A stretch of DNA of 64,000 nt from Glycocaulis alkaliphilus (GTDB lineage: Bacteria > Pseudomonadota > Alphaproteobacteria > Caulobacterales > Maricaulaceae): the NCBI RefSeq assembly GCF_004000605.1, contig NZ_CP018911.1, positions 2,461,001 through 2,525,000 on the forward strand. Direction: 5' to 3'. The notes under the pieces were generated by a model. That model ran no database searches. It was not told where the DNA came from and worked only from the letters and a program-made list of their open reading frames with translations. The position numbers and the translations under genes were made by a program. The first letter of the stretch is position 1. Every line of letters starts with the position of its first letter. Of this stretch, positions 1-64,000 are shown in pieces.

Positions 1-416
1 AAACTGTCACGTCAGACTGGTTTGAAGTGGATCAGGCGCGGGTCAACGCCTTCGCCGACGTGACGCTGGACCACCAGTTCATCCATGTGGACCCGAAACG
101 GGCAGCGAAAGAAACGCCTTTTGGCGGCCCGATTGCCCACGGCTTCCTGACGCTCTCGCTTCTCTCCCATTTTGCCGAATCCACCCTGCCGCCTCTGCCG
201 GGCAAGGTGATTGGCATCAATTACGGCTTCGACAAGGTACGCTTCCTGTCGCCGGTGCGGGTGGGTTCGCGCATCCGGGGCAAGTTCACGCTGGCAAAAG
301 CAGAAGAGCGCAAGCCCGGCCAGATCCAGCTGGTGCAGAGCTGTTCGGTCGAGATTGAAGGCACTGATACCCCTGCGCTCGCCGCAGAATGGCTGAGCCT
401 GATCGTCTACGGCTAG
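1..416 (+). CDS. MaoC-family (R)-hydratase-like protein, 5' end outside the window
   Basis: This is a hot-dog-fold enoyl-CoA hydratase of the MaoC family, which hydrates trans-2-enoyl-CoA esters or dehydrates 3-hydroxyacyl-CoA in the cytoplasm. The reading frame is open from base 3, so the first residues lie upstream of the window; an internal GTG at 27 is unlikely to be the start because the residues before it (TVTSDWFEVDQ) fit the family. The hydratase motif is intact: a D-x5-H pair in TLDHQFIHVDP followed by TPFGGPIAHGFL. About 138 residues are visible, close to the family's usual 145-155. It ends 10 bp from the convergent flgL. The exact substrate cannot be told. Confidence 0.85.
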   Translation, partial: TVTSDWFEVDQARVNAFADVTLDHQFIHVDPKRAAKETPFGGPIAHGFLTLSLLSHFAESTLPPLPGKVIGINYGFDKVRFLSPVRVGSRIRGKFTLAKAEERKPGQIQLVQSCSVEIEGTDTPALAAEWLSLIVYG

Positions 417-426
417 GGCCCGGAGC

Positions 427-1338
427 CTAGCGCAGGAAGGGCAGTAGCGAGACCTGGCTCATGTCGGAAAAGACAAGGGCCGATACCTGCATGGCCATCT
501 GCGCCTGTGTAAGGCGGTTCGCAGCCTCAGCCATGTCGACCTCTTCCATGCCGGCGATCATGGTTTTGAGATAATCGGACCGCTGGGCGTTGCTCTGCTG
601 GGCCGTTTCAAGACGCGCCTGCAACGAACCATTCTTGCCAATGGCGCTGGAAATATTCTCGAACGCCGCGATGACATTGCCAATTTCGGTGGACAGGAAT
701 TCCTGCTGAACCGTGGTGACGGTGCCGTCAAACGGTCCGTCCGGGCCGGCATTGAAATCGGCAATGCGGGCAAAAATCGCCATCAGGTCTGCTGCCAGCT
801 CATCGGCCAGAAACCCGGTCTCCACCGTGGTGTTCTCTTCAATCCGGCCGGTCTGGGACTTGCTGGAGTTATGGAACAGATCGGCTATGTCCGCCGCGCC
901 CTGAACCTGCGCAATGGTGTCAGCGGTAAAGGGAACCGCATCGGTGCGCGTGCCGCTGAAAATGAAAGAGCCGTTGAACTGGGTGTTCAGCGCAGCGGAG
1001 AAACGGCTGAACGCGGCCTGCACGTCGTTCATCAGGAAAGTGCCGTCATTGGTGGTAAGCGCCAGCCGCAAATCCTGCACGGCATCGGACATCTCGTTCA
1101 GCGCCAGATCCTGCACGTCCAGCCGGCTGGCAAGGCGTTTGCTCGCCTCGACAAAATTGTCAGAGCGCGCCAGCGCACCCCGCGCAAAGAGGATGGTCTC
1201 GACCTCATTGCCATAGCCTTTCAGGTCCGGCGCTTTCAGGCCGGTTGAGACCTGCTGGCCGGATTCGTAAAGCTGACGCTGCGCGCGCATCAGGTCCATG
1301 AGCGCCGACTGGGAGGCAGCCTGTGTTGAAATACGCAT
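427..1338 (-). CDS. flgL: Flagellar hook-associated protein 3 (FlgL)
   Basis: FlgL is the second hook-filament junction protein; it is exported through the flagellar type III apparatus and sits between FlgK and the flagellin filament. The 303-residue product starts with a flagellin-type N-terminal helix (MRISTQAASQSALMDLMRAQ). It ends with the matching C-terminal coiled region (ANRLTQAQMAMQVSALVFSD), and both ends form the D0/D1 domains. The gene lies 17 bp downstream of flgK on the same strand and is almost certainly co-transcribed with it. It runs convergent to the MaoC gene. Length and both terminal domains are normal for the family. Confidence 0.93.
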   Translation of the reverse strand: MRISTQAASQSALMDLMRAQRQLYESGQQVSTGLKAPDLKGYGNEVETILFARGALARSDNFVEASKRLASRLDVQDLALNEMSDAVQDLRLALTTNDGTFLMNDVQAAFSRFSAALNTQFNGSFIFSGTRTDAVPFTADTIAQVQGAADIADLFHNSSKSQTGRIEENTTVETGFLADELAADLMAIFARIADFNAGPDGPFDGTVTTVQQEFLSTEIGNVIAAFENISSAIGKNGSLQARLETAQQSNAQRSDYLKTMIAGMEEVDMAEAANRLTQAQMAMQVSALVFSDMSQVSLLPFLR

Positions 1339-1355
1339 GGCGTTAAGCTCCTTTC

Positions 1356-3488
1356 CTAGCGGCCCATATTCAGAAGCACGTCCGTCATTTCCTTGGACGC
1401 CTGGATCATGCGTGCAGCGGCGTTATAGGCCTGCTGGTAGAGGATCATGTTGGCCAGCTCCTCATCCATATTGACGCCTTCGACATCCATGCGCTTGCGG
1501 TCGGCAGCTTCCTTTACCGACAGCGCAGAATCTGCGGCCCGTTCCGCGCGGGCGGCACGCGTGCCCACATCGCCGGACAGCCGCGCGCCATATTCCTGCA
1601 AGGTCGCCGTGCCCCCGGCAAACGCGCCCGCCCCGTCGAAACGGCGTGTCGCGGAAAACGCGTTATAGAGCGCCTGCCCGCCCCGCCCGTCCCCCGCGGT
1701 CAGCACCAGATCGCCGGGCACCGTACCTGCCCCTATATCAAGCTGCGAGAACGAGATGTTCGCGGAATTGCTGCGCAGATCAGAGCGGACCGAAAACGCT
1801 TCGGCGCGTGACATGCGCGCCGCGTCGCCAATGCCAAACAGCTGCGACAGGGCAAGCCCTGTATCGCCGCGCGACGTGCTGTCGCTGACAAGGTCGAAAT
1901 CATAGCTGGCATAGGCACTCGATGGGGTGAAGCTCAATGCGCCTTCGCTATCGAGCGACCAGGTGCCAAACCCGCCCATGCCGGTGGCCGGATTGTTCAG
2001 CGCATTGACGAAATCGCCCAGCGTCGCCTGATCGGCCGGAATGGTGATCTCGGTTGTCGAGCGGCCATCGGGTGTCGAGACGCGGAACGTCATCTCCTGT
2101 CCGGCACTGGTGCCCAGCGGCGTGCCTGCACCCAGCCCGGTATCAAAGAAGGACGGCCTGGCCGAGGTGATGATGTCATTGAGGCCGAAGAAATGCGCAA
2201 ATCCGCGCCCGCCGCCGAGATCGGACGGGCTGGACTCGTCCTGCACCGTCGCCAGTCCTGTACCCGGCGCAGTCGCATTGATGACCAGACGCCCGCCGGA
2301 GAAGCTGGCCGTACCATCCCCGCCAAGGGCGGCGTTGAGTTCATTTACCAGATCATCAACCGTGGTCCCGGCATTGCCATTGACTGTGAAACCGCCGGCA
2401 GTGAATTCCAGATCAATCCGGTTCACCAGCTCGCCGTCATCAGTCACCACCGCGAGCGTGGCAATGCCGCTGCCACTCAGCAGATCATTGGCGATCAGTC
2501 CGGTATTGCGCCCGGTCATGGTGGTCTGCGGCGGATAGGAGGCGGAGTTGTTGTGCGCGGCGTTGAGCGCATCGGACGTACCCGCCGTGAACTCGGCTAG
2601 CTGTGCCGCGATGGCGGGCAGCTCGATGTCGCGCATGTCCATCAGGGCACGCAGCTCGCCAGACCGGATCGAGCTGGTCAGGTCAACTGTTGCCCCCGAG
2701 GACGAGACCACCGCCGTGATGCGCCCGTAATCGGCGCCATAAGCGCCGGTTCCGGACGGCACATAGCTCAGCTGCAGCCGGGCATTGTCCAGCAGGGCCG
2801 TGCCGTTCTCGGTGCGCACAAAAAGCCGCCCGTCGGGCTGAACCTCCGCGCGGATGTCCATCAGGCCGGACAGCTCGTCGAGCAGTTCGGCCTGCCTGTT
2901 GGTCACGCCGGTTGAGTCCGAGCCCGAGGCATTCAGCGCCTGGGCCTGCGTGTTGAGCGATTGCAGCTCGGCGAGTATCTCATTGACGCGCTCTACCCCG
3001 CTGCCAATGCGCCGGTCCGCCTCATCGCGAAGGGCGCGCACCTCGGCAGACAGGCGGCTGGCCTCGTCGAAAAAGGATTGCAGATCGGACGCCGCCGACA
3101 GCCGCGCCACGCGCTCGACCGGATCGACCGCCGCCGCGCCTATCGATTCAAAGGCCTTCACCAGGCGCCCATACAGGCCGCCGGCATCCTGCGTGCCGCC
3201 AAACTGGCTCTGCAGCCGGTCCAGCAGGGCAGCACTGGTGGTCGCCTTGGCGGCATCGGACCCGGCGCGCAGGGAAGCAGCCTGCAGGAACACATCGGCC
3301 ACGCGGGTGATCCCCGCCACCTGGACGCCCATGCCGATACCGGCCGCCGAGCGGGCGATCAGGTCTACCTTGGTGCGGGCATAGCCAGGCGTATTGACGT
3401 TGGCGATATTGTTGGAGACCGAGCGCATGCCGAGCTGGCTTGCCTGGATACCAGACATCGCATTGCCGAGAATTCCGTTCAGCGCCAT
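1356..3488 (-). CDS. flgK: Flagellar hook-associated protein 1 (FlgK)
   Basis: FlgK is the first hook-filament junction protein, secreted through the flagellar export gate and placed on the distal end of the hook. The 710-residue protein begins with the flagellar rod/hook signature (SVSNNIANVNTPGYAR, near residues 27-42). It closes with the C-terminal hook/HAP helix (NMDEELANMILYQQAYNAAA). The middle is a variable region of about 500 residues, so the protein is on the long side for FlgK. The ATG at 3488 is preceded by a strong AAGGAGG ribosome-binding site. A sigma-54-like promoter and an FlbD-type palindrome lie just upstream. It is the first gene of a flgK-flgL unit. Confidence 0.95.
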   Translation of the reverse strand: MALNGILGNAMSGIQASQLGMRSVSNNIANVNTPGYARTKVDLIARSAAGIGMGVQVAGITRVADVFLQAASLRAGSDAAKATTSAALLDRLQSQFGGTQDAGGLYGRLVKAFESIGAAAVDPVERVARLSAASDLQSFFDEASRLSAEVRALRDEADRRIGSGVERVNEILAELQSLNTQAQALNASGSDSTGVTNRQAELLDELSGLMDIRAEVQPDGRLFVRTENGTALLDNARLQLSYVPSGTGAYGADYGRITAVVSSSGATVDLTSSIRSGELRALMDMRDIELPAIAAQLAEFTAGTSDALNAAHNNSASYPPQTTMTGRNTGLIANDLLSGSGIATLAVVTDDGELVNRIDLEFTAGGFTVNGNAGTTVDDLVNELNAALGGDGTASFSGGRLVINATAPGTGLATVQDESSPSDLGGGRGFAHFFGLNDIITSARPSFFDTGLGAGTPLGTSAGQEMTFRVSTPDGRSTTEITIPADQATLGDFVNALNNPATGMGGFGTWSLDSEGALSFTPSSAYASYDFDLVSDSTSRGDTGLALSQLFGIGDAARMSRAEAFSVRSDLRSNSANISFSQLDIGAGTVPGDLVLTAGDGRGGQALYNAFSATRRFDGAGAFAGGTATLQEYGARLSGDVGTRAARAERAADSALSVKEAADRKRMDVEGVNMDEELANMILYQQAYNAAARMIQASKEMTDVLLNMGR

Positions 3489-3535
3489 GTCCGCCCTCCT
3501 TCAACTCCGCTGGCCCTCAAATCAGCCTGCACATA

Positions 3536-3551
3536 GGCAAAACCCGCCCCT
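3536..3551 (-). promoter_or_regulatory. Candidate sigma-54 promoter of flgK-flgL
   Basis: Read on the minus strand, AGGGGCG-N4-TTGC has the obligatory GG-N10-GC spacing of a sigma-54 -24/-12 promoter, with a T-rich -12 box and a weak -24 box. It would start transcription about 37 bp before the flgK ATG. Late hook genes in Caulobacter use sigma-54 with FlbD. Assignment rests on spacing and context, not on a scored search. Confidence 0.45.
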
Positions 3552-3554
3552 GAG

Positions 3555-3569
3555 CGGCAATTCCTGCCG
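3555..3569. promoter_or_regulatory. Inverted repeat resembling an FlbD (ftr) enhancer
   Basis: CGGCA-N5-TGCCG is a perfect 5-bp inverted repeat lying directly upstream of the candidate flgK -24 box. It resembles, from memory, the inverted CGGCA/TGCCG-type ftr sites bound by Caulobacter FlbD; an FlbD orthologue is encoded at 12858-14216. A related everted pair (TGCCG-CC-CGGCA) lies at 3823-3834 on the fliK side, so both divergent units could share FlbD. Confidence 0.4.
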
Positions 3570-3878
3570 GGGGTACGGGCCTTCCTGGTCCAACGCTCTG
3601 GCGATATGTTGACTGCGCAAGTCATTGAAAGTGTGAGCCTAAGCCTTCATCTGCCTCCGGTCCGCATGTTTGAACGGACCATTTGCGGGATCCATGCGGC
3701 GCAAAAGCCGGGCCAGACGCGCGATCAGAACAGCGACAGGGCCGGGATTACCGGACAGGCCGGGATCACTCCCGATTTACACCCCGACCCGGCAAGACTC
3801 GGCCCTGCCACCGGGGATTTTTTGCCGCCCGGCACGTCTCCGCCCACGCGCCACCAACGACAACGCCTTGTTTTTGTT

Positions 3879-3894
3879 GGATTTATATAAATCC
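3879..3894. repeat. Perfect 16-bp AT-rich palindrome in the flgK-fliK intergenic region
   Basis: GGATTTATATAAATCC reads identically on both strands and stands out in a GC-rich sequence. It sits 7 bp before the candidate sigma-54 promoter of fliK. It could be a regulator operator or an easily melted element. Apart from this, the two sigma-54-like sites and the CGGCA/TGCCG repeats, I see no gene or other structure in the 529-bp region 3489-4017. Confidence 0.6.
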
Positions 3895-3900
3895 TTTCAG

Positions 3901-3916
3901 TGGCATGAAGCTTGAA
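3901..3916 (+). promoter_or_regulatory. Candidate sigma-54 promoter of fliK-flgD-flgE
   Basis: TGGCATG-N4-TTGA matches the sigma-54 consensus TGGCACG-N4-TTGC at all but two positions with exact spacing, although the C of the -12 GC pair is an A. Transcription would start near 3926, giving a leader of about 90 bases to the fliK ATG at 4018. This argues against the alternative GTG start of fliK at 3922. Confidence 0.4.
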
Positions 3917-4017
3917 AGCCAGTGCTCGACCGGCTCGTGCCCCTAGGGCAGGAAACGCCGCCCGCCGCAAAACGCGCGCAACATCCCGATACGATTTGTC
4001 GAAGGACCGCCGCGCCC

Positions 4018-5763
4018 ATGCTGCCTGGCTATGCCATTGCTGACACCTTGTTTGCTGCCCTGTCTGCGGGCCGTGGCGAGGCTGCGCGCACTGCGGCCGG
4101 TGACACAGGCGAAGCTGGCGGGTTCGAGGCTTTGCTCCGCGATGAAGCTGGCGGCAACAACGCGCCCGCCAAATCATCTGCCGGCCAGACAGGCGGGCAG
4201 GCAAAGCTTGTGGATGTCAGTGCAGAGATCAACACAGAGGCCAGCGCCGAAATCACCGGTCAGCCCGCACCTGCGCCGTCTGTGGCGCCGGAGCCTGACC
4301 CGCTGGAACTGCCGGTCAGCGTTGAAGGCAGTCATGTTGAAGACAGCCTTGATGACGGCCAGGCGCAAGACGGCACGGATCCCGCCATCATCGTCATGCC
4401 GCCCGAAACCGGCGCGGCACCGGGCAACGTCGAAAGCATCGCGACTGACGAACCCGAACCGTCCAATATCCGCGCCCACAGCCTGACTGAGGGAGAGTCC
4501 CCGGCTGCGGGCATGCAAAACGGCGCAGCTGAAGCAGACATGGCTGACGCTGACACAGCCGAAGACAGCAGGCCTGACGAGGCGCGCGATACAACCGGCA
4601 AGGCTGACGCCGGCAAGAGCGCCGGAGCCGAACCTGCCGCCCCGGCCGCCCCGGCCGCGCCGTCCAGTGATGCTGCCCAAGGGACAGGCAAACCCGCAGA
4701 AGCCCCGGCCAATCAGGCAGCCCAGCCCAGTCATGCCGAACCCGGCCAGCCTAAAGCGGCGTCCGGTCAACAGGCCCCTGTGCAACCGCAAACACCGGCG
4801 CAGGCGCAGGCCGCGGCCCCACAGTCCGCACCGGCCGCAGATCCTGCAGGCGGAACACGCGCGCCTGAAGCGGCCCAGACCGCCTCCACTAACGCCCAGC
4901 AGGCAAAGGCAGACCTCATCGCACAGCCGGGCAAAGCCGAGGGCGATGTGCCCAACACCGCCGCCCTGCGCCGTGAGACGGGGCGCGGCATGACGCGCGG
5001 GCCTGAAGGTCTTGCGCAGGCACGCGCCGCCGCTGAAAAAGCAGAGACGGGCGCCAAGGACGCGCCCGTGCAAGCGCGCAGCTCAGCCACCCTGCCTGCC
5101 AACCCGGCACCGTCACAGGCACCAGCCACACCGCCCCAGCCTGCCGCACCGGCCGTATCAATGGCCGCCATGCTGACAGCCCTGCAATCTGGTATCGCTG
5201 CGCCCGAAGCGCTGGAGGCCAGCGAAGCCACGGAGCTCCGTCTGGAAAGCAGCTCGCCGCTTCTGGCTCGCAATGAGAGCGCCAGCGTGGCGGGCACGCG
5301 CACCACATCGGCCATGCCGCATCTGCGCATGGCATCGGGCCATGTGGCCGAGCTTGGCCAGATGATCGCCCGGCGCTTTGCCGACGGTTCGCGCAGCTTT
5401 GATATTCGCCTTGATCCGCCAGAGCTTGGCCGGGTGCAGGTGCGCCTCGAGATCGGGGCCGACCGCTCCGTCCAGGCCATGCTGACGGCTGAAAAGCCCG
5501 AAGCGCTGGCCGAACTGCAGCGCAATGCGCGCGAGCTGGAGAAGGCGCTGGCCGATGCCGGGCTGGATCTCGGTGAAAACGGCATAGGCTTTGCGCTGAG
5601 CGAAGGCGGCAGTGACGAACAGGCAGAGCGTGACCCCGAAGAGCGCGGCGCCCAGCCCTCGATCACCAGCAATTTGACTATTTCAGAAGAGTCCATCTCC
5701 GCCCCGGTGAGCCGCTACGGCTTTCTGATGACGGGTCGGACCGGCGTGGACATGAGGATTTGA
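4018..5763 (+). CDS. fliK: Flagellar hook-length control protein (FliK)
   Basis: FliK is a secreted molecular ruler that measures the hook and switches the export gate from hook to filament substrates. The 581-residue product has the usual architecture: a long Ala/Pro/Gln/Glu-rich, low-complexity N-terminal and central part (roughly residues 1-430), then a conserved globular C-terminal domain (about 440-560) with FDIRLDPPELGRVQVRLEI followed by a helical PEALAELQRNARELEKALAD segment. I chose the ATG at 4018, preceded by GAAGGA, over an in-frame GTG at 3922 that overlaps a likely promoter. The gene is 4 bp upstream of flgD and should be co-transcribed with flgD and flgE. Confidence 0.88.
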   Translation: MLPGYAIADTLFAALSAGRGEAARTAAGDTGEAGGFEALLRDEAGGNNAPAKSSAGQTGGQAKLVDVSAEINTEASAEITGQPAPAPSVAPEPDPLELPVSVEGSHVEDSLDDGQAQDGTDPAIIVMPPETGAAPGNVESIATDEPEPSNIRAHSLTEGESPAAGMQNGAAEADMADADTAEDSRPDEARDTTGKADAGKSAGAEPAAPAAPAAPSSDAAQGTGKPAEAPANQAAQPSHAEPGQPKAASGQQAPVQPQTPAQAQAAAPQSAPAADPAGGTRAPEAAQTASTNAQQAKADLIAQPGKAEGDVPNTAALRRETGRGMTRGPEGLAQARAAAEKAETGAKDAPVQARSSATLPANPAPSQAPATPPQPAAPAVSMAAMLTALQSGIAAPEALEASEATELRLESSSPLLARNESASVAGTRTTSAMPHLRMASGHVAELGQMIARRFADGSRSFDIRLDPPELGRVQVRLEIGADRSVQAMLTAEKPEALAELQRNARELEKALADAGLDLGENGIGFALSEGGSDEQAERDPEERGAQPSITSNLTISEESISAPVSRYGFLMTGRTGVDMRI

Positions 5764-5767
5764 TCCG

Positions 5768-6523
5768 ATGACTGACCTGAACCCCATTGCCCAGGCCCAG
5801 CAGGCTGCCAGCGGCGTCAACCAGACGACCACGGTATCTTCGGCAAAGAGCCTGACGGACAATTTCGATACCTTCCTGACATTGCTGACCTCCCAGCTGC
5901 AGAACCAGGACCCGCTCAGCCCGATGGAGTCACAGGAATTTGTCTCCCAGCTGGTGCAATTCTCCTCCGTTGAGCAGCAGATCCAGTCCACGCAGGCGAT
6001 TCAGGCGCTGCTTAACGTTCAGGCCGCGCTCGCCCAGCTTTCCAGCGTTGATTATATCGGCAAGTACGCGCTGGTGCAGACCAGCGGTTCGCTGCTGAGC
6101 GAAGGGCGTGCGGAGTGGAGCTATCAGCTGCCCCAGGACGCCACCTCTACCCAGCTTGTCATTACCAATGAGCAGGGCGCTACCGTCGGCACTATGAGCG
6201 GCCAGACCGGCGCAGGCGAGCACCGTCTCGTCTGGGACGGCAAGGACACCGATGGCAACACACTGCCAGACGGCGTCTATCATCTCGAGGTTATCGCCTT
6301 CGACGCGGACGGCCAGCGCATCGAGGATGTCAGCGTTCTCGTTGGCGGCCGCGTGACCGGCGTCGAGCTGAGCGAAGGCCAGGCCATCGTCGAGATCGGC
6401 GGCATGCAGGTGCCAGCCTCACGCATTGTCCGCCTGCGCGAGGTACCCCCCGACCCGGTTGAACAACAGCCCGTGACCGACCCTGTCGATGAAGAGGAAG
6501 ACGAGCCCGAAGCCGTCTCGTAA
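5768..6523 (+). CDS. flgD: Flagellar hook capping protein (FlgD)
   Basis: FlgD caps the growing hook and guides polymerisation of FlgE, after which it is discarded. The N-terminal half has the conserved export/capping segment (DTFLTLLTSQLQNQDPLSPM, about residues 35-54, then ESQEFVSQLVQFSSVEQQ). The C-terminal part has the FlgD Ig-like and Tudor-like beta domains, with HRLVWDGKDTDGNTLPDGVY near residues 155-175. The 251-residue length is slightly longer than typical because of an acidic Pro/Glu tail. It lies 4 bp after fliK and 59 bp before flgE. Confidence 0.93.
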   Translation: MTDLNPIAQAQQAASGVNQTTTVSSAKSLTDNFDTFLTLLTSQLQNQDPLSPMESQEFVSQLVQFSSVEQQIQSTQAIQALLNVQAALAQLSSVDYIGKYALVQTSGSLLSEGRAEWSYQLPQDATSTQLVITNEQGATVGTMSGQTGAGEHRLVWDGKDTDGNTLPDGVYHLEVIAFDADGQRIEDVSVLVGGRVTGVELSEGQAIVEIGGMQVPASRIVRLREVPPDPVEQQPVTDPVDEEEDEPEAVS

Positions 6524-6582
6524 TCCCGCCCGTCCACACCCGATAACGTTCCAGAAAACGAAAAATAAGCAGGAGCAAGACT

Positions 6583-7977
6583 ATGAGCCTCAATTCAGCC
6601 CTGGCGGCCGGCGCATCCGGCCTGATCTCCAACTCCTCTGCACTGGCGGGGATTTCAGACAATATCGCCAACGTGAACACGGTCGGCTACAAGCGCGTGA
6701 ACACGAATTTCTTCCCGAACTACTCGCTGACGTCCGGCGCAGGTGATGTGCGCTATGCGGCGGGGGGCACCTCCACCCTGTCCAAGCTGGATGTGTCCAC
6801 CAGCGGGCTCTTGAACCCCGCCAGCTCCTCCACCTCGCTGGCCATTGACGGCAATGGCTTCTTCGTGGTGCGCCCCAACTCCCAGAACGCCACCGGCTTT
6901 GATCCGGTCCTGTTCACGCGCTCGGGCAATTTCGAGACGGATTCTGCCGGCTTCCTGCGCAATGCGGCAGGCATGTATCTCTATGGCTGGCCGGTACAGG
7001 CCGACGGCACGGTCAACGCCAACCCGTCCAATCTGGACCAGCTTGAAGCCATCAACCTGTCCAATATCGGCGGCGCGGCAGAAGCAACCTCATCGGTGCG
7101 CATCAACGCCAACCTGCAGGCCAGCCAGGAAGTGTCTCCGGCTGCTGCCACCTATGATGCCACCGACCCGACGCTGAACATGGCGTCCGGCGCGGTCACG
7201 GCGGACTTCCAGCGCACCATCCAGATCTATGACAGCCAGGGCGGTGTGCGCTCGGTGACGCTGTCGCTTCTCAAATCTGCCAATGCCAATCAGTGGCACG
7301 CCGAGCTTCACATTGACCCGGCAACCGACATCACCACCGGCGCTGGCCTCAATTCCGGCCAGATCGCGACCGGCATTCTCGCCTTCAACACGGACGGCCA
7401 GATCGACGTCGCCAACACCACCCTGCCCTCCACGCTGAACTTCCTGGGGTCGGACAATCTAGGAGCGCTGGGCGCCAACGACTTCCAGTGGTCGGCCGGT
7501 ACGGGCATCGGCGGGCAGACGATCGAGCTCGATCTGGGCGCAGCCGGCACGCCGGGCGGCATCACCCAGTATGACAGCCCGTCGACGCTGAACTCCACGC
7601 GTGTCAACGGGGCCATTTTCGGCGCGTTTGCGAGCGTGGATGTGGACACGCAAGGCTTTGTCTCGGCCCGCTTCACCAACGGCGTCGTGCGCAAGATCTA
7701 CCAGATCCCGGTGGCCACGGTGGCCAACCCGAACGGGCTGGCAACGGCTGGCGGCTCGGCCTTCTACGTCACGCCGGAATCAGGCGCGTTCACGCTGAAC
7801 ATTCCCGGCGCCGGCGCCTCCGGCCAGATCGCCCCCAAGGCGCTGGAAAACTCCAATGTCGATATCGCGACCGAGTTCTCCAATCTCATCATCACCCAGC
7901 GTGCCTATTCAGCATCGTCACGCATCATCACGACCGCTGACGAGATGATGGCCGAAGCGATCCAGATGAAGCGGTAA
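6583..7977 (+). CDS. flgE: Flagellar hook protein (FlgE)
   Basis: FlgE is the building block of the flexible hook. The 464-residue protein has the N-terminal rod/hook domain (AGISDNIANVNTVGYKRVNT, near residues 22-41). It also has an FlgE/F/G beta region and the C-terminal helix (NVDIATEFSNLIITQRAYSA) that polymerises in D0. An AGGAGC ribosome-binding site lies 8 bp before the ATG. It is the third gene of fliK-flgD-flgE and is followed by a strong hairpin. Placement beside sciP matches Caulobacter, where the hook gene also neighbours sciP (from memory). Confidence 0.95.
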   Translation: MSLNSALAAGASGLISNSSALAGISDNIANVNTVGYKRVNTNFFPNYSLTSGAGDVRYAAGGTSTLSKLDVSTSGLLNPASSSTSLAIDGNGFFVVRPNSQNATGFDPVLFTRSGNFETDSAGFLRNAAGMYLYGWPVQADGTVNANPSNLDQLEAINLSNIGGAAEATSSVRINANLQASQEVSPAAATYDATDPTLNMASGAVTADFQRTIQIYDSQGGVRSVTLSLLKSANANQWHAELHIDPATDITTGAGLNSGQIATGILAFNTDGQIDVANTTLPSTLNFLGSDNLGALGANDFQWSAGTGIGGQTIELDLGAAGTPGGITQYDSPSTLNSTRVNGAIFGAFASVDVDTQGFVSARFTNGVVRKIYQIPVATVANPNGLATAGGSAFYVTPESGAFTLNIPGAGASGQIAPKALENSNVDIATEFSNLIITQRAYSASSRIITTADEMMAEAIQMKR

Positions 7978-8006
7978 GATTTAAGACCACTTCCGCAGAC
8001 TGAATA

Positions 8007-8033
8007 TCACCCCGGTGGCATCCACCGGGGTGA
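8007..8033 (+). terminator. Hairpin terminator after flgE
   Basis: A 12-bp perfect stem (TCACCCCGGTGG / CCACCGGGGTGA) with a 3-nt loop begins 29 bp after the flgE stop and is followed by a loose T-containing tail (AATCATTT). It would end the fliK-flgD-flgE transcript and separate it from sciP. Confidence 0.75.
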
Positions 8034-8076
8034 ATCATTTCTAAACCGCTGATTTATAGAAGATTTACCAATGCGT

Positions 8077-8091
8077 TTAGGCCGTCGTTAA
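8077..8091. promoter_or_regulatory. Near-consensus CtrA box upstream of sciP
   Basis: TTAG-N7-TTAA differs from the CtrA full site TTAA-N7-TTAA at one base and lies 71 bp upstream of the sciP ATG. SciP is a CtrA-activated gene and antagonist in Caulobacter, so a feedback loop is plausible. A second, poorer pair (TTAC-N7-TTTA) overlaps upstream. Confidence 0.45.
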
Positions 8092-8162
8092 AACGTCTCA
8101 CGTATAACGGTCCCATCAAGAGCGCCATTAAGAGCGCCTTCGTGGTGGAAGGACCGGGTTGG

Positions 8163-8435
8163 ATGGAACGTCGTATCAAGAAAGAAAACTATGTGATCGG
8201 GCCCGATGGCAGCCCGCTCACCGTGGCCGACCTGCCGTCGGCCAACACCAAGCGCTGGGTGATCCGCCGCAAGGCGGAAGTCGTCGCAGCCGTGCGCGGC
8301 GGACTGATCAGCCTGGATGAAGCCTGCGAGCGTTATCGCCTGACCGTGGAGGAATTCCTCGGCTGGCAGCGCGCGATCGAGCGTCATGGCCTTGCCGGCC
8401 TGCGCACGACCCGCATCCAGGACTACCGGCACTAG
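8163..8435 (+). CDS. sciP: CtrA inhibitor protein SciP (DUF1153)
   Basis: SciP is a small helix-turn-helix protein that binds CtrA and stops it recruiting RNA polymerase, resetting CtrA-dependent transcription late in the swarmer phase. The 90-residue protein carries the family core: NYVIGPDGSPLTVADLP, then NTKRWVIRRKAEVVAAVRGG and a C-terminal helix-turn-helix (SLDEACERYRLTVEEFLGWQ). I chose the ATG at 8163, which has AAGGA 9 bp upstream, over an in-frame GTG at 8142. It stands alone between flgE and fliF and has its own CtrA-like box. Its occurrence beside flagellar genes, with ctrA 18 kb away, ties cell-cycle control to motility. Confidence 0.93.
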   Translation: MERRIKKENYVIGPDGSPLTVADLPSANTKRWVIRRKAEVVAAVRGGLISLDEACERYRLTVEEFLGWQRAIERHGLAGLRTTRIQDYRH

Positions 8436-8443
8436 ATACCTTA

Positions 8444-8689
8444 TCCTCCCCCACATCCGTGGGGTCGGTTCCGCGAAAAGTCGCGGGCGCGCGTTCGCGC
8501 TTTTCAGGCCGCTGTGCGGCCTGCAAGGCCAAGGGCCGTCCGCGCTCGTGCGCGGGACATCGCAGCCCGGATGGGCTGCGGAGCCAAAGACCACGCCCGT
8601 TCGCGCTTGCGGCGGCCATAGGCCGCCGAAAAGGGCGACTGCCCGCCCGGCCTCGTGGCCGGAACCGACCCCACGGATGTGGGGGAGGA
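8444..8689. repeat. 246-bp nested palindromic element with perfect 30-bp inverted ends
   Basis: The first and last 30 bases are perfect reverse complements, each containing a CCCCAC/GTGGGG hairpin with an ATCC (left, 8449-8464) or GGAT (right, 8669-8684) loop. Between them lie several more hairpins, among them AGGCCGC/GCGGCCT, GCAGCCC-GGAT-GGGCTGC at 8561-8580 and CGGCGGCC/GGCCGCCG. The GCGGGCGCGCGTTCGCGC core shared with the other cassettes is also present. I see no credible coding sequence. It begins 9 bp after the sciP stop. Confidence 0.85.
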
Positions 8690-8703
8690 CAGAAGAAAAG
8701 ATC

Positions 8704-8882
8704 GGTCTCCCGTCAGTGCGGGAGACCCCGGCTGTACTGCGGGTTCCGCAATATTTCCTCGTCATTCCGGCCGCAGCGAAGCGGAGAGCCGGAACCCAGC
8801 TTTTACTAGCTCCGCAACATATTCCCGGCCTGAGCGGCACAGGCAGTCGCGGGCGCGCGTTCGCGCTTGCGGCGCTGCGCGC
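8704..8882. repeat. Run of intergenic repeat fragments between sciP and fliF
   Basis: Three pieces follow each other: a GGTCTCCCGTC/GCGGGAGACC hairpin (8704-8760) that recurs inverted at 23819-23876; a CGTCATTCCGG...CCGGAACCCAGC unit (8760-8812) shared with 42.7 and 46.7 kb; and a decayed right half of the ATCC/GGAT cassette (8811-8882) carrying GTCGCGGGCGCGCGTTCGCG. With 8444-8689 this fills nearly all of the 668-bp gap before fliF. Confidence 0.7.
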
Positions 8883-9012
8883 CTGCTAGGTTCCAGATAG
8901 CCCTTCGGGCTTCTGGAATGACGACTGGAAGGCGCCCCGCCCCCCTTGAGAACATCCCGCTGGCAATAGCGGTGCTTTTCCACAGGCATGGGCTGGGATT
9001 TGGTAACTCTCG

Positions 9013-9027
9013 TTAAACACTCGTTTA
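9013..9027. promoter_or_regulatory. Near-consensus CtrA box upstream of fliF
   Basis: TTAA-N7-TTTA differs from the CtrA full site at one base and lies about 77 bp before the fliF start. In Caulobacter the fliF operon is a CtrA-controlled class II flagellar operon, so this is the expected place for such a site. A further half-site (GTAA-N6-TTAA) overlaps on the left. Confidence 0.5.
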
Positions 9028-9103
9028 CGCGGGCAGTGGGAAAAACTTGCCTACCAGTCCGGCAAATCGCCGCGCTGGCCAGAGGGGCAGGGCTTTTTCA
9101 CCC

Positions 9104-10729
9104 GTGAACGCGCTATTTGAACAACTCGCAAAGTTTGGCGTTGGCCGCCTGACGGCCATACTCGGCCTGACCATCGGGGTGGCCGCAGCGCTGGTCATCT
9201 TCACGATGAGCATGAATGGCTCACGCGAGGCGCTGCTCTATTCCGGCCTGCAGCCGCAGGACACGGCCGCCGTCAGCGAACGCCTCGGCCAGGCCAACAT
9301 CCCCTATTCGCTGCGCGAAGGCGGCACAGCCGTGTTCGTCGACCGCCAGCGCGTGGACGAGGCCCGCCTGCGCGTGGCGCAGGGCGGCGCGCTGGGCTTT
9401 GGCTCTGTCGGCTACGAAATTTTTGACGAAACAGATGCGCTGGGCACCACCAGCTTTGTCCAGAACATCAACGCCAAGCGCGCGCTGGAAGGCGAGCTGG
9501 CCCGTACCATCAACACGATTGGTGTGGTCAGCGGCGCGCGCGTGCATCTGGTTCTGCCCGAACGCCGGCTGTTTTCCCAGCAGGTGCAGGAGCCGTCCGC
9601 CTCGGTCATCCTCAATCTGCGCGGCCAGATCACGCCTGAGCAGATCGCCACCGTGCGCGACCTTGTGGCGACGGCCGTTCCCGGCTTGAGCGCCAGCCGC
9701 ATCACCATTGCCGATGACCGGGGCCGGCTGCTGGCCAGCCCCTCTGATGACGGCTCGGTAACCAGTGCCGCTCTGGAAGGGCGCCGCTCCAGCCTGGAGT
9801 CCCAGCTGCGCGACCGTGTGCGCGATGTGGTGGAGGGCATTGTCGGCCCCGGTGCGGCCCGCGTGGTGGTCACCGCCGATCTCAGCCGCGAAAGCATCAC
9901 CGAAAGCAGCCAGACCTATGACCCTGAAGGCCAGGTGCGTTCGGGGCGCGAGTCCACCGAAGAATTCACGCGCGAACCGGCCGGGCGCAATACCGGCGCG
10001 GTATCTGTGGCCGAAAACCTCCCCGACACCGGGCAGGGCGCGGACGCGGGCGGCGCAGGCATGGCCGAAACCGGCCGCAATTCGCGGGTGGAGAACTTCC
10101 TGAACTCCTCCACCACCCGCACGCGCATCATCGAGGCCGGTGCCATCGAGCGCCTGTCTGTGTCGGTTGTCGTCGACGAAGTAATGACGCGCGGCGAGGA
10201 CGGCTCGCCCGTCTTCACGCCGCGCAGCGAGGAAGAAATCGCCCGCATCCGTCAACTCGCCGGTGTCGCGGCCGGGCTTAATGCCGAACGCGGCGACGTG
10301 ATCGAAGTGGCTCAGCTGCGCTTCTCGCGGCCCGACCTTGATGTCGGAACACCCGCCAGCTCAGGCTTCTCGCTCAGCCGCGGCGACATCATGCGGATTG
10401 CCGAGATCGCCGTTCTGTTCATCACCGCCCTGCTGATCGTGTTCATGGTCGCCCGCCCGCTCATCAAGGGCGCCATTAGCGGTCCGGCCCCGGCACTGGC
10501 CTCTGCCGGCGGGCACGCCCTGCCCTCTCAGGCGCGCCAGGCCGCCATAGGCCATTCCGGTGACGGCCAGTTCGCTTTGCCCGACTCCGGTGATCCGGAT
10601 GAGACCATCGACATCGCCCATATCGATGGCCAGGTGAAAAAATCGTCTGTGAAGAAGGTCTCCACGCTCGTCGAGAAGCACCCTGACGAGTCCATGGCGA
10701 TCCTGCGCACCTGGATGCATGAGAGCTAG
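9104..10729 (+). CDS. fliF: Flagellar MS-ring protein (FliF)
   Basis: FliF forms the MS ring in the inner membrane, the base on which the rotor and export gate are built. The protein of about 541 residues has an N-terminal membrane segment (LTAILGLTIGVAAALVIFTM). The periplasmic YscJ/FliF lipoprotein-like domain follows (LLYSGLQPQDTAAVSERLGQ, then ARVHLVLPERRLF), then the FliF C-terminal domain, a second membrane helix (IAEIAVLFITALLIVFMVAR) and a cytoplasmic FliG-binding tail. I place the start at the GTG at 9104 (VNALFEQLAKFG) because upstream residues do not fit the family. It is the first gene of fliF-fliG-fliH-fliN-flbD and probably CtrA-controlled. Confidence 0.94.
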   Translation: MNALFEQLAKFGVGRLTAILGLTIGVAAALVIFTMSMNGSREALLYSGLQPQDTAAVSERLGQANIPYSLREGGTAVFVDRQRVDEARLRVAQGGALGFGSVGYEIFDETDALGTTSFVQNINAKRALEGELARTINTIGVVSGARVHLVLPERRLFSQQVQEPSASVILNLRGQITPEQIATVRDLVATAVPGLSASRITIADDRGRLLASPSDDGSVTSAALEGRRSSLESQLRDRVRDVVEGIVGPGAARVVVTADLSRESITESSQTYDPEGQVRSGRESTEEFTREPAGRNTGAVSVAENLPDTGQGADAGGAGMAETGRNSRVENFLNSSTTRTRIIEAGAIERLSVSVVVDEVMTRGEDGSPVFTPRSEEEIARIRQLAGVAAGLNAERGDVIEVAQLRFSRPDLDVGTPASSGFSLSRGDIMRIAEIAVLFITALLIVFMVARPLIKGAISGPAPALASAGGHALPSQARQAAIGHSGDGQFALPDSGDPDETIDIAHIDGQVKKSSVKKVSTLVEKHPDESMAILRTWMHES

Positions 10730-10732
10730 CCG

Positions 10733-11767
10733 ATGATTGCACCGGCCGTAAAACGCAAACTTGTCGACGACCCGTCAGCGCTTGACGGGCCGGAAAAGGC
10801 TGCCGTCATCCTGATGGCGCTGGGCGAAGAGCAGGCCGCGCTCTGGGAGATGATGGATGAGGAGGAAATCCGCATCGTCTCGCAGGCCATGGCCTCGCTT
10901 GGCAACGTGTCCTCCCAGGCGGTCGAAAAGCTGATCGTGGAATTTGTCGGCTCCATGTCGACGACCGGCTCCATCTCAGGCTCGGTGGAACGCACACAGC
11001 GCCTTCTGGCCAGCTTCCTGCCCGAAGAGCGCGTCGAAGCCATCATGGAAGAGCTGCGCGGCCCGGCCGGCCGCACCATGTGGGACAAGCTGGGCAATGT
11101 GAACGAGATGGTTCTGGCGAACTATCTCAAGAACGAATACCCGCAGACCGTGGCCGTTATCCTGTCCAAGGTGCATTCCGAGCACGCCGCCCGCGTCCTC
11201 TCCGCCCTGCCGGAAGATTTCGCCCTTGAAGTTGTCCAGCGCATGTTGCGCATGGAGCCGGTCCAGCGCGAAATCCTCGACAAGATCGAGATGACCTTGC
11301 GCAACGAATTCATGAGCAATCTGGCGCGCACCTCCAAGCAGGACAGCCATGAAATGATGGCTGACATCTTCAACAATTTCGACCGGCAGACCGAGAACCG
11401 CTTCCTGGCGGCACTCGAAGAGCGCAACCGGGACAGTGCGGAGAAAATCCGCTCGCTCATGTTTGTCTTTGAGGATCTGGGCAAGCTGGACCCGCAAGGC
11501 ATCCAGACATTGCTGCGCGCGGTCAACAAGGACCAGCTCGGCCTGGCACTGAAAGGTGCCTCGGACTCGCTGCGCGATCTGTTCTTTTCCAACATGTCAG
11601 AGCGCGCCGCGAAAATCCTGCGCGAGGACATGCAGACCATGGGGCCTGTGCGCCTGAAAGACGTCGATCAGGCCCAGCAGGCCATGGTCAACAGCGCCAA
11701 GGACCTCGCCGCCAAGGGCGAAATACTCATCGCCGAAGGCGGCGGTGATGATGAGCTGATCTACTAG
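10733..11767 (+). CDS. fliG: Flagellar motor switch protein (FliG)
   Basis: FliG is the rotor component that contacts the stator and transmits switching signals from FliM/FliN. The 344-residue protein shows the N-terminal domain ([20 protein letters not shown]), the middle EHPQT-like segment as [14 protein letters not shown], and the C-terminal torque helix with the charged [20 protein letters not shown] stretch. It starts 3 bp after fliF and ends 1 bp before the fliH-like gene, so translation is probably coupled. Length and domains are normal. Confidence 0.96.
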
Positions 11768-11768
11768 G

Positions 11769-12452
11769 ATGACCGTTTTGACCACGCGCCACACACCTTT
11801 CGGTTTTGACCGGGTCTTCGCATCCGACGGCACGGTGCTGCGCGATGGCGACCGCGTCAAACGCCTGCTCACTCTGTCCGAAGCGCAGGAAAAAGCCGAA
11901 GCGGCCGCAGCCCAGGCGCTGAAAGCGGACAATGCCGAAGCGGCCCGCGCCGCAGCCGAGGCGCTCAAAACCCTGACCGGACGGATACAGGCCATCCTTG
12001 CGCGCATGGAAGCCGAATCCGAGGCCATGCGGGCAGATGCCGCCCGCCTGGCCGTCGTCGCCGCCCGCCAGATTGCCGGCGCCGCGCTCGCTGCCCATGG
12101 TGACGAGACCGTTCTGGAGTGTGCCCGCTCCATCATGGACGATCTGCGCGCCGAACCGCGCATTGCCATCCGTGTCACGCCGGCGCTCGCCGACGCGATC
12201 GCCGAGCGTCTCTATGCTGAAGCGGAGAACCGGGGCCTCGAAGGCGCCGTCGTCGTGCGCGCTGACGAGGAAGTGGCTACCGGCGACTGCGTGCTGGAAT
12301 GGCGCTCGGGCTCTGTCGAGCGCACCGCATCGGACATTGAAGCGCGCATAGCCGAACTGGTCGAGCGCTGGCTGGCCGCGCCGCGTGATGGCGCAAGCGA
12401 CACACAAAACTCAGACGAAGCCGAGCCGCTCAAGGAGCTCAACCATGGCTGA
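11769..12452 (+). CDS. fliH: FliH/FlbE-like flagellar assembly protein
   Basis: The position between fliG and fliN matches Caulobacter flbE, the FliH counterpart that holds the FliI ATPase at the export gate. The 227-residue sequence is mostly helical with an Ala/Glu-rich coiled region (about residues 35-85: SEAQEKAEAAAAQALKADNA). A compact C-terminal domain of FliH/HrpE type follows (AARQIAGAALAAHGDETVLE ... ATGDCVLEWRSGSVER). Primary sequence conservation in this family is low, so the name leans on gene order as well as on the C-terminal pattern. The last 8 bp overlap the start of fliN. Confidence 0.75.
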   Translation: MTVLTTRHTPFGFDRVFASDGTVLRDGDRVKRLLTLSEAQEKAEAAAAQALKADNAEAARAAAEALKTLTGRIQAILARMEAESEAMRADAARLAVVAARQIAGAALAAHGDETVLECARSIMDDLRAEPRIAIRVTPALADAIAERLYAEAENRGLEGAVVVRADEEVATGDCVLEWRSGSVERTASDIEARIAELVERWLAAPRDGASDTQNSDEAEPLKELNHG

Positions 12453-12816
12453 TACAACCGATCTGGACCTGCCCGATCTCAATAATGGCGGCGGCGACAC
12501 CGGACCGGAGGATTCCGGCCCCGCCGCCCTGCCCTCCCAGTCGCTGGTCGATGAATCTATCCGCACCGCAGTGGATCTCGCGCCCGTCTATGACGTGCCG
12601 GTCAATATCTCTGCCGTGCTCGGCAAGACGCATATCGACGTGAGCTCGCTGCTGAAGCTCACCTCCGGTTCGGTGCTGGAGCTCGACCGCAAGGTCGGTG
12701 AGGCCATCGACATCTACGTCAATAACCGCCTCGTGGCGCGCGGCGAGGTCGTCGTCGTCGACGACCGGCTGGGTGTGACCATGACCGAGATCATCAAGGA
12801 CGGGGATTCCGCATGA
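12445..12816 (+). CDS. fliN: Flagellar motor switch protein (FliN)
   Basis: FliN builds the lower C ring with FliM and binds FliH. The 123-residue protein has a short acidic N-terminus and a SpoA (surface presentation of antigens) domain with YDVPVNISAVLGKTHIDVSS, VLELDRKVGEAIDIYVNNRL and ARGEVVVVDDRLGVTMTEII. The start at 12445 is preceded by AAGGAG and lies inside the last codons of the fliH-like gene, indicating coupled translation. Length is typical. Confidence 0.95.
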   Translation: MADTTDLDLPDLNNGGGDTGPEDSGPAALPSQSLVDESIRTAVDLAPVYDVPVNISAVLGKTHIDVSSLLKLTSGSVLELDRKVGEAIDIYVNNRLVARGEVVVVDDRLGVTMTEIIKDGDSA

Positions 12817-12857
12817 CCCACCCCGCCCCGACACAGTCTGCAAGGAGAAACTGAGCC

Positions 12858-14216
12858 ATGCGTGTACTCATAGTCGGCTCGCTCGCAGGGCAATCAGGAA
12901 CCGCCACCAAAATGGCGATGGACCGGGGCGCCAAGGTCTCCCAGGTCGACACGCCCGCCCAGGCAACGGCCTATTTGCGCGCCGGGCGCGGGGCCGATCT
13001 GGTAATGGTCGATGTCAGTCTTGATATTAGCGCCTTCATTGCCGCCAACGAGGCCGAGCGCATCACGGTGCCGGTCGTCGCCTGCGGCGTGAATGTGCGC
13101 CCAGATGCCGCCGCTGCCGCCATCCGCGCCGGGGCCAAGGAATTCATTCCGCTCCCCGCCGATGCCGAACTGATGGCGGCCGTGCTGGAAGCGGTCAGTG
13201 ATGATGAGCGCCCCATGGTGGCGCGCGACAAGTCCATGCTGGCCGTCGTCGAACTGGCCAACCGGATTGCGGCGTCCGATGCCTCGGTGCTGATCACCGG
13301 CGAGAGCGGCGTCGGCAAGGAGGTGATGGCACGCTTCCTTCACCGCAAGTCAAAGCGCGCAGCCAAACCCTTCGTCTCGGTCAACTGCGCGGCCATCCCG
13401 GAAAACCTGCTGGAATCCGAACTCTTCGGTCACGAAAAGGGCGCGTTTACCGGCGCCGTGGCGCGCCGGGTCGGCAAGTTTGAAGAGGCCGATGGCGGCA
13501 CGCTTCTGCTGGACGAAATCTCCGAGATGGATGCCCGCCTGCAGGCCAAACTGCTGCGCGCCCTGCAGGAGCGCGAGATTGACCGGGTGGGCGGCTCCGG
13601 CCCGGTAAAGGTCAATATCCGCGTTATCGCCACCTCCAACCGCGACCTGCAAAAGGCCGTGCGCGAGGGCGTGTTCCGCGAAGACCTGCTGTTCCGGCTG
13701 AATGTGGTGAACCTTGCCATTCCGCCCTTGCGTGAACGCCCGGAGGATGCGCTGGCGCTGGCCGAGCACTTCCTGAAGAAATACGCCGCCGCCAATGGCC
13801 TGCCGCACCGCGCGCTCAACGAAGCAGCCAAGCTGCAGATCACCACGCGCAGCTGGACGGGCAATGTGCGCGAGCTGGAAAACGCCATGCACCGCGCCGT
13901 GCTGCTCGCTTCCGGCACCGAGATCGGACCGGATGCCATCCGGGCGCCGGACGGCTCTGCCTTCCATTCCAGCGGCGGGGTGGCCCGGCAGGCGGCCGAA
14001 GCGGCTGATGCGGCCCACCACATGGTCGGGCGCACCGTGGCGGAAGTTGAACAGGACCTGATCCTGGACACGCTGGACCATTGCTTCGGCAACCGCACCC
14101 ATGCCGCGAACATTCTCGGCATCTCGATCCGTACGCTGCGCAACAAGCTCAAACTCTACACCGATCAGGGCATCACGGTGCCCGCACCCGGTGAGAGCCG
14201 CGCCGGAGCGGCGTAA
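12858..14216 (+). CDS. flbD: Sigma-54-dependent flagellar regulator FlbD
   Basis: FlbD activates sigma-54 promoters of hook and filament genes and represses early genes. The 452-residue protein has a degenerate receiver domain (residues 1-115) that lacks the N-terminal acidic pair ([14 protein letters not shown]) but keeps VMVDV. An AAA+ domain follows with Walker A GESGVGKE, the sigma-54 contact loop GAFTGA and Walker [11 protein letters not shown] Fis-type helix-turn-helix ends the protein ([20 protein letters not shown]). The degenerate receiver is also seen in Caulobacter FlbD, which is controlled by FliX rather than by phosphorylation (established there, inferred here). It is the last gene of the fliF cluster; candidate targets are flgK and fliK. 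Confidence 0.94.
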
Positions 14217-14230
14217 GTCGAAGGTTGATG

Positions 14231-14338
14231 TCCTCCCCCGCCTGCGGGGGAGGTGTCAGCGAAGCTGACGGAGGGGGGAACTTTTCTTTTTACCCCCCTC
14301 GGCCCTCCGGGCCACTCCCCCCGTAAACGGGGGGAGAC
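14231..14338. repeat. 108-bp imperfect palindrome between flbD and flhA (CCTCCCCC family, copy 1)
   Basis: The element starts with TCCTCCCCCGCCTGCGGGGG and ends with the CCCCCCGTAAACGGGGGGAG hairpin, with GTCAGCGAAGCTGAC and GGCCCTCCGGGCC hairpins between them. Related copies occur at 19125-19250 and 50170-50281. It lies inside a flagellar gene series, just before the flhA start, so it may limit read-through or stabilise mRNA ends. Confidence 0.8.
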
Positions 14339-14365
14339 AAGAATGGAAGAAGGACAGAAAGTCCC

Positions 14366-16474
14366 TTGGCTGACACACCCGCACCCGGTTCCTCACCCGG
14401 CCTTGACTGGCAGAAAATCGGCCAGCGTTTTGCGCGTGGTGATGTCGCCATGGCGGTGGGCGTGCTGGCAATCCTCGTCATGCTCATCCTGCCCATGCCG
14501 CGCGCGCTGCTGGACATTTCGCTGGCGATCTCGATCTGCTTTTCGGTGCTGATCCTGATGACGGCGCTGTTCATCCGCACGCCGCTGGAATTTACCGCCT
14601 TCCCGGCCATTCTGCTGATCGCGACCATGCTGCGGCTGGGCCTGAACGTCGCGTCCACGCGCCTCATCCTGTCGGAAGGTCATGGCGGCACAGCGGCGGC
14701 AGGCGACATCATCCAGGCGTTTGGCGCCTTCGTGATGCAGGGCAATTTCGTCATCGGCATCATCGTTTTCATCATTCTGGTGATCGTGAACTTCATCGTC
14801 ATCACCAAGGGTTCAGGCCGTATCGCGGAAGTCGCCGCCCGCTTCACGCTGGACGCCATGCCCGGCAAGCAGATGGCGATTGATGCTGACCTCTCCGCCG
14901 GGCTTATCAGCGAGGACGAGGCGCGCACCCGCCGCAAGGAGCTGGAAGACAAGTCCAACTTCTTCGGCGCCATGGACGGTGCATCGAAATTCGTGCGCGG
15001 CGACGCGGTGGCCGGCATTCTCATCACCTCGATCAACCTCATTGGCGGCATGATCATTGGTGTCGCGCAGTCCAACATGGCCTTTGGCGATGCGGCCTCG
15101 ACCTATTCCACGCTGACGATTGGCGATGGCCTGGTCTCGCAGATACCCGCCCTGATCGTCTCGCTGGCGGCCGGTCTTCTGGTCTCCAAGGCGGGCGTTG
15201 AGGGCGAGGCCGACAAGGCCGTGTTCGGCCAGCTTGCTGCCAACCCGACCAGCATGGCGATGGTGGCGGCGGCGGCGATCTCCATCGGGCTTCTGCCCGG
15301 CATGCCGCTTTTCCCGTTTGCGGTGCTGGCAGCAGCGGCGGGCGGCACCGCCTTCATCATGAACCGGCGAAAGATACAGACCGCCGAGCGCGAGGCCACG
15401 GCGATCCAGACCGAAGCCGCCGCCGCGCAGCAGCCTTCGGAAGCGCCTATCGAGGACTCGCTGCATATTGACGAGCTGAAGATCGAGCTTGGCTATGCAC
15501 TCCTGCCGCTCATCAATGATGTGGAAGGCCGCCGCCTGACCGACCAGATCAAGGCGCTGCGCCGCAATCTGGCGCAGGATACCGGCTTCATCCTGCCCAG
15601 CGTGCGCATTATCGACAACATGCAGCTGACGGCAGAAGACTATGTGATCCGCATCAAGGAGATGGAGGCCGGCGCCGGCCAGCTGAAAATGCGCCATCTC
15701 CTCGTCATGGACCCGTCCGGCCAGCAGGTCTCCATGGCCGGCGCTCATGTGAAGGAGCCCGCCTTCGGCCTGCCCGCGACCTGGATCGAGGAAGGCGCGC
15801 GCGAGGAAGCCACCTTCCGCGGCTATACAATCGTCGATCCCGCTGCCGTGCTCGTCACGCATCTGACCGAGCTCTTGCGCGAGCATCTGGCCGACCTTCT
15901 GTCCTACTCCGAGGTTGAAAAGCTGCTGGACGGCCTCTCCAAGGAGCACAAGAAGCTGGTCGACGACATCACGCCCGGCCAGATCACTCGCGCAGGCATT
16001 CAGCGCGTCCTGCAGAATCTGCTGCGCGAGCGTGTCTCTATCCGTGACCTCGCCGGAATTATCGAGGGTATCGCCGAGGCCTCCGGCGCGACGCAGAACC
16101 TCGATGCCATCACCGAGCATGTGCGCACGCGCCTGGCCCGCCAGCTGTGCTTTGCCAATCGCGGCCCCGATGGCGCGCTTCCCGTGCTGAGCCTCTCGCC
16201 GCAATGGGAGCAGGCTTTTGCAGAAGCGATGATCGGCGATGGCGAACGCCGCCAGCTCGCCCTTGCCCCGACGCGCCTGCGCGAGTTTGTAACCGCCGTG
16301 CGCGATGCCTTCGACCGGGCAGGCGCATCAGGCGATGTGCCGGTCCTGCTGACCAGCCCCGCCATCCGCCCCTATGTGCGCTCGCTGACCGAGCGCTTCC
16401 GCCCGTCTACAGTGGTAATGAGCCAGAACGAGATCCACCCCAGCGCGCGGCTGAAAACCGTCGGCGCAGTCTAG
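14366..16474 (+). CDS. flhA: Flagellar export gate protein (FlhA)
   Basis: FlhA is the large export-gate subunit of the flagellar type III secretion apparatus. The 702-residue protein has about eight membrane helices in its first half. It contains the family signature FTAFPAILLIATMLRLGLNV and the conserved FHIPEP-region relative ARFTLDAMPGKQMAIDADLS. The C-terminal cytoplasmic substrate-docking domain starts near residue 360. The start appears to be a TTG at 14366 (LADTPAPGSS), with GAAGGA 11-12 bp upstream; no better ATG or GTG lies in frame nearby. A palindromic repeat separates it from flbD, and flhF begins 12 bp after it. Confidence 0.95.
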   Translation: MADTPAPGSSPGLDWQKIGQRFARGDVAMAVGVLAILVMLILPMPRALLDISLAISICFSVLILMTALFIRTPLEFTAFPAILLIATMLRLGLNVASTRLILSEGHGGTAAAGDIIQAFGAFVMQGNFVIGIIVFIILVIVNFIVITKGSGRIAEVAARFTLDAMPGKQMAIDADLSAGLISEDEARTRRKELEDKSNFFGAMDGASKFVRGDAVAGILITSINLIGGMIIGVAQSNMAFGDAASTYSTLTIGDGLVSQIPALIVSLAAGLLVSKAGVEGEADKAVFGQLAANPTSMAMVAAAAISIGLLPGMPLFPFAVLAAAAGGTAFIMNRRKIQTAEREATAIQTEAAAAQQPSEAPIEDSLHIDELKIELGYALLPLINDVEGRRLTDQIKALRRNLAQDTGFILPSVRIIDNMQLTAEDYVIRIKEMEAGAGQLKMRHLLVMDPSGQQVSMAGAHVKEPAFGLPATWIEEGAREEATFRGYTIVDPAAVLVTHLTELLREHLADLLSYSEVEKLLDGLSKEHKKLVDDITPGQITRAGIQRVLQNLLRERVSIRDLAGIIEGIAEASGATQNLDAITEHVRTRLARQLCFANRGPDGALPVLSLSPQWEQAFAEAMIGDGERRQLALAPTRLREFVTAVRDAFDRAGASGDVPVLLTSPAIRPYVRSLTERFRPSTVVMSQNEIHPSARLKTVGAV

Positions 16475-16486
16475 GAGGACGCCCTG

Positions 16487-17482
16487 ATGCGCCTTCGCAC
16501 CTTCACTGCCGCATCGATCAGCGAGGCCATGGCACAGGTGCGCCGGGAGCTGGGACCGGACGCCATCATCGTCGCCACGCAGGAACGCGCCGATGGCGGG
16601 GTGAGCATACGCGCCGCTGCCGAGGAAGGCGCGGTGCAGCCCTCCAAGGACTCCCCCAAGCTGGCCGCCAAGCGCCGCGAGGCCGAACGCGCGCGCGGGC
16701 GCGGCGATAATGCAGACGGCATCACCCGCATCGCCCGCGCGCTCGCCTGGCATGATGTGCCCGACAGCGCTGCCGAAGCCATCATGGACGCGGCGATCAG
16801 CCTGGAAGACACAGAGCCGACCGCCACCCTCGCCCACGCGCTGGATGCGCGCTACGCCGTCCACCCGGTCGAGATCATGCCCGCAAGGCCCATCCTCTTT
16901 GCCGGCGCGCCGGGGGCTGGCAAATCCTCCGTCATGGCGCGCCTTGCTGCGCGCGCCGTCTCGCAAGGCGTGACCCCGCTACTGGTCTCTTGTGACCAGC
17001 GCGCAGGCGCAGCCGCCCAGATGCAGACCTATGCCAAGGCGCTGCAGCTCGATTTCGAGGCCGCGCCGGGCGCACGCGAGCTGGATCTGGTGCTGGACAG
17101 CGCCAATGGCCGCCCGGTCTTCATCGATACCGGCGGGGTGAACCCGTTCGAGCTGGACGCGCTGGAAAGCCTCACCTATCTCGCCGCCACCGCCGATGCC
17201 GAGATCATCGCGGTCATGGAAGCAGGCCAGATTCCCGCCGACGCCGAAGACGCCGCCGCGCTCTTCACCTCCATCGGGGCGGCGCGCGTGATCTTCACAA
17301 GGCTGGATATTGCACGGCGCATGGGCGCGCTGCTGGCCGCCGGAGAGGCGGGGCTTTCCTACGCCCATATCGCCGCCTCGCCCTTTATCGGGTCGGGCCT
17401 GGCCCCCGCGACGCCCTTGCGCCTTGCCCGCGCTTTGCTCGAAGACCCTACGGAAGACGGGCCTGAGGAGGCCGCATCATGA
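16487..17482 (+). CDS. flhF: Flagellar SRP-type GTPase FlhF
   Basis: FlhF is an SRP-family GTPase that places the flagellum, usually at a cell pole, and works opposite FlhG. The 331-residue protein begins with the FlhF signature MRLRTFTAASISEAMAQVRR and the DAIIVATQE segment. A basic linker follows, then an NG domain with the P-loop FAGAPGAGKSSVMARLA (about residues 141-157). The G-domain motifs VSCDQ and FIDTGG are present. The last four bases overlap the flhG start (ATGA). Its presence with flhG fits a single polar flagellum. Confidence 0.9.
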   Translation: MRLRTFTAASISEAMAQVRRELGPDAIIVATQERADGGVSIRAAAEEGAVQPSKDSPKLAAKRREAERARGRGDNADGITRIARALAWHDVPDSAAEAIMDAAISLEDTEPTATLAHALDARYAVHPVEIMPARPILFAGAPGAGKSSVMARLAARAVSQGVTPLLVSCDQRAGAAAQMQTYAKALQLDFEAAPGARELDLVLDSANGRPVFIDTGGVNPFELDALESLTYLAATADAEIIAVMEAGQIPADAEDAAALFTSIGAARVIFTRLDIARRMGALLAAGEAGLSYAHIAASPFIGSGLAPATPLRLARALLEDPTEDGPEEAAS

Positions 17483-18297
17483 AGCAGTATTTCAGCACCA
17501 CCGCCGATGACCAGCCGCGAAAAGCCGGCTCGCTTCTGGCCATAGCCTCCGGCAAGGGCGGGGTCGGCAAGACCGTGGTGGCAGGCGCGCTCGCCAGCGC
17601 CTTTGCCGCCCGCCAGGAGCGCACGCTGCTGGTCGATGGTGATCTGGGCATGGCCAATATCGATGTGCAGCTGGGCCTTGATCCGCGCGGTGATCTCTCC
17701 GGCGTCATGTCCGGCCAGATTTCGCTCGCTGAAGCCGTCTCCTGCGTGGCGGGCGGAGCGGACATGACCGGCGGATTTGATGTGATCGCCGGGCGTTCCG
17801 GCTCGGCCGCGCTGGCGGGGCTTGATACCGCAGGCGCGGCGCGCCTTGCCGCCGGGATCGCTGCCGCCTCCATGACCTATGACCGTACGCTGATTGATCT
17901 GGCCGCCGGGGCCGACCGGGCCACCATACGCCTTGCCGCCGCGGCCGATGATGTGGTGCTGGTCATGTCCGATGAGCCGACCTCGCTCACCGATGCCTAT
18001 GCGTTCGTGAAGCTGCTGCGCCTGCGCGATGAGGGCGCGGCCCCCTTCATCATCGTCAATAATGCGCCCGACAAGGCGAGCGCGGAGATGGCCTATGCCT
18101 CGTTCGCGCGCACCTGCGAGAGCTTCCTCGGCTTCCGCCCGCCGCTCGCCGGCATCATCCGCCGGGACAGCAATGTGCCCAAAGCCATCCGCGCGCAGAC
18201 AGCGCTGAAAACCCTCGCCCCCGGAACGCCCGCCATGCGCGACATCGAGGCCATTGCCGGACTTCTTGCTGCGGGGGCTGAGAGCGCTTACGCTTGA
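17479..18297 (+). CDS. flhG: MinD-like ATPase FlhG (FleN/YlxH family)
   Basis: FlhG is a MinD/ParA-type ATPase that limits flagellar number and antagonises FlhF. The 272-residue product shows the deviant Walker A SGKGGVGKT (about residues 24-32), the switch DGDLGMANIDVQLGLDPRGD and a LIDLAAGADRATIRLAAAAD segment. It has the expected length. Its start overlaps the flhF stop by 4 bp. It lacks an obvious extended C-terminal amphipathic helix, as is common among short FlhG proteins. A 108-residue membrane protein follows in the same direction. Confidence 0.9.
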   Translation: MKQYFSTTADDQPRKAGSLLAIASGKGGVGKTVVAGALASAFAARQERTLLVDGDLGMANIDVQLGLDPRGDLSGVMSGQISLAEAVSCVAGGADMTGGFDVIAGRSGSAALAGLDTAGAARLAAGIAAASMTYDRTLIDLAAGADRATIRLAAAADDVVLVMSDEPTSLTDAYAFVKLLRLRDEGAAPFIIVNNAPDKASAEMAYASFARTCESFLGFRPPLAGIIRRDSNVPKAIRAQTALKTLAPGTPAMRDIEAIAGLLAAGAESAYA

Positions 18298-18336
18298 GCT
18301 TTCCGGTGGGGGCCGGTTTGAAAACCGGGGGGAGCC

Positions 18337-18663
18337 ATGATCGAAGAATTCGCCACCCGGCTGATCGCCGGGTTCACACCTGCAACGCTGATCCTGTTGA
18401 CGCTGGTTTCAATCGTGGCCGCGCTCGTCATGCGCCGCTGGAGCCAGCTCTATGCCGCGGCGCTCTTTGCCTTCGCGGCTGACTGCGTGGCGCGCTATCT
18501 GCTGGAGCTGGGGGCCGCCGACGGCGTGCCGGTCAATTTCGCCATGGAACTCGCCATGACGCGCCTCGATGCAGGCGCGATCAGCGCCATGGCCCGCCCC
18601 TTCCTCTATCTCGCCGTCATCGCCGCCCTGTTCTGGGTGAAAAAGCGGTATGGGGCGAAGTAG
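18337..18663 (+). CDS. Small membrane protein of unknown function at the end of the flhA-flhF-flhG series
   Basis: I do not recognise this 108-residue protein. It has about three hydrophobic segments: LILLTLVSIVAALVM (residues ~19-33), LYAAALFAFAADCVARYLLE (~38-57) and MARPFLYLAVIAALFWVKKR near the C-terminus. There is no signal peptide. It starts 39 bp after flhG on the same strand with GGGGGGAGCC upstream of its ATG, so it may be co-transcribed. A role in the flagellar base or polar placement would be guesswork. Confidence 0.65.
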   Translation: MIEEFATRLIAGFTPATLILLTLVSIVAALVMRRWSQLYAAALFAFAADCVARYLLELGAADGVPVNFAMELAMTRLDAGAISAMARPFLYLAVIAALFWVKKRYGAK

Positions 18664-18697
18664 GGGGGTGATGTCCTTGCCGCCGTTGCCGCGCGCT

Positions 18698-18907
18698 TCA
18701 GAACCTAGCCAATAGCTTTTCAAGAAAAAAGCTGAATATGAACAGCGCCACCCCTGCAAAGGGAATTAGCAAACTCACTGCAAAATCACTTAATGCCACC
18801 CCATCGCCAACCCAGAAATGGGACATCAGTATTACGATGTAAGCAGCAATAATGATAAAACACGCCACTCTAAATGCGCCTAGAAAAGTTTTGACATACC
18901 TATTCAT
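18698..18907 (-). CDS. Small hypothetical membrane protein
   Basis: This 69-residue product (from the ATG at 18907) is unusually hydrophobic, with two likely membrane helices (FRVACFIIIAAYIVILMSHF and VSLLIPFAGVALFIFSFFLE) and a basic end. It is less GC-rich than its neighbours, which may mean recent arrival. Its start overlaps the stop of the 36-residue ORF upstream by eight bases (ATGAATAG), a sign of coupled translation. I do not recognise a family. Confidence 0.55.
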   Translation of the reverse strand: MNRYVKTFLGAFRVACFIIIAAYIVILMSHFWVGDGVALSDFAVSLLIPFAGVALFIFSFFLEKLLARF

Positions 18908-19010
18908 CACCTAATTGCACCCAGACTGTGGCGATGCGATTGTTGCGTTGAGCCCACGCCCCCGAAAACATCGCGAGGGCAATAACACCGATGGCAATAC
19001 GCATGGTCAT
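18900..19010 (-). CDS. 36-residue secreted mini-protein
   Basis: The ORF reads MTMRIAIGVIALAMFSGAWA followed by QRNNRIATVWVQLGDE, that is, a textbook signal peptide with a cleavage site near residue 20 and a 16-residue mature tail. A strong GGAGGGAGG ribosome-binding site lies 7 bp before the ATG. It overlaps the membrane ORF 18698-18907, so the two look like a micro-operon. Function is unknown; a regulatory leader peptide for the second ORF is possible. Confidence 0.5.
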   Translation of the reverse strand: MTMRIAIGVIALAMFSGAWAQRNNRIATVWVQLGDE

Positions 19011-19124
19011 TGAGCTGCCTCCCTCCGAGCACCTTCACATCGCCCGATCAGACGCATACTACACCCGCCAGAGGCAGGGTGGATAAGTTTTAAGAGGCCG
19101 TGATGGGGAAAGGTGAGGGGTGAT

Positions 19125-19250
19125 GTCCTCCCCCGTTTACGGGGGGTGAGGCGCGGAGCACCGAACGGCAGCGCGAGCGAGACGGAGGGGGAGAAACAAA
19201 TCCCCCCTCGCCCCTTTCAGGGGCACTCCCCCCGTAAACGGGGGGAGACA
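19125..19250. repeat. Imperfect palindromic repeat (CCTCCCCC family, copy 2)
   Basis: This unit runs from GTCCTCCCCCGTTTACGGGG to CCCCCGTAAACGGGGGGAGA with a GCCCCTTTCAGGGGC hairpin inside, matching the copies at 14.2 and 50.2 kb. Its inner part differs, with GTGAGGCGCGGAGCACCGAA in place of the GTCAGCG/CGCTGAC hairpin, so it looks like a recombinant version. Otherwise 19011-19270 holds nothing I can name. Confidence 0.75.
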
Positions 19251-19270
19251 CCGGCAGGCCAAGAGCACCC

Positions 19271-19314
19271 CCCAAAAAATCTGCGGCGCGCGTCAGGGCA
19301 AACGCGCGCCGCAG
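19271..19314 (-). terminator. Rho-independent terminator of the DUF6607 gene
   Basis: On the minus strand a perfect 13-bp stem (CTGCGGCGCGCGT with its complement; 8-nt loop, 19281-19314) is followed by ATTTTTTGGG. It lies 34 bp beyond the DUF6607 stop codon. Confidence 0.85.
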
Positions 19315-19347
19315 CATCTAACCGTCCGATTTAAAGGGAGAATCCCT

Positions 19348-20358
19348 TCAGGGGAGGATATCGGCCGGTTGTCCGTTCGCCGTCACCCGCGTCTCGATGA
19401 TCGCGGCCGCATTGGCAAAGGCTTCTTCCGTCTCGCGCGCACCCATGAACACGGCCTGGCCTTCAGACAGGACCGGGCCATAGAGCAGCGTGCCTTCGGC
19501 GTCGTCCTCGGCGGTGAAGACATCAGCCAGCATGATCTCGTCCCACGCGGCGCGCACCTCGGCCCAATAGTCGGCGGTAGCGGCCCAGTAGCGGTGGGCG
19601 TTCTCCACGCCGGTGAGTTCGGTGCGGCGATAGGTGTTGATGCCGTGTTCGCGCACCAGCTCGCGGGGGGTGCCATCGCGCAAGACCAGCTTTGAATTGT
19701 CCTGCTCATGGGTCCAGCCCCAGGCAGTGATGGTGTGGCGGTTCACCGCCGCGATGGTGTCATAGTCATCGCGCGTGGTGGCATCGCGGCGCGGCAGCGG
19801 ACGCCAGGACACAGCCGGCGTCCAGGTGGAGGCGCCCACACCGTGCTCCCAACGGGCAAGACCCGCATAGCGCGGGGAGTCGTCCACCTGATAGACGGTC
19901 TGTGACCATGCGCCCCGCGCATCGTCCGCGCTCACATCTTCCATCTCCCAGCTATTGAAGCCGCGATAGGCCATCAGGCGGGAGGGCTGATACTGCCAGT
20001 CCTGACGCCAGTGCTTGATGATCATCGGGTCTTCACGGTCGCCCACCAGCAGGAGGTGCTGCAGCGAGATGAAGTCCGGCTCGTCGGCGATCACGATCAC
20101 CACTTCGCGCGCCGGCGTCTCGGTAGAGGGGCGCAGCTCATAGCCATCAGCAATCGGCAGGAACTCGGTGAAGGCGAAGGTGACGGTGTATTCGCCCTGC
20201 ATCGCCAGAATGGCCTGACGGTCGGCTTCTGCGGGCACGCCCGCCTGGTGTTGCGTCTGCACGCCTTCAGCTACCGCCCCGCCCATCGCGGCAGCCTGTC
20301 CCGCCAGAATGGCCACGGCCAGGAAACTGCCCGTCAGCCCTGTTACCACGCGTTTCAC
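19348..20358 (-). CDS. DUF6607-family exported protein, partner of the heme receptor
   Basis: From the GTG at 20358 the product is about 336 residues with a signal peptide (VKRVVTGLTGSFLAVAILAG, cleavage after AAA). I chose this start over an in-frame ATG at 20451 because it creates the signal peptide and has GGAG upstream. The body contains the family pattern IKHWRQDWQYQPSRLMAYRG, YQVDDSPRYAGLARWEH and INTYRRTELTGVENAHRYW. It matches, from memory, DUF6607 proteins, which tend to sit beside TonB receptors. It is divergent from such a receptor across a Fur-like palindrome, so a periplasmic role in heme or iron uptake is inferred; no biochemical function is known to me. Confidence 0.75.
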   Translation of the reverse strand: MKRVVTGLTGSFLAVAILAGQAAAMGGAVAEGVQTQHQAGVPAEADRQAILAMQGEYTVTFAFTEFLPIADGYELRPSTETPAREVVIVIADEPDFISLQHLLLVGDREDPMIIKHWRQDWQYQPSRLMAYRGFNSWEMEDVSADDARGAWSQTVYQVDDSPRYAGLARWEHGVGASTWTPAVSWRPLPRRDATTRDDYDTIAAVNRHTITAWGWTHEQDNSKLVLRDGTPRELVREHGINTYRRTELTGVENAHRYWAATADYWAEVRAAWDEIMLADVFTAEDDAEGTLLYGPVLSEGQAVFMGARETEEAFANAAAIIETRVTANGQPADILP

Positions 20359-20475
20359 CGTCACATCTCCATCTGTTGCGTTGCTCAGCCCTGCAAGGGC
20401 TACAGCGATCTCTGCCTGCCTCAGGGACCCGTATGTGTGTCCCCCGTGCATGGCCTACTCCGTCAATTACAGTTT

Positions 20476-20507
20476 TGCAAACAATTCTGACTTGCATTCC
20501 GAAATGC
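20476..20507. promoter_or_regulatory. Candidate Fur-type operator between DUF6607 and the TonB receptor
   Basis: TGCAA-N11-TTGCA (20476-20496) is a 21-bp inverted repeat overlapping a second one, GCATT-N4-AATGC (20494-20507). It lies 63 bp before the TonB-receptor ATG and about 118 bp before the DUF6607 start. TGCAA/TTGCA-type palindromes are common in alphaproteobacterial iron (Fur) operators. The assignment to Fur is inference from context. Confidence 0.45.
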
Positions 20508-20559
20508 GCCTCGACATACATGCCGCAACTGAGACTTATTCGCAATAGGAAGCTGCATC

Positions 20560-22677
20560 ATGTCCTCCCCAATCCACACCCTTTCAGCATCCGCCCGCGC
20601 GAGCCTGCTGGCCAGCGCCGCCGCTCTGGCCCTGCTGCCCGCTGCCGCGTTCGCCAATGATTCCGACACCGCGCAGGCGAACGAGGCAAGCGAGACGATC
20701 ATCGTCACCGCCACGCGCACCCGCCTGCCCAATTTCGATTACCCCGGCATGGCGTCGGTGATTGATCTGGGCTGGCTGGAGTCAGAGCGCCCGTCCGACC
20801 TCACCGACCTGCTTCGCGACACGCCGGGCCTTGAGGTTGCGGGCGGTCCGCGCCGCACCGGGCAAACCCTGTCTCTGCGCGGATTTGGCCGTGAGAATAT
20901 CGCCCTTCTGGTCGATGGCGCGCGGCAGAATTTCTCCTCCGCGCATGACGGCGTGATGTTCATCGATCCGGGCCTTCTGGGCCGTATGGAGACGGTGCGC
21001 GGCGCAGCCTCCTCGCTTTATGGTTCGGGCGCTTCGGGCGGCGTGATCGCGTTTGAAACCGCCAATGCCGACACATTCCTGCAGGCCGGAGAAACGCGCG
21101 GCGCACGCGCCTCCATCGGCTACCGCTCCGGCAATGAGGAAACGCGCGGTTCAGCCGCCGTGTTCGGACGCAATGATGTTGTCTCCGGCCTCGTCGCCCT
21201 GTCGGCGCGTTCCTCTGGCGATATTGCGCTGGGCTCCGGCAATGACCTGCCCGCCGATGACGAGGTGATCTCGCTTCTGGCCAATGGCGAATGGCGTGTC
21301 AGCCCCGGCCTTACCCTGTCTGGCGGCATCCTCTCCTTCCGCAACGAGGCGCGCGAGCCCAATAACGGTCAGGGCGCGCAGGAGGTGGCCAGCGGCAATC
21401 CGCTGATGGAAAAGGATGTCAGCGCCGACACGTATCGTGTGGGCCTGCGTTATGCGCCTGAAGGCCAGTCGCTCATTGGCCTGGAGATGACGCTCTACCG
21501 CACCGAAGGCGGGGTGGATGAGCGTGATCCGCTGACCGGCCGCTTCATCACGCGCGATCTGACCACGAATGGCATCCGCGCCGAGAACCGCTCCGAGTTT
21601 CTGCTGGGTACGCTCCCCGTCGCGCTGACCTTTGGCGGCGAATGGTATGAGGATGAGCAGACCGGCACCGATAGCGATGTGCCTTCGGGCCTGCGCGGCG
21701 GTGTGCCGAACGGCACGACCACCTTCTACGGCGCCTATGTGCAGGGCGAGACGGCGTTCTCCGTTGGCGCCCTCGGCCGCGTCATCCTGCTGCCGGGCGT
21801 GCGCTGGGACCGGTTTGAAAGCGATAGCGATATTGGCGGCGCCAATGAGGACGAGGCCATCTCGGCGCGCTTCGGGGCCACCTGGGCGCCGGTTGAGAGC
21901 GCACGCATCTTCGCCAGCTGGTCAGAGGCCTTCCGCGCGCCCTCGCTCAACGAGCTTTACCTCGATGGCACGCACTTCTCCATGCCGCACCCCATCCTTG
22001 GCGCGCCGACCTTCATCACCAATGACTTCATCCCCAATCCGGACCTGCGCCCGGAATCCAGCGAAACTTTCGAGATCGGGGCCGGCTATACCCATACCGG
22101 CCTGTTCACGGCCTCTGACCGGCTGGAGGTGAAAGGCGCCTGGTTCCGCACACGCGCCGATGACCTCATCAATCTGGCGGTGGATTTCGCGCTTGATCCG
22201 ACCTGCTTTGCCCCGCCCTTCTTCGCGCCCTGCTCGGCGGGCACCTCCTTCTCCAGCAATGTCGCCAATGCCGAGCTGACCGGGTTCGAGATCGCCGCGC
22301 TATACCAGAACGGGCCGCTGACCCTTTCCGGCTCTGTCTATGAGGTTGATGGCGAGGATCGCACCACCGGCGCGCCGCTGGGCTCACTGCAACCCGTTCA
22401 GGGCTATGTGCGCGGCGTCTGGAGCTTTGACCGGGCCGATATTGGCGCGCGCCTCAGCTTTGCCGGTGATTTTGACAATACGAGCGCTGGCAGTGAACGC
22501 GACGGCTTTGCGGTGCTGGATGTGTTCGGCAGCTGGCAGCCCTTTGAGGATCGCCGGGTACGCATCAATGCCGGTGTCGAGAACGTGTTCGACACCGATT
22601 ATGAGCGCGTGTTTGCGGGCGTCTCGGAAGCCGGCCGCACCTTCCGCATCGATCTCAGCTGGACCGGAGGGTGGTAA
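20560..22677 (+). CDS. TonB-dependent heme/hemoglobin receptor
   Basis: This 705-residue outer-membrane receptor imports a ligand using TonB energy. It has a signal peptide (residues ~1-32, ending AAAFA), a TonB box (ETIIVTATR, ~45-53), a plug domain (LTDLLRDTPGLEVAGGPRRT, ETVRGAASSLYGSGASGGVI) and a 22-strand barrel ending in a terminal aromatic residue (FRIDLSWTGGW). The FRAP and NPDL boxes (EAFRAPSLNELY, then NPDLRPESSETFEIG) flank a short loop with two histidines (GTHFSMPH). That is the hallmark of heme receptors such as HemR/HmuR. It is divergent from the DUF6607 gene and probably iron-repressed. Confidence 0.88.
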   Translation: MSSPIHTLSASARASLLASAAALALLPAAAFANDSDTAQANEASETIIVTATRTRLPNFDYPGMASVIDLGWLESERPSDLTDLLRDTPGLEVAGGPRRTGQTLSLRGFGRENIALLVDGARQNFSSAHDGVMFIDPGLLGRMETVRGAASSLYGSGASGGVIAFETANADTFLQAGETRGARASIGYRSGNEETRGSAAVFGRNDVVSGLVALSARSSGDIALGSGNDLPADDEVISLLANGEWRVSPGLTLSGGILSFRNEAREPNNGQGAQEVASGNPLMEKDVSADTYRVGLRYAPEGQSLIGLEMTLYRTEGGVDERDPLTGRFITRDLTTNGIRAENRSEFLLGTLPVALTFGGEWYEDEQTGTDSDVPSGLRGGVPNGTTTFYGAYVQGETAFSVGALGRVILLPGVRWDRFESDSDIGGANEDEAISARFGATWAPVESARIFASWSEAFRAPSLNELYLDGTHFSMPHPILGAPTFITNDFIPNPDLRPESSETFEIGAGYTHTGLFTASDRLEVKGAWFRTRADDLINLAVDFALDPTCFAPPFFAPCSAGTSFSSNVANAELTGFEIAALYQNGPLTLSGSVYEVDGEDRTTGAPLGSLQPVQGYVRGVWSFDRADIGARLSFAGDFDNTSAGSERDGFAVLDVFGSWQPFEDRRVRINAGVENVFDTDYERVFAGVSEAGRTFRIDLSWTGGW

Positions 22678-22693
22678 GAGGGGGGACTTTTCC

Positions 22694-22860
22694 TAGTGCT
22701 CCGCGCATCCGCGCGCCGCTGCGGGCAAAAGTGCCCGGCGGCCGGTCGGCCTTGCGGACGGCGAAGCGCCGTCCGAAGAGCGCGAACGCGCGCCCGCGAC
22801 TGCCTGTGCCCGCGCAGGCGGGTATTCGCGGAACATCGCAACGCGGATGCGTTGCGAAAA
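22694..22860. repeat. ATCC/GGAT hairpin cassette, copy A
   Basis: The unit begins CTAGTGCTCCG and then CGCGC-ATCC-GCGCG (22702-22715), and ends with CGCAACGC-GGAT-GCGTTGCG (22837-22856). Inside are GGCGGCCGGTCGGCC, GGACGGCGAAGCGCCGTCC, GCGCGAACGCGCGC and CCCGCGCAGGCGGG hairpins. The right half, about 80 bp, recurs almost unchanged and inverted at 46856-46938. No coding sequence is credible here. It occupies the space between the receptor gene and its terminator. Confidence 0.85.
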
Positions 22861-22896
22861 CTGAGACCGGCCGGTTGAGGGACTGGCCGCATGAGA

Positions 22897-22932
22897 CCCC
22901 CGCACCTGTCCAGAGGGTGCGGGGGTTTTTTT
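22897..22932 (+). terminator. Rho-independent terminator after the TonB receptor
   Basis: A 10-bp perfect GC stem (CCCCCGCACC / GGTGCGGGGG) with a 9-nt loop is followed by seven T residues. It lies about 220 bp after the receptor stop, beyond the hairpin cassette. The remaining bases up to ompW (22933-23049) hold an A/T-richer stretch that is probably the ompW promoter. Confidence 0.9.
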
Positions 22933-23049
22933 GCCTGAAGAAAGACCTCTTGCCTGCGGCAGCACGCCGCGCGGCGGCTTGCCTCATCGCCTGCGGTACA
23001 TCTTTCCTGCGAAATAACCCTACTTTTTTTACAGGAAAGGTTTTTCCCC

Positions 23050-23691
23050 ATGAAGACGCTGTTGATGGCCTGTGCCGGTGCCGCCGTTCTGGCCGGTTCG
23101 ATTGCTCCTGCCGCGATGGCCGGGCAGGGCGACTGGATGTTCCGGCTGCGTGCGCTGCACGTCGCTCCGGACGAGGGCGCAACCATCTCTCCCATTGGCG
23201 GCTCGGTCGATATCGGCACATCGGTCGTGCCCGAACTCGACATCACCTACTTCTTCACAGACCGGATCGCGGTGGAACTCATTCTGGGCGTCACGCCTCA
23301 TGATGTCCGCGCGGTAAACACCAGTCTCGGGGATGTCGACTTGGGCGATGTGTGGCTGCTGCCACCGACCCTGACCCTGCAATACCACTTCAACCCGGAA
23401 GGCCAGCTGCGCCCCTATGTGGGGGCCGGTGTGAACTTCACCCACTTCTTCAATGCGGACCTGCCCTCCAGCTCACCGCTCACCTCGATCAGCTATGACA
23501 ACAGCATCGGTTTCGCGCTTCAGGCGGGCGTGGATTATGCGCTCAGCGAGCGCTGGTTCCTGAACTTTGATGTGAAGAAGGTCTGGATCAACACCGACGT
23601 CACCATTGATGCCGGCGCGCTCGGCATCGTGAACGCCGATGTTGATATTGATCCCTGGATTGTCGGTATCGGTTTCGGCTGGCGCTACTAG
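23050..23691 (+). CDS. ompW: OmpW-family outer-membrane protein
   Basis: OmpW proteins are eight-stranded beta barrels with a narrow hydrophobic channel for small nonpolar molecules. The 213-residue precursor has a signal peptide (residues ~1-25, ending AAMA). The family pattern follows: DWMFRLRALHVAPDEGA, ELDITYFFTDRIAVELILGV, LPPTLTLQYHFNPEGQLRPY and GAGVNFTHFF. It ends with the strand WIVGIGFGWRY, which carries the C-terminal aromatic signature of outer-membrane proteins. It has its own promoter region and terminator and so is monocistronic. Confidence 0.93.
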   Translation: MKTLLMACAGAAVLAGSIAPAAMAGQGDWMFRLRALHVAPDEGATISPIGGSVDIGTSVVPELDITYFFTDRIAVELILGVTPHDVRAVNTSLGDVDLGDVWLLPPTLTLQYHFNPEGQLRPYVGAGVNFTHFFNADLPSSSPLTSISYDNSIGFALQAGVDYALSERWFLNFDVKKVWINTDVTIDAGALGIVNADVDIDPWIVGIGFGWRY

Positions 23692-23745
23692 CGCCCGAAC
23701 ACCATCACGGACGCTGCATGGGCTCTGTGATACTCCCCCAGCCTG

Positions 23746-23780
23746 GCCCTCTTCGCACCTCGCGGAGAGGGCTTTTCTTT
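23746..23780 (+). terminator. Rho-independent terminator after ompW
   Basis: GCCCTCTTCGC pairs with GCGGAGAGGGC (11 bp, one G-T pair) around a 5-nt loop and is followed by TTTTCTTT. It lies 55 bp after the ompW stop. Confidence 0.85.
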
Positions 23781-23818
23781 GGCGCTGCGCCCCCCCGGCG
23801 GAGGGGTCATCGCTGAAA

Positions 23819-23876
23819 CTGGATATATAGCGGTATCGGCAGTACAGCCGGGGTCTCCCGCACCGACGGGAGACCC
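23819..23876. repeat. Inverted copy of the GGTCTCCC hairpin unit
   Basis: Its reverse complement matches 8704-8760 over about 55 bases: GGTCTCCCGTC(G/A)GTGCGGGA followed by GACCCCGGCTGTACTGC and a diverging tail. The core hairpin is the same as in the four paired elements at 58.6-59.9 kb. Confidence 0.75.
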
Positions 23877-23887
23877 GGCTTTTCTTG

Positions 23888-24055
23888 ATGCTCCGCACGT
23901 CCGTGCGTCGCTGCGGGCAAAAGTGCCCGGCGGCCGGTCGGCCTTGCGGCCCCTGACGGGGCCGGACTGACTCTCCGACGCGCAGCGTCGCAAGCGCGAA
24001 CGCGCGCCCGAGCTAATGCGAGGAGCGACGGGGCGGATGCCCCGGAGCATCACTA
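23888..24055. repeat. ATCC/GGAT hairpin cassette, copy B
   Basis: The unit runs from ATGCTCCG with a CGCAC-GTCC-GTGCG hairpin (23894-23907; loop varies by one base) to CGGGGC-GGAT-GCCCCG (24027-24042) and GGAGCATCACTAAAA. The ATGCTCC/GGAGCAT ends are inverted. The centre shares GGCGGCCGGTCGGCCTTGCG, a GGCCCCTGACGGGGCC hairpin and GCGCGAACGCGCGCCCGAGC with copy C at 45.6 kb. It fills the gap after ompW and abuts the 3' end of fliJ. Confidence 0.85.
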
Positions 24056-24058
24056 AAA

Positions 24059-24478
24059 CTAGTGCGCAGCCCGGCGCATGCGTCCGGCGATCTCGTCCAT
24101 CTCGGCCTGTTCGGCGGCGCGTACGGCATCCTCGATACGCGCCACGCGGCGCTCTTCGAGAAGCTCGTACTTTTTCAGCTCCGCAAAAGCCGTCTCCAGC
24201 CGCTCGCGCAACTCCCCCGCCTGCGCCTCGACCTCGCGTTCGGAGGCACGCAGATTGTCTTTGCGCTGAATGACAGAGCGCGCATAGGAGCCATAGGCCA
24301 GATAGCCTTCCTTGCTCTCTGAGGCGGCGGCCTGTTCGCCCGGAACGCTTAGCTCCAGCCGTTCGATCTGGTCGGCAATCGCCGCGCGGGCGCGGTCGAT
24401 GTCGGCCATCTGCTTTTGCAGTTCTTCCACCTTGAACCGGGCCAGCCGGATCAGCGGCGCATGAGAGCGTGTGCTCAT
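24059..24478 (-). CDS. fliJ: Flagellar export chaperone (FliJ)
   Basis: FliJ is a coiled-coil protein that binds the FliI hexamer like the gamma subunit of an F-type ATPase and links it to FlhA. The 139-residue sequence is entirely helical and highly charged (FKVEELQKQMADIDRARAAI, then REVEAQAGELRERLETAFAE), which is the expected appearance. Sequence alone is weakly diagnostic; the position 3 bp downstream of fliI settles the call. It ends against hairpin cassette B. Confidence 0.85.
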   Translation of the reverse strand: MSTRSHAPLIRLARFKVEELQKQMADIDRARAAIADQIERLELSVPGEQAAASESKEGYLAYGSYARSVIQRKDNLRASEREVEAQAGELRERLETAFAELKKYELLEERRVARIEDAVRAAEQAEMDEIAGRMRRAAH

Positions 24479-24481
24479 GGG

Positions 24482-25801
24482 TTATTCCTTTCCATCCACC
24501 ACAATCTCCGACAGGGCCGCGAAACTCTCTTCAATCGAGGAGGTGTCGTCTTTTCCCTGTCCGAGGAACGCTTCGAGCGGGCCATTCAGCGCAATAGCGC
24601 GGTCGACCTCTGTATTGGACCCGGCGGCATAGGCTCCGAGCCTTATCAGTTCTTCCATGTCGGCATAGGCGCTAAGCACGCGCCGTGCCTCGACAACCAG
24701 CTCAGCCTCGCCGGGTCCATAGACCTCCGGCGCAGTACGCGAGATGGATTTGAGCACATCAATGGCCGGGAAGCGGCCGCGCTCGGCAATCGCGCGCGTC
24801 ATCACCACGTGGCCGTCCAGAATGCCGCGCACCGCATCGGCAATCGGTTCGTTATGATCGTCGCCATCAACCAGAACGGTGAAAAGCGCGGTGATCGACC
24901 CGCAGCCGTTCTCGCCTGGACCTGCCCGCTCCAGAAGGCGCGGCAGCTCGGCAAAGACGGATGGCGTATAGCCACGCGTAGTGGGCGGTTCGCCCGCAGC
25001 CAGCCCGATCTCGCGCTGGGCAAGGGCAAAGCGCGTTACTGAATCCATCAGGCACAGCACGTTGAGGCCCTGATCCCGGAAATACTCCGCAACGGTGAGC
25101 GTCATATAGGCGGCCTGGCGGCGCGACAGGGCAGGCGCATCGGATGTCTCGGTGATGACCACCGAGCGCGCACGGCCCGCCTCGCCCAGCACCTCGTCGA
25201 CAAACTCGCGCGCTTCGCGTCCCCGCTCGCCAATCAGGCCGATCACGATCACGTCCGCGCTGGTGCCGCGCGTGATCATGCTCATCAGGACAGACTTGCC
25301 GACGCCCGAACCGGCGAACACGCCAAGGCGCTGGCCGGTACGCATCGGGGTGAAGGTGTTGAGCGCACGCACACCCAGATCCAGGCGCGGGCCCAGCGCG
25401 TCGCGCTGGTGAGCGCACAGCGGCGCACCCTTGACCGGATAGGCGCGATTGCCTTCCGCCAGCGGACCCTTGCCGTCGCGCGGCTCGCCGAACGCATTGA
25501 TGACCCGGCCAAGCCAGGCAGAATGGGGGCGGATCACCATGCCGTCAGGATCAATCCGGGCGGGCGCACCGGCGCGAATGCCGGACAGATCGCCATGGGC
25601 CATCATCAGGGCGGTATCGCCCCGGAAGCCGACCACCTCGCAGCGCTGCGGGTTGTCACCTGCCCCGACATAGGCGCTGGCACCGAGCGTCAGCCCGGCA
25701 CGCGGACCTTCCGCCTCGATAAGCAGGCCGTTGATCGCCTTCACGCGCCCCTTGAAGGTGCGCGTCTCGATATCCTCGATACGGTCAATCAGGCCTTGCA
25801 C
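24482..25801 (-). CDS. fliI: Flagellum-specific ATPase (FliI)
   Basis: FliI powers and organises export of flagellar proteins at the base of the type III gate. The 439-residue protein has the F1-beta-like fold with Walker [15 protein letters not shown], the [20 protein letters not shown] signature, Walker [21 protein letters not shown] and the family stretch [20 protein letters not shown]. It is divergent from ctrA over 340 bp, so the CtrA and GANTC sites in that gap could also affect fliI-fliJ. Length is normal. Confidence 0.96.
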
Positions 25802-25970
25802 GGCGGTTCTCGCTTAGCTGTGGTCCGGCTGCTTCTGCGGCCGGTCTTGCAAGCTTTTAACGCAAGTGCGGTTTCAACCGCGTAAACGACTGCGCAACGC
25901 CTCGCTCATACTTTCTCCACAGGGTGTTGCAGCAAAAACTCTGCGGCGGGGCCATGCAGCGCAGCGTGCT

Positions 25971-25985
25971 TTATCAATACGTTAA
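25971..25985. promoter_or_regulatory. Near-consensus CtrA box in the fliI-ctrA intergenic region
   Basis: TTAT-N7-TTAA, followed by CC, differs from the TTAA-N7-TTAA full site at one base. It lies 157 bp before the ctrA ATG. CtrA autoregulation is established in Caulobacter; the site could also serve the divergent fliI. Confidence 0.5.
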
Positions 25986-26004
25986 CCAGGAACAGTGCTG
26001 GACG

Positions 26005-26027
26005 GACTCGATTCCGCCCTTTGAGTC
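26005..26027. promoter_or_regulatory. Cluster of three GANTC (CcrM) sites upstream of ctrA
   Basis: GACTC (26005), GATTC (26010) and GAGTC (26023) fall within 23 bp, and a fourth, GATTC, is at 26111. GANTC is the site methylated by the cell-cycle methyltransferase CcrM. In Caulobacter the ctrA P1 promoter is active only when such a site is hemimethylated. A GANTC is expected about once in 256 bp, so this clustering is notable. Confidence 0.6.
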
Positions 26028-26079
26028 AAATCGCTGTTAACTTTCTCGAAGGAATTGTCGCGCCATTGTGCGAACCACG

Positions 26080-26087
26080 TTAACCAT
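26080..26087. promoter_or_regulatory. CtrA half-site close to the ctrA start
   Basis: TTAACCAT is the extended CtrA half-site used at several Caulobacter promoters. It lies 55 bp before the ctrA ATG, with another TTAAC at 26037. Together with the box at 25971 it suggests autoregulation from two promoters. The rest of 25802-26141 shows nothing else I can name. Confidence 0.4.
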
Positions 26088-26141
26088 GGGGACGACGCGC
26101 AGGGTCAGGTGATTCGCGCGAGCGGCTGCGGAGAGGGACCG

Positions 26142-26837
26142 ATGCGGGTACTGCTCATCGAGGATGATCGCGCGACAGCGCAGGGCATCGAACTGATGCT
26201 GAAGTCCGACGGCTTCAACATGTACACAGCCGATCTGGGCGAAGAGGGTGTCGATCTCGGCAAGCTCTACGACTACGACATCATCCTTCTGGACCTGAAC
26301 CTGCCGGACATGCCGGGTTTTGACGTTCTCAAGACATTGCGCCTTGCCAAGGTTGATACGCCCATCCTCATCCTGTCGGGCAATGCCGACATTGATAACA
26401 AGGTGCGCGGCCTGGGCTCGGGCGCCGACGACTACATGACCAAGCCCTTCCACAAGGAAGAGCTGATTGCGCGCATCCACGCCATTGTGCGCCGCTCGAA
26501 AGGCCACAGCCAGTCCATCATCCGCACCGGCGATATTGCGGTGAATCTGGACGCCAAGACGGTTGAAGTGAATTCCCAGCGGGTTCACCTGACCGGCAAG
26601 GAATACCAGATGCTGGAGCTGCTCTCCCTGCGCAAGGGCACGACGCTCACCAAGGAAATGTTCCTCAACCACCTTTATGGCGGCATGGACGAGCCGGAAC
26701 TGAAAATCATCGACGTCTTCATCTGCAAGCTTCGTAAGAAGCTGGAAGCGGCGACCGGCTCCAAAGCCCCGATCGAGACCGTCTGGGGCCGCGGCTACGT
26801 GCTGCGCGACCCGGTCGAGGAAAAAGGCGCGGCGTAA
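26142..26837 (+). CDS. ctrA: Cell-cycle master response regulator CtrA
   Basis: CtrA is the OmpR-type regulator that silences the replication origin and switches on flagellar, pilus and division genes; its phosphate comes from CckA through ChpT. The 231-residue protein matches Caulobacter CtrA in length. It has the acidic pocket EDD (residues 7-9), phospho-acceptor Asp51 in [33 protein letters not shown], and a winged-helix DNA-binding domain ([34 protein letters not shown]). It ends in Ala-Ala, the ClpXP degradation tag needed for cell-cycle turnover in Caulobacter. The ATG at 26142 follows GGAGAGGGACC. A terminator follows directly. Confidence 0.98.
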
Positions 26838-26865
26838 CAGCCGCACGATCACCAGAACATGCAAG

Positions 26866-26892
26866 AACCCCGGCCTCCGCGCCGGGGTTTTT
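26866..26892 (+). terminator. Rho-independent terminator after ctrA
   Basis: AACCCCGGC pairs with GCCGGGGTT (9 bp, 6-nt loop) and the stem runs into TTTTTC. It begins 28 bp after the ctrA stop. Confidence 0.92.
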
Positions 26893-27069
26893 CTTTGCGC
26901 CAGGCCCGCCGCCCGCCAGCCTTCCGATTCCGATTAACCAGCCTGCGTCCGCGTGCTATATTCGCCCCTGTTACAGGGCAGCCCCGGACGGGGGCTTTCC
27001 ATCCCCTCACCTGCCCCCGGACGGCTGACAGACAAGACACGCTCGCCCCTTGTAACGGGAGGTAGAGAC

Positions 27070-27636
27070 ATGCGTTTTCTGATCAGCCTTGCCGCACTCG
27101 CCATCATCGCCCCGGCCAGCGCAGCAGCACAATCGACCATCATTCTGGGCACAAGCCAGGCACGCGGCTGCTACGAGGCGGCGCTTGGCGGCGCCAGCGG
27201 GGCAGCCAATGGCCTGGCCCGGTGTGAAACTGCCCTGGCCGAAGGCGCCATGTCGCGGCGCGACCGGGCGGCCACGGAAGTGAATATGGGCATATTGCTG
27301 ATGCAGGCAGGGCGCACGGAGGAGGCACTGGCCGCCTATGACCGCGCACTGGGCATACAGCCACAGCTGGCTGAAGCCTGGCTCAATCGCGGGATCGCAT
27401 ATCTGGGCCAGCGCCAGTATGCGGCGGCCGAGGCCGACTTCACGCGCTCACTGGAGCTCAATGTCCGCGAGGCGCACAAGGCCTATTACAACAGGGCGCT
27501 CAGCCTGGACGCGCGCGAACGCTATACGGATGCCTACGCGGACTTCCAGCAGGCCTTGCAGCTCGCTCCGGGCTGGGATCTGCCCTTGCGCGAGCTGGAA
27601 CGCTATCAGGTTGTGCGCCAGCCGGTGAACGGGTAG
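27070..27636 (+). CDS. Exported tetratricopeptide-repeat protein
   Basis: This 188-residue protein has a cleavable signal peptide (MRFLISLAALAIIAPASAAA) and two to three TPR units in its second half (NMGILLMQAGRTEEALAAYD, PQLAEAWLNRGIAYLGQRQY, AYADFQQALQLAPGWDLPLR). The ATG at 27070 has a perfect GGGAGG ribosome-binding site 7-8 bp upstream. TPRs mediate protein contacts; the partner is not evident. It is convergent with cheR, and there is no sign of co-transcription with ctrA, which has its own terminator. Confidence 0.8.
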   Translation: MRFLISLAALAIIAPASAAAQSTIILGTSQARGCYEAALGGASGAANGLARCETALAEGAMSRRDRAATEVNMGILLMQAGRTEEALAAYDRALGIQPQLAEAWLNRGIAYLGQRQYAAAEADFTRSLELNVREAHKAYYNRALSLDARERYTDAYADFQQALQLAPGWDLPLRELERYQVVRQPVNG

Positions 27637-27641
27637 CGGCG

Positions 27642-28481
27642 CTACGCGACCGCGCGTGGAGCCGCCGGACCGGCCTGCGCAGCAGGCTGGTTGCGCATGT
27701 ACAGGCCACGGTGTCCGGGAACCGGCTTGAAGCTGTCTGTCAGGCCGACAACCGTCTCGGCAGCGCCCAGCACCAAATAGCCATCCGGCGCCAGCTGCTG
27801 GGCCAGCCGGTTGAGTATCTTGGCCTTCGATTCCACATCGAAATAGATCAGCACATTGCGGCAGAAGATGATGTCGAGCGTGCCGTAGCGCGAGAAATCT
27901 TCCAGCAGATTGCCGGTTTCAAACCGGATCATCTCGCGCAGTTCCGGCTTCACCCGCCAGCTATCGCCGGCCTGCTCGAAATGCTTCACCAGGCGCTGGA
28001 TGGCGAGGCCACGCTGCACCTCGAACTGGCTGTAAATCCCGGCCTTGGCCTTCTCCATCACATGCGCGCACATATCCGTGGCGAGAATGGACGCGCTGAT
28101 CCCGTTCATTTCGCGGATCAGCATGGCCAGCGAATAAGGCTCCTGGCCTGTCGAGGCCGCCGCGCACCAGATCTTGAAAGGCCGGCCGGCACGGGCCTGG
28201 CGCAGGGCAGGCACCATGACATCGGTGAACATGTCAAACGGGGTCTTGTCGCGGAAGAAGAAGGTCTCGTGCGTCGCCAGCGCTTCCGACGCGGCGGCAC
28301 ACAGGCGCTGATCGCCGCGCATCATCGCATCGACGACCGCTTCCGGCCCGGCGAGCCCTTCGGCTCGCGCCAGCGGCGCCAGACGGCTCTCGATCAGATA
28401 ACCTTTCTCCGGACCCAGTATGAGGCCGGAGCGCTTCTTCACCTCGGCAGCGAGGAATTTGTATTTGGTTTCGCTCAGCAT
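27642..28481 (-). CDS. cheR: Chemoreceptor methyltransferase (CheR)
   Basis: CheR transfers methyl groups from S-adenosylmethionine to glutamates of chemoreceptors for adaptation. The 279-residue protein has the N-terminal all-helical domain and the SAM-binding domain with THETFFFRDKTPFDMF, WCAAASTGQEPYSLAM (a G-x-G-like loop) and IIFCRNVLIYFD. The start codon overlaps the cheB stop by one base (TAATG). It is the last gene of the cheA-cheW-cheY-cheB-cheR unit, whose order is usual in alphaproteobacteria. Confidence 0.94.
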   Translation of the reverse strand: MLSETKYKFLAAEVKKRSGLILGPEKGYLIESRLAPLARAEGLAGPEAVVDAMMRGDQRLCAAASEALATHETFFFRDKTPFDMFTDVMVPALRQARAGRPFKIWCAAASTGQEPYSLAMLIREMNGISASILATDMCAHVMEKAKAGIYSQFEVQRGLAIQRLVKHFEQAGDSWRVKPELREMIRFETGNLLEDFSRYGTLDIIFCRNVLIYFDVESKAKILNRLAQQLAPDGYLVLGAAETVVGLTDSFKPVPGHRGLYMRNQPAAQAGPAAPRAVA

Positions 28482-29605
28482 TAACGCGCTCCTGTCAGCC
28501 GGCGGGCGAGTTCCGGTCCGATCTGATTAAGTGGCAGCACAAGGTCTGCGAGGCCCGCTTCAGCCACGGCACCGGGCATCCCCCAGACAACGCTGGAGGC
28601 CTGATCCTGCACAATTACGCCCCCGCCTGCCCCGCGCACATGACGCGAGCCATTGCGCCCGTCAGAGCCCATGCCGGTCAGGACAAGCGCCAGCAGGTTC
28701 TTGCCCGCCACGCGCGCGCAGCTTTCAAACAGCGGATCAACGGACGGGCGGCAGAAATTGATGGGCGGGTTCTGGTCGAGCCGCGCCCGGAACTGGCCCG
28801 GCGCGCCTTCAATGGTCAGGTGGTAGTCGCCCGGCGCTACATAGACATGGCCGGCTTTGAGTGTTTCCCCGTCACTGGCTTCGTGAGCGGGCAATCCCTC
28901 GCGGGAGAGGTGCTCGGCCAGAATGGCGGTGAAAACCTTGGGCATGTGCTGGGCGATCACCACCGGCATGCGGATGGATGAGGGGATATTCTGTATCACC
29001 TGACGCAGGGCCTGCGGTCCGCCCGTGGACGAACCGATGGCCAGAAGATCGATGCGCGATGGCAGATCACGCCCCGATGCCAGCCCCGCACCCGTGCTGG
29101 CCGGGATTTTTACGCTGGCAGCGGCGGCCGTGGCAGCCGGGCCCGCGGCACGCTGCGCCGCATAGCGCGGGGCCAGCGCGGCCAGCTTGTCGAGCAGTTC
29201 ACGGCGATAGCTTTCCGCCCCGCCCATGCGGCTGGTATCGGGCTTGGGCGCGAAGTCGGCCGCGCCAAGGGAGAGCGCCTGCAGCGTCACTTGCGCACCC
29301 TTCTGGGTGAGCGTCGAGGCCATGATGACCCGCGCCTTGGGCGCCGCTTTGAGGATTTGCGGCAGGGCAGTCAGCCCGTCCATGCGCGGCATCTCGATGT
29401 CGAGCACGACCAGATCGGGCTGCAATTCGCCGGCACGCTTTACGCCTTGCTCGCCATCTGTACAGGTCGCCGCCAGCGCCAGGCGCGGATCAGCCTCGAC
29501 CCAGCGGGCAACAAGCCCGCGCACGACGGCGGAATCGTCCACCACCATTACGCGCGGCAGAGCGCCAGGGCTGGCTCCGGGGGGAAGGTTAGCGGCTGTG
29601 TTCAT
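28481..29605 (-). CDS. cheB: Chemotaxis methylesterase/deamidase (CheB)
   Basis: CheB removes methyl groups from chemoreceptors when phosphorylated by CheA. The 374-residue product (ATG at 29605) has a receiver domain with VVDDS (residues 21-25) and phospho-acceptor Asp69 (VVLDIEMPRMDGL). An Ala-rich linker leads to a methylesterase domain with the catalytic Ser in IGSSTGGPQALR, His in IAQHMP and Asp in LTGMGSDGRNG. It is coupled to cheR by a one-base overlap and lies 13 bp after cheY. Confidence 0.94.
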   Translation of the reverse strand: MNTAANLPPGASPGALPRVMVVDDSAVVRGLVARWVEADPRLALAATCTDGEQGVKRAGELQPDLVVLDIEMPRMDGLTALPQILKAAPKARVIMASTLTQKGAQVTLQALSLGAADFAPKPDTSRMGGAESYRRELLDKLAALAPRYAAQRAAGPAATAAAASVKIPASTGAGLASGRDLPSRIDLLAIGSSTGGPQALRQVIQNIPSSIRMPVVIAQHMPKVFTAILAEHLSREGLPAHEASDGETLKAGHVYVAPGDYHLTIEGAPGQFRARLDQNPPINFCRPSVDPLFESCARVAGKNLLALVLTGMGSDGRNGSRHVRGAGGGVIVQDQASSVVWGMPGAVAEAGLADLVLPLNQIGPELARRLTGAR

Positions 29606-29618
29606 CACTATGACCGGC

Positions 29619-29984
29619 TTACACCAGCCCGGCTTCGGCGAATTTCGAGCCGATAATGTCGCCATCAAACGGCTTCATCACGTACTCGTCCGCGCCTGCC
29701 CGAAGGGCCTGGGTGATGTGCGACATATCATTCTCGGTCGTGCAGAACACGACGACCGGCCGTTTGCCGTTCTCCTCGGCGCGCAGCGTGACCAGGAAAT
29801 CGAGCCCGTTCATCACCGGCATGTTCCAGTCGAGCAGTATCGCGTCCGGCATGGACTTGCGGCACTGGTCGAGCGCCACTTTCCCGTCCGGGGCTTCTTC
29901 GCACGCGAAGCCCAAGTCTTCCACAATCCTGCGGGCCACCTTGCGGATGACCCTGCTGTCATCAACTACCAGACAGGTTTTCAT
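29619..29984 (-). CDS. cheY: Single-domain chemotaxis response regulator (CheY)
   Basis: CheY carries the phosphate from CheA to the flagellar switch. The 121-residue single receiver domain shows the acidic pair in VVDDSRVIRKVARRI, the phospho-acceptor in AILLDWNMPVMNGLDFL, the switch Thr in FCTTEND and the conserved Lys in YVMKPFD. No output domain is present. It lies between cheW and cheB in the che unit. The window shows only this CheY, though alphaproteobacteria often have several. Confidence 0.93.
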   Translation of the reverse strand: MKTCLVVDDSRVIRKVARRIVEDLGFACEEAPDGKVALDQCRKSMPDAILLDWNMPVMNGLDFLVTLRAEENGKRPVVVFCTTENDMSHITQALRAGADEYVMKPFDGDIIGSKFAEAGLV

Positions 29985-30007
29985 TGCCCATTTTGCCTTT
30001 TCAACCC

Positions 30008-30463
30008 TCAGGCCGCCATCGCCACGTCGGCGGCGATCAGCCTGTCAACATCCAGAATGGCCAGAAGCTCGGTTTCCAGCCGGTGTACGCCCGACAGGAG
30101 CGCCCGCCAGCGCGGATCGAGATGCGCTGGCACCGGCTCGAACGTATCCTGTCCGAGACGCAGCACCTCGCCGACCTCGTCAACCAGAACACCGAAGAGT
30201 TCCGCGCCCCGCTCCAGCCCCAGCGACATGCAAGGCGCATCGGCCTCACGCGCGGGCAGTCCAAGGCGGATACGCGCGTCAATCACCGTCACGATGCGGC
30301 CGCGCAGATTGAGAAGACCGGCAATCTGCGGCCGGGCCAGCGGTACCGAAGTGATCGCCTGCGGGGCAAAGACCTCGCGGATTTCCTTTACCGGCGCGCC
30401 GCAGAGCTGACCGGCGATACGCACCGTCACATATTCCTGACTGGTCTGATAATCGAGTGTCAT
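30008..30463 (-). CDS. cheW: Chemotaxis coupling protein (CheW)
   Basis: CheW links chemoreceptors to the CheA kinase. The 151-residue protein is a single CheW domain with VTVRIAGQLCGAPVKEIREV, PLARPQIAGLLNLRGRIVTV, IDARIRLGLPAREADAP and FGVLVDEVGEVLRL. Length and pattern are typical. It follows cheA after 18 bp and precedes cheY by 23 bp on the same strand. Confidence 0.94.
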   Translation of the reverse strand: MTLDYQTSQEYVTVRIAGQLCGAPVKEIREVFAPQAITSVPLARPQIAGLLNLRGRIVTVIDARIRLGLPAREADAPCMSLGLERGAELFGVLVDEVGEVLRLGQDTFEPVPAHLDPRWRALLSGVHRLETELLAILDVDRLIAADVAMAA

Positions 30464-30481
30464 GATCGCTTCTCCTAGCCC

Positions 30482-33178
30482 CTAAGCCGCGCGTGTTTCG
30501 CCGGAGCGCGCCGCCCGGTCGAGGGCGGCAATCAGCCCGCCCCTGTCTGCTGGCCGCATGACGGCCACCAGGCCTTCGCCATAGCCCCCATGCGCACGGT
30601 CACTGACGCCAAGGCGCGGCACATCGGCCCAGTGGCCTTCGCCAGCCAGCGTGTCGAGCGCGGCCGGATCACCCACCAGGGCGGCGTATTGCGCGCCCAT
30701 CTGGGCAGCATCGCGTGCCTCGTGCAGACCACCCACCACCGTCACATCATAACCGGCAGCCGCCAGCAGCGGTGCCATCATGCGGCGGGCGAACGCATCG
30801 GGCTCGACCAGCAGGATCGAATGACGGCCGGAACGCGCCGGGCGCTGCGGCGAGCCGGACCAGGCCCGCTCCATGTGCCAGGCAATGTCGAGCACTTCGG
30901 TCGCCCGGCCCTTGATGATGGCCGAGCCGATAACGCCGGGGCGCTCGGAGCCCATCTGCAGGTCGAGCGTCTCTTCCACCACGTCGAGAATCTCATCGAC
31001 AGCCACACCGGCCGAACGGCCTTCCTCGGAGAAGACCAGGACCGCCTGGCGGCCGTCGCGCCGGAACTCGTCCACGCCCGAAGCATGGGCAAGCGGCAGA
31101 AGGCGTCCACGGTACTGCACGACATGGCGCGCATCGACGACTTCAATCGTGGATCCGTCAAATTCCTCAAGACGCGTGATGAGGCTGACGGGGACGGCTT
31201 TCACATCATCCTCGCCCGCACGCACCAGAAGCAGGCGCTGGCGGGAGGGATCGGCAGAGCTCGCCGCCAGCTCTTCAGCGGCCGGCGTTTCCTCGGTGGC
31301 ATGCGCCAGTTGCTGGGAGAGGCCGTTGGGATCAAGGATGATGATCACCGAGCCATCACCCAGCAGGGTGGCGCCGGAATAGACCTGGATGCCGCGCAGC
31401 TGGGCCGAGAGCGGCTTGACCACGATCTCCTCGGTATCGAGCACATCATCGACGACCACGCCGAGCTTGCGCCCCGCCGCCTCGATCACCACCACATAGC
31501 CATGGCTGGCATCGCTGGAGGCGTCCGGCAGGCCAAGCACCGTATTCAGGCTGACCACCGGCAGGAGGCGGTTGCGCAGGCGTATCATGCGCGCGCCATG
31601 AAGCGATTCAATCGAGTGGGCAGAGCCTTCACCCGCCCGCACCAGCTCGCGTACGGCCAGTTGCGGCAGCGCAAAGCGCGCGTCGCCCGCTTTCACGATC
31701 AGCGCCGAAACGATGGCGAGGGTCAGCGGAATCTTGATGGCAAAGCTGGTGCCCTTGCCGACCTCGGAGGTGAGATCGATGGAGCCGCCAATCTGCTCGA
31801 TATTGGTGCGCACCACGTCCATGCCGACGCCGCGGCCGGACAGGTTCGTCACCTTGGCGGCGGTCGAGAAACCGGCCGCGAAGATGAAGCGCTGGACTTG
31901 CGGCTCGCTCATGGAGCTGAGCTCTTCGGCCGTGGCGAGGCCCTTTTCGAGTGCCTTGGCGCGGATTTTCTCCGGGTCGAGACCGGCGCCATCATCGGTG
32001 ATCTTGATGATGATCGCCCCGCCTTCATGGTAGGCAGACAGGCGGATCGTGCCTTGCGCGGGCTTGCCCTTGGCGGTGCGCACATCGGGCATCTCGATGC
32101 CGTGATCGGCAGAGTTGCGCACCATGTGGGTGAGCGGATCCTTGATCAGCTCCAGCACCTGGCGGTCAAGCTCGGTCTCCTCGCCTTCCATGATGAGGCG
32201 GATTTTCTTGCCGAGATCCTGCTGGGTATCGCGCACGATGCGCGGCAGCTTGCGCCAGGCATCGCCAACAGGTTGCATGCGCGTCTTCATCACCCCGTCC
32301 TGCAGCTCGCCCGTCACGGATGACAGGCGTTGCAGCGGGCCTTTCAGCGCAGAATCTTCGTTTTCGCGGACGATCTGGTGCAGCTGGTTACGGGCCAGCA
32401 CCAGCTCGGACACCGTCGTCATCAGCGTTTCGAGCACATCCACATTCACCCGGATCGTGGACTGGGCCCGCACGCCTTCAGACTTTGGGCCATCGGTGTC
32501 GGCCGGGGGTGTCTGCGCGGCAGGCTTGCCGGCCGCCATGGCGGCTACCGGCACAGGCGCTTCATCGTCGTCCTCAGCCTCGGCCTCGGTCTCGGCCTCC
32601 GCCTCATCCTCAGCGGCAGCGCCGGCCAGCTCCGGACCTTCGGTCGCCATGAAGGCCGCTTCCAGATCGGCCAGCGACACTTCGCCCGGACGCAGAGGAC
32701 GGCCCAGATCGGCGTCGAACGCCTCGCCGCCTTCGGCAACAACTTCAATGACGGGTTCAGGCTCAGGTTCGGGTTCGGGCTCCGGCGCGGCCTCTACAGT
32801 CTCGCCCATTGCCAGCGCTTCCAGCTTGGCAATCAGCTCGCTGTCATCGCCCTCAGGCTCGCTGCCTGTCTCTTCCAGGCCGCCCAGCACCAGCTTGATG
32901 CGGTCAAGCGATTGCAGGACCAGCGTCACTGCGGCGCTATCGGCGACAAGCGTGCCGTCGCGGAACTTGCCCAGCAGGGTTTCGCCCGCATGGGCCACTG
33001 CCTCAAGGCGCGACAGGCCAAGAAAGCCGCACGTGCCCTTGATGGTGTGCAGAAGGCGGAAAATATTGTCGAGCGTCGCCCGGTCCGTCGGATCGGATTC
33101 GAACTTCACCAGCTCGACATCTATCGTATCAAGGCTCTCTGCCGTTTCGGCCAGAAACTCGCCAATCAGCTCATCCAT
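30482..33178 (-). CDS. cheA: Hybrid chemotaxis histidine kinase (CheA) with extra CheW-like and receiver-like domains
   Basis: CheA autophosphorylates in response to chemoreceptors and passes phosphate to CheY and CheB. The 898-residue protein (ATG at 33178, MDELIGEFLAET) has an HPt domain with His44 (RLLHTIKGTCGFLG), a long acidic linker in place of a clear P2 domain (EPEPEPEPEPVIEV), and a dimerisation helix. The ATPase has N box LTHMVRNSADHGIE and G boxes DDGAGLDP and GRGVGMDVV. Two CheW-like stretches follow (about residues 550-690 and 690-790). The last 100 residues look like a receiver (HSILLVEPDAFARRMMAPLL) but lack the usual Asp-Asp pair (EPD) and a clear phospho-site. It heads the che unit. 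Confidence 0.93.
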   Translation of the reverse strand: MDELIGEFLAETAESLDTIDVELVKFESDPTDRATLDNIFRLLHTIKGTCGFLGLSRLEAVAHAGETLLGKFRDGTLVADSAAVTLVLQSLDRIKLVLGGLEETGSEPEGDDSELIAKLEALAMGETVEAAPEPEPEPEPEPVIEVVAEGGEAFDADLGRPLRPGEVSLADLEAAFMATEGPELAGAAAEDEAEAETEAEAEDDDEAPVPVAAMAAGKPAAQTPPADTDGPKSEGVRAQSTIRVNVDVLETLMTTVSELVLARNQLHQIVRENEDSALKGPLQRLSSVTGELQDGVMKTRMQPVGDAWRKLPRIVRDTQQDLGKKIRLIMEGEETELDRQVLELIKDPLTHMVRNSADHGIEMPDVRTAKGKPAQGTIRLSAYHEGGAIIIKITDDGAGLDPEKIRAKALEKGLATAEELSSMSEPQVQRFIFAAGFSTAAKVTNLSGRGVGMDVVRTNIEQIGGSIDLTSEVGKGTSFAIKIPLTLAIVSALIVKAGDARFALPQLAVRELVRAGEGSAHSIESLHGARMIRLRNRLLPVVSLNTVLGLPDASSDASHGYVVVIEAAGRKLGVVVDDVLDTEEIVVKPLSAQLRGIQVYSGATLLGDGSVIIILDPNGLSQQLAHATEETPAAEELAASSADPSRQRLLLVRAGEDDVKAVPVSLITRLEEFDGSTIEVVDARHVVQYRGRLLPLAHASGVDEFRRDGRQAVLVFSEEGRSAGVAVDEILDVVEETLDLQMGSERPGVIGSAIIKGRATEVLDIAWHMERAWSGSPQRPARSGRHSILLVEPDAFARRMMAPLLAAAGYDVTVVGGLHEARDAAQMGAQYAALVGDPAALDTLAGEGHWADVPRLGVSDRAHGGYGEGLVAVMRPADRGGLIAALDRAARSGETRAA

Positions 33179-33268
33179 CGTGAACCCGTCCCCTATCTGC
33201 CCGCCACATGGCGGACTCGCGCGCACGGCGCGCAACTGTGATCAGGTACGAAACTCACACGTCCAGGG

Positions 33269-33283
33269 TTAACGTATCGTTTG
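33269..33283. promoter_or_regulatory. Near-consensus CtrA box between chpT and cheA
   Basis: TTAA-N7-TTTG differs from the CtrA full site at two bases of the second half. It lies about 91 bp upstream of the cheA ATG, in the 134-bp gap after chpT. CtrA control of the che operon is reported in several alphaproteobacteria, so the location is reasonable but the match is modest. Confidence 0.35.
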
Positions 33284-33312
33284 ACGAACGGACCGTTTGT
33301 CAAAAATCACGG

Positions 33313-33984
33313 TCAGGCCGCGGCGGCCTTCGCCTGCGGAGCGAGAAGGGCGATGTATTCAACGCGCTCTTCTTCTGCCTGCGCCTCGACGCGGCCGCCA
33401 TGCTCGCGGGCCACCAGTCCGGCATAGTATGGCTGGATGGAGCGGCCATCATAGCCGTCCTCGCCCGCCCGGCCGGCCAGTGCCTCGACATAGGCCGGGT
33501 CAATGCGTGCGCGCGGTCCGGCAGCAACGATACGCAGACGGCTGTCACCGGCCTCGCTGGCTGTTGCCTCCACCGTCACCGTCCCGCCCCGCGGCACATT
33601 GTCCACCGCCAGCCAGATAAGGTTCAGCAGCACACGCGCCGCCGGCTTGTCGAGACCGGCCGCCTGCACCTTCCACACCAGCTCCGGCTTGGCAGGGGCA
33701 AACATGGCCTCCGCCAGACGCTTCAGCTCGCCCGTATCGATGCTGCCGGGGCGTGAGCCCCCTGCCCCGAAGGCCAGGCGCACATATTCCAGCTTGGCAT
33801 GGGCCTGATTGGCGCCGGTGCGGATCAGCTCGATCGCATCGTCGCGCATGTCGGCGGCGTTTTCATCGTCCAGCACGGACAGGGCCGCGCCGAGCGCCGA
33901 TACCGGGCTGACAAGATCATGGCAGAGCCGGGCGCACAAAAGCGCGGCAAGCTCGGTGGCGGAGGGTGTGTGTTGCGTGCTCAT
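33313..33984 (-). CDS. chpT: Histidine phosphotransferase ChpT
   Basis: ChpT relays phosphate from the CckA kinase to CtrA and CpdR. It resembles a histidine kinase dimerisation/ATPase core that has lost ATP binding. From the ATG at 33984 the product has 223 residues. The phospho-acceptor His is in LCARLCHDLVSPVSALGAAL (about residue 23) and a Bergerat-like fold follows (LVWKVQAAGLDKPAARVLLN ... GYDGRSIQPYYAGLVAREHG). The in-frame ATG at 34056 is less likely because the extra residues do not fit. A GATTC (CcrM-type) site lies at 34002. It is upstream of cheA on the same strand. Confidence 0.88.
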   Translation of the reverse strand: MSTQHTPSATELAALLCARLCHDLVSPVSALGAALSVLDDENAADMRDDAIELIRTGANQAHAKLEYVRLAFGAGGSRPGSIDTGELKRLAEAMFAPAKPELVWKVQAAGLDKPAARVLLNLIWLAVDNVPRGGTVTVEATASEAGDSRLRIVAAGPRARIDPAYVEALAGRAGEDGYDGRSIQPYYAGLVAREHGGRVEAQAEEERVEYIALLAPQAKAAAA

Positions 33985-34117
33985 GGCGCCAAGCATTATC
34001 CGATTCTCGATCGCGAAAGGGTTAACGCGTGTGCCCTCCAGGCGATCACTCCGCACTGGCGTTTCCTGCCCGCACGACTGCCGTAACTCTGACTGTGCTC
34101 CTCGCCGATTGAAAGTA

Positions 34118-34130
34118 CACCATTATGGTG
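34118..34130. promoter_or_regulatory. Candidate MqsA operator before mqsR
   Basis: CACCAT-T-ATGGTG is a perfect 6-bp inverted repeat, 8 bp before the mqsR ATG and in an AT-richer promoter stretch. E. coli MqsA binds a palindrome of similar size (AACCT-N3-AGGTT) in the same place, so autoregulation by the MqsA-like protein is inferred. Confidence 0.5.
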
Positions 34131-34137
34131 CTAATTT

Positions 34138-34437
34138 ATGGACAAAAGAAAACCGAGCTACGATCTTGAGGCCATTCGTTCAGCTGCGGGAACGCACATG
34201 ACGTTCACTAGCACGGCGGTGGCAGGCGCAGCGATGATGGGTATGACCCGGGCCGATATGGTGAGCGTGATCCGGTCGCTGACACGCGACGAGTTCTTCA
34301 AGTCGGTGACAACCTTTCACGATCACCGGGTCTGGATGGACGTCTACCACACACGCGCGGATGGCTATGACATCTACATCAAGTTCGTGCAGGACACGGT
34401 GACAGAGTTCACCTGCACATCGTTCAAGGAGCGCTGA
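34138..34437 (+). CDS. mqsR: MqsR-family mRNA interferase toxin, with an altered catalytic position
   Basis: MqsR is a RelE-fold ribonuclease that cuts mRNA at GCN codons and is held by MqsA. The 99-residue protein aligns end to end with E. coli MqsR: MDKRKPSYDLEAIRS, FFKSVTTFHDHRVWMDVYH and IYIKF, ending in FTCTSFKER. The positions matching E. coli Lys56 (FFKS), Tyr81 (DIYIK) and Lys96 (SFKE) are kept. The residue aligned with Gln68 (IWQDVY in E. coli) is Met here (VWMDVY). Whether the toxin is still active is therefore open. It is followed one base later by the mqsA-like gene and preceded by a palindrome. Confidence 0.88.
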   Translation: MDKRKPSYDLEAIRSAAGTHMTFTSTAVAGAAMMGMTRADMVSVIRSLTRDEFFKSVTTFHDHRVWMDVYHTRADGYDIYIKFVQDTVTEFTCTSFKER

Positions 34438-34438
34438 T

Positions 34439-34858
34439 ATGGGCGGCACTGCATCAACCAGGCTTCATCCCGAGACCGGCGCCGTTCTGACGCGCGGAAC
34501 ACGCACCGTCACACTGACATACAAATCACAGACCGAGACCGTCGAGATGCCAGGCTGGTACCCGGCCGACGATACCGGTGCCGCGAACGGCCTGCACGAT
34601 CCGCGCGACATGCTGGTGTCCGACCGTGCCATCAACCGGATGAAGGCGCGCGAAGCGGGCGTGATGATGCCTGATGATGTGCGCAAGGTCCGCAAGAAGC
34701 TGGGCCTGACCCAGCGTGAAGCGGGACGTATAATCGGCGGCGGCCCGAACGCCTTTCAGAAATACGAGGCCGGGGACGTCGTGCTGAGCAAGCCTGCTGA
34801 TACAGCCCTGCGCCTGCTAGCCAACAATCCGGCACGCCTTTCCGAACTCACCAGCTGA
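34439..34858 (+). CDS. mqsA: MqsA-family antitoxin lacking the zinc-binding cysteines
   Basis: MqsA neutralises MqsR and represses the operon. The 139-residue protein has the usual two-part design. The N-terminal toxin-binding domain (RLHPETGAVLTRGTRTVTLT, VEMPGWYPADDTG) is followed by an XRE-type helix-turn-helix domain with the family signature VRKVRKKLGLTQREAGRIIG and GGPNAFQKYEAGDV. The N-terminal domain contains no cysteine at all. Where relatives carry CPETG and GWYC this one has LHPETG and GWYP, so the structural zinc site seen in E. coli MqsA appears lost. It begins one base after the mqsR stop. Confidence 0.85.
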   Translation: MGGTASTRLHPETGAVLTRGTRTVTLTYKSQTETVEMPGWYPADDTGAANGLHDPRDMLVSDRAINRMKAREAGVMMPDDVRKVRKKLGLTQREAGRIIGGGPNAFQKYEAGDVVLSKPADTALRLLANNPARLSELTS

Positions 34859-34862
34859 GCGG

Positions 34863-35084
34863 CTAAGGCTCGCGGTCATCCTCATCATAGCCGCGCCGCG
34901 AGGAGAAGAAGACAAGCGCCATCAGCCCTGCCCCGACCACGAAGGTCAGCACCGCGCCGATGATGAGCGCGGCCCAGCCATGGGCACCGACTGCATTATC
35001 CATACTGGTCCATAGCCGCGCCGACAGCGCAATCGCCCCGATGAGCATCGCGCCCAGAACGGCCGCCAGAAGCCAGGTTTTCAT
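34863..35084 (-). CDS. Small two-helix membrane protein
   Basis: From the ATG at 35084, which has GGAAGGA 5 bp upstream, the product is 73 residues with two hydrophobic helices (WLLAAVLGAMLIGAIALSAR and AALIIGAVLTFVVGAGLMAL) and an acidic C-terminal tail (RRGYDEDDREP). I do not recognise a family. It is convergent with mqsA and divergent from the M23 endopeptidase gene; the shared gap carries CtrA-like sites. Confidence 0.6.
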   Translation of the reverse strand: MKTWLLAAVLGAMLIGAIALSARLWTSMDNAVGAHGWAALIIGAVLTFVVGAGLMALVFFSSRRGYDEDDREP

Positions 35085-35128
35085 GAATGTCCTTCCTGTG
35101 CGCTGCACCGGGATGCATAACATGCATT

Positions 35129-35148
35129 ATGGTTAAGGGAGACATTAA
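35129..35148. promoter_or_regulatory. CtrA-like half-sites upstream of the M23 endopeptidase
   Basis: ATGGTTAA (35129-35136, the reverse complement of TTAACCAT) is followed by TTAACC at 35145, a pair of TTAA half-sites with 8 instead of 7 bases between them. It lies between the two-helix membrane gene and the endopeptidase, either of which could be the target. Confidence 0.4.
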
Positions 35149-35327
35149 CCTTGCCTGCGGCACACATGCCCCCTTGGCAAGTCGATTCGTCCTTGTCACT
35201 GTGTGTGCCGCTCCGGCACGGTCCGGGAAAGATGACAGCATGTCACGGGGGGTGATGTTGGCCTGCATCTTGCCTTGCTGGACTGGCGGCTGATGACCAA
35301 CCGCGCGGGAAGAGGGAAATAATACGC

Positions 35328-36806
35328 ATGTCCGGTTTTGACGTCCGCCTCGCTGACGCCCACCGCTCTCGTGCGCTGGTTTTCTTTGCCACACTGACCA
35401 TGGCGCTGCTGCTTGTAGCCGCCATACTGGTCAGCCGGACCATGGCAGGCACGTCAGCCTCGGCCGCGGCGCCGGAAACCGGCGGACTTGATCCGGCAGG
35501 TGCCGCCCTGATGGCTGAGGCGGCTGAAGCCGCCCCCTCGCTCGACGACATGGTGATGGCCGAGCACGCTGCCTTCACCAACTGCATTGACTGCCCCGTG
35601 CTGATGGCCACCGAAGTAACGGTGCGTTCCGGCCAGACCTTTGCCAGCGTGCTGGCCGAGGCCGGCGCCAGCCGCATTGATGCGGCCCGCGCCATTGCTG
35701 CGCTGGATCCCATCTACCCCGCCCGCTCACTGCGCGCAGGCCAGTCGCTCAACCTCTTCTTCGAGCGCGATCCCTTGCAGCGCGTCTCGGCGGACGAAGA
35801 AAGCGGCCTTACCCTGACCGGCATTTCCTTCCGTCCCGACCAGGAGCGCACCCTGACCGTCGCGCGCACCGCCGACGGCCAGTACCGCACCCGCGAAGCC
35901 GTCATGACCGTCGAGCGTGAGATCGTGCGCGCACGCGGCGAGATTTCCTCCAGCCTGTACGCCGCCGCGCTGAATGCCGGCGCGACCGACCGCATCGTCA
36001 CCGACATGGCGCTGGTGCTGGGCCACGCGGTGGACTTCCGCACCATCCGCTATGGCGACACGTTCGACATCGTGTTCGAGCGCTACACGAACCGGGCAGG
36101 CGAGGTGATCCGCACCGGCCGCATTCTCTACATGACGTTTGAAGGCCGTGGCCGTCCGCTGGAGTATTTCCGCTACGAAGCCCCGGACGGCGATATTGGC
36201 TATTACACTGGCGAAGGTGAGAGCGCGGCGCGCCTGCTGATGAAAATGCCGATCAATGGCGCGCGCATCTCCAGCCAGTTCGGCATGCGCTTCCACCCGA
36301 TCCGCCGCACCAACCGGCCCCATAACGGCACAGACTTCGCCGCCCCGACCGGCACGCCGATCTACGCCGCCGGTAGTGGCACGGTGGAACGCGCCGACTG
36401 GTTCGGCTCATTCGGCAACTATATCCGCATCCGCCACGCCAATGGCTATCAGACCGCCTACGCGCACCTGAACGGGTTTGCCCGCGGCATCCGCGCCGGC
36501 ACGCGCGTCACGCAAGGCCAGACCATCGGCTATGTCGGCACGACCGGCGCTTCCACCGGTCCGCACCTGCACTATGAGGTTCACCTCAATGGCCGCCCGC
36601 TCAACCCGATGAGCCTGGACCTGCCGACGGGCCGCCGTCTGGAAGCGGGTGAGCTGGGCATTTTCAACGCCGAGCGTGACCGGATCATCGCCCTGCGCGA
36701 TCAGGCTCCGGCAGCGCGTGAGGAAGAGCCCCAGCCCGTTCTGGTTGCCGAGCGCAGCGAGGAACGCCGCGTCAGCGCCGGTTCAGGAGCCAGCGCACGG
36801 CCGTAA
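35328..36806 (+). CDS. Membrane-anchored M23 (LytM-type) peptidoglycan endopeptidase
   Basis: This 492-residue protein has a short cytoplasmic N-terminus and one membrane helix (ALVFFATLTMALLLVAAILV). A periplasmic LysM/OapA-like domain follows (SGQTFASVLAEAGASRIDAA, about residues 105-145), then a beta-rich spacer and a C-terminal M23 domain (about 305-430). The zinc ligands are present: His and Asp in RPHNGTDFAAP, and the HLH of STGPHLHYEVHL, with the catalytic-region His in TAYAHLNGF. It probably cleaves peptidoglycan cross-links or activates an amidase during division or flagellar insertion. CtrA-like sites lie upstream. It is convergent with ubiG. Confidence 0.9.
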   Translation: MSGFDVRLADAHRSRALVFFATLTMALLLVAAILVSRTMAGTSASAAAPETGGLDPAGAALMAEAAEAAPSLDDMVMAEHAAFTNCIDCPVLMATEVTVRSGQTFASVLAEAGASRIDAARAIAALDPIYPARSLRAGQSLNLFFERDPLQRVSADEESGLTLTGISFRPDQERTLTVARTADGQYRTREAVMTVEREIVRARGEISSSLYAAALNAGATDRIVTDMALVLGHAVDFRTIRYGDTFDIVFERYTNRAGEVIRTGRILYMTFEGRGRPLEYFRYEAPDGDIGYYTGEGESAARLLMKMPINGARISSQFGMRFHPIRRTNRPHNGTDFAAPTGTPIYAAGSGTVERADWFGSFGNYIRIRHANGYQTAYAHLNGFARGIRAGTRVTQGQTIGYVGTTGASTGPHLHYEVHLNGRPLNPMSLDLPTGRRLEAGELGIFNAERDRIIALRDQAPAAREEEPQPVLVAERSEERRVSAGSGASARP

Positions 36807-36821
36807 CGGTACGGCCCGCGC

Positions 36822-37580
36822 CTACTTCGTGGCCGCCATCAGATAGTTCACGCCAGCATCAGTGCTGATGAAGAAGCTGTCCTTGAGCGGGTTATAGCTG
36901 ACGCCCACGGGCGTTTCGGGCGCAAGGCCCGCAGTTTTCAGCGCGGCCTCCACCTCTTCGGGCTTTACCAGCTTTCCGAAGCGGTGCGTGCCGCGCGGCA
37001 GCCAGCCCAGCACATATTCCGCGCCGAAAATCGCCGTCACGAAGGCGCGGCTGGTGCGGTTGATCGTGCCGACAATCATTATCCCGCCGGGCTTTACCAG
37101 CGCCGCGCAATCGGCAAGGAACTGCGCCGGATCGGCGACATGCTCGACCACTTCAAGATTGAGCACGACGTCAAACCGCCCCGGCCCTTCGGCCTCCAGC
37201 AACTGCTCCGCCGTGCCGTGGCGGTAGTCGATTTCCAGCCCCGCCTCGCGGGCATGCACCAGCGCGGTCTTGATATTGGGCTCGGCGGCATCCACCCCCG
37301 TCACACGTCCGCCCAGACGCGCCATCGGTTCAGACACCAGCCCGCCCCCGCAGCCAATATCAAGCAGCTCAAGACCCGCCAGCGGCTCGCGGCCCTCACG
37401 GGCGAAATGGGCGCTCAGGCGCTCGCGTATCCAGGTGAGGCGCGCCGGGTTGAATTTGTGCAGCGGCGCAAACTTGGATTTGGGATCCCACCACTCGGCA
37501 GCCATGCGTGAGAACTTCTCCACCTCCGCCGGATCGATGGAGGGGCTGGAGAGGGTTTCAGGCGAGCTTGACTGGGCCAT
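36822..37580 (-). CDS. ubiG: Ubiquinone biosynthesis O-methyltransferase (UbiG)
   Basis: UbiG performs both O-methylations of ubiquinone synthesis with S-adenosylmethionine. The 252-residue product (ATG at 37580, with AGGAA upstream) shows the family N-terminus [20 protein letters not shown] followed by the methyltransferase core: motif [36 protein letters not shown], and [20 protein letters not shown]. It ends with the [18 protein letters not shown] region typical of UbiG. An upstream in-frame ATG at 37631 adds unlikely residues. Confidence 0.94.
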
Positions 37581-37688
37581 GGGAGGGGTTCCTGAGACGG
37601 GGAAGATCACGCCGCCAATATACGCTGGCACGCGCGCGCGTTAAGGGCTGTGAGTGAGGTAAAATGCCGCCGCCTGAAATGCGGGTGG

Positions 37689-37803
37689 GGGCAGAGCCCT
37701 CGTCCTTCGAGACGCTCGCTGCGCTCGCCCTCAGGATGAGGGCTTTGGCTATGCTTTCCCCCTCATCCCTCGGCCACGTAGTGCTCGAAGCACGAGGGAA
37801 AAG
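37689..37803. repeat. Pair of CCTCRTCCTTCGAGACG-type palindromic units
   Basis: Two adjoining imperfect palindromes are built from CTCGTCCTTCGAGACGCTCG, CGCTCGCCCTCAGGATGAGG and CCCTCATCCCTCGGCCACGT, ending CTTCGAGCACGAGGG-like. The same type recurs near 52.1-52.2 kb. Repeats of this look are abundant between genes of many alphaproteobacteria. They occupy most of the gap between ubiG and the RodZ-like gene. Confidence 0.7.
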
Positions 37804-37862
37804 CATAGCTGCAGGCATGGATCCGCCGCAGGTTCCGCTATTCCGGCTATTACAGGAAAAAC

Positions 37863-38708
37863 CTACCGGCCCGCGCCTGCGCCAGCGCCGCTCACCGGCG
37901 TGCCTTCGGCACGCGCTGCCCGCCAGTTGCGCACGAAATTGTCCATGGGCAGCGATTCCAGTATCTGCCCGGAATTGCCCAGCACGCCGATGTCCTGCGC
38001 GCCCGAACGCACGCGCACAGCGCCCGCATCGGTGGCAGAGACTTCCAGCCCGGCCTCGTCCGGCGCACGCCAGGAGGCACCGGCCTCCATCTCGCGCGCG
38101 AACAGCACACGGCCAGAGCCATCACGCACTTCCAGCGTCACCGGCGAGATGGCGGTAAAGACCAGCGCTTCGGGCGCATGGGCGGTCGGCAGACCGGCCC
38201 ATATCTGGGCCGGGTCCGGCGCGCGGCTGGATTCCACCACGGGGCGCGGCGTGGCCAGCAGCGTGGCGGCATCAGGCGCTTCGGCAAACGCGCCGGTGCG
38301 GGTGATGTGGACGCCATACCAGCTCGTCGCGGCCAGCACGCTGCCCAGAATGATAACGGCGCCGATAACGCCCTTGGGCAGTTTGAATTCGCGTTTTTTC
38401 CTCGGAGCGGTCGGCTGGGCGCGGCCCGTATCGCACTCCACCTCCAGCTTGAACTGCTCCACCATTTCGGTGACGTTCAGCTCAAGGAAGCCGGCATAGG
38501 CACGCAGATAGCCGATCGTGTAGGCGCGCGAGGGCAGGCCGCGCGGGTCCATCGCTTCGAGGGCTTCGAGATAATCGCGCTTGATGCGGGTGCGCGCAGC
38601 GGCGGAATCCAGCGTCCAGCCATGTTTCAACCGCGCCTGACGCAAGATGTCACCGATGCTCGCGGGGCCACAAGGTGCCACCGGGGCATTGGCGAAAACA
38701 GCATCCAT
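37863..38708 (-). CDS. RodZ-like helix-turn-helix membrane protein
   Basis: The roughly 281-residue product has an N-terminal HTH_25 domain (IGDILRQARLKHGWTLDSAA, RIKRDYLEALEAMDPRGLPS, AYTIGYLRAYAGFL; residues ~15-80). A basic linker (PRKKREFKLPKG) and a membrane helix (VIGAVIILGSVLAATSWYGV) follow. The periplasmic C-terminal DUF4115-like beta domain contains ISPVTLEVRDGSGRVLFARE. This is the architecture of RodZ, which links MreB to the cell wall. I take the ATG at 38708; upstream ATGs in frame at 38753 and 38792 cannot be excluded. The next gene, ptsP, is on the same strand. Confidence 0.8.
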   Translation of the reverse strand: MDAVFANAPVAPCGPASIGDILRQARLKHGWTLDSAAARTRIKRDYLEALEAMDPRGLPSRAYTIGYLRAYAGFLELNVTEMVEQFKLEVECDTGRAQPTAPRKKREFKLPKGVIGAVIILGSVLAATSWYGVHITRTGAFAEAPDAATLLATPRPVVESSRAPDPAQIWAGLPTAHAPEALVFTAISPVTLEVRDGSGRVLFAREMEAGASWRAPDEAGLEVSATDAGAVRVRSGAQDIGVLGNSGQILESLPMDNFVRNWRAARAEGTPVSGAGAGAGR

Positions 38709-38850
38709 GGGCACGTACTGACTTCCTGCTACCTGACCGGCCAGCTTTTGCATCACACTTTTAACCGCGTGGAAGCGGCTTCCCCTCACCACCAGCGCCG
38801 AGTCGTATCACTTCCCTGTGACTTTTTGATCGCAACGCAAGTGGATTAAA

Positions 38851-41178
38851 TCAAAATGCAGCACGGTTATCAACAAGTCGTGAAGAAATTCCGGCTTCTT
38901 GCGCAGCGGCGATCAGCTTTTCTCTCAAGGATTTATCCGTGCCGGGACGCGTTGCGCCCATTTCGCTTGCAAGCCAGGTGCCAAGACGGCCCGCATCGCA
39001 CTCCGCCAGGGCCGCCTTTACCGGGCCGATACTGGCCGCCGACATGGATAATCGCCGGTAACCAAGACCGGCCAGAACACAGGCCTCCAGCGGCTTTCCG
39101 GCCATTTCGCCGCATACAGAAACCGGCTTGCCGGCCGCATCACACGCCTCGCGCACCGATTGAAGCAGGGCGAGCGGCGCCGGGTTCAGCACATCATAGC
39201 GCTGGGCCACTTGCGGGTTTTGCCGGTCAGCCGCGAAGAAATACTGCATCAGGTCATTCGCGCCCACGGCGGCAAAGTCGCACAAGGCCAGATAGGGCTC
39301 CGGGGCAAACGCTACCGCCGGCGTCTCGATCATCAGCCCTGTTTCGACGCGCTCCGGCACGCCGTGGCCATGGCGCCGGGCCAGCTCCAGCTCGGTGTAG
39401 AGAAGATCGCGCGCGCGCGACAGCTCGCCAATATCGGCCACCATGGGAAAGAGGACTTTCAGCCCCTGCCCTGCGCTGGCCCTGACAAGGGCGCGCAGCT
39501 GGTATCGGGTGAGCGCAGGCCGGTCGAGACCCATGCGCAGCGCCCGCCATCCCAGCGCCGGATTGGGCTCGCGCAGCTCCGGGATGAAGCGCGTCACCTT
39601 GTCGCCGCCAAGATCAAGCGTGCGGAACACGACCGGCCTGCCGCCCGCCGCTTTCAGGACCGCCCTGTACATCTCGATCTGGGCGGAGACGCGCGGCAGG
39701 GTATGGGAGATCATGAACTGGAATTCGGTGCGGAACAGGCCGACGCCCGCCGCGCCCGTTTCTGCCAGACGCGGCATCTCGATCAGCAGACCGGCATTCA
39801 TCGACAATTCCATCGCCACGCCAGTGGCGGTCACGGCCGGCTCGTCGCGGCGTGCGGCGTAGGCCTGGTTCGCCCGGGAGAGGCCCTCCATGCGCTCGGC
39901 ATAGGCGGTCAGAACCTCGTCGCCGGGACGCACATGCAGGATACCGAACTCGCCATCAATGATCAGCGTGTCGCCGTCTTCCACCCGGTCCAGCGCGCCT
40001 TCCACCTGCCCCACCATGGGTATGCCCAGCGCCTTGGCGACAATGGCCGCATGGCTGGTGGCAGAGCCTTCTTCCGTGGCCAGCCCCGCCAGGCGCGAGC
40101 GGTCCAGCTCCATCAGCTCGGCCGGGCCTATGGAGCGGGCAACCACGATGGCATTGGGCGGCAGATCGGCCAGCGCCCGCACCGCGTCCGGCCCCGCCAG
40201 ATGGCGCAGCAGCCGGTTGGCAAGGTCTTCCAGATCATGCAGGCGCTCGCGGAAATGGGCTTCGCGCGCCTTCATCAGCCGGGCGCGGTGTTCATTGCGC
40301 ACCCGCTCGACCGCGGCCTCTGCGGTCAGGCCCGAGCGCACCGCCTCGCGCAGCTGGCCGGTCCAGCCCCGGTCATGGGCGAACATGCGGTAGGCATCGA
40401 GCACATCGCGCGAGGGCGTGCCGATGGGCGCACGCCCCGATTCCAGCAATTCATCGAGCCCGCGCCGCAGATCGGCAATCGCCGAATCCAGACGCGCCTC
40501 TTCGGCCTCCGCGTCCTCTGCGATCATGCGCGCGGAATTGACGTGCGGCTCGTGGACCACGGCCACGCCCATGGTGATGCCCGGCGCCAGGGCGACACCG
40601 GCATAGCGCTCCGGCCCCGATGCGCGCAGTTCAAGATCGGAGAAGGCTTCGGCGCGAACAAGCTCGCCCGACGCCACGATCTCGGCCAGCAGCATAGCGA
40701 CCGTCTGCAGCGTCTCGATTTCCTCTTCGGTGCTGGGCCGCGCCGACATGGACTGGGCGGTGAGCACCCCGACCAGACGGCCGCCGCGCAAGACCGGCAC
40801 ACCGACAAAGCTCTTGAACGGTTCTTCGCCGGTTTCCGGCTTGTAGGCAAAGCGCGGATGGGACGGGGCGTCTTCCACCGACAGGGGCCGCGCCCTCTGG
40901 GCGACAAGACCCACCAGGCCCTCATCACGCGCCAGGCGCAGTGAGTGAACTGCTTCTGCCTTCAGGCCGTGCGTCGCCGACAATTCCAGCGCGCCGCTGG
41001 GCAGGACCAGATAGATCGAGCACACATCAGAGCCGGTTTCCTCGGCGATGATGCGCGTCAGCCGGTCAAGGCGCGCCTGCGCCTGATCCTGCTGCGCCAT
41101 CAGATCGCGGATGCGCTGCAGGAGCCGGCGCGGTCCGCGCAGGCCCGTCCTGTCCAGCATGGGCTTTTCCAGCGTCAT
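38851..41178 (-). CDS. ptsP: Phosphoenolpyruvate-protein phosphotransferase of the nitrogen PTS (PtsP, EI-Ntr)
   Basis: PtsP phosphorylates NPr from phosphoenolpyruvate in the regulatory nitrogen PTS. From the ATG at 41178 the protein has 775 residues. A GAF sensor domain comes first (DLMAQQDQAQARLDRLTRII, GLVGLVAQRARPLSVEDAPS), then the EI N-terminal domain and a phosphohistidine domain with His376 in GSATSHAAIVAKALGIPMVG. The PEP-binding TIM barrel follows (GLFRTEFQFM, FRTLDLGGDKV, MVADIGELSRARDLL). The C-terminal PSVCGEMAGK motif reads PVSVCGEMAGKPLEACVLAG. It lies 76 bp after lysC on the same strand, a pairing common in alphaproteobacteria. Confidence 0.94.
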   Translation of the reverse strand: MTLEKPMLDRTGLRGPRRLLQRIRDLMAQQDQAQARLDRLTRIIAEETGSDVCSIYLVLPSGALELSATHGLKAEAVHSLRLARDEGLVGLVAQRARPLSVEDAPSHPRFAYKPETGEEPFKSFVGVPVLRGGRLVGVLTAQSMSARPSTEEEIETLQTVAMLLAEIVASGELVRAEAFSDLELRASGPERYAGVALAPGITMGVAVVHEPHVNSARMIAEDAEAEEARLDSAIADLRRGLDELLESGRAPIGTPSRDVLDAYRMFAHDRGWTGQLREAVRSGLTAEAAVERVRNEHRARLMKAREAHFRERLHDLEDLANRLLRHLAGPDAVRALADLPPNAIVVARSIGPAELMELDRSRLAGLATEEGSATSHAAIVAKALGIPMVGQVEGALDRVEDGDTLIIDGEFGILHVRPGDEVLTAYAERMEGLSRANQAYAARRDEPAVTATGVAMELSMNAGLLIEMPRLAETGAAGVGLFRTEFQFMISHTLPRVSAQIEMYRAVLKAAGGRPVVFRTLDLGGDKVTRFIPELREPNPALGWRALRMGLDRPALTRYQLRALVRASAGQGLKVLFPMVADIGELSRARDLLYTELELARRHGHGVPERVETGLMIETPAVAFAPEPYLALCDFAAVGANDLMQYFFAADRQNPQVAQRYDVLNPAPLALLQSVREACDAAGKPVSVCGEMAGKPLEACVLAGLGYRRLSMSAASIGPVKAALAECDAGRLGTWLASEMGATRPGTDKSLREKLIAAAQEAGISSRLVDNRAAF

Positions 41179-41254
41179 GGTTCTAGTGGTCCCGTGGCTG
41201 CGGGCGGGCAATGTCAGGTATTGCGCGGGGCAGTGGCCCCTTTCGCCCCTGACG

Positions 41255-42460
41255 TCAAGCCTCGTCCAGCCTGTAGGCTGCATGAAGGGCGCGGACCGCC
41301 CGTTCCAGCGCATCTTCGTTCACGAGTGCTGAAATCTTGATCTCGGAGGTTGCCAGCATGCGTACCTCAATCGCCTCGCGCTCCAGCACACCATAGAGCG
41401 TGCGCGCCACGTCCGCCCGTCCGCGAAGGCCCGTACCGACCACCGACACCTTGGCAAGGCCCACCTCTGAAGCCAGTCCCTCATGCCCGGCCAGCGCCTG
41501 CAGGGCGGCGCGCAGATCACGCCCCTCCACCGAAAATTCCAGATTGGACCCGCCCGAACGCGCCCGGCCCTGCACGATCATGTCGACATGCACGCCCGCC
41601 CCGGCGAGCGCGGCAAACACGCCGCCCGGCCCGCTGGCGCTGTCTTCAATGCCCGGCACGGCGATGCGCGCCTGCGCGCGGGCATAGGCAATGCCGGACA
41701 CGACGCGGCGTTCGGCCAGCGCGCTCTCGCTCAACACCTGCGTACCGATGCTCGCCCCCGGCGCGGCAAAGCTGGATTTCACCCGCATCGCCACGCCCTT
41801 GGCCTTGGCGTATTCGACAGAGCGGGTCTGCAGAACCTTCGCGCCCATCGCCGCCAGCTCCAGCATCTCGTCATGGGAGATGCGCGCCAGGCGCGTGGCT
41901 TTGGGTTCGATGCGCGGATCGGTGGTGAACACACCATCGACATCGGTGTAGATGTCGCACTCGGCGCCTATGGCCGCCGCAATCGCCGCGGCAGACAGAT
42001 CCGTACCGCCCCGGCCCAGCGTGACGAGGCGCCCCTGCGCATCCACGCCCTGATAGCCCGCCACCACCGGGATAACCCCGTCGCCGAGCAGGCTCTCCAG
42101 CACCTCGCCATCAATGCCGGTAATGCGCGCCGAACCCGGCACGCCGTCCACCTCTATCGGTAATTGCCAGGCGAGGATTGAGCGCGCCTTCAGGCCCAGC
42201 TGTTTCAGCGCCAGCGCCATCAGGGCAGCGGCTGCCTGTTCACCGGCGGCCAGCACCGTGTCGGTCTCGATCTCGCCCAAGCCCCCACCGAGCGCGCTGG
42301 CATGGCCCAGATAGCGGTCAGTCTCCCCGGACATGGCCGAGACCACCACGGCGAGCTGATGGCCCCTGGCCGCCTCTGCCGCGACGATAGAGGCCGAATG
42401 GGCAATCCGTTCGGGACTGCCCATCGAGGTGCCGCCAAATTTCAGGACCAGCCGTGTCAT
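41255..42460 (-). CDS. lysC: Aspartate kinase (LysC)
   Basis: LysC phosphorylates aspartate in the first step toward lysine, methionine, threonine and diaminopimelate. The 401-residue monofunctional kinase starts with VLKFGGTSMGSPERI, has the aspartate-binding GRGGTDLSAAAIAAAIGAEC, and the DVDGVFTTDPRIEPKATRLA stretch. It ends with two ACT domains (about 265-400) that sense lysine/threonine. It has the usual length of the ThrA/LysC beta-type enzymes. ptsP lies downstream on the same strand. Confidence 0.96.
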   Translation of the reverse strand: MTRLVLKFGGTSMGSPERIAHSASIVAAEAARGHQLAVVVSAMSGETDRYLGHASALGGGLGEIETDTVLAAGEQAAAALMALALKQLGLKARSILAWQLPIEVDGVPGSARITGIDGEVLESLLGDGVIPVVAGYQGVDAQGRLVTLGRGGTDLSAAAIAAAIGAECDIYTDVDGVFTTDPRIEPKATRLARISHDEMLELAAMGAKVLQTRSVEYAKAKGVAMRVKSSFAAPGASIGTQVLSESALAERRVVSGIAYARAQARIAVPGIEDSASGPGGVFAALAGAGVHVDMIVQGRARSGGSNLEFSVEGRDLRAALQALAGHEGLASEVGLAKVSVVGTGLRGRADVARTLYGVLEREAIEVRMLATSEIKISALVNEDALERAVRALHAAYRLDEA

Positions 42461-42524
42461 GGCCCTTCTCTAGCAGGATTGGTGCCGGGAGGAAGCGGGG
42501 GAGTCTTTTCGCGGCCCCTCCACC

Positions 42525-42830
42525 TCGTCGTTCCCGCGCAGGCGGGAACCCAGGTTTAATGCTCACACATCCCTGCCGCGCACCTTTTAGCCTCGTGAGT
42601 TCAACTCACCGGGTCCCCGGCCTCCGAGCCGGGGTCCATTTTCCGGCCACCGGGCCTGTCCATGGGTCCCCCGTCGGGGCGGGGGGGGCATGGCAACGCC
42701 CCGCGCAACCCCTCCACTTCGTCATTCCGGGGGAGCGAAGCGACACCCGGAACCCAGCTTTTTTCAAGAACGACTGGGTTCCGGACAAGCGCTGTCGCGC
42801 TTTCCGGAATGACGAAGGGAGGGCGCCCCA
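42525..42830. repeat. CGTCATTCCGG/CCGGAATGACG repeat units upstream of clpB
   Basis: The main unit (42717-42830) runs CTTCGTCATTCCGGGGGAGC ... CCGGAACCCAGCTTTTTTC, then CTGGGTTCCGGA ... TTTCCGGAATGACGAAGG, a long two-armed palindrome also found at 8760 and 46660-46762. A smaller TTCCCGCGCAGGCGGGAA hairpin is at 42532, and a GGTCCCCGGCCTCCGAGCCGG unit lies at 42613. The 511-bp region 42461-42971 holds these repeats and the likely clpB promoter, but no gene I can support. Confidence 0.75.
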
Positions 42831-42850
42831 CCAAATTTATCCCCCCATTC

Positions 42851-42879
42851 CTTGTGTGGTCTCGTGGCCACACCTACAT
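42851..42879 (+). promoter_or_regulatory. Candidate heat-shock (sigma-32) promoter of clpB
   Basis: CTTGTGT-N15-CCTACAT fits the sigma-32 pattern CTTGAAA-N13-15-CCCCATNT at the key CTTG and CC-AT positions with acceptable spacing. It would start transcription about 80 bp before clpB, a classic heat-shock gene. Not scored against a matrix. Confidence 0.45.
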
Positions 42880-42971
42880 GCATGTCACCAGGGATGGCGG
42901 GCTGTGCCTCAAAGAGGGCGGCTCTTACCTAACCCCTTGTCTCGCTGCCCTTTTTCAGGAGACCTGAAGGC

Positions 42972-45590
<2,619 letters not shown>

Positions 45591-45596
45591 AGAGGT

Positions 45597-45776
45597 CTTT
45601 TAGCGCCGCAGCCCATCCGGGCTGCGGTGTTCCGCGAAAAGTCGCGGGCGGCCGGTCGGCCTTGCGGCCCCTGACGGGGCCGGGCTGGCACCCCGGCGCG
45701 CAGCGCCGCAAGCGCGAACGCGCGCCCGAGCTCGTGCGAGGCGCGACGCGCGGATGCGCGGAGCACCACTAAAAAG
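45597..45776. repeat. ATCC/GGAT hairpin cassette, copy C (best-bounded)
   Basis: The unit is framed by CTTTTAG (45597) and CTAAAAAG (45769-45776). Inside these are CCGCAGCCC-ATCC-GGGCTGCGG (45606-45627) at the left and CGCGC-GGAT-GCGCG (45747-45760) at the right. Between them lie GGCGGCCGGTCGGCCTTGCG, a GGCCCCTGACGGGGCC hairpin, a CGGCGCGCAGCGCCG hairpin and GCGCGAACGCGCGCCCGAGC. It starts 7 bp after the clpB stop and may act as its transcript end. Confidence 0.88.
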
Positions 45777-45858
45777 ACGCCCCTTCCCGTCCGGGCAGAG
45801 TCGCGCTTATCTCTCCTGACCAGAGGGCGCCAGACGCCCCGGACGGGAGGAGACGACC

Positions 45859-46278
45859 ATGTATCAATCCATGATGGTGCCGCTGCTGGTGCTGGTATGC
45901 TGGACGCTGGTGATGTGGGTGTGGATGTATGCCACGCGCATTCCGGCCATGCAGAAGGCCAAGATCAACCCGGCACGCATGAAGGAAAAGTCCGAGATGG
46001 ACGTGCTGCCGCGCGGCGTGCGTCAGATTGCGGACAATCATAACCATCTGCATGAACAGCCGGTGATTTTCTACGCGCTCGTCACCTACAGCCATCTCGT
46101 TGGCGTGGGTGATGCCATCAATATCGGCTTTGCCTGGACCTATGTGATCCTGCGCATCATCCACTCGCTGGTGCAGAGCACGATCAACTTCATTCCCTTA
46201 CGCTTTGGCATCTACACGCTGGCGACGCTCTGCCTGTTTGTCATCGCTATCCGCAATCTGATAGCCTTGTCGGTATGA
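45859..46278 (+). CDS. MAPEG-family membrane protein
   Basis: MAPEG proteins are small four-helix membrane proteins, some with glutathione transferase or peroxidase activity. The 139-residue product has helices at the start (MVPLLVLVCWTLVMWVWMYA), an internal NHNHLHEQPVIFYALVTYSH stretch with the Glu/Pro family pattern, and two C-terminal helices (YVILRIIHSLVQSTI, FGIYTLATLCLFVIAIRNLI). A GGGAGGAG ribosome-binding site is 7 bp upstream. The stop overlaps the next gene's start (ATGA), so the two are coupled. Catalytic activity cannot be judged. Confidence 0.82.
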   Translation: MYQSMMVPLLVLVCWTLVMWVWMYATRIPAMQKAKINPARMKEKSEMDVLPRGVRQIADNHNHLHEQPVIFYALVTYSHLVGVGDAINIGFAWTYVILRIIHSLVQSTINFIPLRFGIYTLATLCLFVIAIRNLIALSV

Positions 46279-46625
46279 GCCTTACTGTATACGGACTGAA
46301 AAATTGCGAGACCTGCCGCAAGGCAATGACCGCATTGAGCGAAGGCGGGAGAAATCCCGCCTTCGTTGACATCCGCGCCGAGCCTTCCGTGGCCGGACTG
46401 ATCCCCGGCTGGATCAGGGCTGTGGGTGAAGCAAAAATCGTCAACCGCGCCTCGATGACCTGGCGCAAGCTTTCTGACGAAGACAAGGCAAGGGCTGACG
46501 ATGCGGGCAAACTCGCTGGCCTGCTCGATGAACACCGCACGCTTATAAAGCGCCCTGTGATCGTTACGGGAAGCACGGTCCATGTCGGCTGGACGAAGGC
46601 TGTGCAGGCTGAATTGGGGGTCTGA
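46275..46625 (+). CDS. ArsC/Spx-family thioredoxin-fold protein
   Basis: The 116-residue protein belongs to the arsenate reductase C/Spx family, with SLTVYGLKNCETCRKAMTAL giving an N-terminal CxxC. A conserved helix (ASMTWRKLSDEDKARADDAG) and the C-terminal IKRPVIVTGSTVHVGWT motif follow; the RP-V loop is the family's cis-proline region. Members include YffB-like proteins of unknown role, so true arsenate reduction is not implied. It overlaps the MAPEG gene by 4 bp. Confidence 0.82.
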   Translation: MSLTVYGLKNCETCRKAMTALSEGGRNPAFVDIRAEPSVAGLIPGWIRAVGEAKIVNRASMTWRKLSDEDKARADDAGKLAGLLDEHRTLIKRPVIVTGSTVHVGWTKAVQAELGV

Positions 46626-46659
46626 TCTCCGGGTTCCGCCGAGCTGCCCTGCTGTCCCA

Positions 46660-46994
46660 CTTTCGTCATTCCAGAAGCGGCGTCAGCCGCTATCTGGAAC
46701 CCAGAGTTTCTATCGAAAAGCTGGGTTCCGGGTCTGCGCTTCGCTCCGCCCGGAATGACGAAGGGGAAATGCGCGGGGGAGCCATACTCGCCACAAGCTA
46801 TCAGCCTGTCATCCTCCGGTCGCGAAGCGATCCGGGGGACCCATGCCTCTTTAGTTCCGCAACGCATCCGCGTTGCGATGTTCCGCGAATACCCGCCTGC
46901 GCGGGCACAGGCAGTCGCGGGCGCGCGTTCGCGCTTTTGGGCCGCTTGGCAACTCTCAGGCATGGGTGGCCCGGATAAACCGGGCCATGACAGG
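46660..46994. repeat. Composite of three intergenic repeat families
   Basis: First is a TCGTCATTCCAGAAGCGGCG ... CCCGGAATGACGAAGG palindrome (46660-46762). Then comes an inverted copy of the right half of cassette A (46851-46938), with CGCAACGC-ATCC-GCGTTGCG at 46858-46877. Last is a 42-bp segment (46953-46994) whose exact reverse complement occurs at 52056-52097. The rest of 46626-47098 holds a CCCCGTTTTCACGGGG hairpin (near 47034-47050) also present in the element at 59320. No gene is evident. Confidence 0.8.
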
Positions 46995-47098
46995 GATGTG
47001 ACTTTCCGTTGAATGTGCCTTGGCTCTCCGGTTCCCCGTTTTCACGGGGACAGGCGGGGCCGGAGACCCCGGTGAGATGGGCCAGCCGGGAAGAAACC

Positions 47099-48238
47099 CT
47101 ACTCCGCCGCAGCTGGCCTCTCGCGCATCGCGCGCATTTTGGCGGCTTTGTCTTCCACCGCAGCGACGATGCGTTCGATCATCGTCTCGTTGGAGACTTT
47201 TTCGGTCTGCTGACCGGCAAAATAGAGCATGCCCGCGCCCTTGCCGCCGCCGGTGAACCCCAGATCGGTATAGGCTGCCTCGCCGGGGCCGTTGACCACG
47301 CAGCCAATGATGGAGAGCGAGATCGGCTCGGAGATGTGCGCCAGCCGCGCTTCCAGCGCTTCGACGGTGCGGATCACGTCAAAGCCCTGACGCGCGCAGG
47401 ACGGGCAGGCGATGATGTTCACCCCGCGCGTGCGCAGGCCCAGCGCTTTCAGCATGTCAAAGCCTGCGCGGATTTCCTCCACAGGCTCGGCCGAGAGCGA
47501 GACGCGGATCGTGTCGCCAATCCCGGCCCAGAGTAGCGAGCCCATGCCGATGGCGGACTTGATCGTGCCCGAGCGAAGCCCCCCGGCCTCTGTCACGCCC
47601 AGATGCAGCGGCGCATCGGTCGCTTCAGCCAGCATCTGATAGGCGGCGACGGTGAGGAAGAGATCAGACGCCTTCACCGAAATCTTGTATTCGTGAAAGC
47701 CCAGATCATCGAGAATGCGGGCGTGACCCAGCGCGCTTTCCACCATCGCGTCGGGGCAGGGCTCACCATATTTTTCAAGCAGTTCGCGCTCCAGCGATCC
47801 GGCATTGACCCCGATGCGGATGGAGCAGCCATTGTCGCGCGCCGCCGAGACGACCTCCTTCACGCGCGCCATGGAGCCGATATTGCCCGGATTGATGCGC
47901 AGGCACGCCGCGCCGGCCTCTGCCGCCTCGATGCCGCGCTTGTAGTGGAAATGAATGTCGGCGACGAGCGGCACTTTTGCCTCGCGCGCAATCGTGCGGA
48001 AGGCCGCCGTTGAGTCTTCATCCGGGCAGGAGACGCGCACAATGTCTGCGCCCGCCTCTTCAAGCCCGCGTATCTGGTTGATCGTCGCGCGCGCGTCGGA
48101 TGTGGGCGTGTTGGTCATGGACTGCACGGAGATGGGCGCATCCCCGCCCACCTCGACAGACCCGACACGGATTTTGCGCGAGACGCGCCGGTCAATCGCC
48201 CGCCAGGGCCTGACCTTGGTGTGATCCTCGACCGCCAT
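47099..48238 (-). CDS. ispG: 4-hydroxy-3-methylbut-2-enyl diphosphate synthase (IspG/GcpE)
   Basis: IspG converts methylerythritol cyclodiphosphate to HMBPP in the MEP pathway of isoprenoid synthesis using a [4Fe-4S] cluster. The 379-residue protein shows the TIM-barrel start ([20 protein letters not shown]) and [20 protein letters not shown]. The cluster cysteines lie in [14 protein letters not shown] and [20 protein letters not shown]. The family length is normal. It is transcribed toward the repeat region and is 81 bp downstream of the DUF4167 gene. Confidence 0.96.
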
Positions 48239-48319
48239 GAACCTGCTCCTTCGCGCCTCGCCCCTACATATAGGAGCGATGTGACGAGGTGAAGGCGGAG
48301 CAGGCGTCGGGCATCCAGA

Positions 48320-49009
48320 TCAGGCAGCCGCCTCGCCATCACCGTCAGAGGCCGATTTCAGCGCCGCTTCGGCTTCGGCATCGGCGCGTGAACGGCGCGG
48401 ACGCCGTGTGCGGGCCGGGCGCGGAGCCTCGTCGCCGGGCTGGTCGTCACCGCCGGACGTCACGGGCGTCTGCTCGGCCGTGCCCGGATCAACCATGCGC
48501 AGCGGATCGCTCTGGCCATCGCCATTGTCTGCGCCCTTGCGGCTGTCACCGTCAGAGGCGCCCTGCTGACCGGCATTCTCGTTGCGGCGGCTGGGGCGGC
48601 GGCCACGCGGCTGGCGTTCGCCGCCTTGTCCATTGCCCTGCTGGCGCTGATTGTTCTGGCCGTCCTGACGGTCGCCATTATCGCTATCGCCGCCATTACT
48701 GCGCGACTGATGCGTGTTGCGGCTGTCGCCATCATCACCGTCATCATCATTGTCATCATTGTTATTGTCGCGCTCTTCGCGGCGCGGCTGGATGACCTGC
48801 AGAATGCGCAGATAGTGCTCGGCGTGCTGGTAATAGTTTTCCGCCATGATCCGGTCGCCGGAGGAGGAAGCATCGCGCGCGAGCTGAAGATATTTTTCGT
48901 AGATATGGGCAGCATTGCCCCGGATTTTCACGTCCGGCCCATTGCTTTCAAAATTGCGATTGCCCTGATTATGATTGGGCTTACGCCCGCGGCCGCGTTG
49001 ACGCTTCAT
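48320..49009 (-). CDS. DUF4167 protein with low-complexity acidic tail
   Basis: From the ATG at 49009 the product is about 229 residues. It has a basic N-terminus (MKRQRGRGRKPNHNQGNRNF), the conserved DUF4167 core (GPDVKIRGNAAHIYEKYLQL, ARDASSSGDRIMAENYYQHA, EHYLRILQ), and a long disordered Asn/Asp/Gln/Arg-rich tail. The tail includes a run of Asn and Asp encoded by tandem ATG/ATT-type triplets (48740-48775). The basic N-terminus suggests RNA or ribosome contact, which is inference; no function is established to my knowledge. It sits after prmC, as in many alphaproteobacteria. The 267-bp gap 49010-49276 probably holds its promoter. Confidence 0.85.
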   Translation of the reverse strand: MKRQRGRGRKPNHNQGNRNFESNGPDVKIRGNAAHIYEKYLQLARDASSSGDRIMAENYYQHAEHYLRILQVIQPRREERDNNNDDNDDDGDDGDSRNTHQSRSNGGDSDNGDRQDGQNNQRQQGNGQGGERQPRGRRPSRRNENAGQQGASDGDSRKGADNGDGQSDPLRMVDPGTAEQTPVTSGGDDQPGDEAPRPARTRRPRRSRADAEAEAALKSASDGDGEAAA

Positions 49010-49276
49010 GTCGTGCTGGGTCCTCATCTGGTGACCGTCATCTTGCCGGAATACCTGTCTGTTATGGCTTTATCCTGCGGGCCCGTGCCGGGGGTCGCGT
49101 TGCGCCAAGTCATGACGCACCTTGTTGGTGGTGCCACATGTCTCTGCAAGATGAGAGCCGGTATTACAGCGTTAGGCGCATGCCACTTTTCAGTTGTAAC
49201 AGCCCCGTCCCGGCGCGCCACAATCGCTGTATCAACGCCAACCTAGACTCATCTGCACGTCATTTCCAAATCTTTT

Positions 49277-50119
49277 TCAGTTATGCACAGCCAGTACCCG
49301 GTCATGTCCGGCCAGGTCGGCAAGTATACGGGCGCTTCTGAAACCCGCTGCACGCGCCAGTTCCAGCACCGGCGCGCCCTGGTCATGGCCGATCTCGAAC
49401 AAGGCGTGGCCACCAGGATTGAGCAGGCGGCGCGCCTCATGGAGAAGATGCGGATAGGGCGCCAGCCCGCCCTGCCCGCCATCCAGCGCCAGAAGCGGTT
49501 CAAAATCACGCACTTCCGGCTCCAGCGTGGCGATCACCTCCGGCGCAATATAGGGCGGGTTGGAGACCAGAAGATCAAACCGGCCCTCCACGCCATCGGC
49601 CCAGCCCGTCTCAAGAAAGCGGATCCGCCCCGAGAGCTGATTGCGTGCGGCATTGGCCTTTGCGATCTCCAGCGCGGCAGGCGAAATATCCGTCGCGATG
49701 GCGTGAGCGTTCGGCAGTTCAGACAGAAGCGCCAGCGCAATGGCGCCGGTGCCGGTGGCGACATCAAGGATTTTCAGCGGCGCACTGCGGTCCGTGATTC
49801 GTGCCAGCGCGGCGCGCACCAGCGTTTCGGTATCGCTGCGCGGGGTGAGGACATCGCGGGTAACGATGAGGTCCAGCGTCCAGAACCCCACCGAGCCGAT
49901 GATCTGGGAGAGCGGCTCGCGCGCCTCCCGCCGGACGATCAGCGCCTCGAAGCGGGCGGCTTCCCCCTCGCTTAAAGGCGCCGCTACGCCCCGCGCGATC
50001 ATACCGGCCGCATCCAGCCCCAGCGCATGGCGCAGGAGCGCGCGCGCATCCTCGCGCGCATCCTCGATGCCGGCGGCAGCAAGGCGGGCGCTAGCGGCTT
50101 TGAGGAGGGTGGGGATCAT
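49277..50119 (-). CDS. prmC: Release factor glutamine methyltransferase (PrmC)
   Basis: PrmC methylates the glutamine of the GGQ motif of peptide release factors. The 280-residue protein has the N-terminal helical domain (REPLSQIIGSVGFWTLDLIV). The methyltransferase core has motif I ILDVATGTGAIALALLSELP, IATDISPAALEIAKANA and the substrate-binding NPPY in DLLVSNPPYIAPEV. Downstream of prfA, its substrate, on the same strand, although a 108-bp palindromic repeat sits between them. Confidence 0.95.
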   Translation of the reverse strand: MIPTLLKAASARLAAAGIEDAREDARALLRHALGLDAAGMIARGVAAPLSEGEAARFEALIVRREAREPLSQIIGSVGFWTLDLIVTRDVLTPRSDTETLVRAALARITDRSAPLKILDVATGTGAIALALLSELPNAHAIATDISPAALEIAKANAARNQLSGRIRFLETGWADGVEGRFDLLVSNPPYIAPEVIATLEPEVRDFEPLLALDGGQGGLAPYPHLLHEARRLLNPGGHALFEIGHDQGAPVLELARAAGFRSARILADLAGHDRVLAVHN

Positions 50120-50169
50120 GTGAGCATTTCCAGTGGTGAAACCCCGGGCGAGCCGCGTCTCCTTGTTTT

Positions 50170-50281
50170 CCTCCCCCGTTTACGGGGGAGGTGTCAGCGC
50201 AGCTGACGGAGGGGGGAAATTTTTCTTTTCAAAATCCCCCCCTCGGTCCTTCGGACCACTCCCCCCGTAAACGGGGGGAGA
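50170..50281. repeat. 112-bp imperfect palindrome between prfA and prmC (CCTCCCCC family, copy 3)
   Basis: CCTCCCCCGTTTACGGGGGA begins the unit and CCCCCCGTAAACGGGGGGAG ends it, with GTCAGCGCAGCTGAC and GGTCCTTCGGACC hairpins inside. It is closest to the copy at 14231-14338; the GGCCCTCCGGGCC hairpin there and GGTCCTTCGGACC here differ by paired changes that keep the stem. Confidence 0.82.
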
Positions 50282-50331
50282 AAACCGGTAGCCCGGACAC
50301 CCGCCTGCGCGGGAACGACGACCCGAAGGTT

Positions 50332-51405
50332 TTACCCCTCATCCATGGCGGCGAGGCGGGCGGCCTGATCCTCGGCGAGCAGCGCATCGATCACCTCGCC
50401 CAGCGCCTCGCCAGACACGATCTCGGGCAGCTTGTAGAGCGTCAGATTGATGCGGTGGTCGGTGACGCGCCCTTGCGGATAGTTATAGGTGCGGATGCGT
50501 TCTGAGCGGTCGCCGGAGCCGACCTGGCCCTTGCGCTCTGCCGCGCGGGCGGCGTCCTTCTCGGCGCGCTCTTTTTCATAGAGCCGCGTCTTCATCACCT
50601 GCATGGCGATGGCGCGGTTCTGGTGCTGGGATTTTTCCTGGCTGATGACGACGATGCCGGTGGGCAGGTGCGTCATGCGCACGGCCGAGTCCGTCTTGTT
50701 GACGTGCTGGCCGCCCGCGCCGGAGGCCCGCATCGTGTCGATGCGCAGATCCTCGTCGCGGATGACGATATCGACATCTTCCGGTTCGGGCAGCACGGCC
50801 ACCGTGGCGGCTGATGTGTGGATGCGCCCGCCAGCTTCAGTCGCCGGTACGCGCTGCACGCGGTGCACGCCGGATTCAAACTTCAGCTTGCCGAACACGC
50901 CCTTGCCGTTCAGCGAGGCGATGACTTCCTTGTAGCCGCCAACCTCGCTATCGCTGGCCGACAGCACTTCCACCTTCCAGCCCTGCTTGGAGGCATGGCG
51001 CTGGTACATGGAGAAGAGATCACCGGCAAACAGCGCCGCCTCGTCCCCGCCCGTGCCGGCGCGGATTTCGAGGATCACATTAGCCTCGTCATCCTTGTCT
51101 TTCGGCAGGAGAAGAAGCTGCAGCTCGCGCTCAATGGCCGGGATGCGCTCTTTCAGCTCCGCGCGCTCTTCCTGGGCAAGCTCGGCCATGTCCTTGTCGC
51201 CGCCCTCGGCGATGATGGCCTCGGCCTCGGCAAGCCCGGCGCGCGCGGCTTTCAGCTCGCGCGCCTTTTCGGTGACTTCCTTAAGCTCGGAGTGCTCGCG
51301 CGACAGCTTGACGATTTCCTCGCCATCGGCGGCCGCGCCGAGGCGCGCCTCGATCTGGTCGAAGCGGTCGAGAATCTGTTCAAGTTTCTGGTCGGGCAAA
51401 CGCAT
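50332..51405 (-). CDS. prfA: Peptide chain release factor 1 (PrfA)
   Basis: RF1 ends translation at UAA and UAG codons. The 357-residue protein has the coiled N-terminal domain ([20 protein letters not shown]). The peptidyl-hydrolysis motif GGQ is in [20 protein letters not shown], and the basic C-terminus is [20 protein letters not shown]. Length is standard. PrmC, which methylates it, is encoded next on the same strand. Confidence 0.96.
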
Positions 51406-51422
51406 GGGACTGGCGATACACC

Positions 51423-52004
51423 CTACATGCGCGCGCGTTCAAGCGACGGTATCATGCCGGGATGGTCATAATCGCCCATGCGGGCGAGCAGATCGGCAAT
51501 ATCACCGCCTGAAAACAGCATGTCGCGATGGCGCGCTTGTACAAAGCCGTCACCCTGCATCCGGTCGAGAAAAGCCAGCAGACCGTCATAATAGCCGTTC
51601 ACATTGATGAGCCCGACCGGCTTTGTGTGACGGCCGAGCGCGCTCCAGGTCCAGATCTCGAACAACTCTTCCATCGTGCCAATGCCGCCGGGCAGCGCGA
51701 TGAAGGCATCGGATTCCTCTGCCATCACGTGCTTGCGCTCATGCATGGAGGTGACAACGCGCATATCAGAGACGCGCGGATGGGCGATCTCGCGGTGATG
51801 GAGAAAGTCCGGGATCACGCCGGTGACAGCCCCGCCCGCATCCACGGCTGCATCGGCCAGCACACCCATCAGGCCCACCTGCCCGCCGCCATAGACGAGC
51901 CGGTAGCCTTCACTTGCCAGATGAAAACCCACAGCCCTTGCCATCGCGGCATAGGCCGGATCACCGCCGGGGCTCGCCCCGCAATATACACAGATCGATT
52001 TCAT
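51423..52004 (-). CDS. LOG-family protein (TIGR00730; cytokinin riboside phosphoribohydrolase-like)
   Basis: LOG proteins cleave nucleoside 5'-monophosphates to free base and ribose 5-phosphate. The 193-residue product (ATG at 52004) begins [20 protein letters not shown], has the nucleotide-binding [20 protein letters not shown], and the catalytic [20 protein letters not shown] (PGGxGTxxE motif). It lies 17 bp upstream of prfA on the same strand, which is unusual company and suggests only transcriptional linkage. The bacterial role is often purine monophosphate turnover. Confidence 0.9.
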
Positions 52005-52055
52005 GGAGGGTGTGTAGCCCCCTGGCCAGATTCGGCCAAGGGGGATTGGCCTGAG

Positions 52056-52219
52056 CCTGTCATGGCCCGGTTTATCCGGGCCACCCATGCCTGAGAGTTT
52101 GCTTTTCCCTCGTGCTTCGAGCGCCACAGCGTTCCGAAAGGATGAGGGGCTGAAGGTGGTTTTGTCCCTCATCCTGAGGGCGAGCGAAGCGAGCGTCTCG
52201 AAGGATCGAGGGACAAAAT
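52056..52219. repeat. Repeat pair after sdhB, including a 42-bp inverted twin and a terminator-like palindrome
   Basis: Bases 52056-52097 are the exact reverse complement of 46953-46994. Next come CCTCATCCTGAGGGCGAGCG-type units. TTTTGTCCCTC (52160-52170) pairs with GAGGGACAAAA (52208-52218) directly after the sdhB stop, so this palindrome could end the sdhCDAB transcript. The type is shared with 37689-37803. Confidence 0.75.
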
Positions 52220-52220
52220 A

Positions 52221-53000
52221 CTAGCCCTGCCGTTCGACCAGCAATTCCTTGATATGGCCGATGGCTTTGGCGGGGTTCAGGCCCTTCGGGCACACATTGG
52301 TGCAGTTCATGATGGTGTGGCAGCGATAGAGCTTGAACGGGTCTTCAAGATCATCGAGCCGTTCACCCGTCGCTTCATCGCGGCTGTCGGCGATCCAGCG
52401 ATAGGCCTGCAGGAGCGCGGCGGGCCCCAGATACTTGTCGGAATTCCACCAGTAGGACGGGCAGGCCGTCGAGCACGAGGCGCAAAGGATGCACTCGTAA
52501 AGCCCGTCCAGCTTTTCCCGGTCTTCAATCGACTGGCGCCATTCGCCCTGCGGGGTCGGCGTCACGGTCTGCAGATAGGGTTTGATGCTGGTCAGCTGGG
52601 CGTAGAAATTGGTCAGGTCCGGCACCAGATCCTTGATGACCGGCTGGTGCGGCAAGGGCGAAATGGTGACGCTGCCCTTATAGTCATCGATGGCGGCGGT
52701 GCAGGCGATGGTGTTACGCCCGCCAATATTCATCGAGCACGATCCGCAAATCCCCTCGCGGCAGGAGCGGCGGAAGGCGAGCGTGGAATCGATCTCGTTC
52801 TTGATGAAGAACAGCGCGTCCAGCACCATCGGGCCACACTTGTCCATGTCCACCTGATAGGTGTCCCAGCGCGGGTTCTCGCCCGTATCGGGGTCATAGC
52901 GGTAGACCTTGAAGGCGCGGGTATTGGTCGCGCCCTCCGGCTTCGGCCAGGCCTTGCCTTTTTTGACTTGCGAGTTTTTCGGCAGCGTCAGCTGGACCAT
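52221..53000 (-). CDS. sdhB: Succinate dehydrogenase iron-sulfur subunit (SdhB)
   Basis: SdhB carries electrons from the flavin of SdhA to quinone through three iron-sulfur clusters. The 259-residue protein has the [2Fe-2S] cysteines in [15 protein letters not shown]. Those for the [4Fe-4S] and [3Fe-4S] clusters are in [16 protein letters not shown] and [20 protein letters not shown]. It is the last gene of sdhC-sdhD-sdhA-sdhB, 18 bp after sdhA. Confidence 0.97.
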
Positions 53001-53018
53001 GTCAGTCGTGTCCTGTGT

Positions 53019-54809
53019 CTAGTAGACCCGGGCCTTGGGCTCGATATAGGCGATGTCGTTGGAGAGCGTGTATTCATGCACCGGACGGTCGCCCAGCGTG
53101 ACCTTGCCGGTCTTTTCCTCATACCAGGCAAGCGTGTGCTTCATCCATTGCTTGTCATCGCGCTCGGGGAAGTCCTCGCGCGCATGCGCGCCCCGGCTCT
53201 CGGTGCGCGCCGCTGCCGAGTTCACGGTGACGGCGGCCTGGGCGATGAGATTGTCAAACTCCAGCGCTTCAACGAGATCGGTATTCCAGACCATGGAGCG
53301 GTCCTTGATCGCGATGTCGCCCGCGCCGGAGACAACCTTGGCGATGCGCTCCACGCCCTCGTCCAGCACGTCCTGGGTACGGAAGACGGCGCAGTTTTCC
53401 TGCATGGCCCGCTGCATGTCGAGGCGCAGCTTGGCCGTCGGCGTGCCGCCATTGGCATTGCGGAAGCGGTCGAGACGGGCGAGCGTCGCATCGCCTGCGT
53501 CCTTGGGCAGTTCGGCTTGGGTTGCACCGCTCTGCGTCGTCTCCGCGCAGCGCAGGCCCGCCGCGCGGCCAAACACCACAAGGTCAATCAGCGAGTTGGA
53601 GCCAAGCCGGTTCGCGCCGTGGACACTGACGCACGCCGCTTCGCCGACGGCCATCAGGCCGGGCACGACATGGTCCGGATCGCCGCCCACCTTGGTCAGC
53701 ACTTCGCCATGATAATTAGTCGGGATGCCGCCCATATTATAGTGGACGGTCGGCAGGACCGGGATCGGCTCGCGCGTCACGTCCACACCGGCGAAGATTT
53801 TCGCGCTTTCGGAAATGCCCGGCAGGCGCTCGTGCAGCACTTTGGGATCAAGGTGATCGAGGTGCAGGAAGATATGGTCCTTGTTGGGACCGACCCCGCG
53901 CCCTTCACGGATCTCGATCGTCATCGAGCGTGAGACGACATCGCGGCTGGCAAGGTCTTTGGCCGAGGGCGCATAGCGCTCCATGAAGCGTTCGCCTTCA
54001 GAGTTCGTCAGATACCCGCCCTCGCCGCGCGCGCCCTCGGTGATGAGGCAGCCCGCGCCATAAATCCCGGTCGGGTGGAACTGGACAAACTCCATATCCT
54101 GCAGCGGCAGGCCCGCACGCAGCACCATGGCATTGCCATCGCCGGTGCAGGTATGGGCGCTGGTGGCGGAGAAATAAGCGCGGCCATAGCCGCCGGTCGC
54201 CAGAATGACTTTCTGCGCGCGGAAGCGGTGCAGCGTGCCGTCATCGAGCTTCCAGGCGGTGACGCCCCGGCAGGCGCCCTCCTCGTCCATGATGAGGTCG
54301 AGCGCGAAATACTCGATGAAGAACTCGGTCGAGTGGCGCAGCGACTGGCCATAGAGCGTGTGCAATATGGCGTGGCCGGTACGGTCAGCGGCCGCGCAGG
54401 TGCGCTGCACCGGGCCTTCGCCGTAATTGCGGGTCATGCCGCCAAAGGCGCGCTGGTAGATCTTGCCTTCTTCGGTGCGCGAGAAGGGCACGCCCCAGTG
54501 TTCGAGCTCATACACGGCGGCCGGGGCCTCGCGGCAGAGATATTCAATCGCGTCCTGATCGCCCAGCCAGTCCGACCCCTTGACGGTGTCATACATATGC
54601 CAGCGCCAGTCATCCTCGCCCATATTGCCAAGGCTCGCCGAGATGCCGCCCTGCGCCGCAACCGTGTGGGAGCGCGTGGGGAAGACCTTGGTGATGCAGG
54701 CCGTCTTCAGACCGGCTTGCGCGGCGCCCAGCGCTGCGCGCAGGCCCGAACCGCCCGCGCCCACCACGACAACGTCAAACGAGTGGTCGATCCATTTGTA
54801 TTCAGACAT
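53019..54809 (-). CDS. sdhA: Succinate dehydrogenase flavoprotein subunit (SdhA)
   Basis: SdhA oxidises succinate to fumarate at a covalently bound FAD. The 596-residue protein has the dinucleotide-binding [20 protein letters not shown] and the flavinylated His in [18 protein letters not shown]. It also has the family signature [40 protein letters not shown] and the C-terminal YIEPKARVY. Length is normal. It lies 12 bp after sdhD. Confidence 0.97.
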
Positions 54810-54821
54810 CGAAACCTGCTC

Positions 54822-55199
54822 CTAGCGCGCCAGCGCGAGTACGGAATAGAGAACTGCGATCCACAGGCCCGCCGCCACGAAGGTGTTGAGGATCAGCAGG
54901 ATCGCCTTGGTCGCCGGACGGTAGATATAGTCCTCGATGACGACCTGAAGACCCAGGCGCATGTGGTAGAGCGCCGCAGTCATCGCCAGCAGGGTAAGGA
55001 TCGCGCCAAGCGGCGAGCCGACCCAGGCGGCAGCCTCCACATAGCCCGCGCCCGCATTCTTGGCGAGCTTCACCAGAAAGAGCGGCATCAGCACGACAAG
55101 CGCGATGGCGCTGACACGCTGGGCGATGAAATGGCCGGTGCCGGACTTGGCCGAACCGAGGCCGCGCACACGCGCCAGAGGGGTACGAAAATCACCCAT
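54822..55199 (-). CDS. sdhD: Succinate dehydrogenase membrane anchor subunit (SdhD)
   Basis: SdhD is one of two membrane subunits that bind heme b and ubiquinone. The 125-residue protein has three helices (RVSAIALVVLMPLFLVKLAK, GAILTLLAMTAALYHMRLGL, AILLILNTFVAAGLWIAVLY). The heme/quinone-region motif LYHMRLGLQVVIEDY is intact, as is the N-terminal GSAKSGTGHFIAQRVSA with the conserved Ser/His. Its start overlaps the sdhC stop by one base. Confidence 0.94.
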   Translation of the reverse strand: MGDFRTPLARVRGLGSAKSGTGHFIAQRVSAIALVVLMPLFLVKLAKNAGAGYVEAAAWVGSPLGAILTLLAMTAALYHMRLGLQVVIEDYIYRPATKAILLILNTFVAAGLWIAVLYSVLALAR

Positions 55200-55594
55200 T
55201 ACACCAGCCCTCCCACAATCCAGATGGCAGCAGTGATGATCACCGCGCCGGCAATGATGAGGATGGAGCGCAGGTTCGAGCCCTTGGCGTCAAAGCCCAG
55301 CCCCGCATCCCAGGCGAGGTGGCGCAAGCCATTGAGCAGGTGGAAGACCACCGAGAAGGTGAAGCCGATAAAGGCGAGCGTGATGAGAATGCCAAAGGGT
55401 CCGGCATTCAGATCTTCCCAGATCGCGTAGGCGTCCGGCCCGGCGGCCAGAAGCACCAGCCAGAGCGATACCAGCACCGCGCCGATATAGTTCGCGACGC
55501 CGGTCGCGCGGTGCAGGATGGAGGAGGCCATGGTGGCGTGCCAGCGCCATATCTGGACGTGAGGGGAGAGGGGCTGGTCAGGTCTGGTCGCCAT
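55199..55594 (-). CDS. sdhC: Succinate dehydrogenase cytochrome b556 subunit (SdhC)
   Basis: SdhC anchors the complex and ligates heme b. The 131-residue protein has the family start RPDQPLSPHVQIWRWHATMA and the SILHRATG quinone-site motif. Three membrane helices follow, with the heme His in HLLNGLRHLAWD. It is the first gene of the sdh operon; its promoter must lie in 55595-55854, which it shares with the divergent SDR gene and where I see no clear named site. Confidence 0.94.
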   Translation of the reverse strand: MATRPDQPLSPHVQIWRWHATMASSILHRATGVANYIGAVLVSLWLVLLAAGPDAYAIWEDLNAGPFGILITLAFIGFTFSVVFHLLNGLRHLAWDAGLGFDAKGSNLRSILIIAGAVIITAAIWIVGGLV

Positions 55595-55854
55595 GGGCGT
55601 TGCTTTCCGCCTTCGAATACCGTTTCGAAAAAATCCGTAAACGGGAAAGGACGGTGCTTTCCTTGACAGCGCCTTAACCGGGTGATCCCGGTATCAGTCC
55701 TGCCAGTTCAGGCCGCCCCTTGCCTGTTTGAGCGAGACAATAATCCGGCAAGGCGCAAGGTCAATGCGGCGGGTGCTAAGGGGATGGGTAATTGACCGCG
55801 CCCGCCCCGCTTGCCACCCTTCATCCTGGCTGAATTCAAAAACAGGGGTGGCGG

Positions 55855-56736
55855 ATGAATGATCTGGTGCGCAGCGCGCTGGTAACGGGCGCATCGACCG
55901 GCATTGGCCGGGCCTGCGTGGAGAAATTCGTGGCCGAGGGCTGGCAGGTCTTTGCCAGCGTGCGCAAGGCCGAAGACGGCGAACGCCTTAAAAGCGAGAT
56001 CGGCGAGGCGGTCATCCCCCTCCTCTTTGATGTCACAGACGGCCCGGCGATTGCCCGCGCTGCGGACGAAATGCGCGAGGCGCTGATGGGCGCGACGCTA
56101 GGCGCGCTCGTGAACAATGCCGGTATCGCCGTGGCCGGGCCGCTTCTTCATCTGCCCATCGAGGAGATGGAAAAGCAGATGGATGTGAACGTGACCGGCC
56201 AGCTGCGCGTGGTGCAGGCCTTTGGGCCGCTTCTGGGCACGGACCGTTCGCTCTCCGGCGCGCCGGGGCGGATCGTGAATATCTCCTCGGTTGCCGGTTT
56301 CAGCGCCGCGCCCTTCGTCGTGCCTTATGCGTGCTCGAAATTCGCGCTTGAAGCGTTTACCCAAGGGCTGCGCCGCGAGCTGACCCCTTATGGCATTGAT
56401 GTCGTCGCCATCAATCCGGGGCCCATCGCCACCCCGATCTGGGACAAGGCCGAAAGCGTCGACCCGGAGCAATACGCCCAAACCGATTACATCAAGCCCA
56501 TACGCCGGCTGGTCAATTACATGCTGGAGCGCGGCCGCAAAGGCCTGCCGCCCTCTGCGGTGGCCGATGCGGTCTGGGCGGCGGTGACATCGCCCAAGCC
56601 GAAGCTCAACACCATCGTCACGCCCGAACCGTTCACGCAGTGGTTACTGGGCATCATGCCGCGCCGGATGGCAGACAGGATCATCACCAGGCGCCTCGGT
56701 CTGACGCCGCAAGCGCTCAACACACGCGGGCAGTAA
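55855..56736 (+). CDS. Short-chain dehydrogenase/reductase (SDR)
   Basis: This 293-residue NAD(P)-dependent oxidoreductase has the classical SDR cofactor motif ALVTGASTGIGRACVEKF, the NAG motif in LVNNAGIAVAGPLL, the catalytic Ser in IVNISSVAGFSAAPFV and the YxxxK pair in YACSKFALEAFTQG. The C-terminal part (RPLRGR-like linker then a membrane-associating segment) resembles retinol or 17-beta-hydroxysteroid dehydrogenase-like SDRs. The substrate cannot be told. It is divergent from sdhC and 34 bp upstream of the DUF885 gene. Confidence 0.88.
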   Translation: MNDLVRSALVTGASTGIGRACVEKFVAEGWQVFASVRKAEDGERLKSEIGEAVIPLLFDVTDGPAIARAADEMREALMGATLGALVNNAGIAVAGPLLHLPIEEMEKQMDVNVTGQLRVVQAFGPLLGTDRSLSGAPGRIVNISSVAGFSAAPFVVPYACSKFALEAFTQGLRRELTPYGIDVVAINPGPIATPIWDKAESVDPEQYAQTDYIKPIRRLVNYMLERGRKGLPPSAVADAVWAAVTSPKPKLNTIVTPEPFTQWLLGIMPRRMADRIITRRLGLTPQALNTRGQ

Positions 56737-56770
56737 AGCCCTTGGACCATACACGAACGGGGAGAACACC

Positions 56771-58519
56771 ATGCGCCATCTGATCTGCGGCATCGCCGCC
56801 AGCGTGCTGATCGCCAGCGCCGCCCATGCCGATCCGGCAGAGGATTTCGCCAGCCTGGTCGCCGATTACGAGGCCTGGACCGAGGAGCAGAACGTGCAGG
56901 CGCGCATCCGCGCCGGTGATCTCGATGCAATGCGTGAATGGCGCGACATTTCGCGTGAGACCATCGAGGCCCGCGATACGCAGATGGCAGGCTTTTATGA
57001 CCGGATGCGCGCCATTGACCCCGCCGCGCTGGAGGGCAGCGACACCGCTTCCTACGCCGTGCTGGAGCACATGCTGCGCCACGCCGTCGCCCTGCCGCAG
57101 GCGCAAGGCATGTACTTCCCCTTCACCAATGATTCCGGCTTTCACACCTCGGCCGATTTCGCCGCAATGAGCGCGCGTCTGCGCAATGCGGATGAGGCTG
57201 AGGCCTGGATCGACCGGCTGGCGGCCTATCCGGCACATCTGGACGCGTGGATGGGCTGGCTGGACGAGGCGATTCAGGCGGGCTGGACCCAGCCGCGCGA
57301 AATCATCCCCGGCGTGATCGACCAGATCGCCGCCCAGATCGTCGATGATCCGCGCGACAGCGCGCTCTTCATGCCGCTGGCCAACCTGCCCGCCAGCATT
57401 CCGGCTGAGGCGCGCGAGGCGCTGCAGGCACGCGGCGCGGCCGTGATCGCTGATACGGTCATGCCTGCCATTGCAGGCCTGAGAGACTATTTTGAAAACA
57501 CCTACATGCCGGCCGCGCGCGAGAGCATTGGCGTCTCCGAAGTGCCTGGCGGGCGCGAGTATTACCGCGCGCTGGTGCGCTATCACACCTCGCTGGATCT
57601 CACCCCGGAGGAGGTTCACCAGACCGGTCTTGCCGAGGTGGCCCGCATCCGCGCCGAGATGGACGATGTCATCGCCCGCACCGGGTTTGAGGGCAGTTTT
57701 GACGAATTTACCCACTATCTGCGCACCGATCCGCGCTTCTACGCCCAGAGCGAGATGGAGCTGATGATGCGCGCCTCCTATCTCTCCAAGCTGGCCGATG
57801 ATGCGATGCCGGCCGTGTTCAACCGCCTGCCGCGCCTGCCCTATGGCGTGCGCCCCGTGCCGCCTGCCATTGCGCCGAACTACACCACGGGCCGCTACTG
57901 GCCGGGCGACGCCGAAACGGGCCGGGCTGGCGGCTATATGGTCAACACCTATGCGCTCGACCAGCGCCCGCTCTATGAGCTGCCCGCCCTCACCCTGCAC
58001 GAGGCGGTGCCGGGCCATCACCACCAGATCGCGCTCGCCCAGGAGATCGAGGACATGCCCGCCTTCCGCCGCCGCGCCTCCATCACCGCCTTCACCGAAG
58101 GCTGGGGGCTTTATTCGGAATTCCTCGGCCTCGATATGGGCTTTTACGAAGACGCGTATGAGGATTTTGGCCGCCTCTCCTACGAGATGTGGCGCGCCTG
58201 CCGCCTGGTGGTCGATACCGGCATGCATTATTTCGGCTGGACGCGCGAAGAGGCCGAGGCCTGCTTCCTCGATAATTCCGCCCTCGCGCCCCTGAACGTC
58301 ACCAATGAGGTGTCGCGCTATATCTCATGGCCGGGTCAGGCGCTGGCCTACAAGACCGGCGAGATCCTCATCCGCCGCCTGCGCAGCCAGGGCGAGGCGA
58401 GGCTGGGCGAGGATTTTGACCTCGCCGATTTCCACGACACGATCCTGGAAGAAGGCCCGCTGCCCCTCTCCTATCTGGAAAGCAAAATGGAAGCCTGGAT
58501 AGCGGAGCAGGAGGGGTAG
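56771..58519 (+). CDS. Exported DUF885-family metallopeptidase-like protein
   Basis: DUF885 proteins are gluzincin-like, with a fold related to carboxypeptidase Taq. The 582-residue precursor has a signal peptide (MRHLICGIAASVLIASAAHA). Its middle has the motif GRYWPGDAETGRAGGYMVNT, and the zinc motif is LTLHEAVPGHHHQIALAQ, in which His-Glu and a following His are the likely ligands. TEGWGLYSEFLGLDMGFY is a family signature. Substrate and reaction are unknown; periplasmic peptidase activity is inferred. It lies 34 bp after the SDR gene and could share its transcript. Confidence 0.85.
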   Translation: MRHLICGIAASVLIASAAHADPAEDFASLVADYEAWTEEQNVQARIRAGDLDAMREWRDISRETIEARDTQMAGFYDRMRAIDPAALEGSDTASYAVLEHMLRHAVALPQAQGMYFPFTNDSGFHTSADFAAMSARLRNADEAEAWIDRLAAYPAHLDAWMGWLDEAIQAGWTQPREIIPGVIDQIAAQIVDDPRDSALFMPLANLPASIPAEAREALQARGAAVIADTVMPAIAGLRDYFENTYMPAARESIGVSEVPGGREYYRALVRYHTSLDLTPEEVHQTGLAEVARIRAEMDDVIARTGFEGSFDEFTHYLRTDPRFYAQSEMELMMRASYLSKLADDAMPAVFNRLPRLPYGVRPVPPAIAPNYTTGRYWPGDAETGRAGGYMVNTYALDQRPLYELPALTLHEAVPGHHHQIALAQEIEDMPAFRRRASITAFTEGWGLYSEFLGLDMGFYEDAYEDFGRLSYEMWRACRLVVDTGMHYFGWTREEAEACFLDNSALAPLNVTNEVSRYISWPGQALAYKTGEILIRRLRSQGEARLGEDFDLADFHDTILEEGPLPLSYLESKMEAWIAEQEG

Positions 58520-58543
58520 GGGTTTTTCCTTGGACCTCTCCAC

Positions 58544-58712
58544 CTTAGGCCCCGGACTTGATCCGGGATCCATCTTTTCAAGCCAGTACGTATTCATTTA
58601 GGTCTCCCGTCGGAGCGGGAGACCCCGGTGGGAAGGTTTCCGCCTCACTTGCAGCCACAGAAATACCGGCGAGTATTGGAAAACCGGGGTCCCCCGCCCC
58701 GACGGGGGATCC
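58544..58712. repeat. Paired-hairpin GGTCTCCC element, subtype A copy 1
   Basis: After a GGCCCCGGACTTGATCCGGG hairpin (58550-58572), the element starts with GGTCTCCCGTCGGAGCGGGA at 58601 and ends with GGTCCCCCGCCCCGACGGGG at 58688-58707. Between them is an A/T-richer 60-bp core (GGTGGGAAGGTTTCCGCC ... CCGGCGAGTATTGGAAAACC). Copy 2 at 58783-58895 shares ends and core. Confidence 0.8.
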
Positions 58713-58782
58713 ATTTTTTTGTTTCTCCGAAACGGGTCAGCCGAACGCCGGAAAAAGGCGCGTAGATGGCAACCTTTTTTCT

Positions 58783-58895
58783 GGGTCTCCCGTCAGAGCG
58801 GGAGACCCCGGTGGGAAGGTTTTCACATCGCTTGCAGAGACAGAGATACCGGCGAACATTGGAAAACCGGGGTCTCCCGCCCCGACGGGAGACCC
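58783..58895. repeat. Paired-hairpin GGTCTCCC element, subtype A copy 2
   Basis: GGGTCTCCCGTCAGAGCGGG opens the element and CCGACGGGAGACCC closes it, so its ends are inverted repeats. The core (GGTGGGAAGGTTTTCACATC ... CCGGCGAACATTGGAAAACC) is about 80% identical to copy 1. The 421-bp stretch 58520-58940 contains only these elements and a short linker. Confidence 0.82.
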
Positions 58896-58940
58896 AGAGA
58901 TCTGTTCCGTTGTCGCTGAACCGGAGGGCCGCATCAAAAA

Positions 58941-59294
58941 ATGAGTATGCCTGTCAGCATCTTGTCAAATGTCGCCACCGCAGCATTTCACACGATCCCC
59001 TTCACCCTGATCGTAGTTCTGGCGTTCGGGTATCGCGGCGTGCTCACCATCGCAGCGATATTTCTGACCATACTCATAACGCTGTTTGTCCAGCTGCCTC
59101 TGATCAGGCATCCGACGACAGGGCTTTTTCTGGTAGCGGTTTTCAGCGTACCCATCGCCTTATTGTCATTCAACGCGATAGCCTTCGTCTGGGCGATGCT
59201 TGCGGGAATGCCGTACAGCTTCATCTGGGCTGACAGCTTCGCTCTGGCCCTCGCGATTCCGCTGTGGTTCTGGGGCATGCGGGCAATCACCTGA
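58941..59294 (+). CDS. Small integral membrane protein of unknown family
   Basis: The 117-residue ORF is strongly hydrophobic with about four membrane helices (AAFHTIPFTLIVVLAFGYRG, VLTIAAIFLTILITLFVQLP, LFLVAVFSVPIALLSFNAIA, WADSFALALAIPLWFWGMRA). Its codons are less GC-rich at third positions than those of neighbours. It is placed between two pairs of palindromic elements (58601-58895 and 59320-59918), and no good ribosome-binding site is visible. I do not recognise a family. It could be an accessory gene carried with the repeats. Confidence 0.55.
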   Translation: MSMPVSILSNVATAAFHTIPFTLIVVLAFGYRGVLTIAAIFLTILITLFVQLPLIRHPTTGLFLVAVFSVPIALLSFNAIAFVWAMLAGMPYSFIWADSFALALAIPLWFWGMRAIT

Positions 59295-59319
59295 TCTGAG
59301 TTGTTGATAGCGGCTTTCT

Positions 59320-59455
59320 GGGTCTCCCGTCGGTGCGGGAGACCCCGGAGATATTGGCTTCATTGCTTCTAGATTGCCTGCCGGTGAAAGCGTTGACCTC
59401 TCCGCCGGGGTCCCCCGCCCCGCCTGTCCCCGTGAAAACGGGGAACGGGGGACCC
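59320..59455. repeat. Paired-hairpin GGTCTCCC element, subtype B copy 1
   Basis: GGGTCTCCCGTCGGTGCGGG opens it and CGGGGGACCC closes it. The core (GGAGATATTGGCTTCATTGC ... GTGAAAGCGTTGACCTCTCC) differs from subtype A but matches the copy at 59805. An extra CCCCGTGAAAACGGGG hairpin is inserted near the right end; it also occurs at about 47034-47050. The element abuts the end of the GIY-YIG gene. Confidence 0.8.
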
Positions 59456-59460
59456 AGATT

Positions 59461-59760
59461 TCAGAACACCATCAGATTATTGAGCTCCGGGTAGAGGTCG
59501 CGCCATTCGGGATTGTGCTGCTCGATCAGCGCAATCTTCCACGCCCGGTTCCAGTGCTTGACCTGCCGCTCGCGGGCAATGGCATCATGCGTGGTGCCGC
59601 AATGCTCCAGATAGACAAGGTCGAACACCTTGTACTTCCAGACAAACTCCGACCCCTTGCCCATGCGGTGCTGGGCGATGCGCTCTGCCGGATTGGCACA
59701 GGAGCCAACGTAAAGCGTGCCGTTGCGCTTTGAGGCGAGGATGTAGATGTAGGCCGACAT
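59461..59760 (-). CDS. GIY-YIG domain protein (UPF0213/YhbQ-like)
   Basis: The 99-residue protein is a single GIY-YIG nuclease domain: AYIYILASKRNGTLYVGSCA gives the YIY/YVG strands. The conserved Arg is in NPAERIAQHRMGKGSEFVWK, and a conserved Glu in ARERQVKHWNRAWKIALIEQ. It is a stand-alone member like E. coli YhbQ, some of which nick DNA. It is flanked on both sides by subtype B palindromic elements (59320-59455 and 59805-59918), an arrangement worth noting for a possible structure-specific nuclease. Confidence 0.9.
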   Translation of the reverse strand: MSAYIYILASKRNGTLYVGSCANPAERIAQHRMGKGSEFVWKYKVFDLVYLEHCGTTHDAIARERQVKHWNRAWKIALIEQHNPEWRDLYPELNNLMVF

Positions 59761-59804
59761 GCGCCAATGCTGATTGGCCTTCGCGCGCCGTTCAACCTTT
59801 TTCT

Positions 59805-59918
59805 GGGTCTCCCGTCGGGGCGGGAGACCCCGGAGATGTTAGCTTCTCTGATCCAAGATTGCCTGCCAGTGAGAGCGTTGACCTCTCCACCGGAGTCCCC
59901 CGCCTCGACGGGGGACCC
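59805..59918. repeat. Paired-hairpin GGTCTCCC element, subtype B copy 2
   Basis: GGGTCTCCCGTCGGGGCGGG opens it and CGACGGGGGACCC closes it. The core (GGAGATGTTAGCTTCTCTGA ... GTGAGAGCGTTGACCTCTCC) aligns with 59320-59455 over its whole length except for the extra hairpin of that copy. It lies in the promoter region of the GIY-YIG gene. Confidence 0.82.
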
Positions 59919-60168
59919 AGATTTTTCCACCCCTATCCCCCCTTTTCGCACGAATAGGGGGATAAGTCCCGCCGGCGGGCATCTATCCTCCTTGTGGCTT
60001 TGGTGCAACACGGTGGAATCGGGGCCCTGGAACCGTGGAATCGGGGTGTGCGCACCCCTCATTTCGGGCCTGAAAACCCCTTAAAACGGGGATAGAGGGC
60101 CTGCCCCCTCTCGCCAGACGCAAAAAGGGGTGTTATCCGCCCCCCTATCCCCCATGGACAGGTGTGTC
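59919..60168. other. Non-coding stretch with C- and G-runs and short repeats before marC
   Basis: No gene is evident. TATCCCCC (59934) pairs with GGGGGATA (59957), and the same CTATCCCCC word returns at 60145. GTGGAATCGGGG occurs twice (60013 and 60035), 22 bp apart. A GGGTGTGCGCACCCC palindrome lies at 60044-60058. The marC promoter must be in this region but I cannot point to it. Confidence 0.5.
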
Positions 60169-60813
60169 ATGCCCGCTATCGATCTTGCCCTTCTCTCTGC
60201 CGCCTTCGTCACGTTTTTCGTGGTGATCGATCCGATCGGCGTGATGCCGATCTTTGCAGGGCTGACCCAAGGCACCAGCGCGGCGCACCGGCGCAAGATG
60301 GCCATCAAATCGGTTCTGATCGCCACCATCATCCTGCTGGGCTTTGCCTATGGCGGGGAATGGCTGCTCTCCGCGCTGGGGGTGAGCCTTGATGCGTTCC
60401 GCGCGGCGGGCGGCGTGCTGCTCTTCCTGCTGGCGCTCGACATGATCTTTGAAAAGCGCACCGAGCGGCGCGAGGACCGGGCCGGAAAACTGCACGGCGA
60501 GGGCGAGCACGCGCCGGAGGATATCTCCGTTTTCCCCATGGCTATCCCCATGCTGGCGGGCCCCGGCGCGATTGCCTCCATCATGCTCTACATGTCCGGC
60601 TCTGGCGGGGACTGGGCAACGCAAGGCGTCGTTCTGGCGGCGATGGCGGCCAATCTCATCGTGTGTCTGGTGCTGTTTCTGGCCGCCGGTCCGCTCATGC
60701 GCGTGATGGGGGATACAGTCGCGGCGATGATCACGCGTATCCTCGGGGTGATCCTGGCCGCTCTGGCCGCCCAGTTCATCTTTGACGGGATCGCAGGCGC
60801 CTTGCTGGGCTGA
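60169..60813 (+). CDS. MarC-family membrane protein
   Basis: MarC (UPF0056) proteins are six-helix inner-membrane proteins of unknown transport role; the old link to multiple antibiotic resistance was withdrawn. From the ATG at 60169 the product has 214 residues. It has the family start FVTFFVVIDPIGVMPIFAGL and repeated helices (AAGGVLLFLLALDMIFEKRT). The signature FPMAIPMLAGPGAIASIMLY and the C-terminal RILGVILAALAAQFIFDGIA are also present. In-frame ATGs at 60130 and 60154 are less likely starts. It is followed by a 59-residue ORF. Confidence 0.9.
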   Translation: MPAIDLALLSAAFVTFFVVIDPIGVMPIFAGLTQGTSAAHRRKMAIKSVLIATIILLGFAYGGEWLLSALGVSLDAFRAAGGVLLFLLALDMIFEKRTERREDRAGKLHGEGEHAPEDISVFPMAIPMLAGPGAIASIMLYMSGSGGDWATQGVVLAAMAANLIVCLVLFLAAGPLMRVMGDTVAAMITRILGVILAALAAQFIFDGIAGALLG

Positions 60814-60907
60814 CGTTTATGGTCAATGCAGCGTAAACGCTGCGCTCACTGAAATTTAGCCAGTTTCTGCCATTATCCTGCCTTCAGGGTGCAGGAGAAA
60901 AAGCGCC

Positions 60908-61087
60908 ATGACACGGTTTCGCATCATGCTCTGGATCGCCTTTGCAGGCGTGCTGGCTCTCGGCCTCGGGGCCGGAGGGATGAGCCTTGCCAGCGGCATG
61001 GTGGATCAGGCCATTGCCTTTACCTGGCCGAGCGCGGGCGCGGCACTGGCCATCGCCCTTCTGATCCCGGCCGCGCGGCGCGAATAG
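60908..61087 (+). CDS. Small two-helix membrane protein
   Basis: The 59-residue ORF has two hydrophobic helices (IMLWIAFAGVLALGLGAGGM and FTWPSAGAALAIALLIPAAR) and ends RRE. GGAG lies 12 bp before the ATG. It follows marC by 94 bp on the same strand and is convergent with the GNAT-nitrilase gene. I recognise no family; good codon use supports it being real. Confidence 0.5.
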   Translation: MTRFRIMLWIAFAGVLALGLGAGGMSLASGMVDQAIAFTWPSAGAALAIALLIPAARRE

Positions 61088-61105
61088 GTTTTTGATAACA
61101 GCGTG

Positions 61106-62665
61106 TTAGCTGCGCCCTGAACCGGGCCCGTCATTCCACACAATGCGGTATAGATCAAAGCGCCGGTCGCGCAGATTGCGCACCGTGCCGGAGCGCCGGC
61201 TCTCGGCCAGATCATCGAGGCGCAGATCGGCCACCGCGATTGTCTCAACATTTTCAGAAGTTTCCGCCGCGATGCCATCGCGCGCAAACGGAAAGTCGCA
61301 CGGCGTCAGAATGGCGCTCTGGGCGTAGTTGACATCCATGTTTTCAACGTCCGGCAGATTGCCGACATTGCCTGCTGTGACTACGTAAAACTGGTTCTCG
61401 ATGGCGCGCGCCTGCGAGCAATAGCGCACCCGCAAATGGCCGGTACGGTCATCGGTGGCGTAAGGCACGAACAATATGCGCGCGCCCTCATCGGCCAGGC
61501 GGCGGGCCAGCTCTGGAAATTCGCTGTCATAACAGATGAGTACGCCAATCGGCCCGCAGTCTGTCGGGATGGCGTGGACGAAATCGCCGCCCTTGATATT
61601 CCACCAGAAGCGCTCGTTCGGCGTCGGGTGGATCTTCTCCTGCGCGTGCACCGAGCCATCGCGCAGGAAGACGTAAGCGACGTTCTGGATCTCGCCATCA
61701 TCGGTCTCTGTCGGGTGAGAACCGCCAACGATATTAATGTTGTAGCGCACAGCCAGCTGGCTCATGAACTCCAGGAAGCGCGGCGTATGGCGCGACAGGG
61801 CGGCGATGGATTCCTGCGGCGAGAGGCGCCGTTTTTCGAGCGATAGCAGCGCCACGGTGAACATTTCCGGGAAGACGCAGAAATCGGCCCGGTAATCCGA
61901 ACAGACATCGACGAAATATTCCACATTGCGCTCGAACTCGCGCGTGCTTTCAACCGCGCGGGCCATGAACTGGACAGCCGCCACGCGCACGGTCTGCGGG
62001 TCTGGGCGTTTGCCGCCGGACGGCGCTTCAACGAATTTGGGATTACGCCACACCATCAGCGAGGCATGGCCAAGAGAATCAGTATCTTCGGGGTAGTAGT
62101 TCTTCAGAACGCCCACCGGCTCAAAGCCCATGCGCATCTGGAAGTTGGAGACCGAATCCTTCACCTCGCGAGCCTCGATGGCGGCCAGATACTCTTCCGG
62201 CGTGGGGTAGGCCTTGCGGCGGCGCTTATAGCCGGGCAGCCGCCCGCCAAAGACAACGCCCTTCAGCCCCCAGGCCTGGCAGAGCTGTTTTCTGGCATTG
62301 TAGAGGCGCTGGCCAATGCGCAGACGGCGGCGTGTCGGATCAACCGCCACCTCCATGCCGTAGAGCCATTCTCCATCCTCGTCATGGCGCGCCGCATAGC
62401 CATTGCCGGTGATCTCCGCCCATGTATGCGGGCTCATCGCCAGCTCTTCGCTGATGATGAAGGTCGCACACCAGCCGACCACATCGCCTTCATATTCCAC
62501 GAGAAACTGGCCTTCGGGAAAGGCCTGTATCTGGCCGCGTATCATGCCGGGCAGGTCTGGCGGCAGGTTGGGATAGGCCCGGTCCTGAAGCGCCAGAATC
62601 TCCGGCACATCGGCCAGCGTGGCATTACGTACGGTCAGTTTCGCGCTGCGGCGGGTATCGGTCAT
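61106..62665 (-). CDS. GNAT acetyltransferase-nitrilase fusion protein
   Basis: The 519-residue protein joins an N-terminal GNAT domain (about residues 1-200) to a C-terminal carbon-nitrogen hydrolase (about 225-510). The GNAT part has RNATLADVPEILALQDRAYP and a RRRLRIGQRLYNARKQLCQA acetyl-CoA loop. The nitrilase triad is visible as Glu in CVFPEMFTVALL, Lys in EKIHPTPNERFWW and Cys in IGVLICYDSEFPELARRL. Such bifunctional proteins are known as a family, but their reaction is not established to my knowledge. The start overlaps the stop of the upstream amidase gene by four bases, so the two are translated together. Confidence 0.9.
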   Translation of the reverse strand: MTDTRRSAKLTVRNATLADVPEILALQDRAYPNLPPDLPGMIRGQIQAFPEGQFLVEYEGDVVGWCATFIISEELAMSPHTWAEITGNGYAARHDEDGEWLYGMEVAVDPTRRRLRIGQRLYNARKQLCQAWGLKGVVFGGRLPGYKRRRKAYPTPEEYLAAIEAREVKDSVSNFQMRMGFEPVGVLKNYYPEDTDSLGHASLMVWRNPKFVEAPSGGKRPDPQTVRVAAVQFMARAVESTREFERNVEYFVDVCSDYRADFCVFPEMFTVALLSLEKRRLSPQESIAALSRHTPRFLEFMSQLAVRYNINIVGGSHPTETDDGEIQNVAYVFLRDGSVHAQEKIHPTPNERFWWNIKGGDFVHAIPTDCGPIGVLICYDSEFPELARRLADEGARILFVPYATDDRTGHLRVRYCSQARAIENQFYVVTAGNVGNLPDVENMDVNYAQSAILTPCDFPFARDGIAAETSENVETIAVADLRLDDLAESRRSGTVRNLRDRRFDLYRIVWNDGPGSGRS

Positions 62666-63510
62666 GAAAAATGGGGTCCGTATAGATCGGTGCGCCGATC
62701 CCGGAAAAAGCCCCAGGCGGCGCGGTGACGGTCAAGGAAGGCACGGTCGAAACGCGCAACCGCTACACCTTGTTCCGTCCGGTCCAGCTCGGACACCACC
62801 TCGCCGGTATGATCGCAGATAAAGCTGGTCCCGTAGAAGACCTGGCCGTTCTCGTCGCCCACCCGGTTCGCTGCGGCGATGGGCATCACGTTGGAGACGG
62901 CATGGCCCTGCATGGCCCGGCGCCAGCGCGCCGCCGTGTCCAGGCTGTCATCATGGGGCTCAGACCCGATGGCGGTGGGGTAGAGCAAGACTTCGGCGCC
63001 CAGAAGCGCCATGGCACGCGCGGTTTCGGGGAACCACTGGTCCCAGCAAATGCCAACGCCGACGCGGCCATGGCGGGTATTCCACACCTTGAAGCCGGTA
63101 TCGCCGGGACGGAAATAATACTTCTCCTGATAGCCGGGACCGTCGGGGATATGGCTCTTGCGGTAGGTGCCGAGCGCCTTGCCGTCCGCATCCAGCATGA
63201 CCATGGAGTTATAGTAGCGCGGACCGTCGCGCTCGAAGATGGACACCGGGATCACTACCCCCAGCTCGGCAGCCAGCGGCTGCAGCGCGGTCACGCACGG
63301 ATGCTCCAGCGCGGGAAAGGCGGTGCCAAACCAGCGCTCTTCCTGGCTGGTGCAGAAATACGGCCCCTGAAAGAGTTCGGGCGGCAGGATCACTTGCGCG
63401 CCCTTGCCCGCCGCCTCGCGCACGAGGCCCTTCACCGTTTCGATGTTGGCATGCATGTCTTCACCGAACGCGCCTTGCAGCACGCCCAGCGTAATCGTCT
63501 CGTTGGTCAA
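62662..63510 (-). CDS. aguB: N-carbamoylputrescine amidase-like nitrilase (AguB)
   Basis: AguB hydrolyses N-carbamoylputrescine to putrescine, CO2 and ammonia in polyamine synthesis. The 282-residue protein has the complete nitrilase triad: Glu in ILPPELFQGPYFCTSQEERW, Lys in GTYRKSHIPDGPGYQEKYYF, and Cys in VGVGICWDQWFPETARAMAL. The FQGPYFC and GPGYQEKYYF segments are characteristic of AguB rather than of general nitrilases. The partner agmatine deiminase gene (aguA) is not in the window. It is sandwiched between a serine hydrolase gene and the GNAT-nitrilase fusion on the same strand. Confidence 0.9.
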   Translation of the reverse strand: MTNETITLGVLQGAFGEDMHANIETVKGLVREAAGKGAQVILPPELFQGPYFCTSQEERWFGTAFPALEHPCVTALQPLAAELGVVIPVSIFERDGPRYYNSMVMLDADGKALGTYRKSHIPDGPGYQEKYYFRPGDTGFKVWNTRHGRVGVGICWDQWFPETARAMALLGAEVLLYPTAIGSEPHDDSLDTAARWRRAMQGHAVSNVMPIAAANRVGDENGQVFYGTSFICDHTGEVVSELDRTEQGVAVARFDRAFLDRHRAAWGFFRDRRTDLYGPHFS

Positions 63511-63512
63511 GA

Positions 63513-64000
63513 TCAGTCCTCGTTAAGCTGGTCGAGCCAGTCGCCCGGCCCGTCGCCCGTGCGCAGATCCATCACCGTCGGCCAGAGCCGCCACGGGGCG
63601 CTGGCATCGGCATTCCACAGCGCTATGTAGGCAAATCCGGTCGCCGGTTCCATGACTATCTGCGCGCCATAGCCCGACAAATAGCCCGAATGGGCGATGA
63701 GGGTGCGGTCCCCCCAGCGGTAAATGCGCCAGCCCAGCCCGTAATGGGTCTCCTGCACCCGCCCCGGGAAGCGCCGGTTCAGGCCTTGGGTTTCCCGCGG
63801 GGTGGCCACGTAAGGCGTGAAAATGCGCTCGCGGATTTCGGCCGGTATACCGCCCGTCTCCGAGATATGCGCCTGTGCCCAGGCCATCAGGTCTTCCAGC
63901 GATACGACAGCCGCCGCAGCCGGCGCCACCGCATCATAATTGCTGGCCGGGCTGCCGGCCGTGTCCGTACGGCGTGCCCAGCCACGATGGGGCCGGGCCC
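63513..64000 (-). CDS. Serine hydrolase of the beta-lactamase/penicillin-binding family, 5' end outside the window
   Basis: Only the C-terminal 160 or so residues are present; the frame is open to the last base of the window. The visible part shows NYDAVAPAAAAVVSLEDLMA, a region near the second active-site loop. It then shows QETHYGLGWRIYRWGDRTLI and AHSGYLSGYGAQIVMEPATG, where His-Ser-Gly replaces the KTG-type motif as in class C-like serine hydrolases. The first motif (SxxK) lies outside. It is 2 bp upstream of aguB and probably co-transcribed. Substrate is unknown. Confidence 0.82.
   Translation of the reverse strand, partial: ARPHRGWARRTDTAGSPASNYDAVAPAAAAVVSLEDLMAWAQAHISETGGIPAEIRERIFTPYVATPRETQGLNRRFPGRVQETHYGLGWRIYRWGDRTLIAHSGYLSGYGAQIVMEPATGFAYIALWNADASAPWRLWPTVMDLRTGDGPGDWLDQLNED

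Follow-up and report, generated by a model that had tools for sequence, protein, structure and literature searches.

The facing halves of the palindromic cassettes described here are nearly always unlike each other, both in the type of their ends and in the class of an inner stem, and the constraint looks relational, since what counts seems to be that the two are different and not which of them carries which type. This result is new with respect to the original prediction, which had recognised, from the letters alone, a dispersed hairpin cassette with a fixed ATCC/GGAT loop and freely changing stems in the window, that is, the whole stretch of 64,000 nucleotides of Glycocaulis alkaliphilus DNA analysed here. 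In the window the family is represented by three complete cassettes, one compound relative and two half-copies, and a second reading of their positions, hairpins and stems found all of them as claimed. The features are the following, in window positions.

45597..45776, + strand: cassette C, a 161-bp core plus T/A-rich termini, end types A...B
45606..45627, + strand: hp1 of cassette C, A type, CCGCAGCCC-ATCC-GGGCTGCGG
45632..45647, + strand: hp2 of cassette C, CCGCGA-AAAG-TCGCGG, paired in the fold prediction
45650..45661, + strand: left hp3 of cassette C (locus L058), class GGCC, GGCC-GGTC-GGCC
45666..45681, + strand: left hp4 of cassette C, GGCCCC-TGAC-GGGGCC, by eye
45695..45707, + strand: right hp4 of cassette C, GGCGC-GCA-GCGCC, unlike the left hp4, by eye
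45712..45723, + strand: right hp3 of cassette C (L058), class GCGC, unlike the left hp3
45747..45760, + strand: hp1 of cassette C, B type, CGCGC-GGAT-GCGCG
22694..22860, - strand: cassette A, end types B (hp2 with an AAAAG loop)...A
23888..24055, + strand: cassette B, end types B...B, the sole like-type pair among 40
8444..8689, + strand: compound relative, with a D end, an inner A end (8551-8588) and a D end
46851..46938, + strand: half-cassette, A end, within a TGTCATCC..GGACCCATGCC / GGCATGGGT..CCATGACA repeat dimer (L058)
8811..8882, + strand: degenerate half-copy

The termini noted previously for cassette C are both there, CTTTTAG at 45597-45603 and CTAAAAAG at 45769-45776, and the outer arms of the compound relative are perfect over 30 bp.

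From outside to inside, a half-cassette consists of a T-rich tract, hp1 (whose loop is mostly ATCC), hp2, hp3 and often hp4, joined by nearly invariant linkers. Specifically, three end types can be told apart: the A end reads ..TTCCGC-AACG/AGCC-C-ATCC-..-GCGATGTTCCGCG, the B end ..GATGCTC-stem-ATCC-stem-TCGC.. and the D end ..TGTCCTC-stem-ATCC-stem-TCGGTTCCG. The T-tract is followed mostly by [AG]G[TC]T on A ends (33), by TTTT on B ends (35) and by pyrimidines on D ends (8). Most of the 40 cassettes collected are near 107, 138, 162 or 186 bp long, with others at 115, 133-137, 142 and 157 bp and one composite (L026) at 284 bp; the steps of about 24 nt agree, by eye, with the number of hairpin modules. 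Two B ends, one near position 1500 of L013 and one in L044, have a T-tract that shares bases with the stop codon of the upstream gene (..TTTTAA), and the D-like ends of L036, L037 and L057, in genus g8, have in common a tail, AGGATCAACATGA, which might contain a start codon.

The comparison of facing halves was carried out on pairs of inward-facing ends 40-320 bp apart, with exact duplicates removed (n=40); 16 of 48 stretches obtained by pattern scan, which belong to other taxa such as Corynebacterium and are probable chance matches, were excluded before counting. The pairs of end types were AB in 30 cassettes, AD in 5, BD in 4 and BB in 1. Like end types occurred in 1 of 40 cassettes, compared to 16.0 expected, and none of 20,000 shuffles gave so low a count; for the class of hp3, 1 of 32 scored cassettes was like (8 were unscored), compared to 13.0 expected and with none of 100,000 shuffles as low; these large-sample values overstate the effect, because the 40 cassettes are related copies, and small P values overstate it as well, because many loci were gathered with an A-B query or with the A-end pattern. 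The lone cassette with like hp3 classes is the composite L026, and 3 of the 64 hp3 picks (L003 left, L005 left and L180 right) are, by eye, a neighbouring hairpin instead of the exact hp3. The hp3 class is not tied to the end type: A ends carry GGCC (14), GCGC (9) or GGGC (3), B ends GCGC (15), GGCC (11) or GCCC (2), and D ends GCGC (5), GGCC (2) or GGGC (1). The inner stem of hp1 was like in 3 of 40 cassettes, compared to 7.7 expected (P 0.028), and in these three (L008, L032 and L101) AGCCC stands on both the A and the B end.

When distinct arrangements were counted once and L026 was excluded, none of 11 was like, compared to 3.0 expected (P 0.023). In addition, local scores between the two halves of the same cassette (39 cassettes, L026 excluded) had a median of 10 and a maximum of 20.5, compared to 17 and 83 for cross pairs and 11.5 and 56 for cross pairs with unlike end types. 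The contrast comes mostly from the end type, and the real scores were also lower than those obtained by re-pairing inside end-type classes (P 0.0004). On contiguous stretches, namely the window and its syntenic neighbours, which contain 10 of the 40 cassettes, 1 of the 10 was like-typed, the B..B cassette at 23888-24055, whose hp1, hp2 and hp3 stems are nonetheless unlike between the halves.

The prominence given to the ATCC/GGAT loop was borne out by a count of perfect tetraloop hairpins in the window. With stems of at least 5 bp this loop was the commonest (10 of 180, followed by CTGC with 8), as it was with stems of at least 6 bp (7 of 64, followed by TAAA with 6), while at 7 bp or more it was equal to TAAA, with 4 each of 21. 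One of the ten hairpins, at 12505-12518, is without relative in the window and is probably a chance occurrence. The copy with a GTCC loop lies at 23894-23907.

The idea of a constant loop serving as the recognised part gained no support from the sequences. On 69 ends of type A, for which a 4-nt loop and an outer CGCA with at most one mismatch were required, the loop was other than ATCC in 8 and one inner pair was broken in 7 (4 A:C, 2 G:T and 1 A:G), so that loops and stems are about equally variable within one allele. The loop is also inverted in two copies, sometimes holds inserts, and is conserved no better than the stem. The inverted loops were found in L070 and in L141 compared to L010, the latter with its arms matched to 8 bp; template switching is able to produce such loop inversions and to restore arms, as described in part of PMC8794818.

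The description of the stems as freely changing was too strong, since each end type has few stem alleles. The inner stem of the 69 A ends has essentially two, ACGC/GCGT and GCCC/GGGC; B ends carry CGCAC, AGCCC, CGCGC, CGGGGC or CGCCC, with AGGCCC found only in another genus (L050), and D ends carry CCCCAC, CCCCGC or CCCTGC. This amounts to at least 11 stems around an ATCC-kind loop (2 on A, 6 on B and 3 on D ends). Pairing in the family as a whole exceeds chance: among 43 distinct 14-mers, which still included loop-inserted copies and two apparent chance matches, 71% of arm positions were paired, compared to a mean of 44% and a maximum of 55% in 5000 shuffles. The proposal that both sides of a stem change together in every case does not stand for one end type, as the arms are unpaired in 5 of 14 D ends, and therefore not every hp1 needs to fold. 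From the level of pairing and the short lists of alleles, we conclude that the pairing is real and that the stems are few and discrete. Differences with both arms matched occur at orthologous sites, L013 having AGCCC/GGGCT where L044 has CGCCC/GGGCG (an A:T pair compared to C:G), and three successive hairpins are unlike between the orthologous sites L025 and L129. The fold z-scores of 45592-45782 were -3.7 for the RNA of the + strand, -2.9 for the DNA of the + strand and -2.9 for the RNA of the - strand.

Further copies were found in a genome-wide search, cassette C giving 55 blastn matches (E<=0.001) in its own 3.02-Mb genome. Matches were obtained in 14 of the 61 genomes searched, including all six Glycocaulis genomes, which had the strongest scores; those outside Glycocaulis were mostly weak and limited to short core hairpins. 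Copies are also present in the metagenome-assembled genome Oceanicaulis sp. HLUCCA04, where locus L124 is a match to L055 of genome G005; Alkalicaulis has one cassette copy, and B- and D-like ends occur in another genus of the same family (L036, L037, L050 and L057). These data agree with the description of a palindromic element that is dispersed and non-autonomous and moves over evolutionary time.

Longer aligned parts of the window are about 75-96% identical to G001 (G. albus CGMCC 1.12766), G002 (a Glycocaulis metagenome-assembled genome) and G003, and the alignments break largely at intergenic repeats. The empty sites anticipated in relatives exist, orthologous spacers being often without cassette or with other palindromic repeats. 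Specifically, the spacer orthologous to 45597-45776 has no cassette in G001 and G003, which carry other palindromic repeats there, and the portion of it covered in G002 has none either. The right end at 24029-24055 and its flank were found in G001 and G002 with a different left half. At the 8444-8689 site, G000 and G003 have a D-type compound, while G001 has a single 32-nt ATCC hairpin. The D..D compound of G000 has GTGGGG repeats at both edges, and the lone G001 hairpin is possibly what is left of a collapsed compound, the direction of the change being unrooted. The opposite event, insertion of the 8444 cassette into the G001 hairpin, was considered and set aside, as loss by slippage between the GTGGGG repeats fits the junction better, again with the direction unrooted. 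In G003 the D-type compound at this site is partly duplicated in tandem (L075, 4900-5420). Moreover, pieces a few kb long differ in orientation or position from one species to the next (42500-48300 compared to G003, loci L075-L078, and to G001 and G002), with breakpoints in or near palindromic repeats.

A second, smaller repeat is nested within the first. The mini-hairpin is a 22-24-nt unit, TCCCCG..CGGGGACAGG, of which variants with other stems exist; it sits in the loop of ATCC hairpins (between AT and CC), in the hp2 loop and in the loops of other REP-like hairpins, so that its hosts include several unrelated hairpin families. The insert of the hp2 loop of cassette A recurs in further copies. 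In the window the mini-hairpin was located at the following positions.

22802..22824, - strand: mini-hairpin, variant TACCCGCCTGCGCGGGCACAGGC, in the hp2 loop of cassette A
46890..46912, + strand: mini-hairpin, variant TACCCGCCTGCGCGGGCACAGGC, in the hp2 loop of the half-cassette 46851-46938
47033..47055, + strand: mini-hairpin TCCCCGTTTTCACGGGGACAGGC in the loop of a GGCTCTCC-type hairpin (L058)
59422..59444, - strand: mini-hairpin in the loop of a GGTCCCCC-type hairpin

A stricter pattern, which leaves out the TACCCGCCTGCGCGGGCACAGGC variant, was used for the genome and flank counts. It was found 11, 13, 8, 17, 0 and 4 times in G000 to G005 and in 2 of 35 other genomes, while the reversed control pattern was found in none of 41. 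Directly around the mini-hairpin, a host stem paired perfectly over 5 bp or more was present in 24 of 39 copies (15 were without), compared to 25 of 468 shifted controls, and one of at least 7 bp in 18 of 39 compared to none of 468. Orthologous sites with and without the unit were observed beside 8704 (G003 compared to G001 and G000), and hp2 of L033 and L005 differ in the same way for a variant insert. In G000, a GC-rich mini-hairpin with CAGG at its end interrupts the ATCC loop of an A-type hairpin near 5210 of L090 (reverse strand).

The use of palindromes as insertion targets recalls the REP-targeting elements IS1397, ISKpn1 and IS621, which, unlike the gene-less 22-24-nt hairpin inserted here, are full IS elements (PMC1525189, in part); our literature search on nested or loop-inserted palindromes found nothing related. 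Two further repeats lie close to the cassettes or elsewhere in the window. Dimers of the form TGTCATCC..CCCATGCC/GGCATGGG..CCATGACA have a half-cassette in the linker in 5 of the 6 found (L014, L025, L030, L058 and L147), a count behind which most loci were selected by a cassette match. A separate, copy-variable repeat of CCCCCCGTAAACGGGGGG hairpins with a TAAA loop occupies 14225-14340, 19124-19251 and 50163-50284.

We favour, with confidence about evenly poised, the reading of the cassette as a REP/BIME-like, non-autonomous mosaic heterodimer whose like-with-like, long-palindrome forms are lost. The cassette would be a head-to-head heterodimer of two hairpin arrays with few stem alleles at each hairpin position, and linker recombination together with template switching within hairpins would supply the matched arms. 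Like-with-like cassettes would form almost perfect palindromes, some 110-190 bp long, and would be liable to be lost through slippage deletion or through damage at replication or in RNA, and the survivors would keep local hairpins and not global self-complementarity. Movement of the element, any RNA and the enforcing process are what we infer here. Against the loss model, no like-with-like cassette was caught being lost, the change in G001 at 8444 is unrooted, and the P values are just 0.023 at the level of arrangements and 0.028 for the hp1 stem.

SbcD, the usual palindrome nuclease, had no match in six of six genomes (G000-G003, G037 and G038, of which four are Glycocaulis), compared to matches in 13 of 14 controls; SbcC gave matches below the cut-off in three of the six, a cut-off passed by only 1 of the 14 controls. 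SbcCD thus seems unavailable as the enforcer, and this form of the anti-palindrome idea was not adopted. Clearance of like-with-like forms probably follows another route, and loss of SbcCD might be the reason why the lineage tolerates so many palindromes.

A broader version, which we hold only tentatively, would see two tiers of hairpin parasites in this lineage without detectable SbcD, the unlike-mirror element and the mini-hairpin, which would spread into the single-stranded loops of this element and of other REP-like hairpins, both moved by a hypothetical enzyme that acts on hairpin loops and is not of the Y1 kind. The tyrosine (RAYT/IS200-like) transposase suggested at the outset did not materialise: the Y1_Tnp domain (PF01797) had no match in six of six Glycocaulis genomes, compared to positives in 5 of 14 controls. 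IS110 was likewise discarded as a general mover, its DEDD domain being found in only one of four Glycocaulis genomes tested.

An RNA element is somewhat less likely still. According to this explanation the cassettes would be transcribed and form structures at the 3' ends of mRNAs or tRNAs, with a part in RNase control; selection on RNA would keep the pairing, and unlike halves would avoid one long double-stranded RNA. The location of the cassettes speaks for it to some extent: of 28 loci, 26 were classified, with 12 in convergent, 11 in co-directional and 3 in divergent spacers, compared to 16, 25 and 17 among 58 baseline spacers of at least 100 bp, although the ORF calls are rough and the difference in context is modest. 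The shortage of divergent spacers is joined by three tRNA-Leu genes (anticodons tag, caa and taa), which in G000 and in each relative read are directly followed by cassette ends starting within about a dozen nt of the tRNA 3' end (L005/L033, L007/L119 and L021/L055/L133), the end type being the same or different between relatives. The cassette also folds better than shuffled sequences, but both strands fold about equally, and the few broken inner pairs (7, a small sample) show no preference for G:U, with 2 G:T, 4 A:C and 1 A:G. No U-tract was found after the outermost hairpin on either strand, A-rich DNA being there instead; since T-rich DNA precedes the hairpins and A-rich DNA comes behind them, the cassette has no intrinsic U-tract terminator. 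Rfam gave no match at the gathering score in the 64-kb window, which weighs against the RNA reading. By analogy with many REPs, any effect of the cassette on the upstream gene is probably incidental.

Less probable again is a MITE-like transposon with fixed left and right ends, in which A, B and D would be bound by a transposase and the unlike pairing would be an end requirement. The dominance of A-B pairs (30 of 40) and the presence or absence of cassettes between species suit this explanation, but D pairs with A as well as with B, and the class of hp3 varies on both A and B ends and is still unlike across the halves. The termini offer it short inverted T/A-rich sequences, which are all that is common to A, B and D ends as terminal inverted repeats. 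Among 38 flank pairs, whose true ends are undefined and from which L026 and the 8443 cassette were excluded, shared strings were slightly longer than in cross pairs (mean 4.74 compared to 4.44; 7 nt or more in 3 of 38 compared to 3.8% of cross pairs), and no clear or consistent target-site duplication was found. The Y1_Tnp and IS110 searches also stand against it.

The weakest candidate, and an improbable one, is neutral palindrome turnover by template switching and module shuffling with no selection, the unlike halves being a founder effect: the few stem alleles and the two copies with an inverted loop, in one of which the arms match further out, of the sort that template switching can produce (PMC8794818), are in its favour, but none of the eleven distinct end/stem arrangements scored is like-paired, and a founder effect would be needed separately for end type and hp3, and in several end-type combinations.

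The heterodimer reading finds its nearest parallels among known bacterial repeats. The cassettes show traits of REP-like dimers, being inverted, small, perfect hairpins, intergenic and in many copies, with a modest bias to positions downstream of genes. Like GTAG REPs, BIMEs and REPINs they are mosaics of inverted palindromes with preserved pairing (PMC2817692, in part), and the preservation of palindromes despite changed stems had already been described there for REPs; unlike the GTAG REPs and REPINs with their RAYT, the cassette ends have no GTAG tag, and Y1 is without match in the six genomes. The CGTC-tagged REPs are similar in being mostly alphaproteobacterial intergenic palindromes, arranged as head-to-head dimers, in several families as heterodimers, downstream of genes and without a dedicated transposase (Di Nocera 2013, PMC3733652, in part). 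The cassettes differ from them in having neither CGTC tag nor CCA tail, in having several hairpins per half and an ATCC loop, and in being unlike at more than one mirrored position. By eye, the CGTC/TGTC tag, the AT at the start of the stem and the CCA tail are absent from A, B and D ends; D ends do begin with TGTCC, but without AT or CCA. Repeats resembling the CGTC type are neighbours and hosts of cassettes. Rhizobia have the RIME, palindromic intergenic mosaic elements, which the cassettes resemble in this general character. The CIR repeats of Caulobacter and Brucella are also alphaproteobacterial and intergenic, about 110 bp long, with two stem-loop arms and a linker; their loops, however, carry GANTC (PMC2229807, in part), a motif present in 1 of 39 cassettes. 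In our literature search, to which most subscription papers were external, no paper was found that joins Glycocaulis, repeat and intergenic.

For heterodimers and SbcCD the relevant paper is PMC3733652, which reports that most REP families prefer heterodimers, says that an obvious explanation is lacking, and suggests for CGTC REPs that the heterodimeric form may be spared both the clearing of palindromes and attack by RNase. Protection by heterodimer formation has therefore been raised before for CGTC REPs, and the cassettes are a sharper case of it, at several levels. The unlike rule applies both to end types and to inner stem classes, and neither class is restricted to A or to B ends, so that the rule is directly testable, and the family offers a strong natural test of heterodimer preference by means of engineered like and unlike cassettes. 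In addition, hairpin loops are seen to hold smaller hairpins as inserts, and compensated stems in repeats need not imply selection on RNA. In conclusion, if the unlike-mirror rule is true, it would allow the element to retain numerous short palindromes without turning into a single long one.
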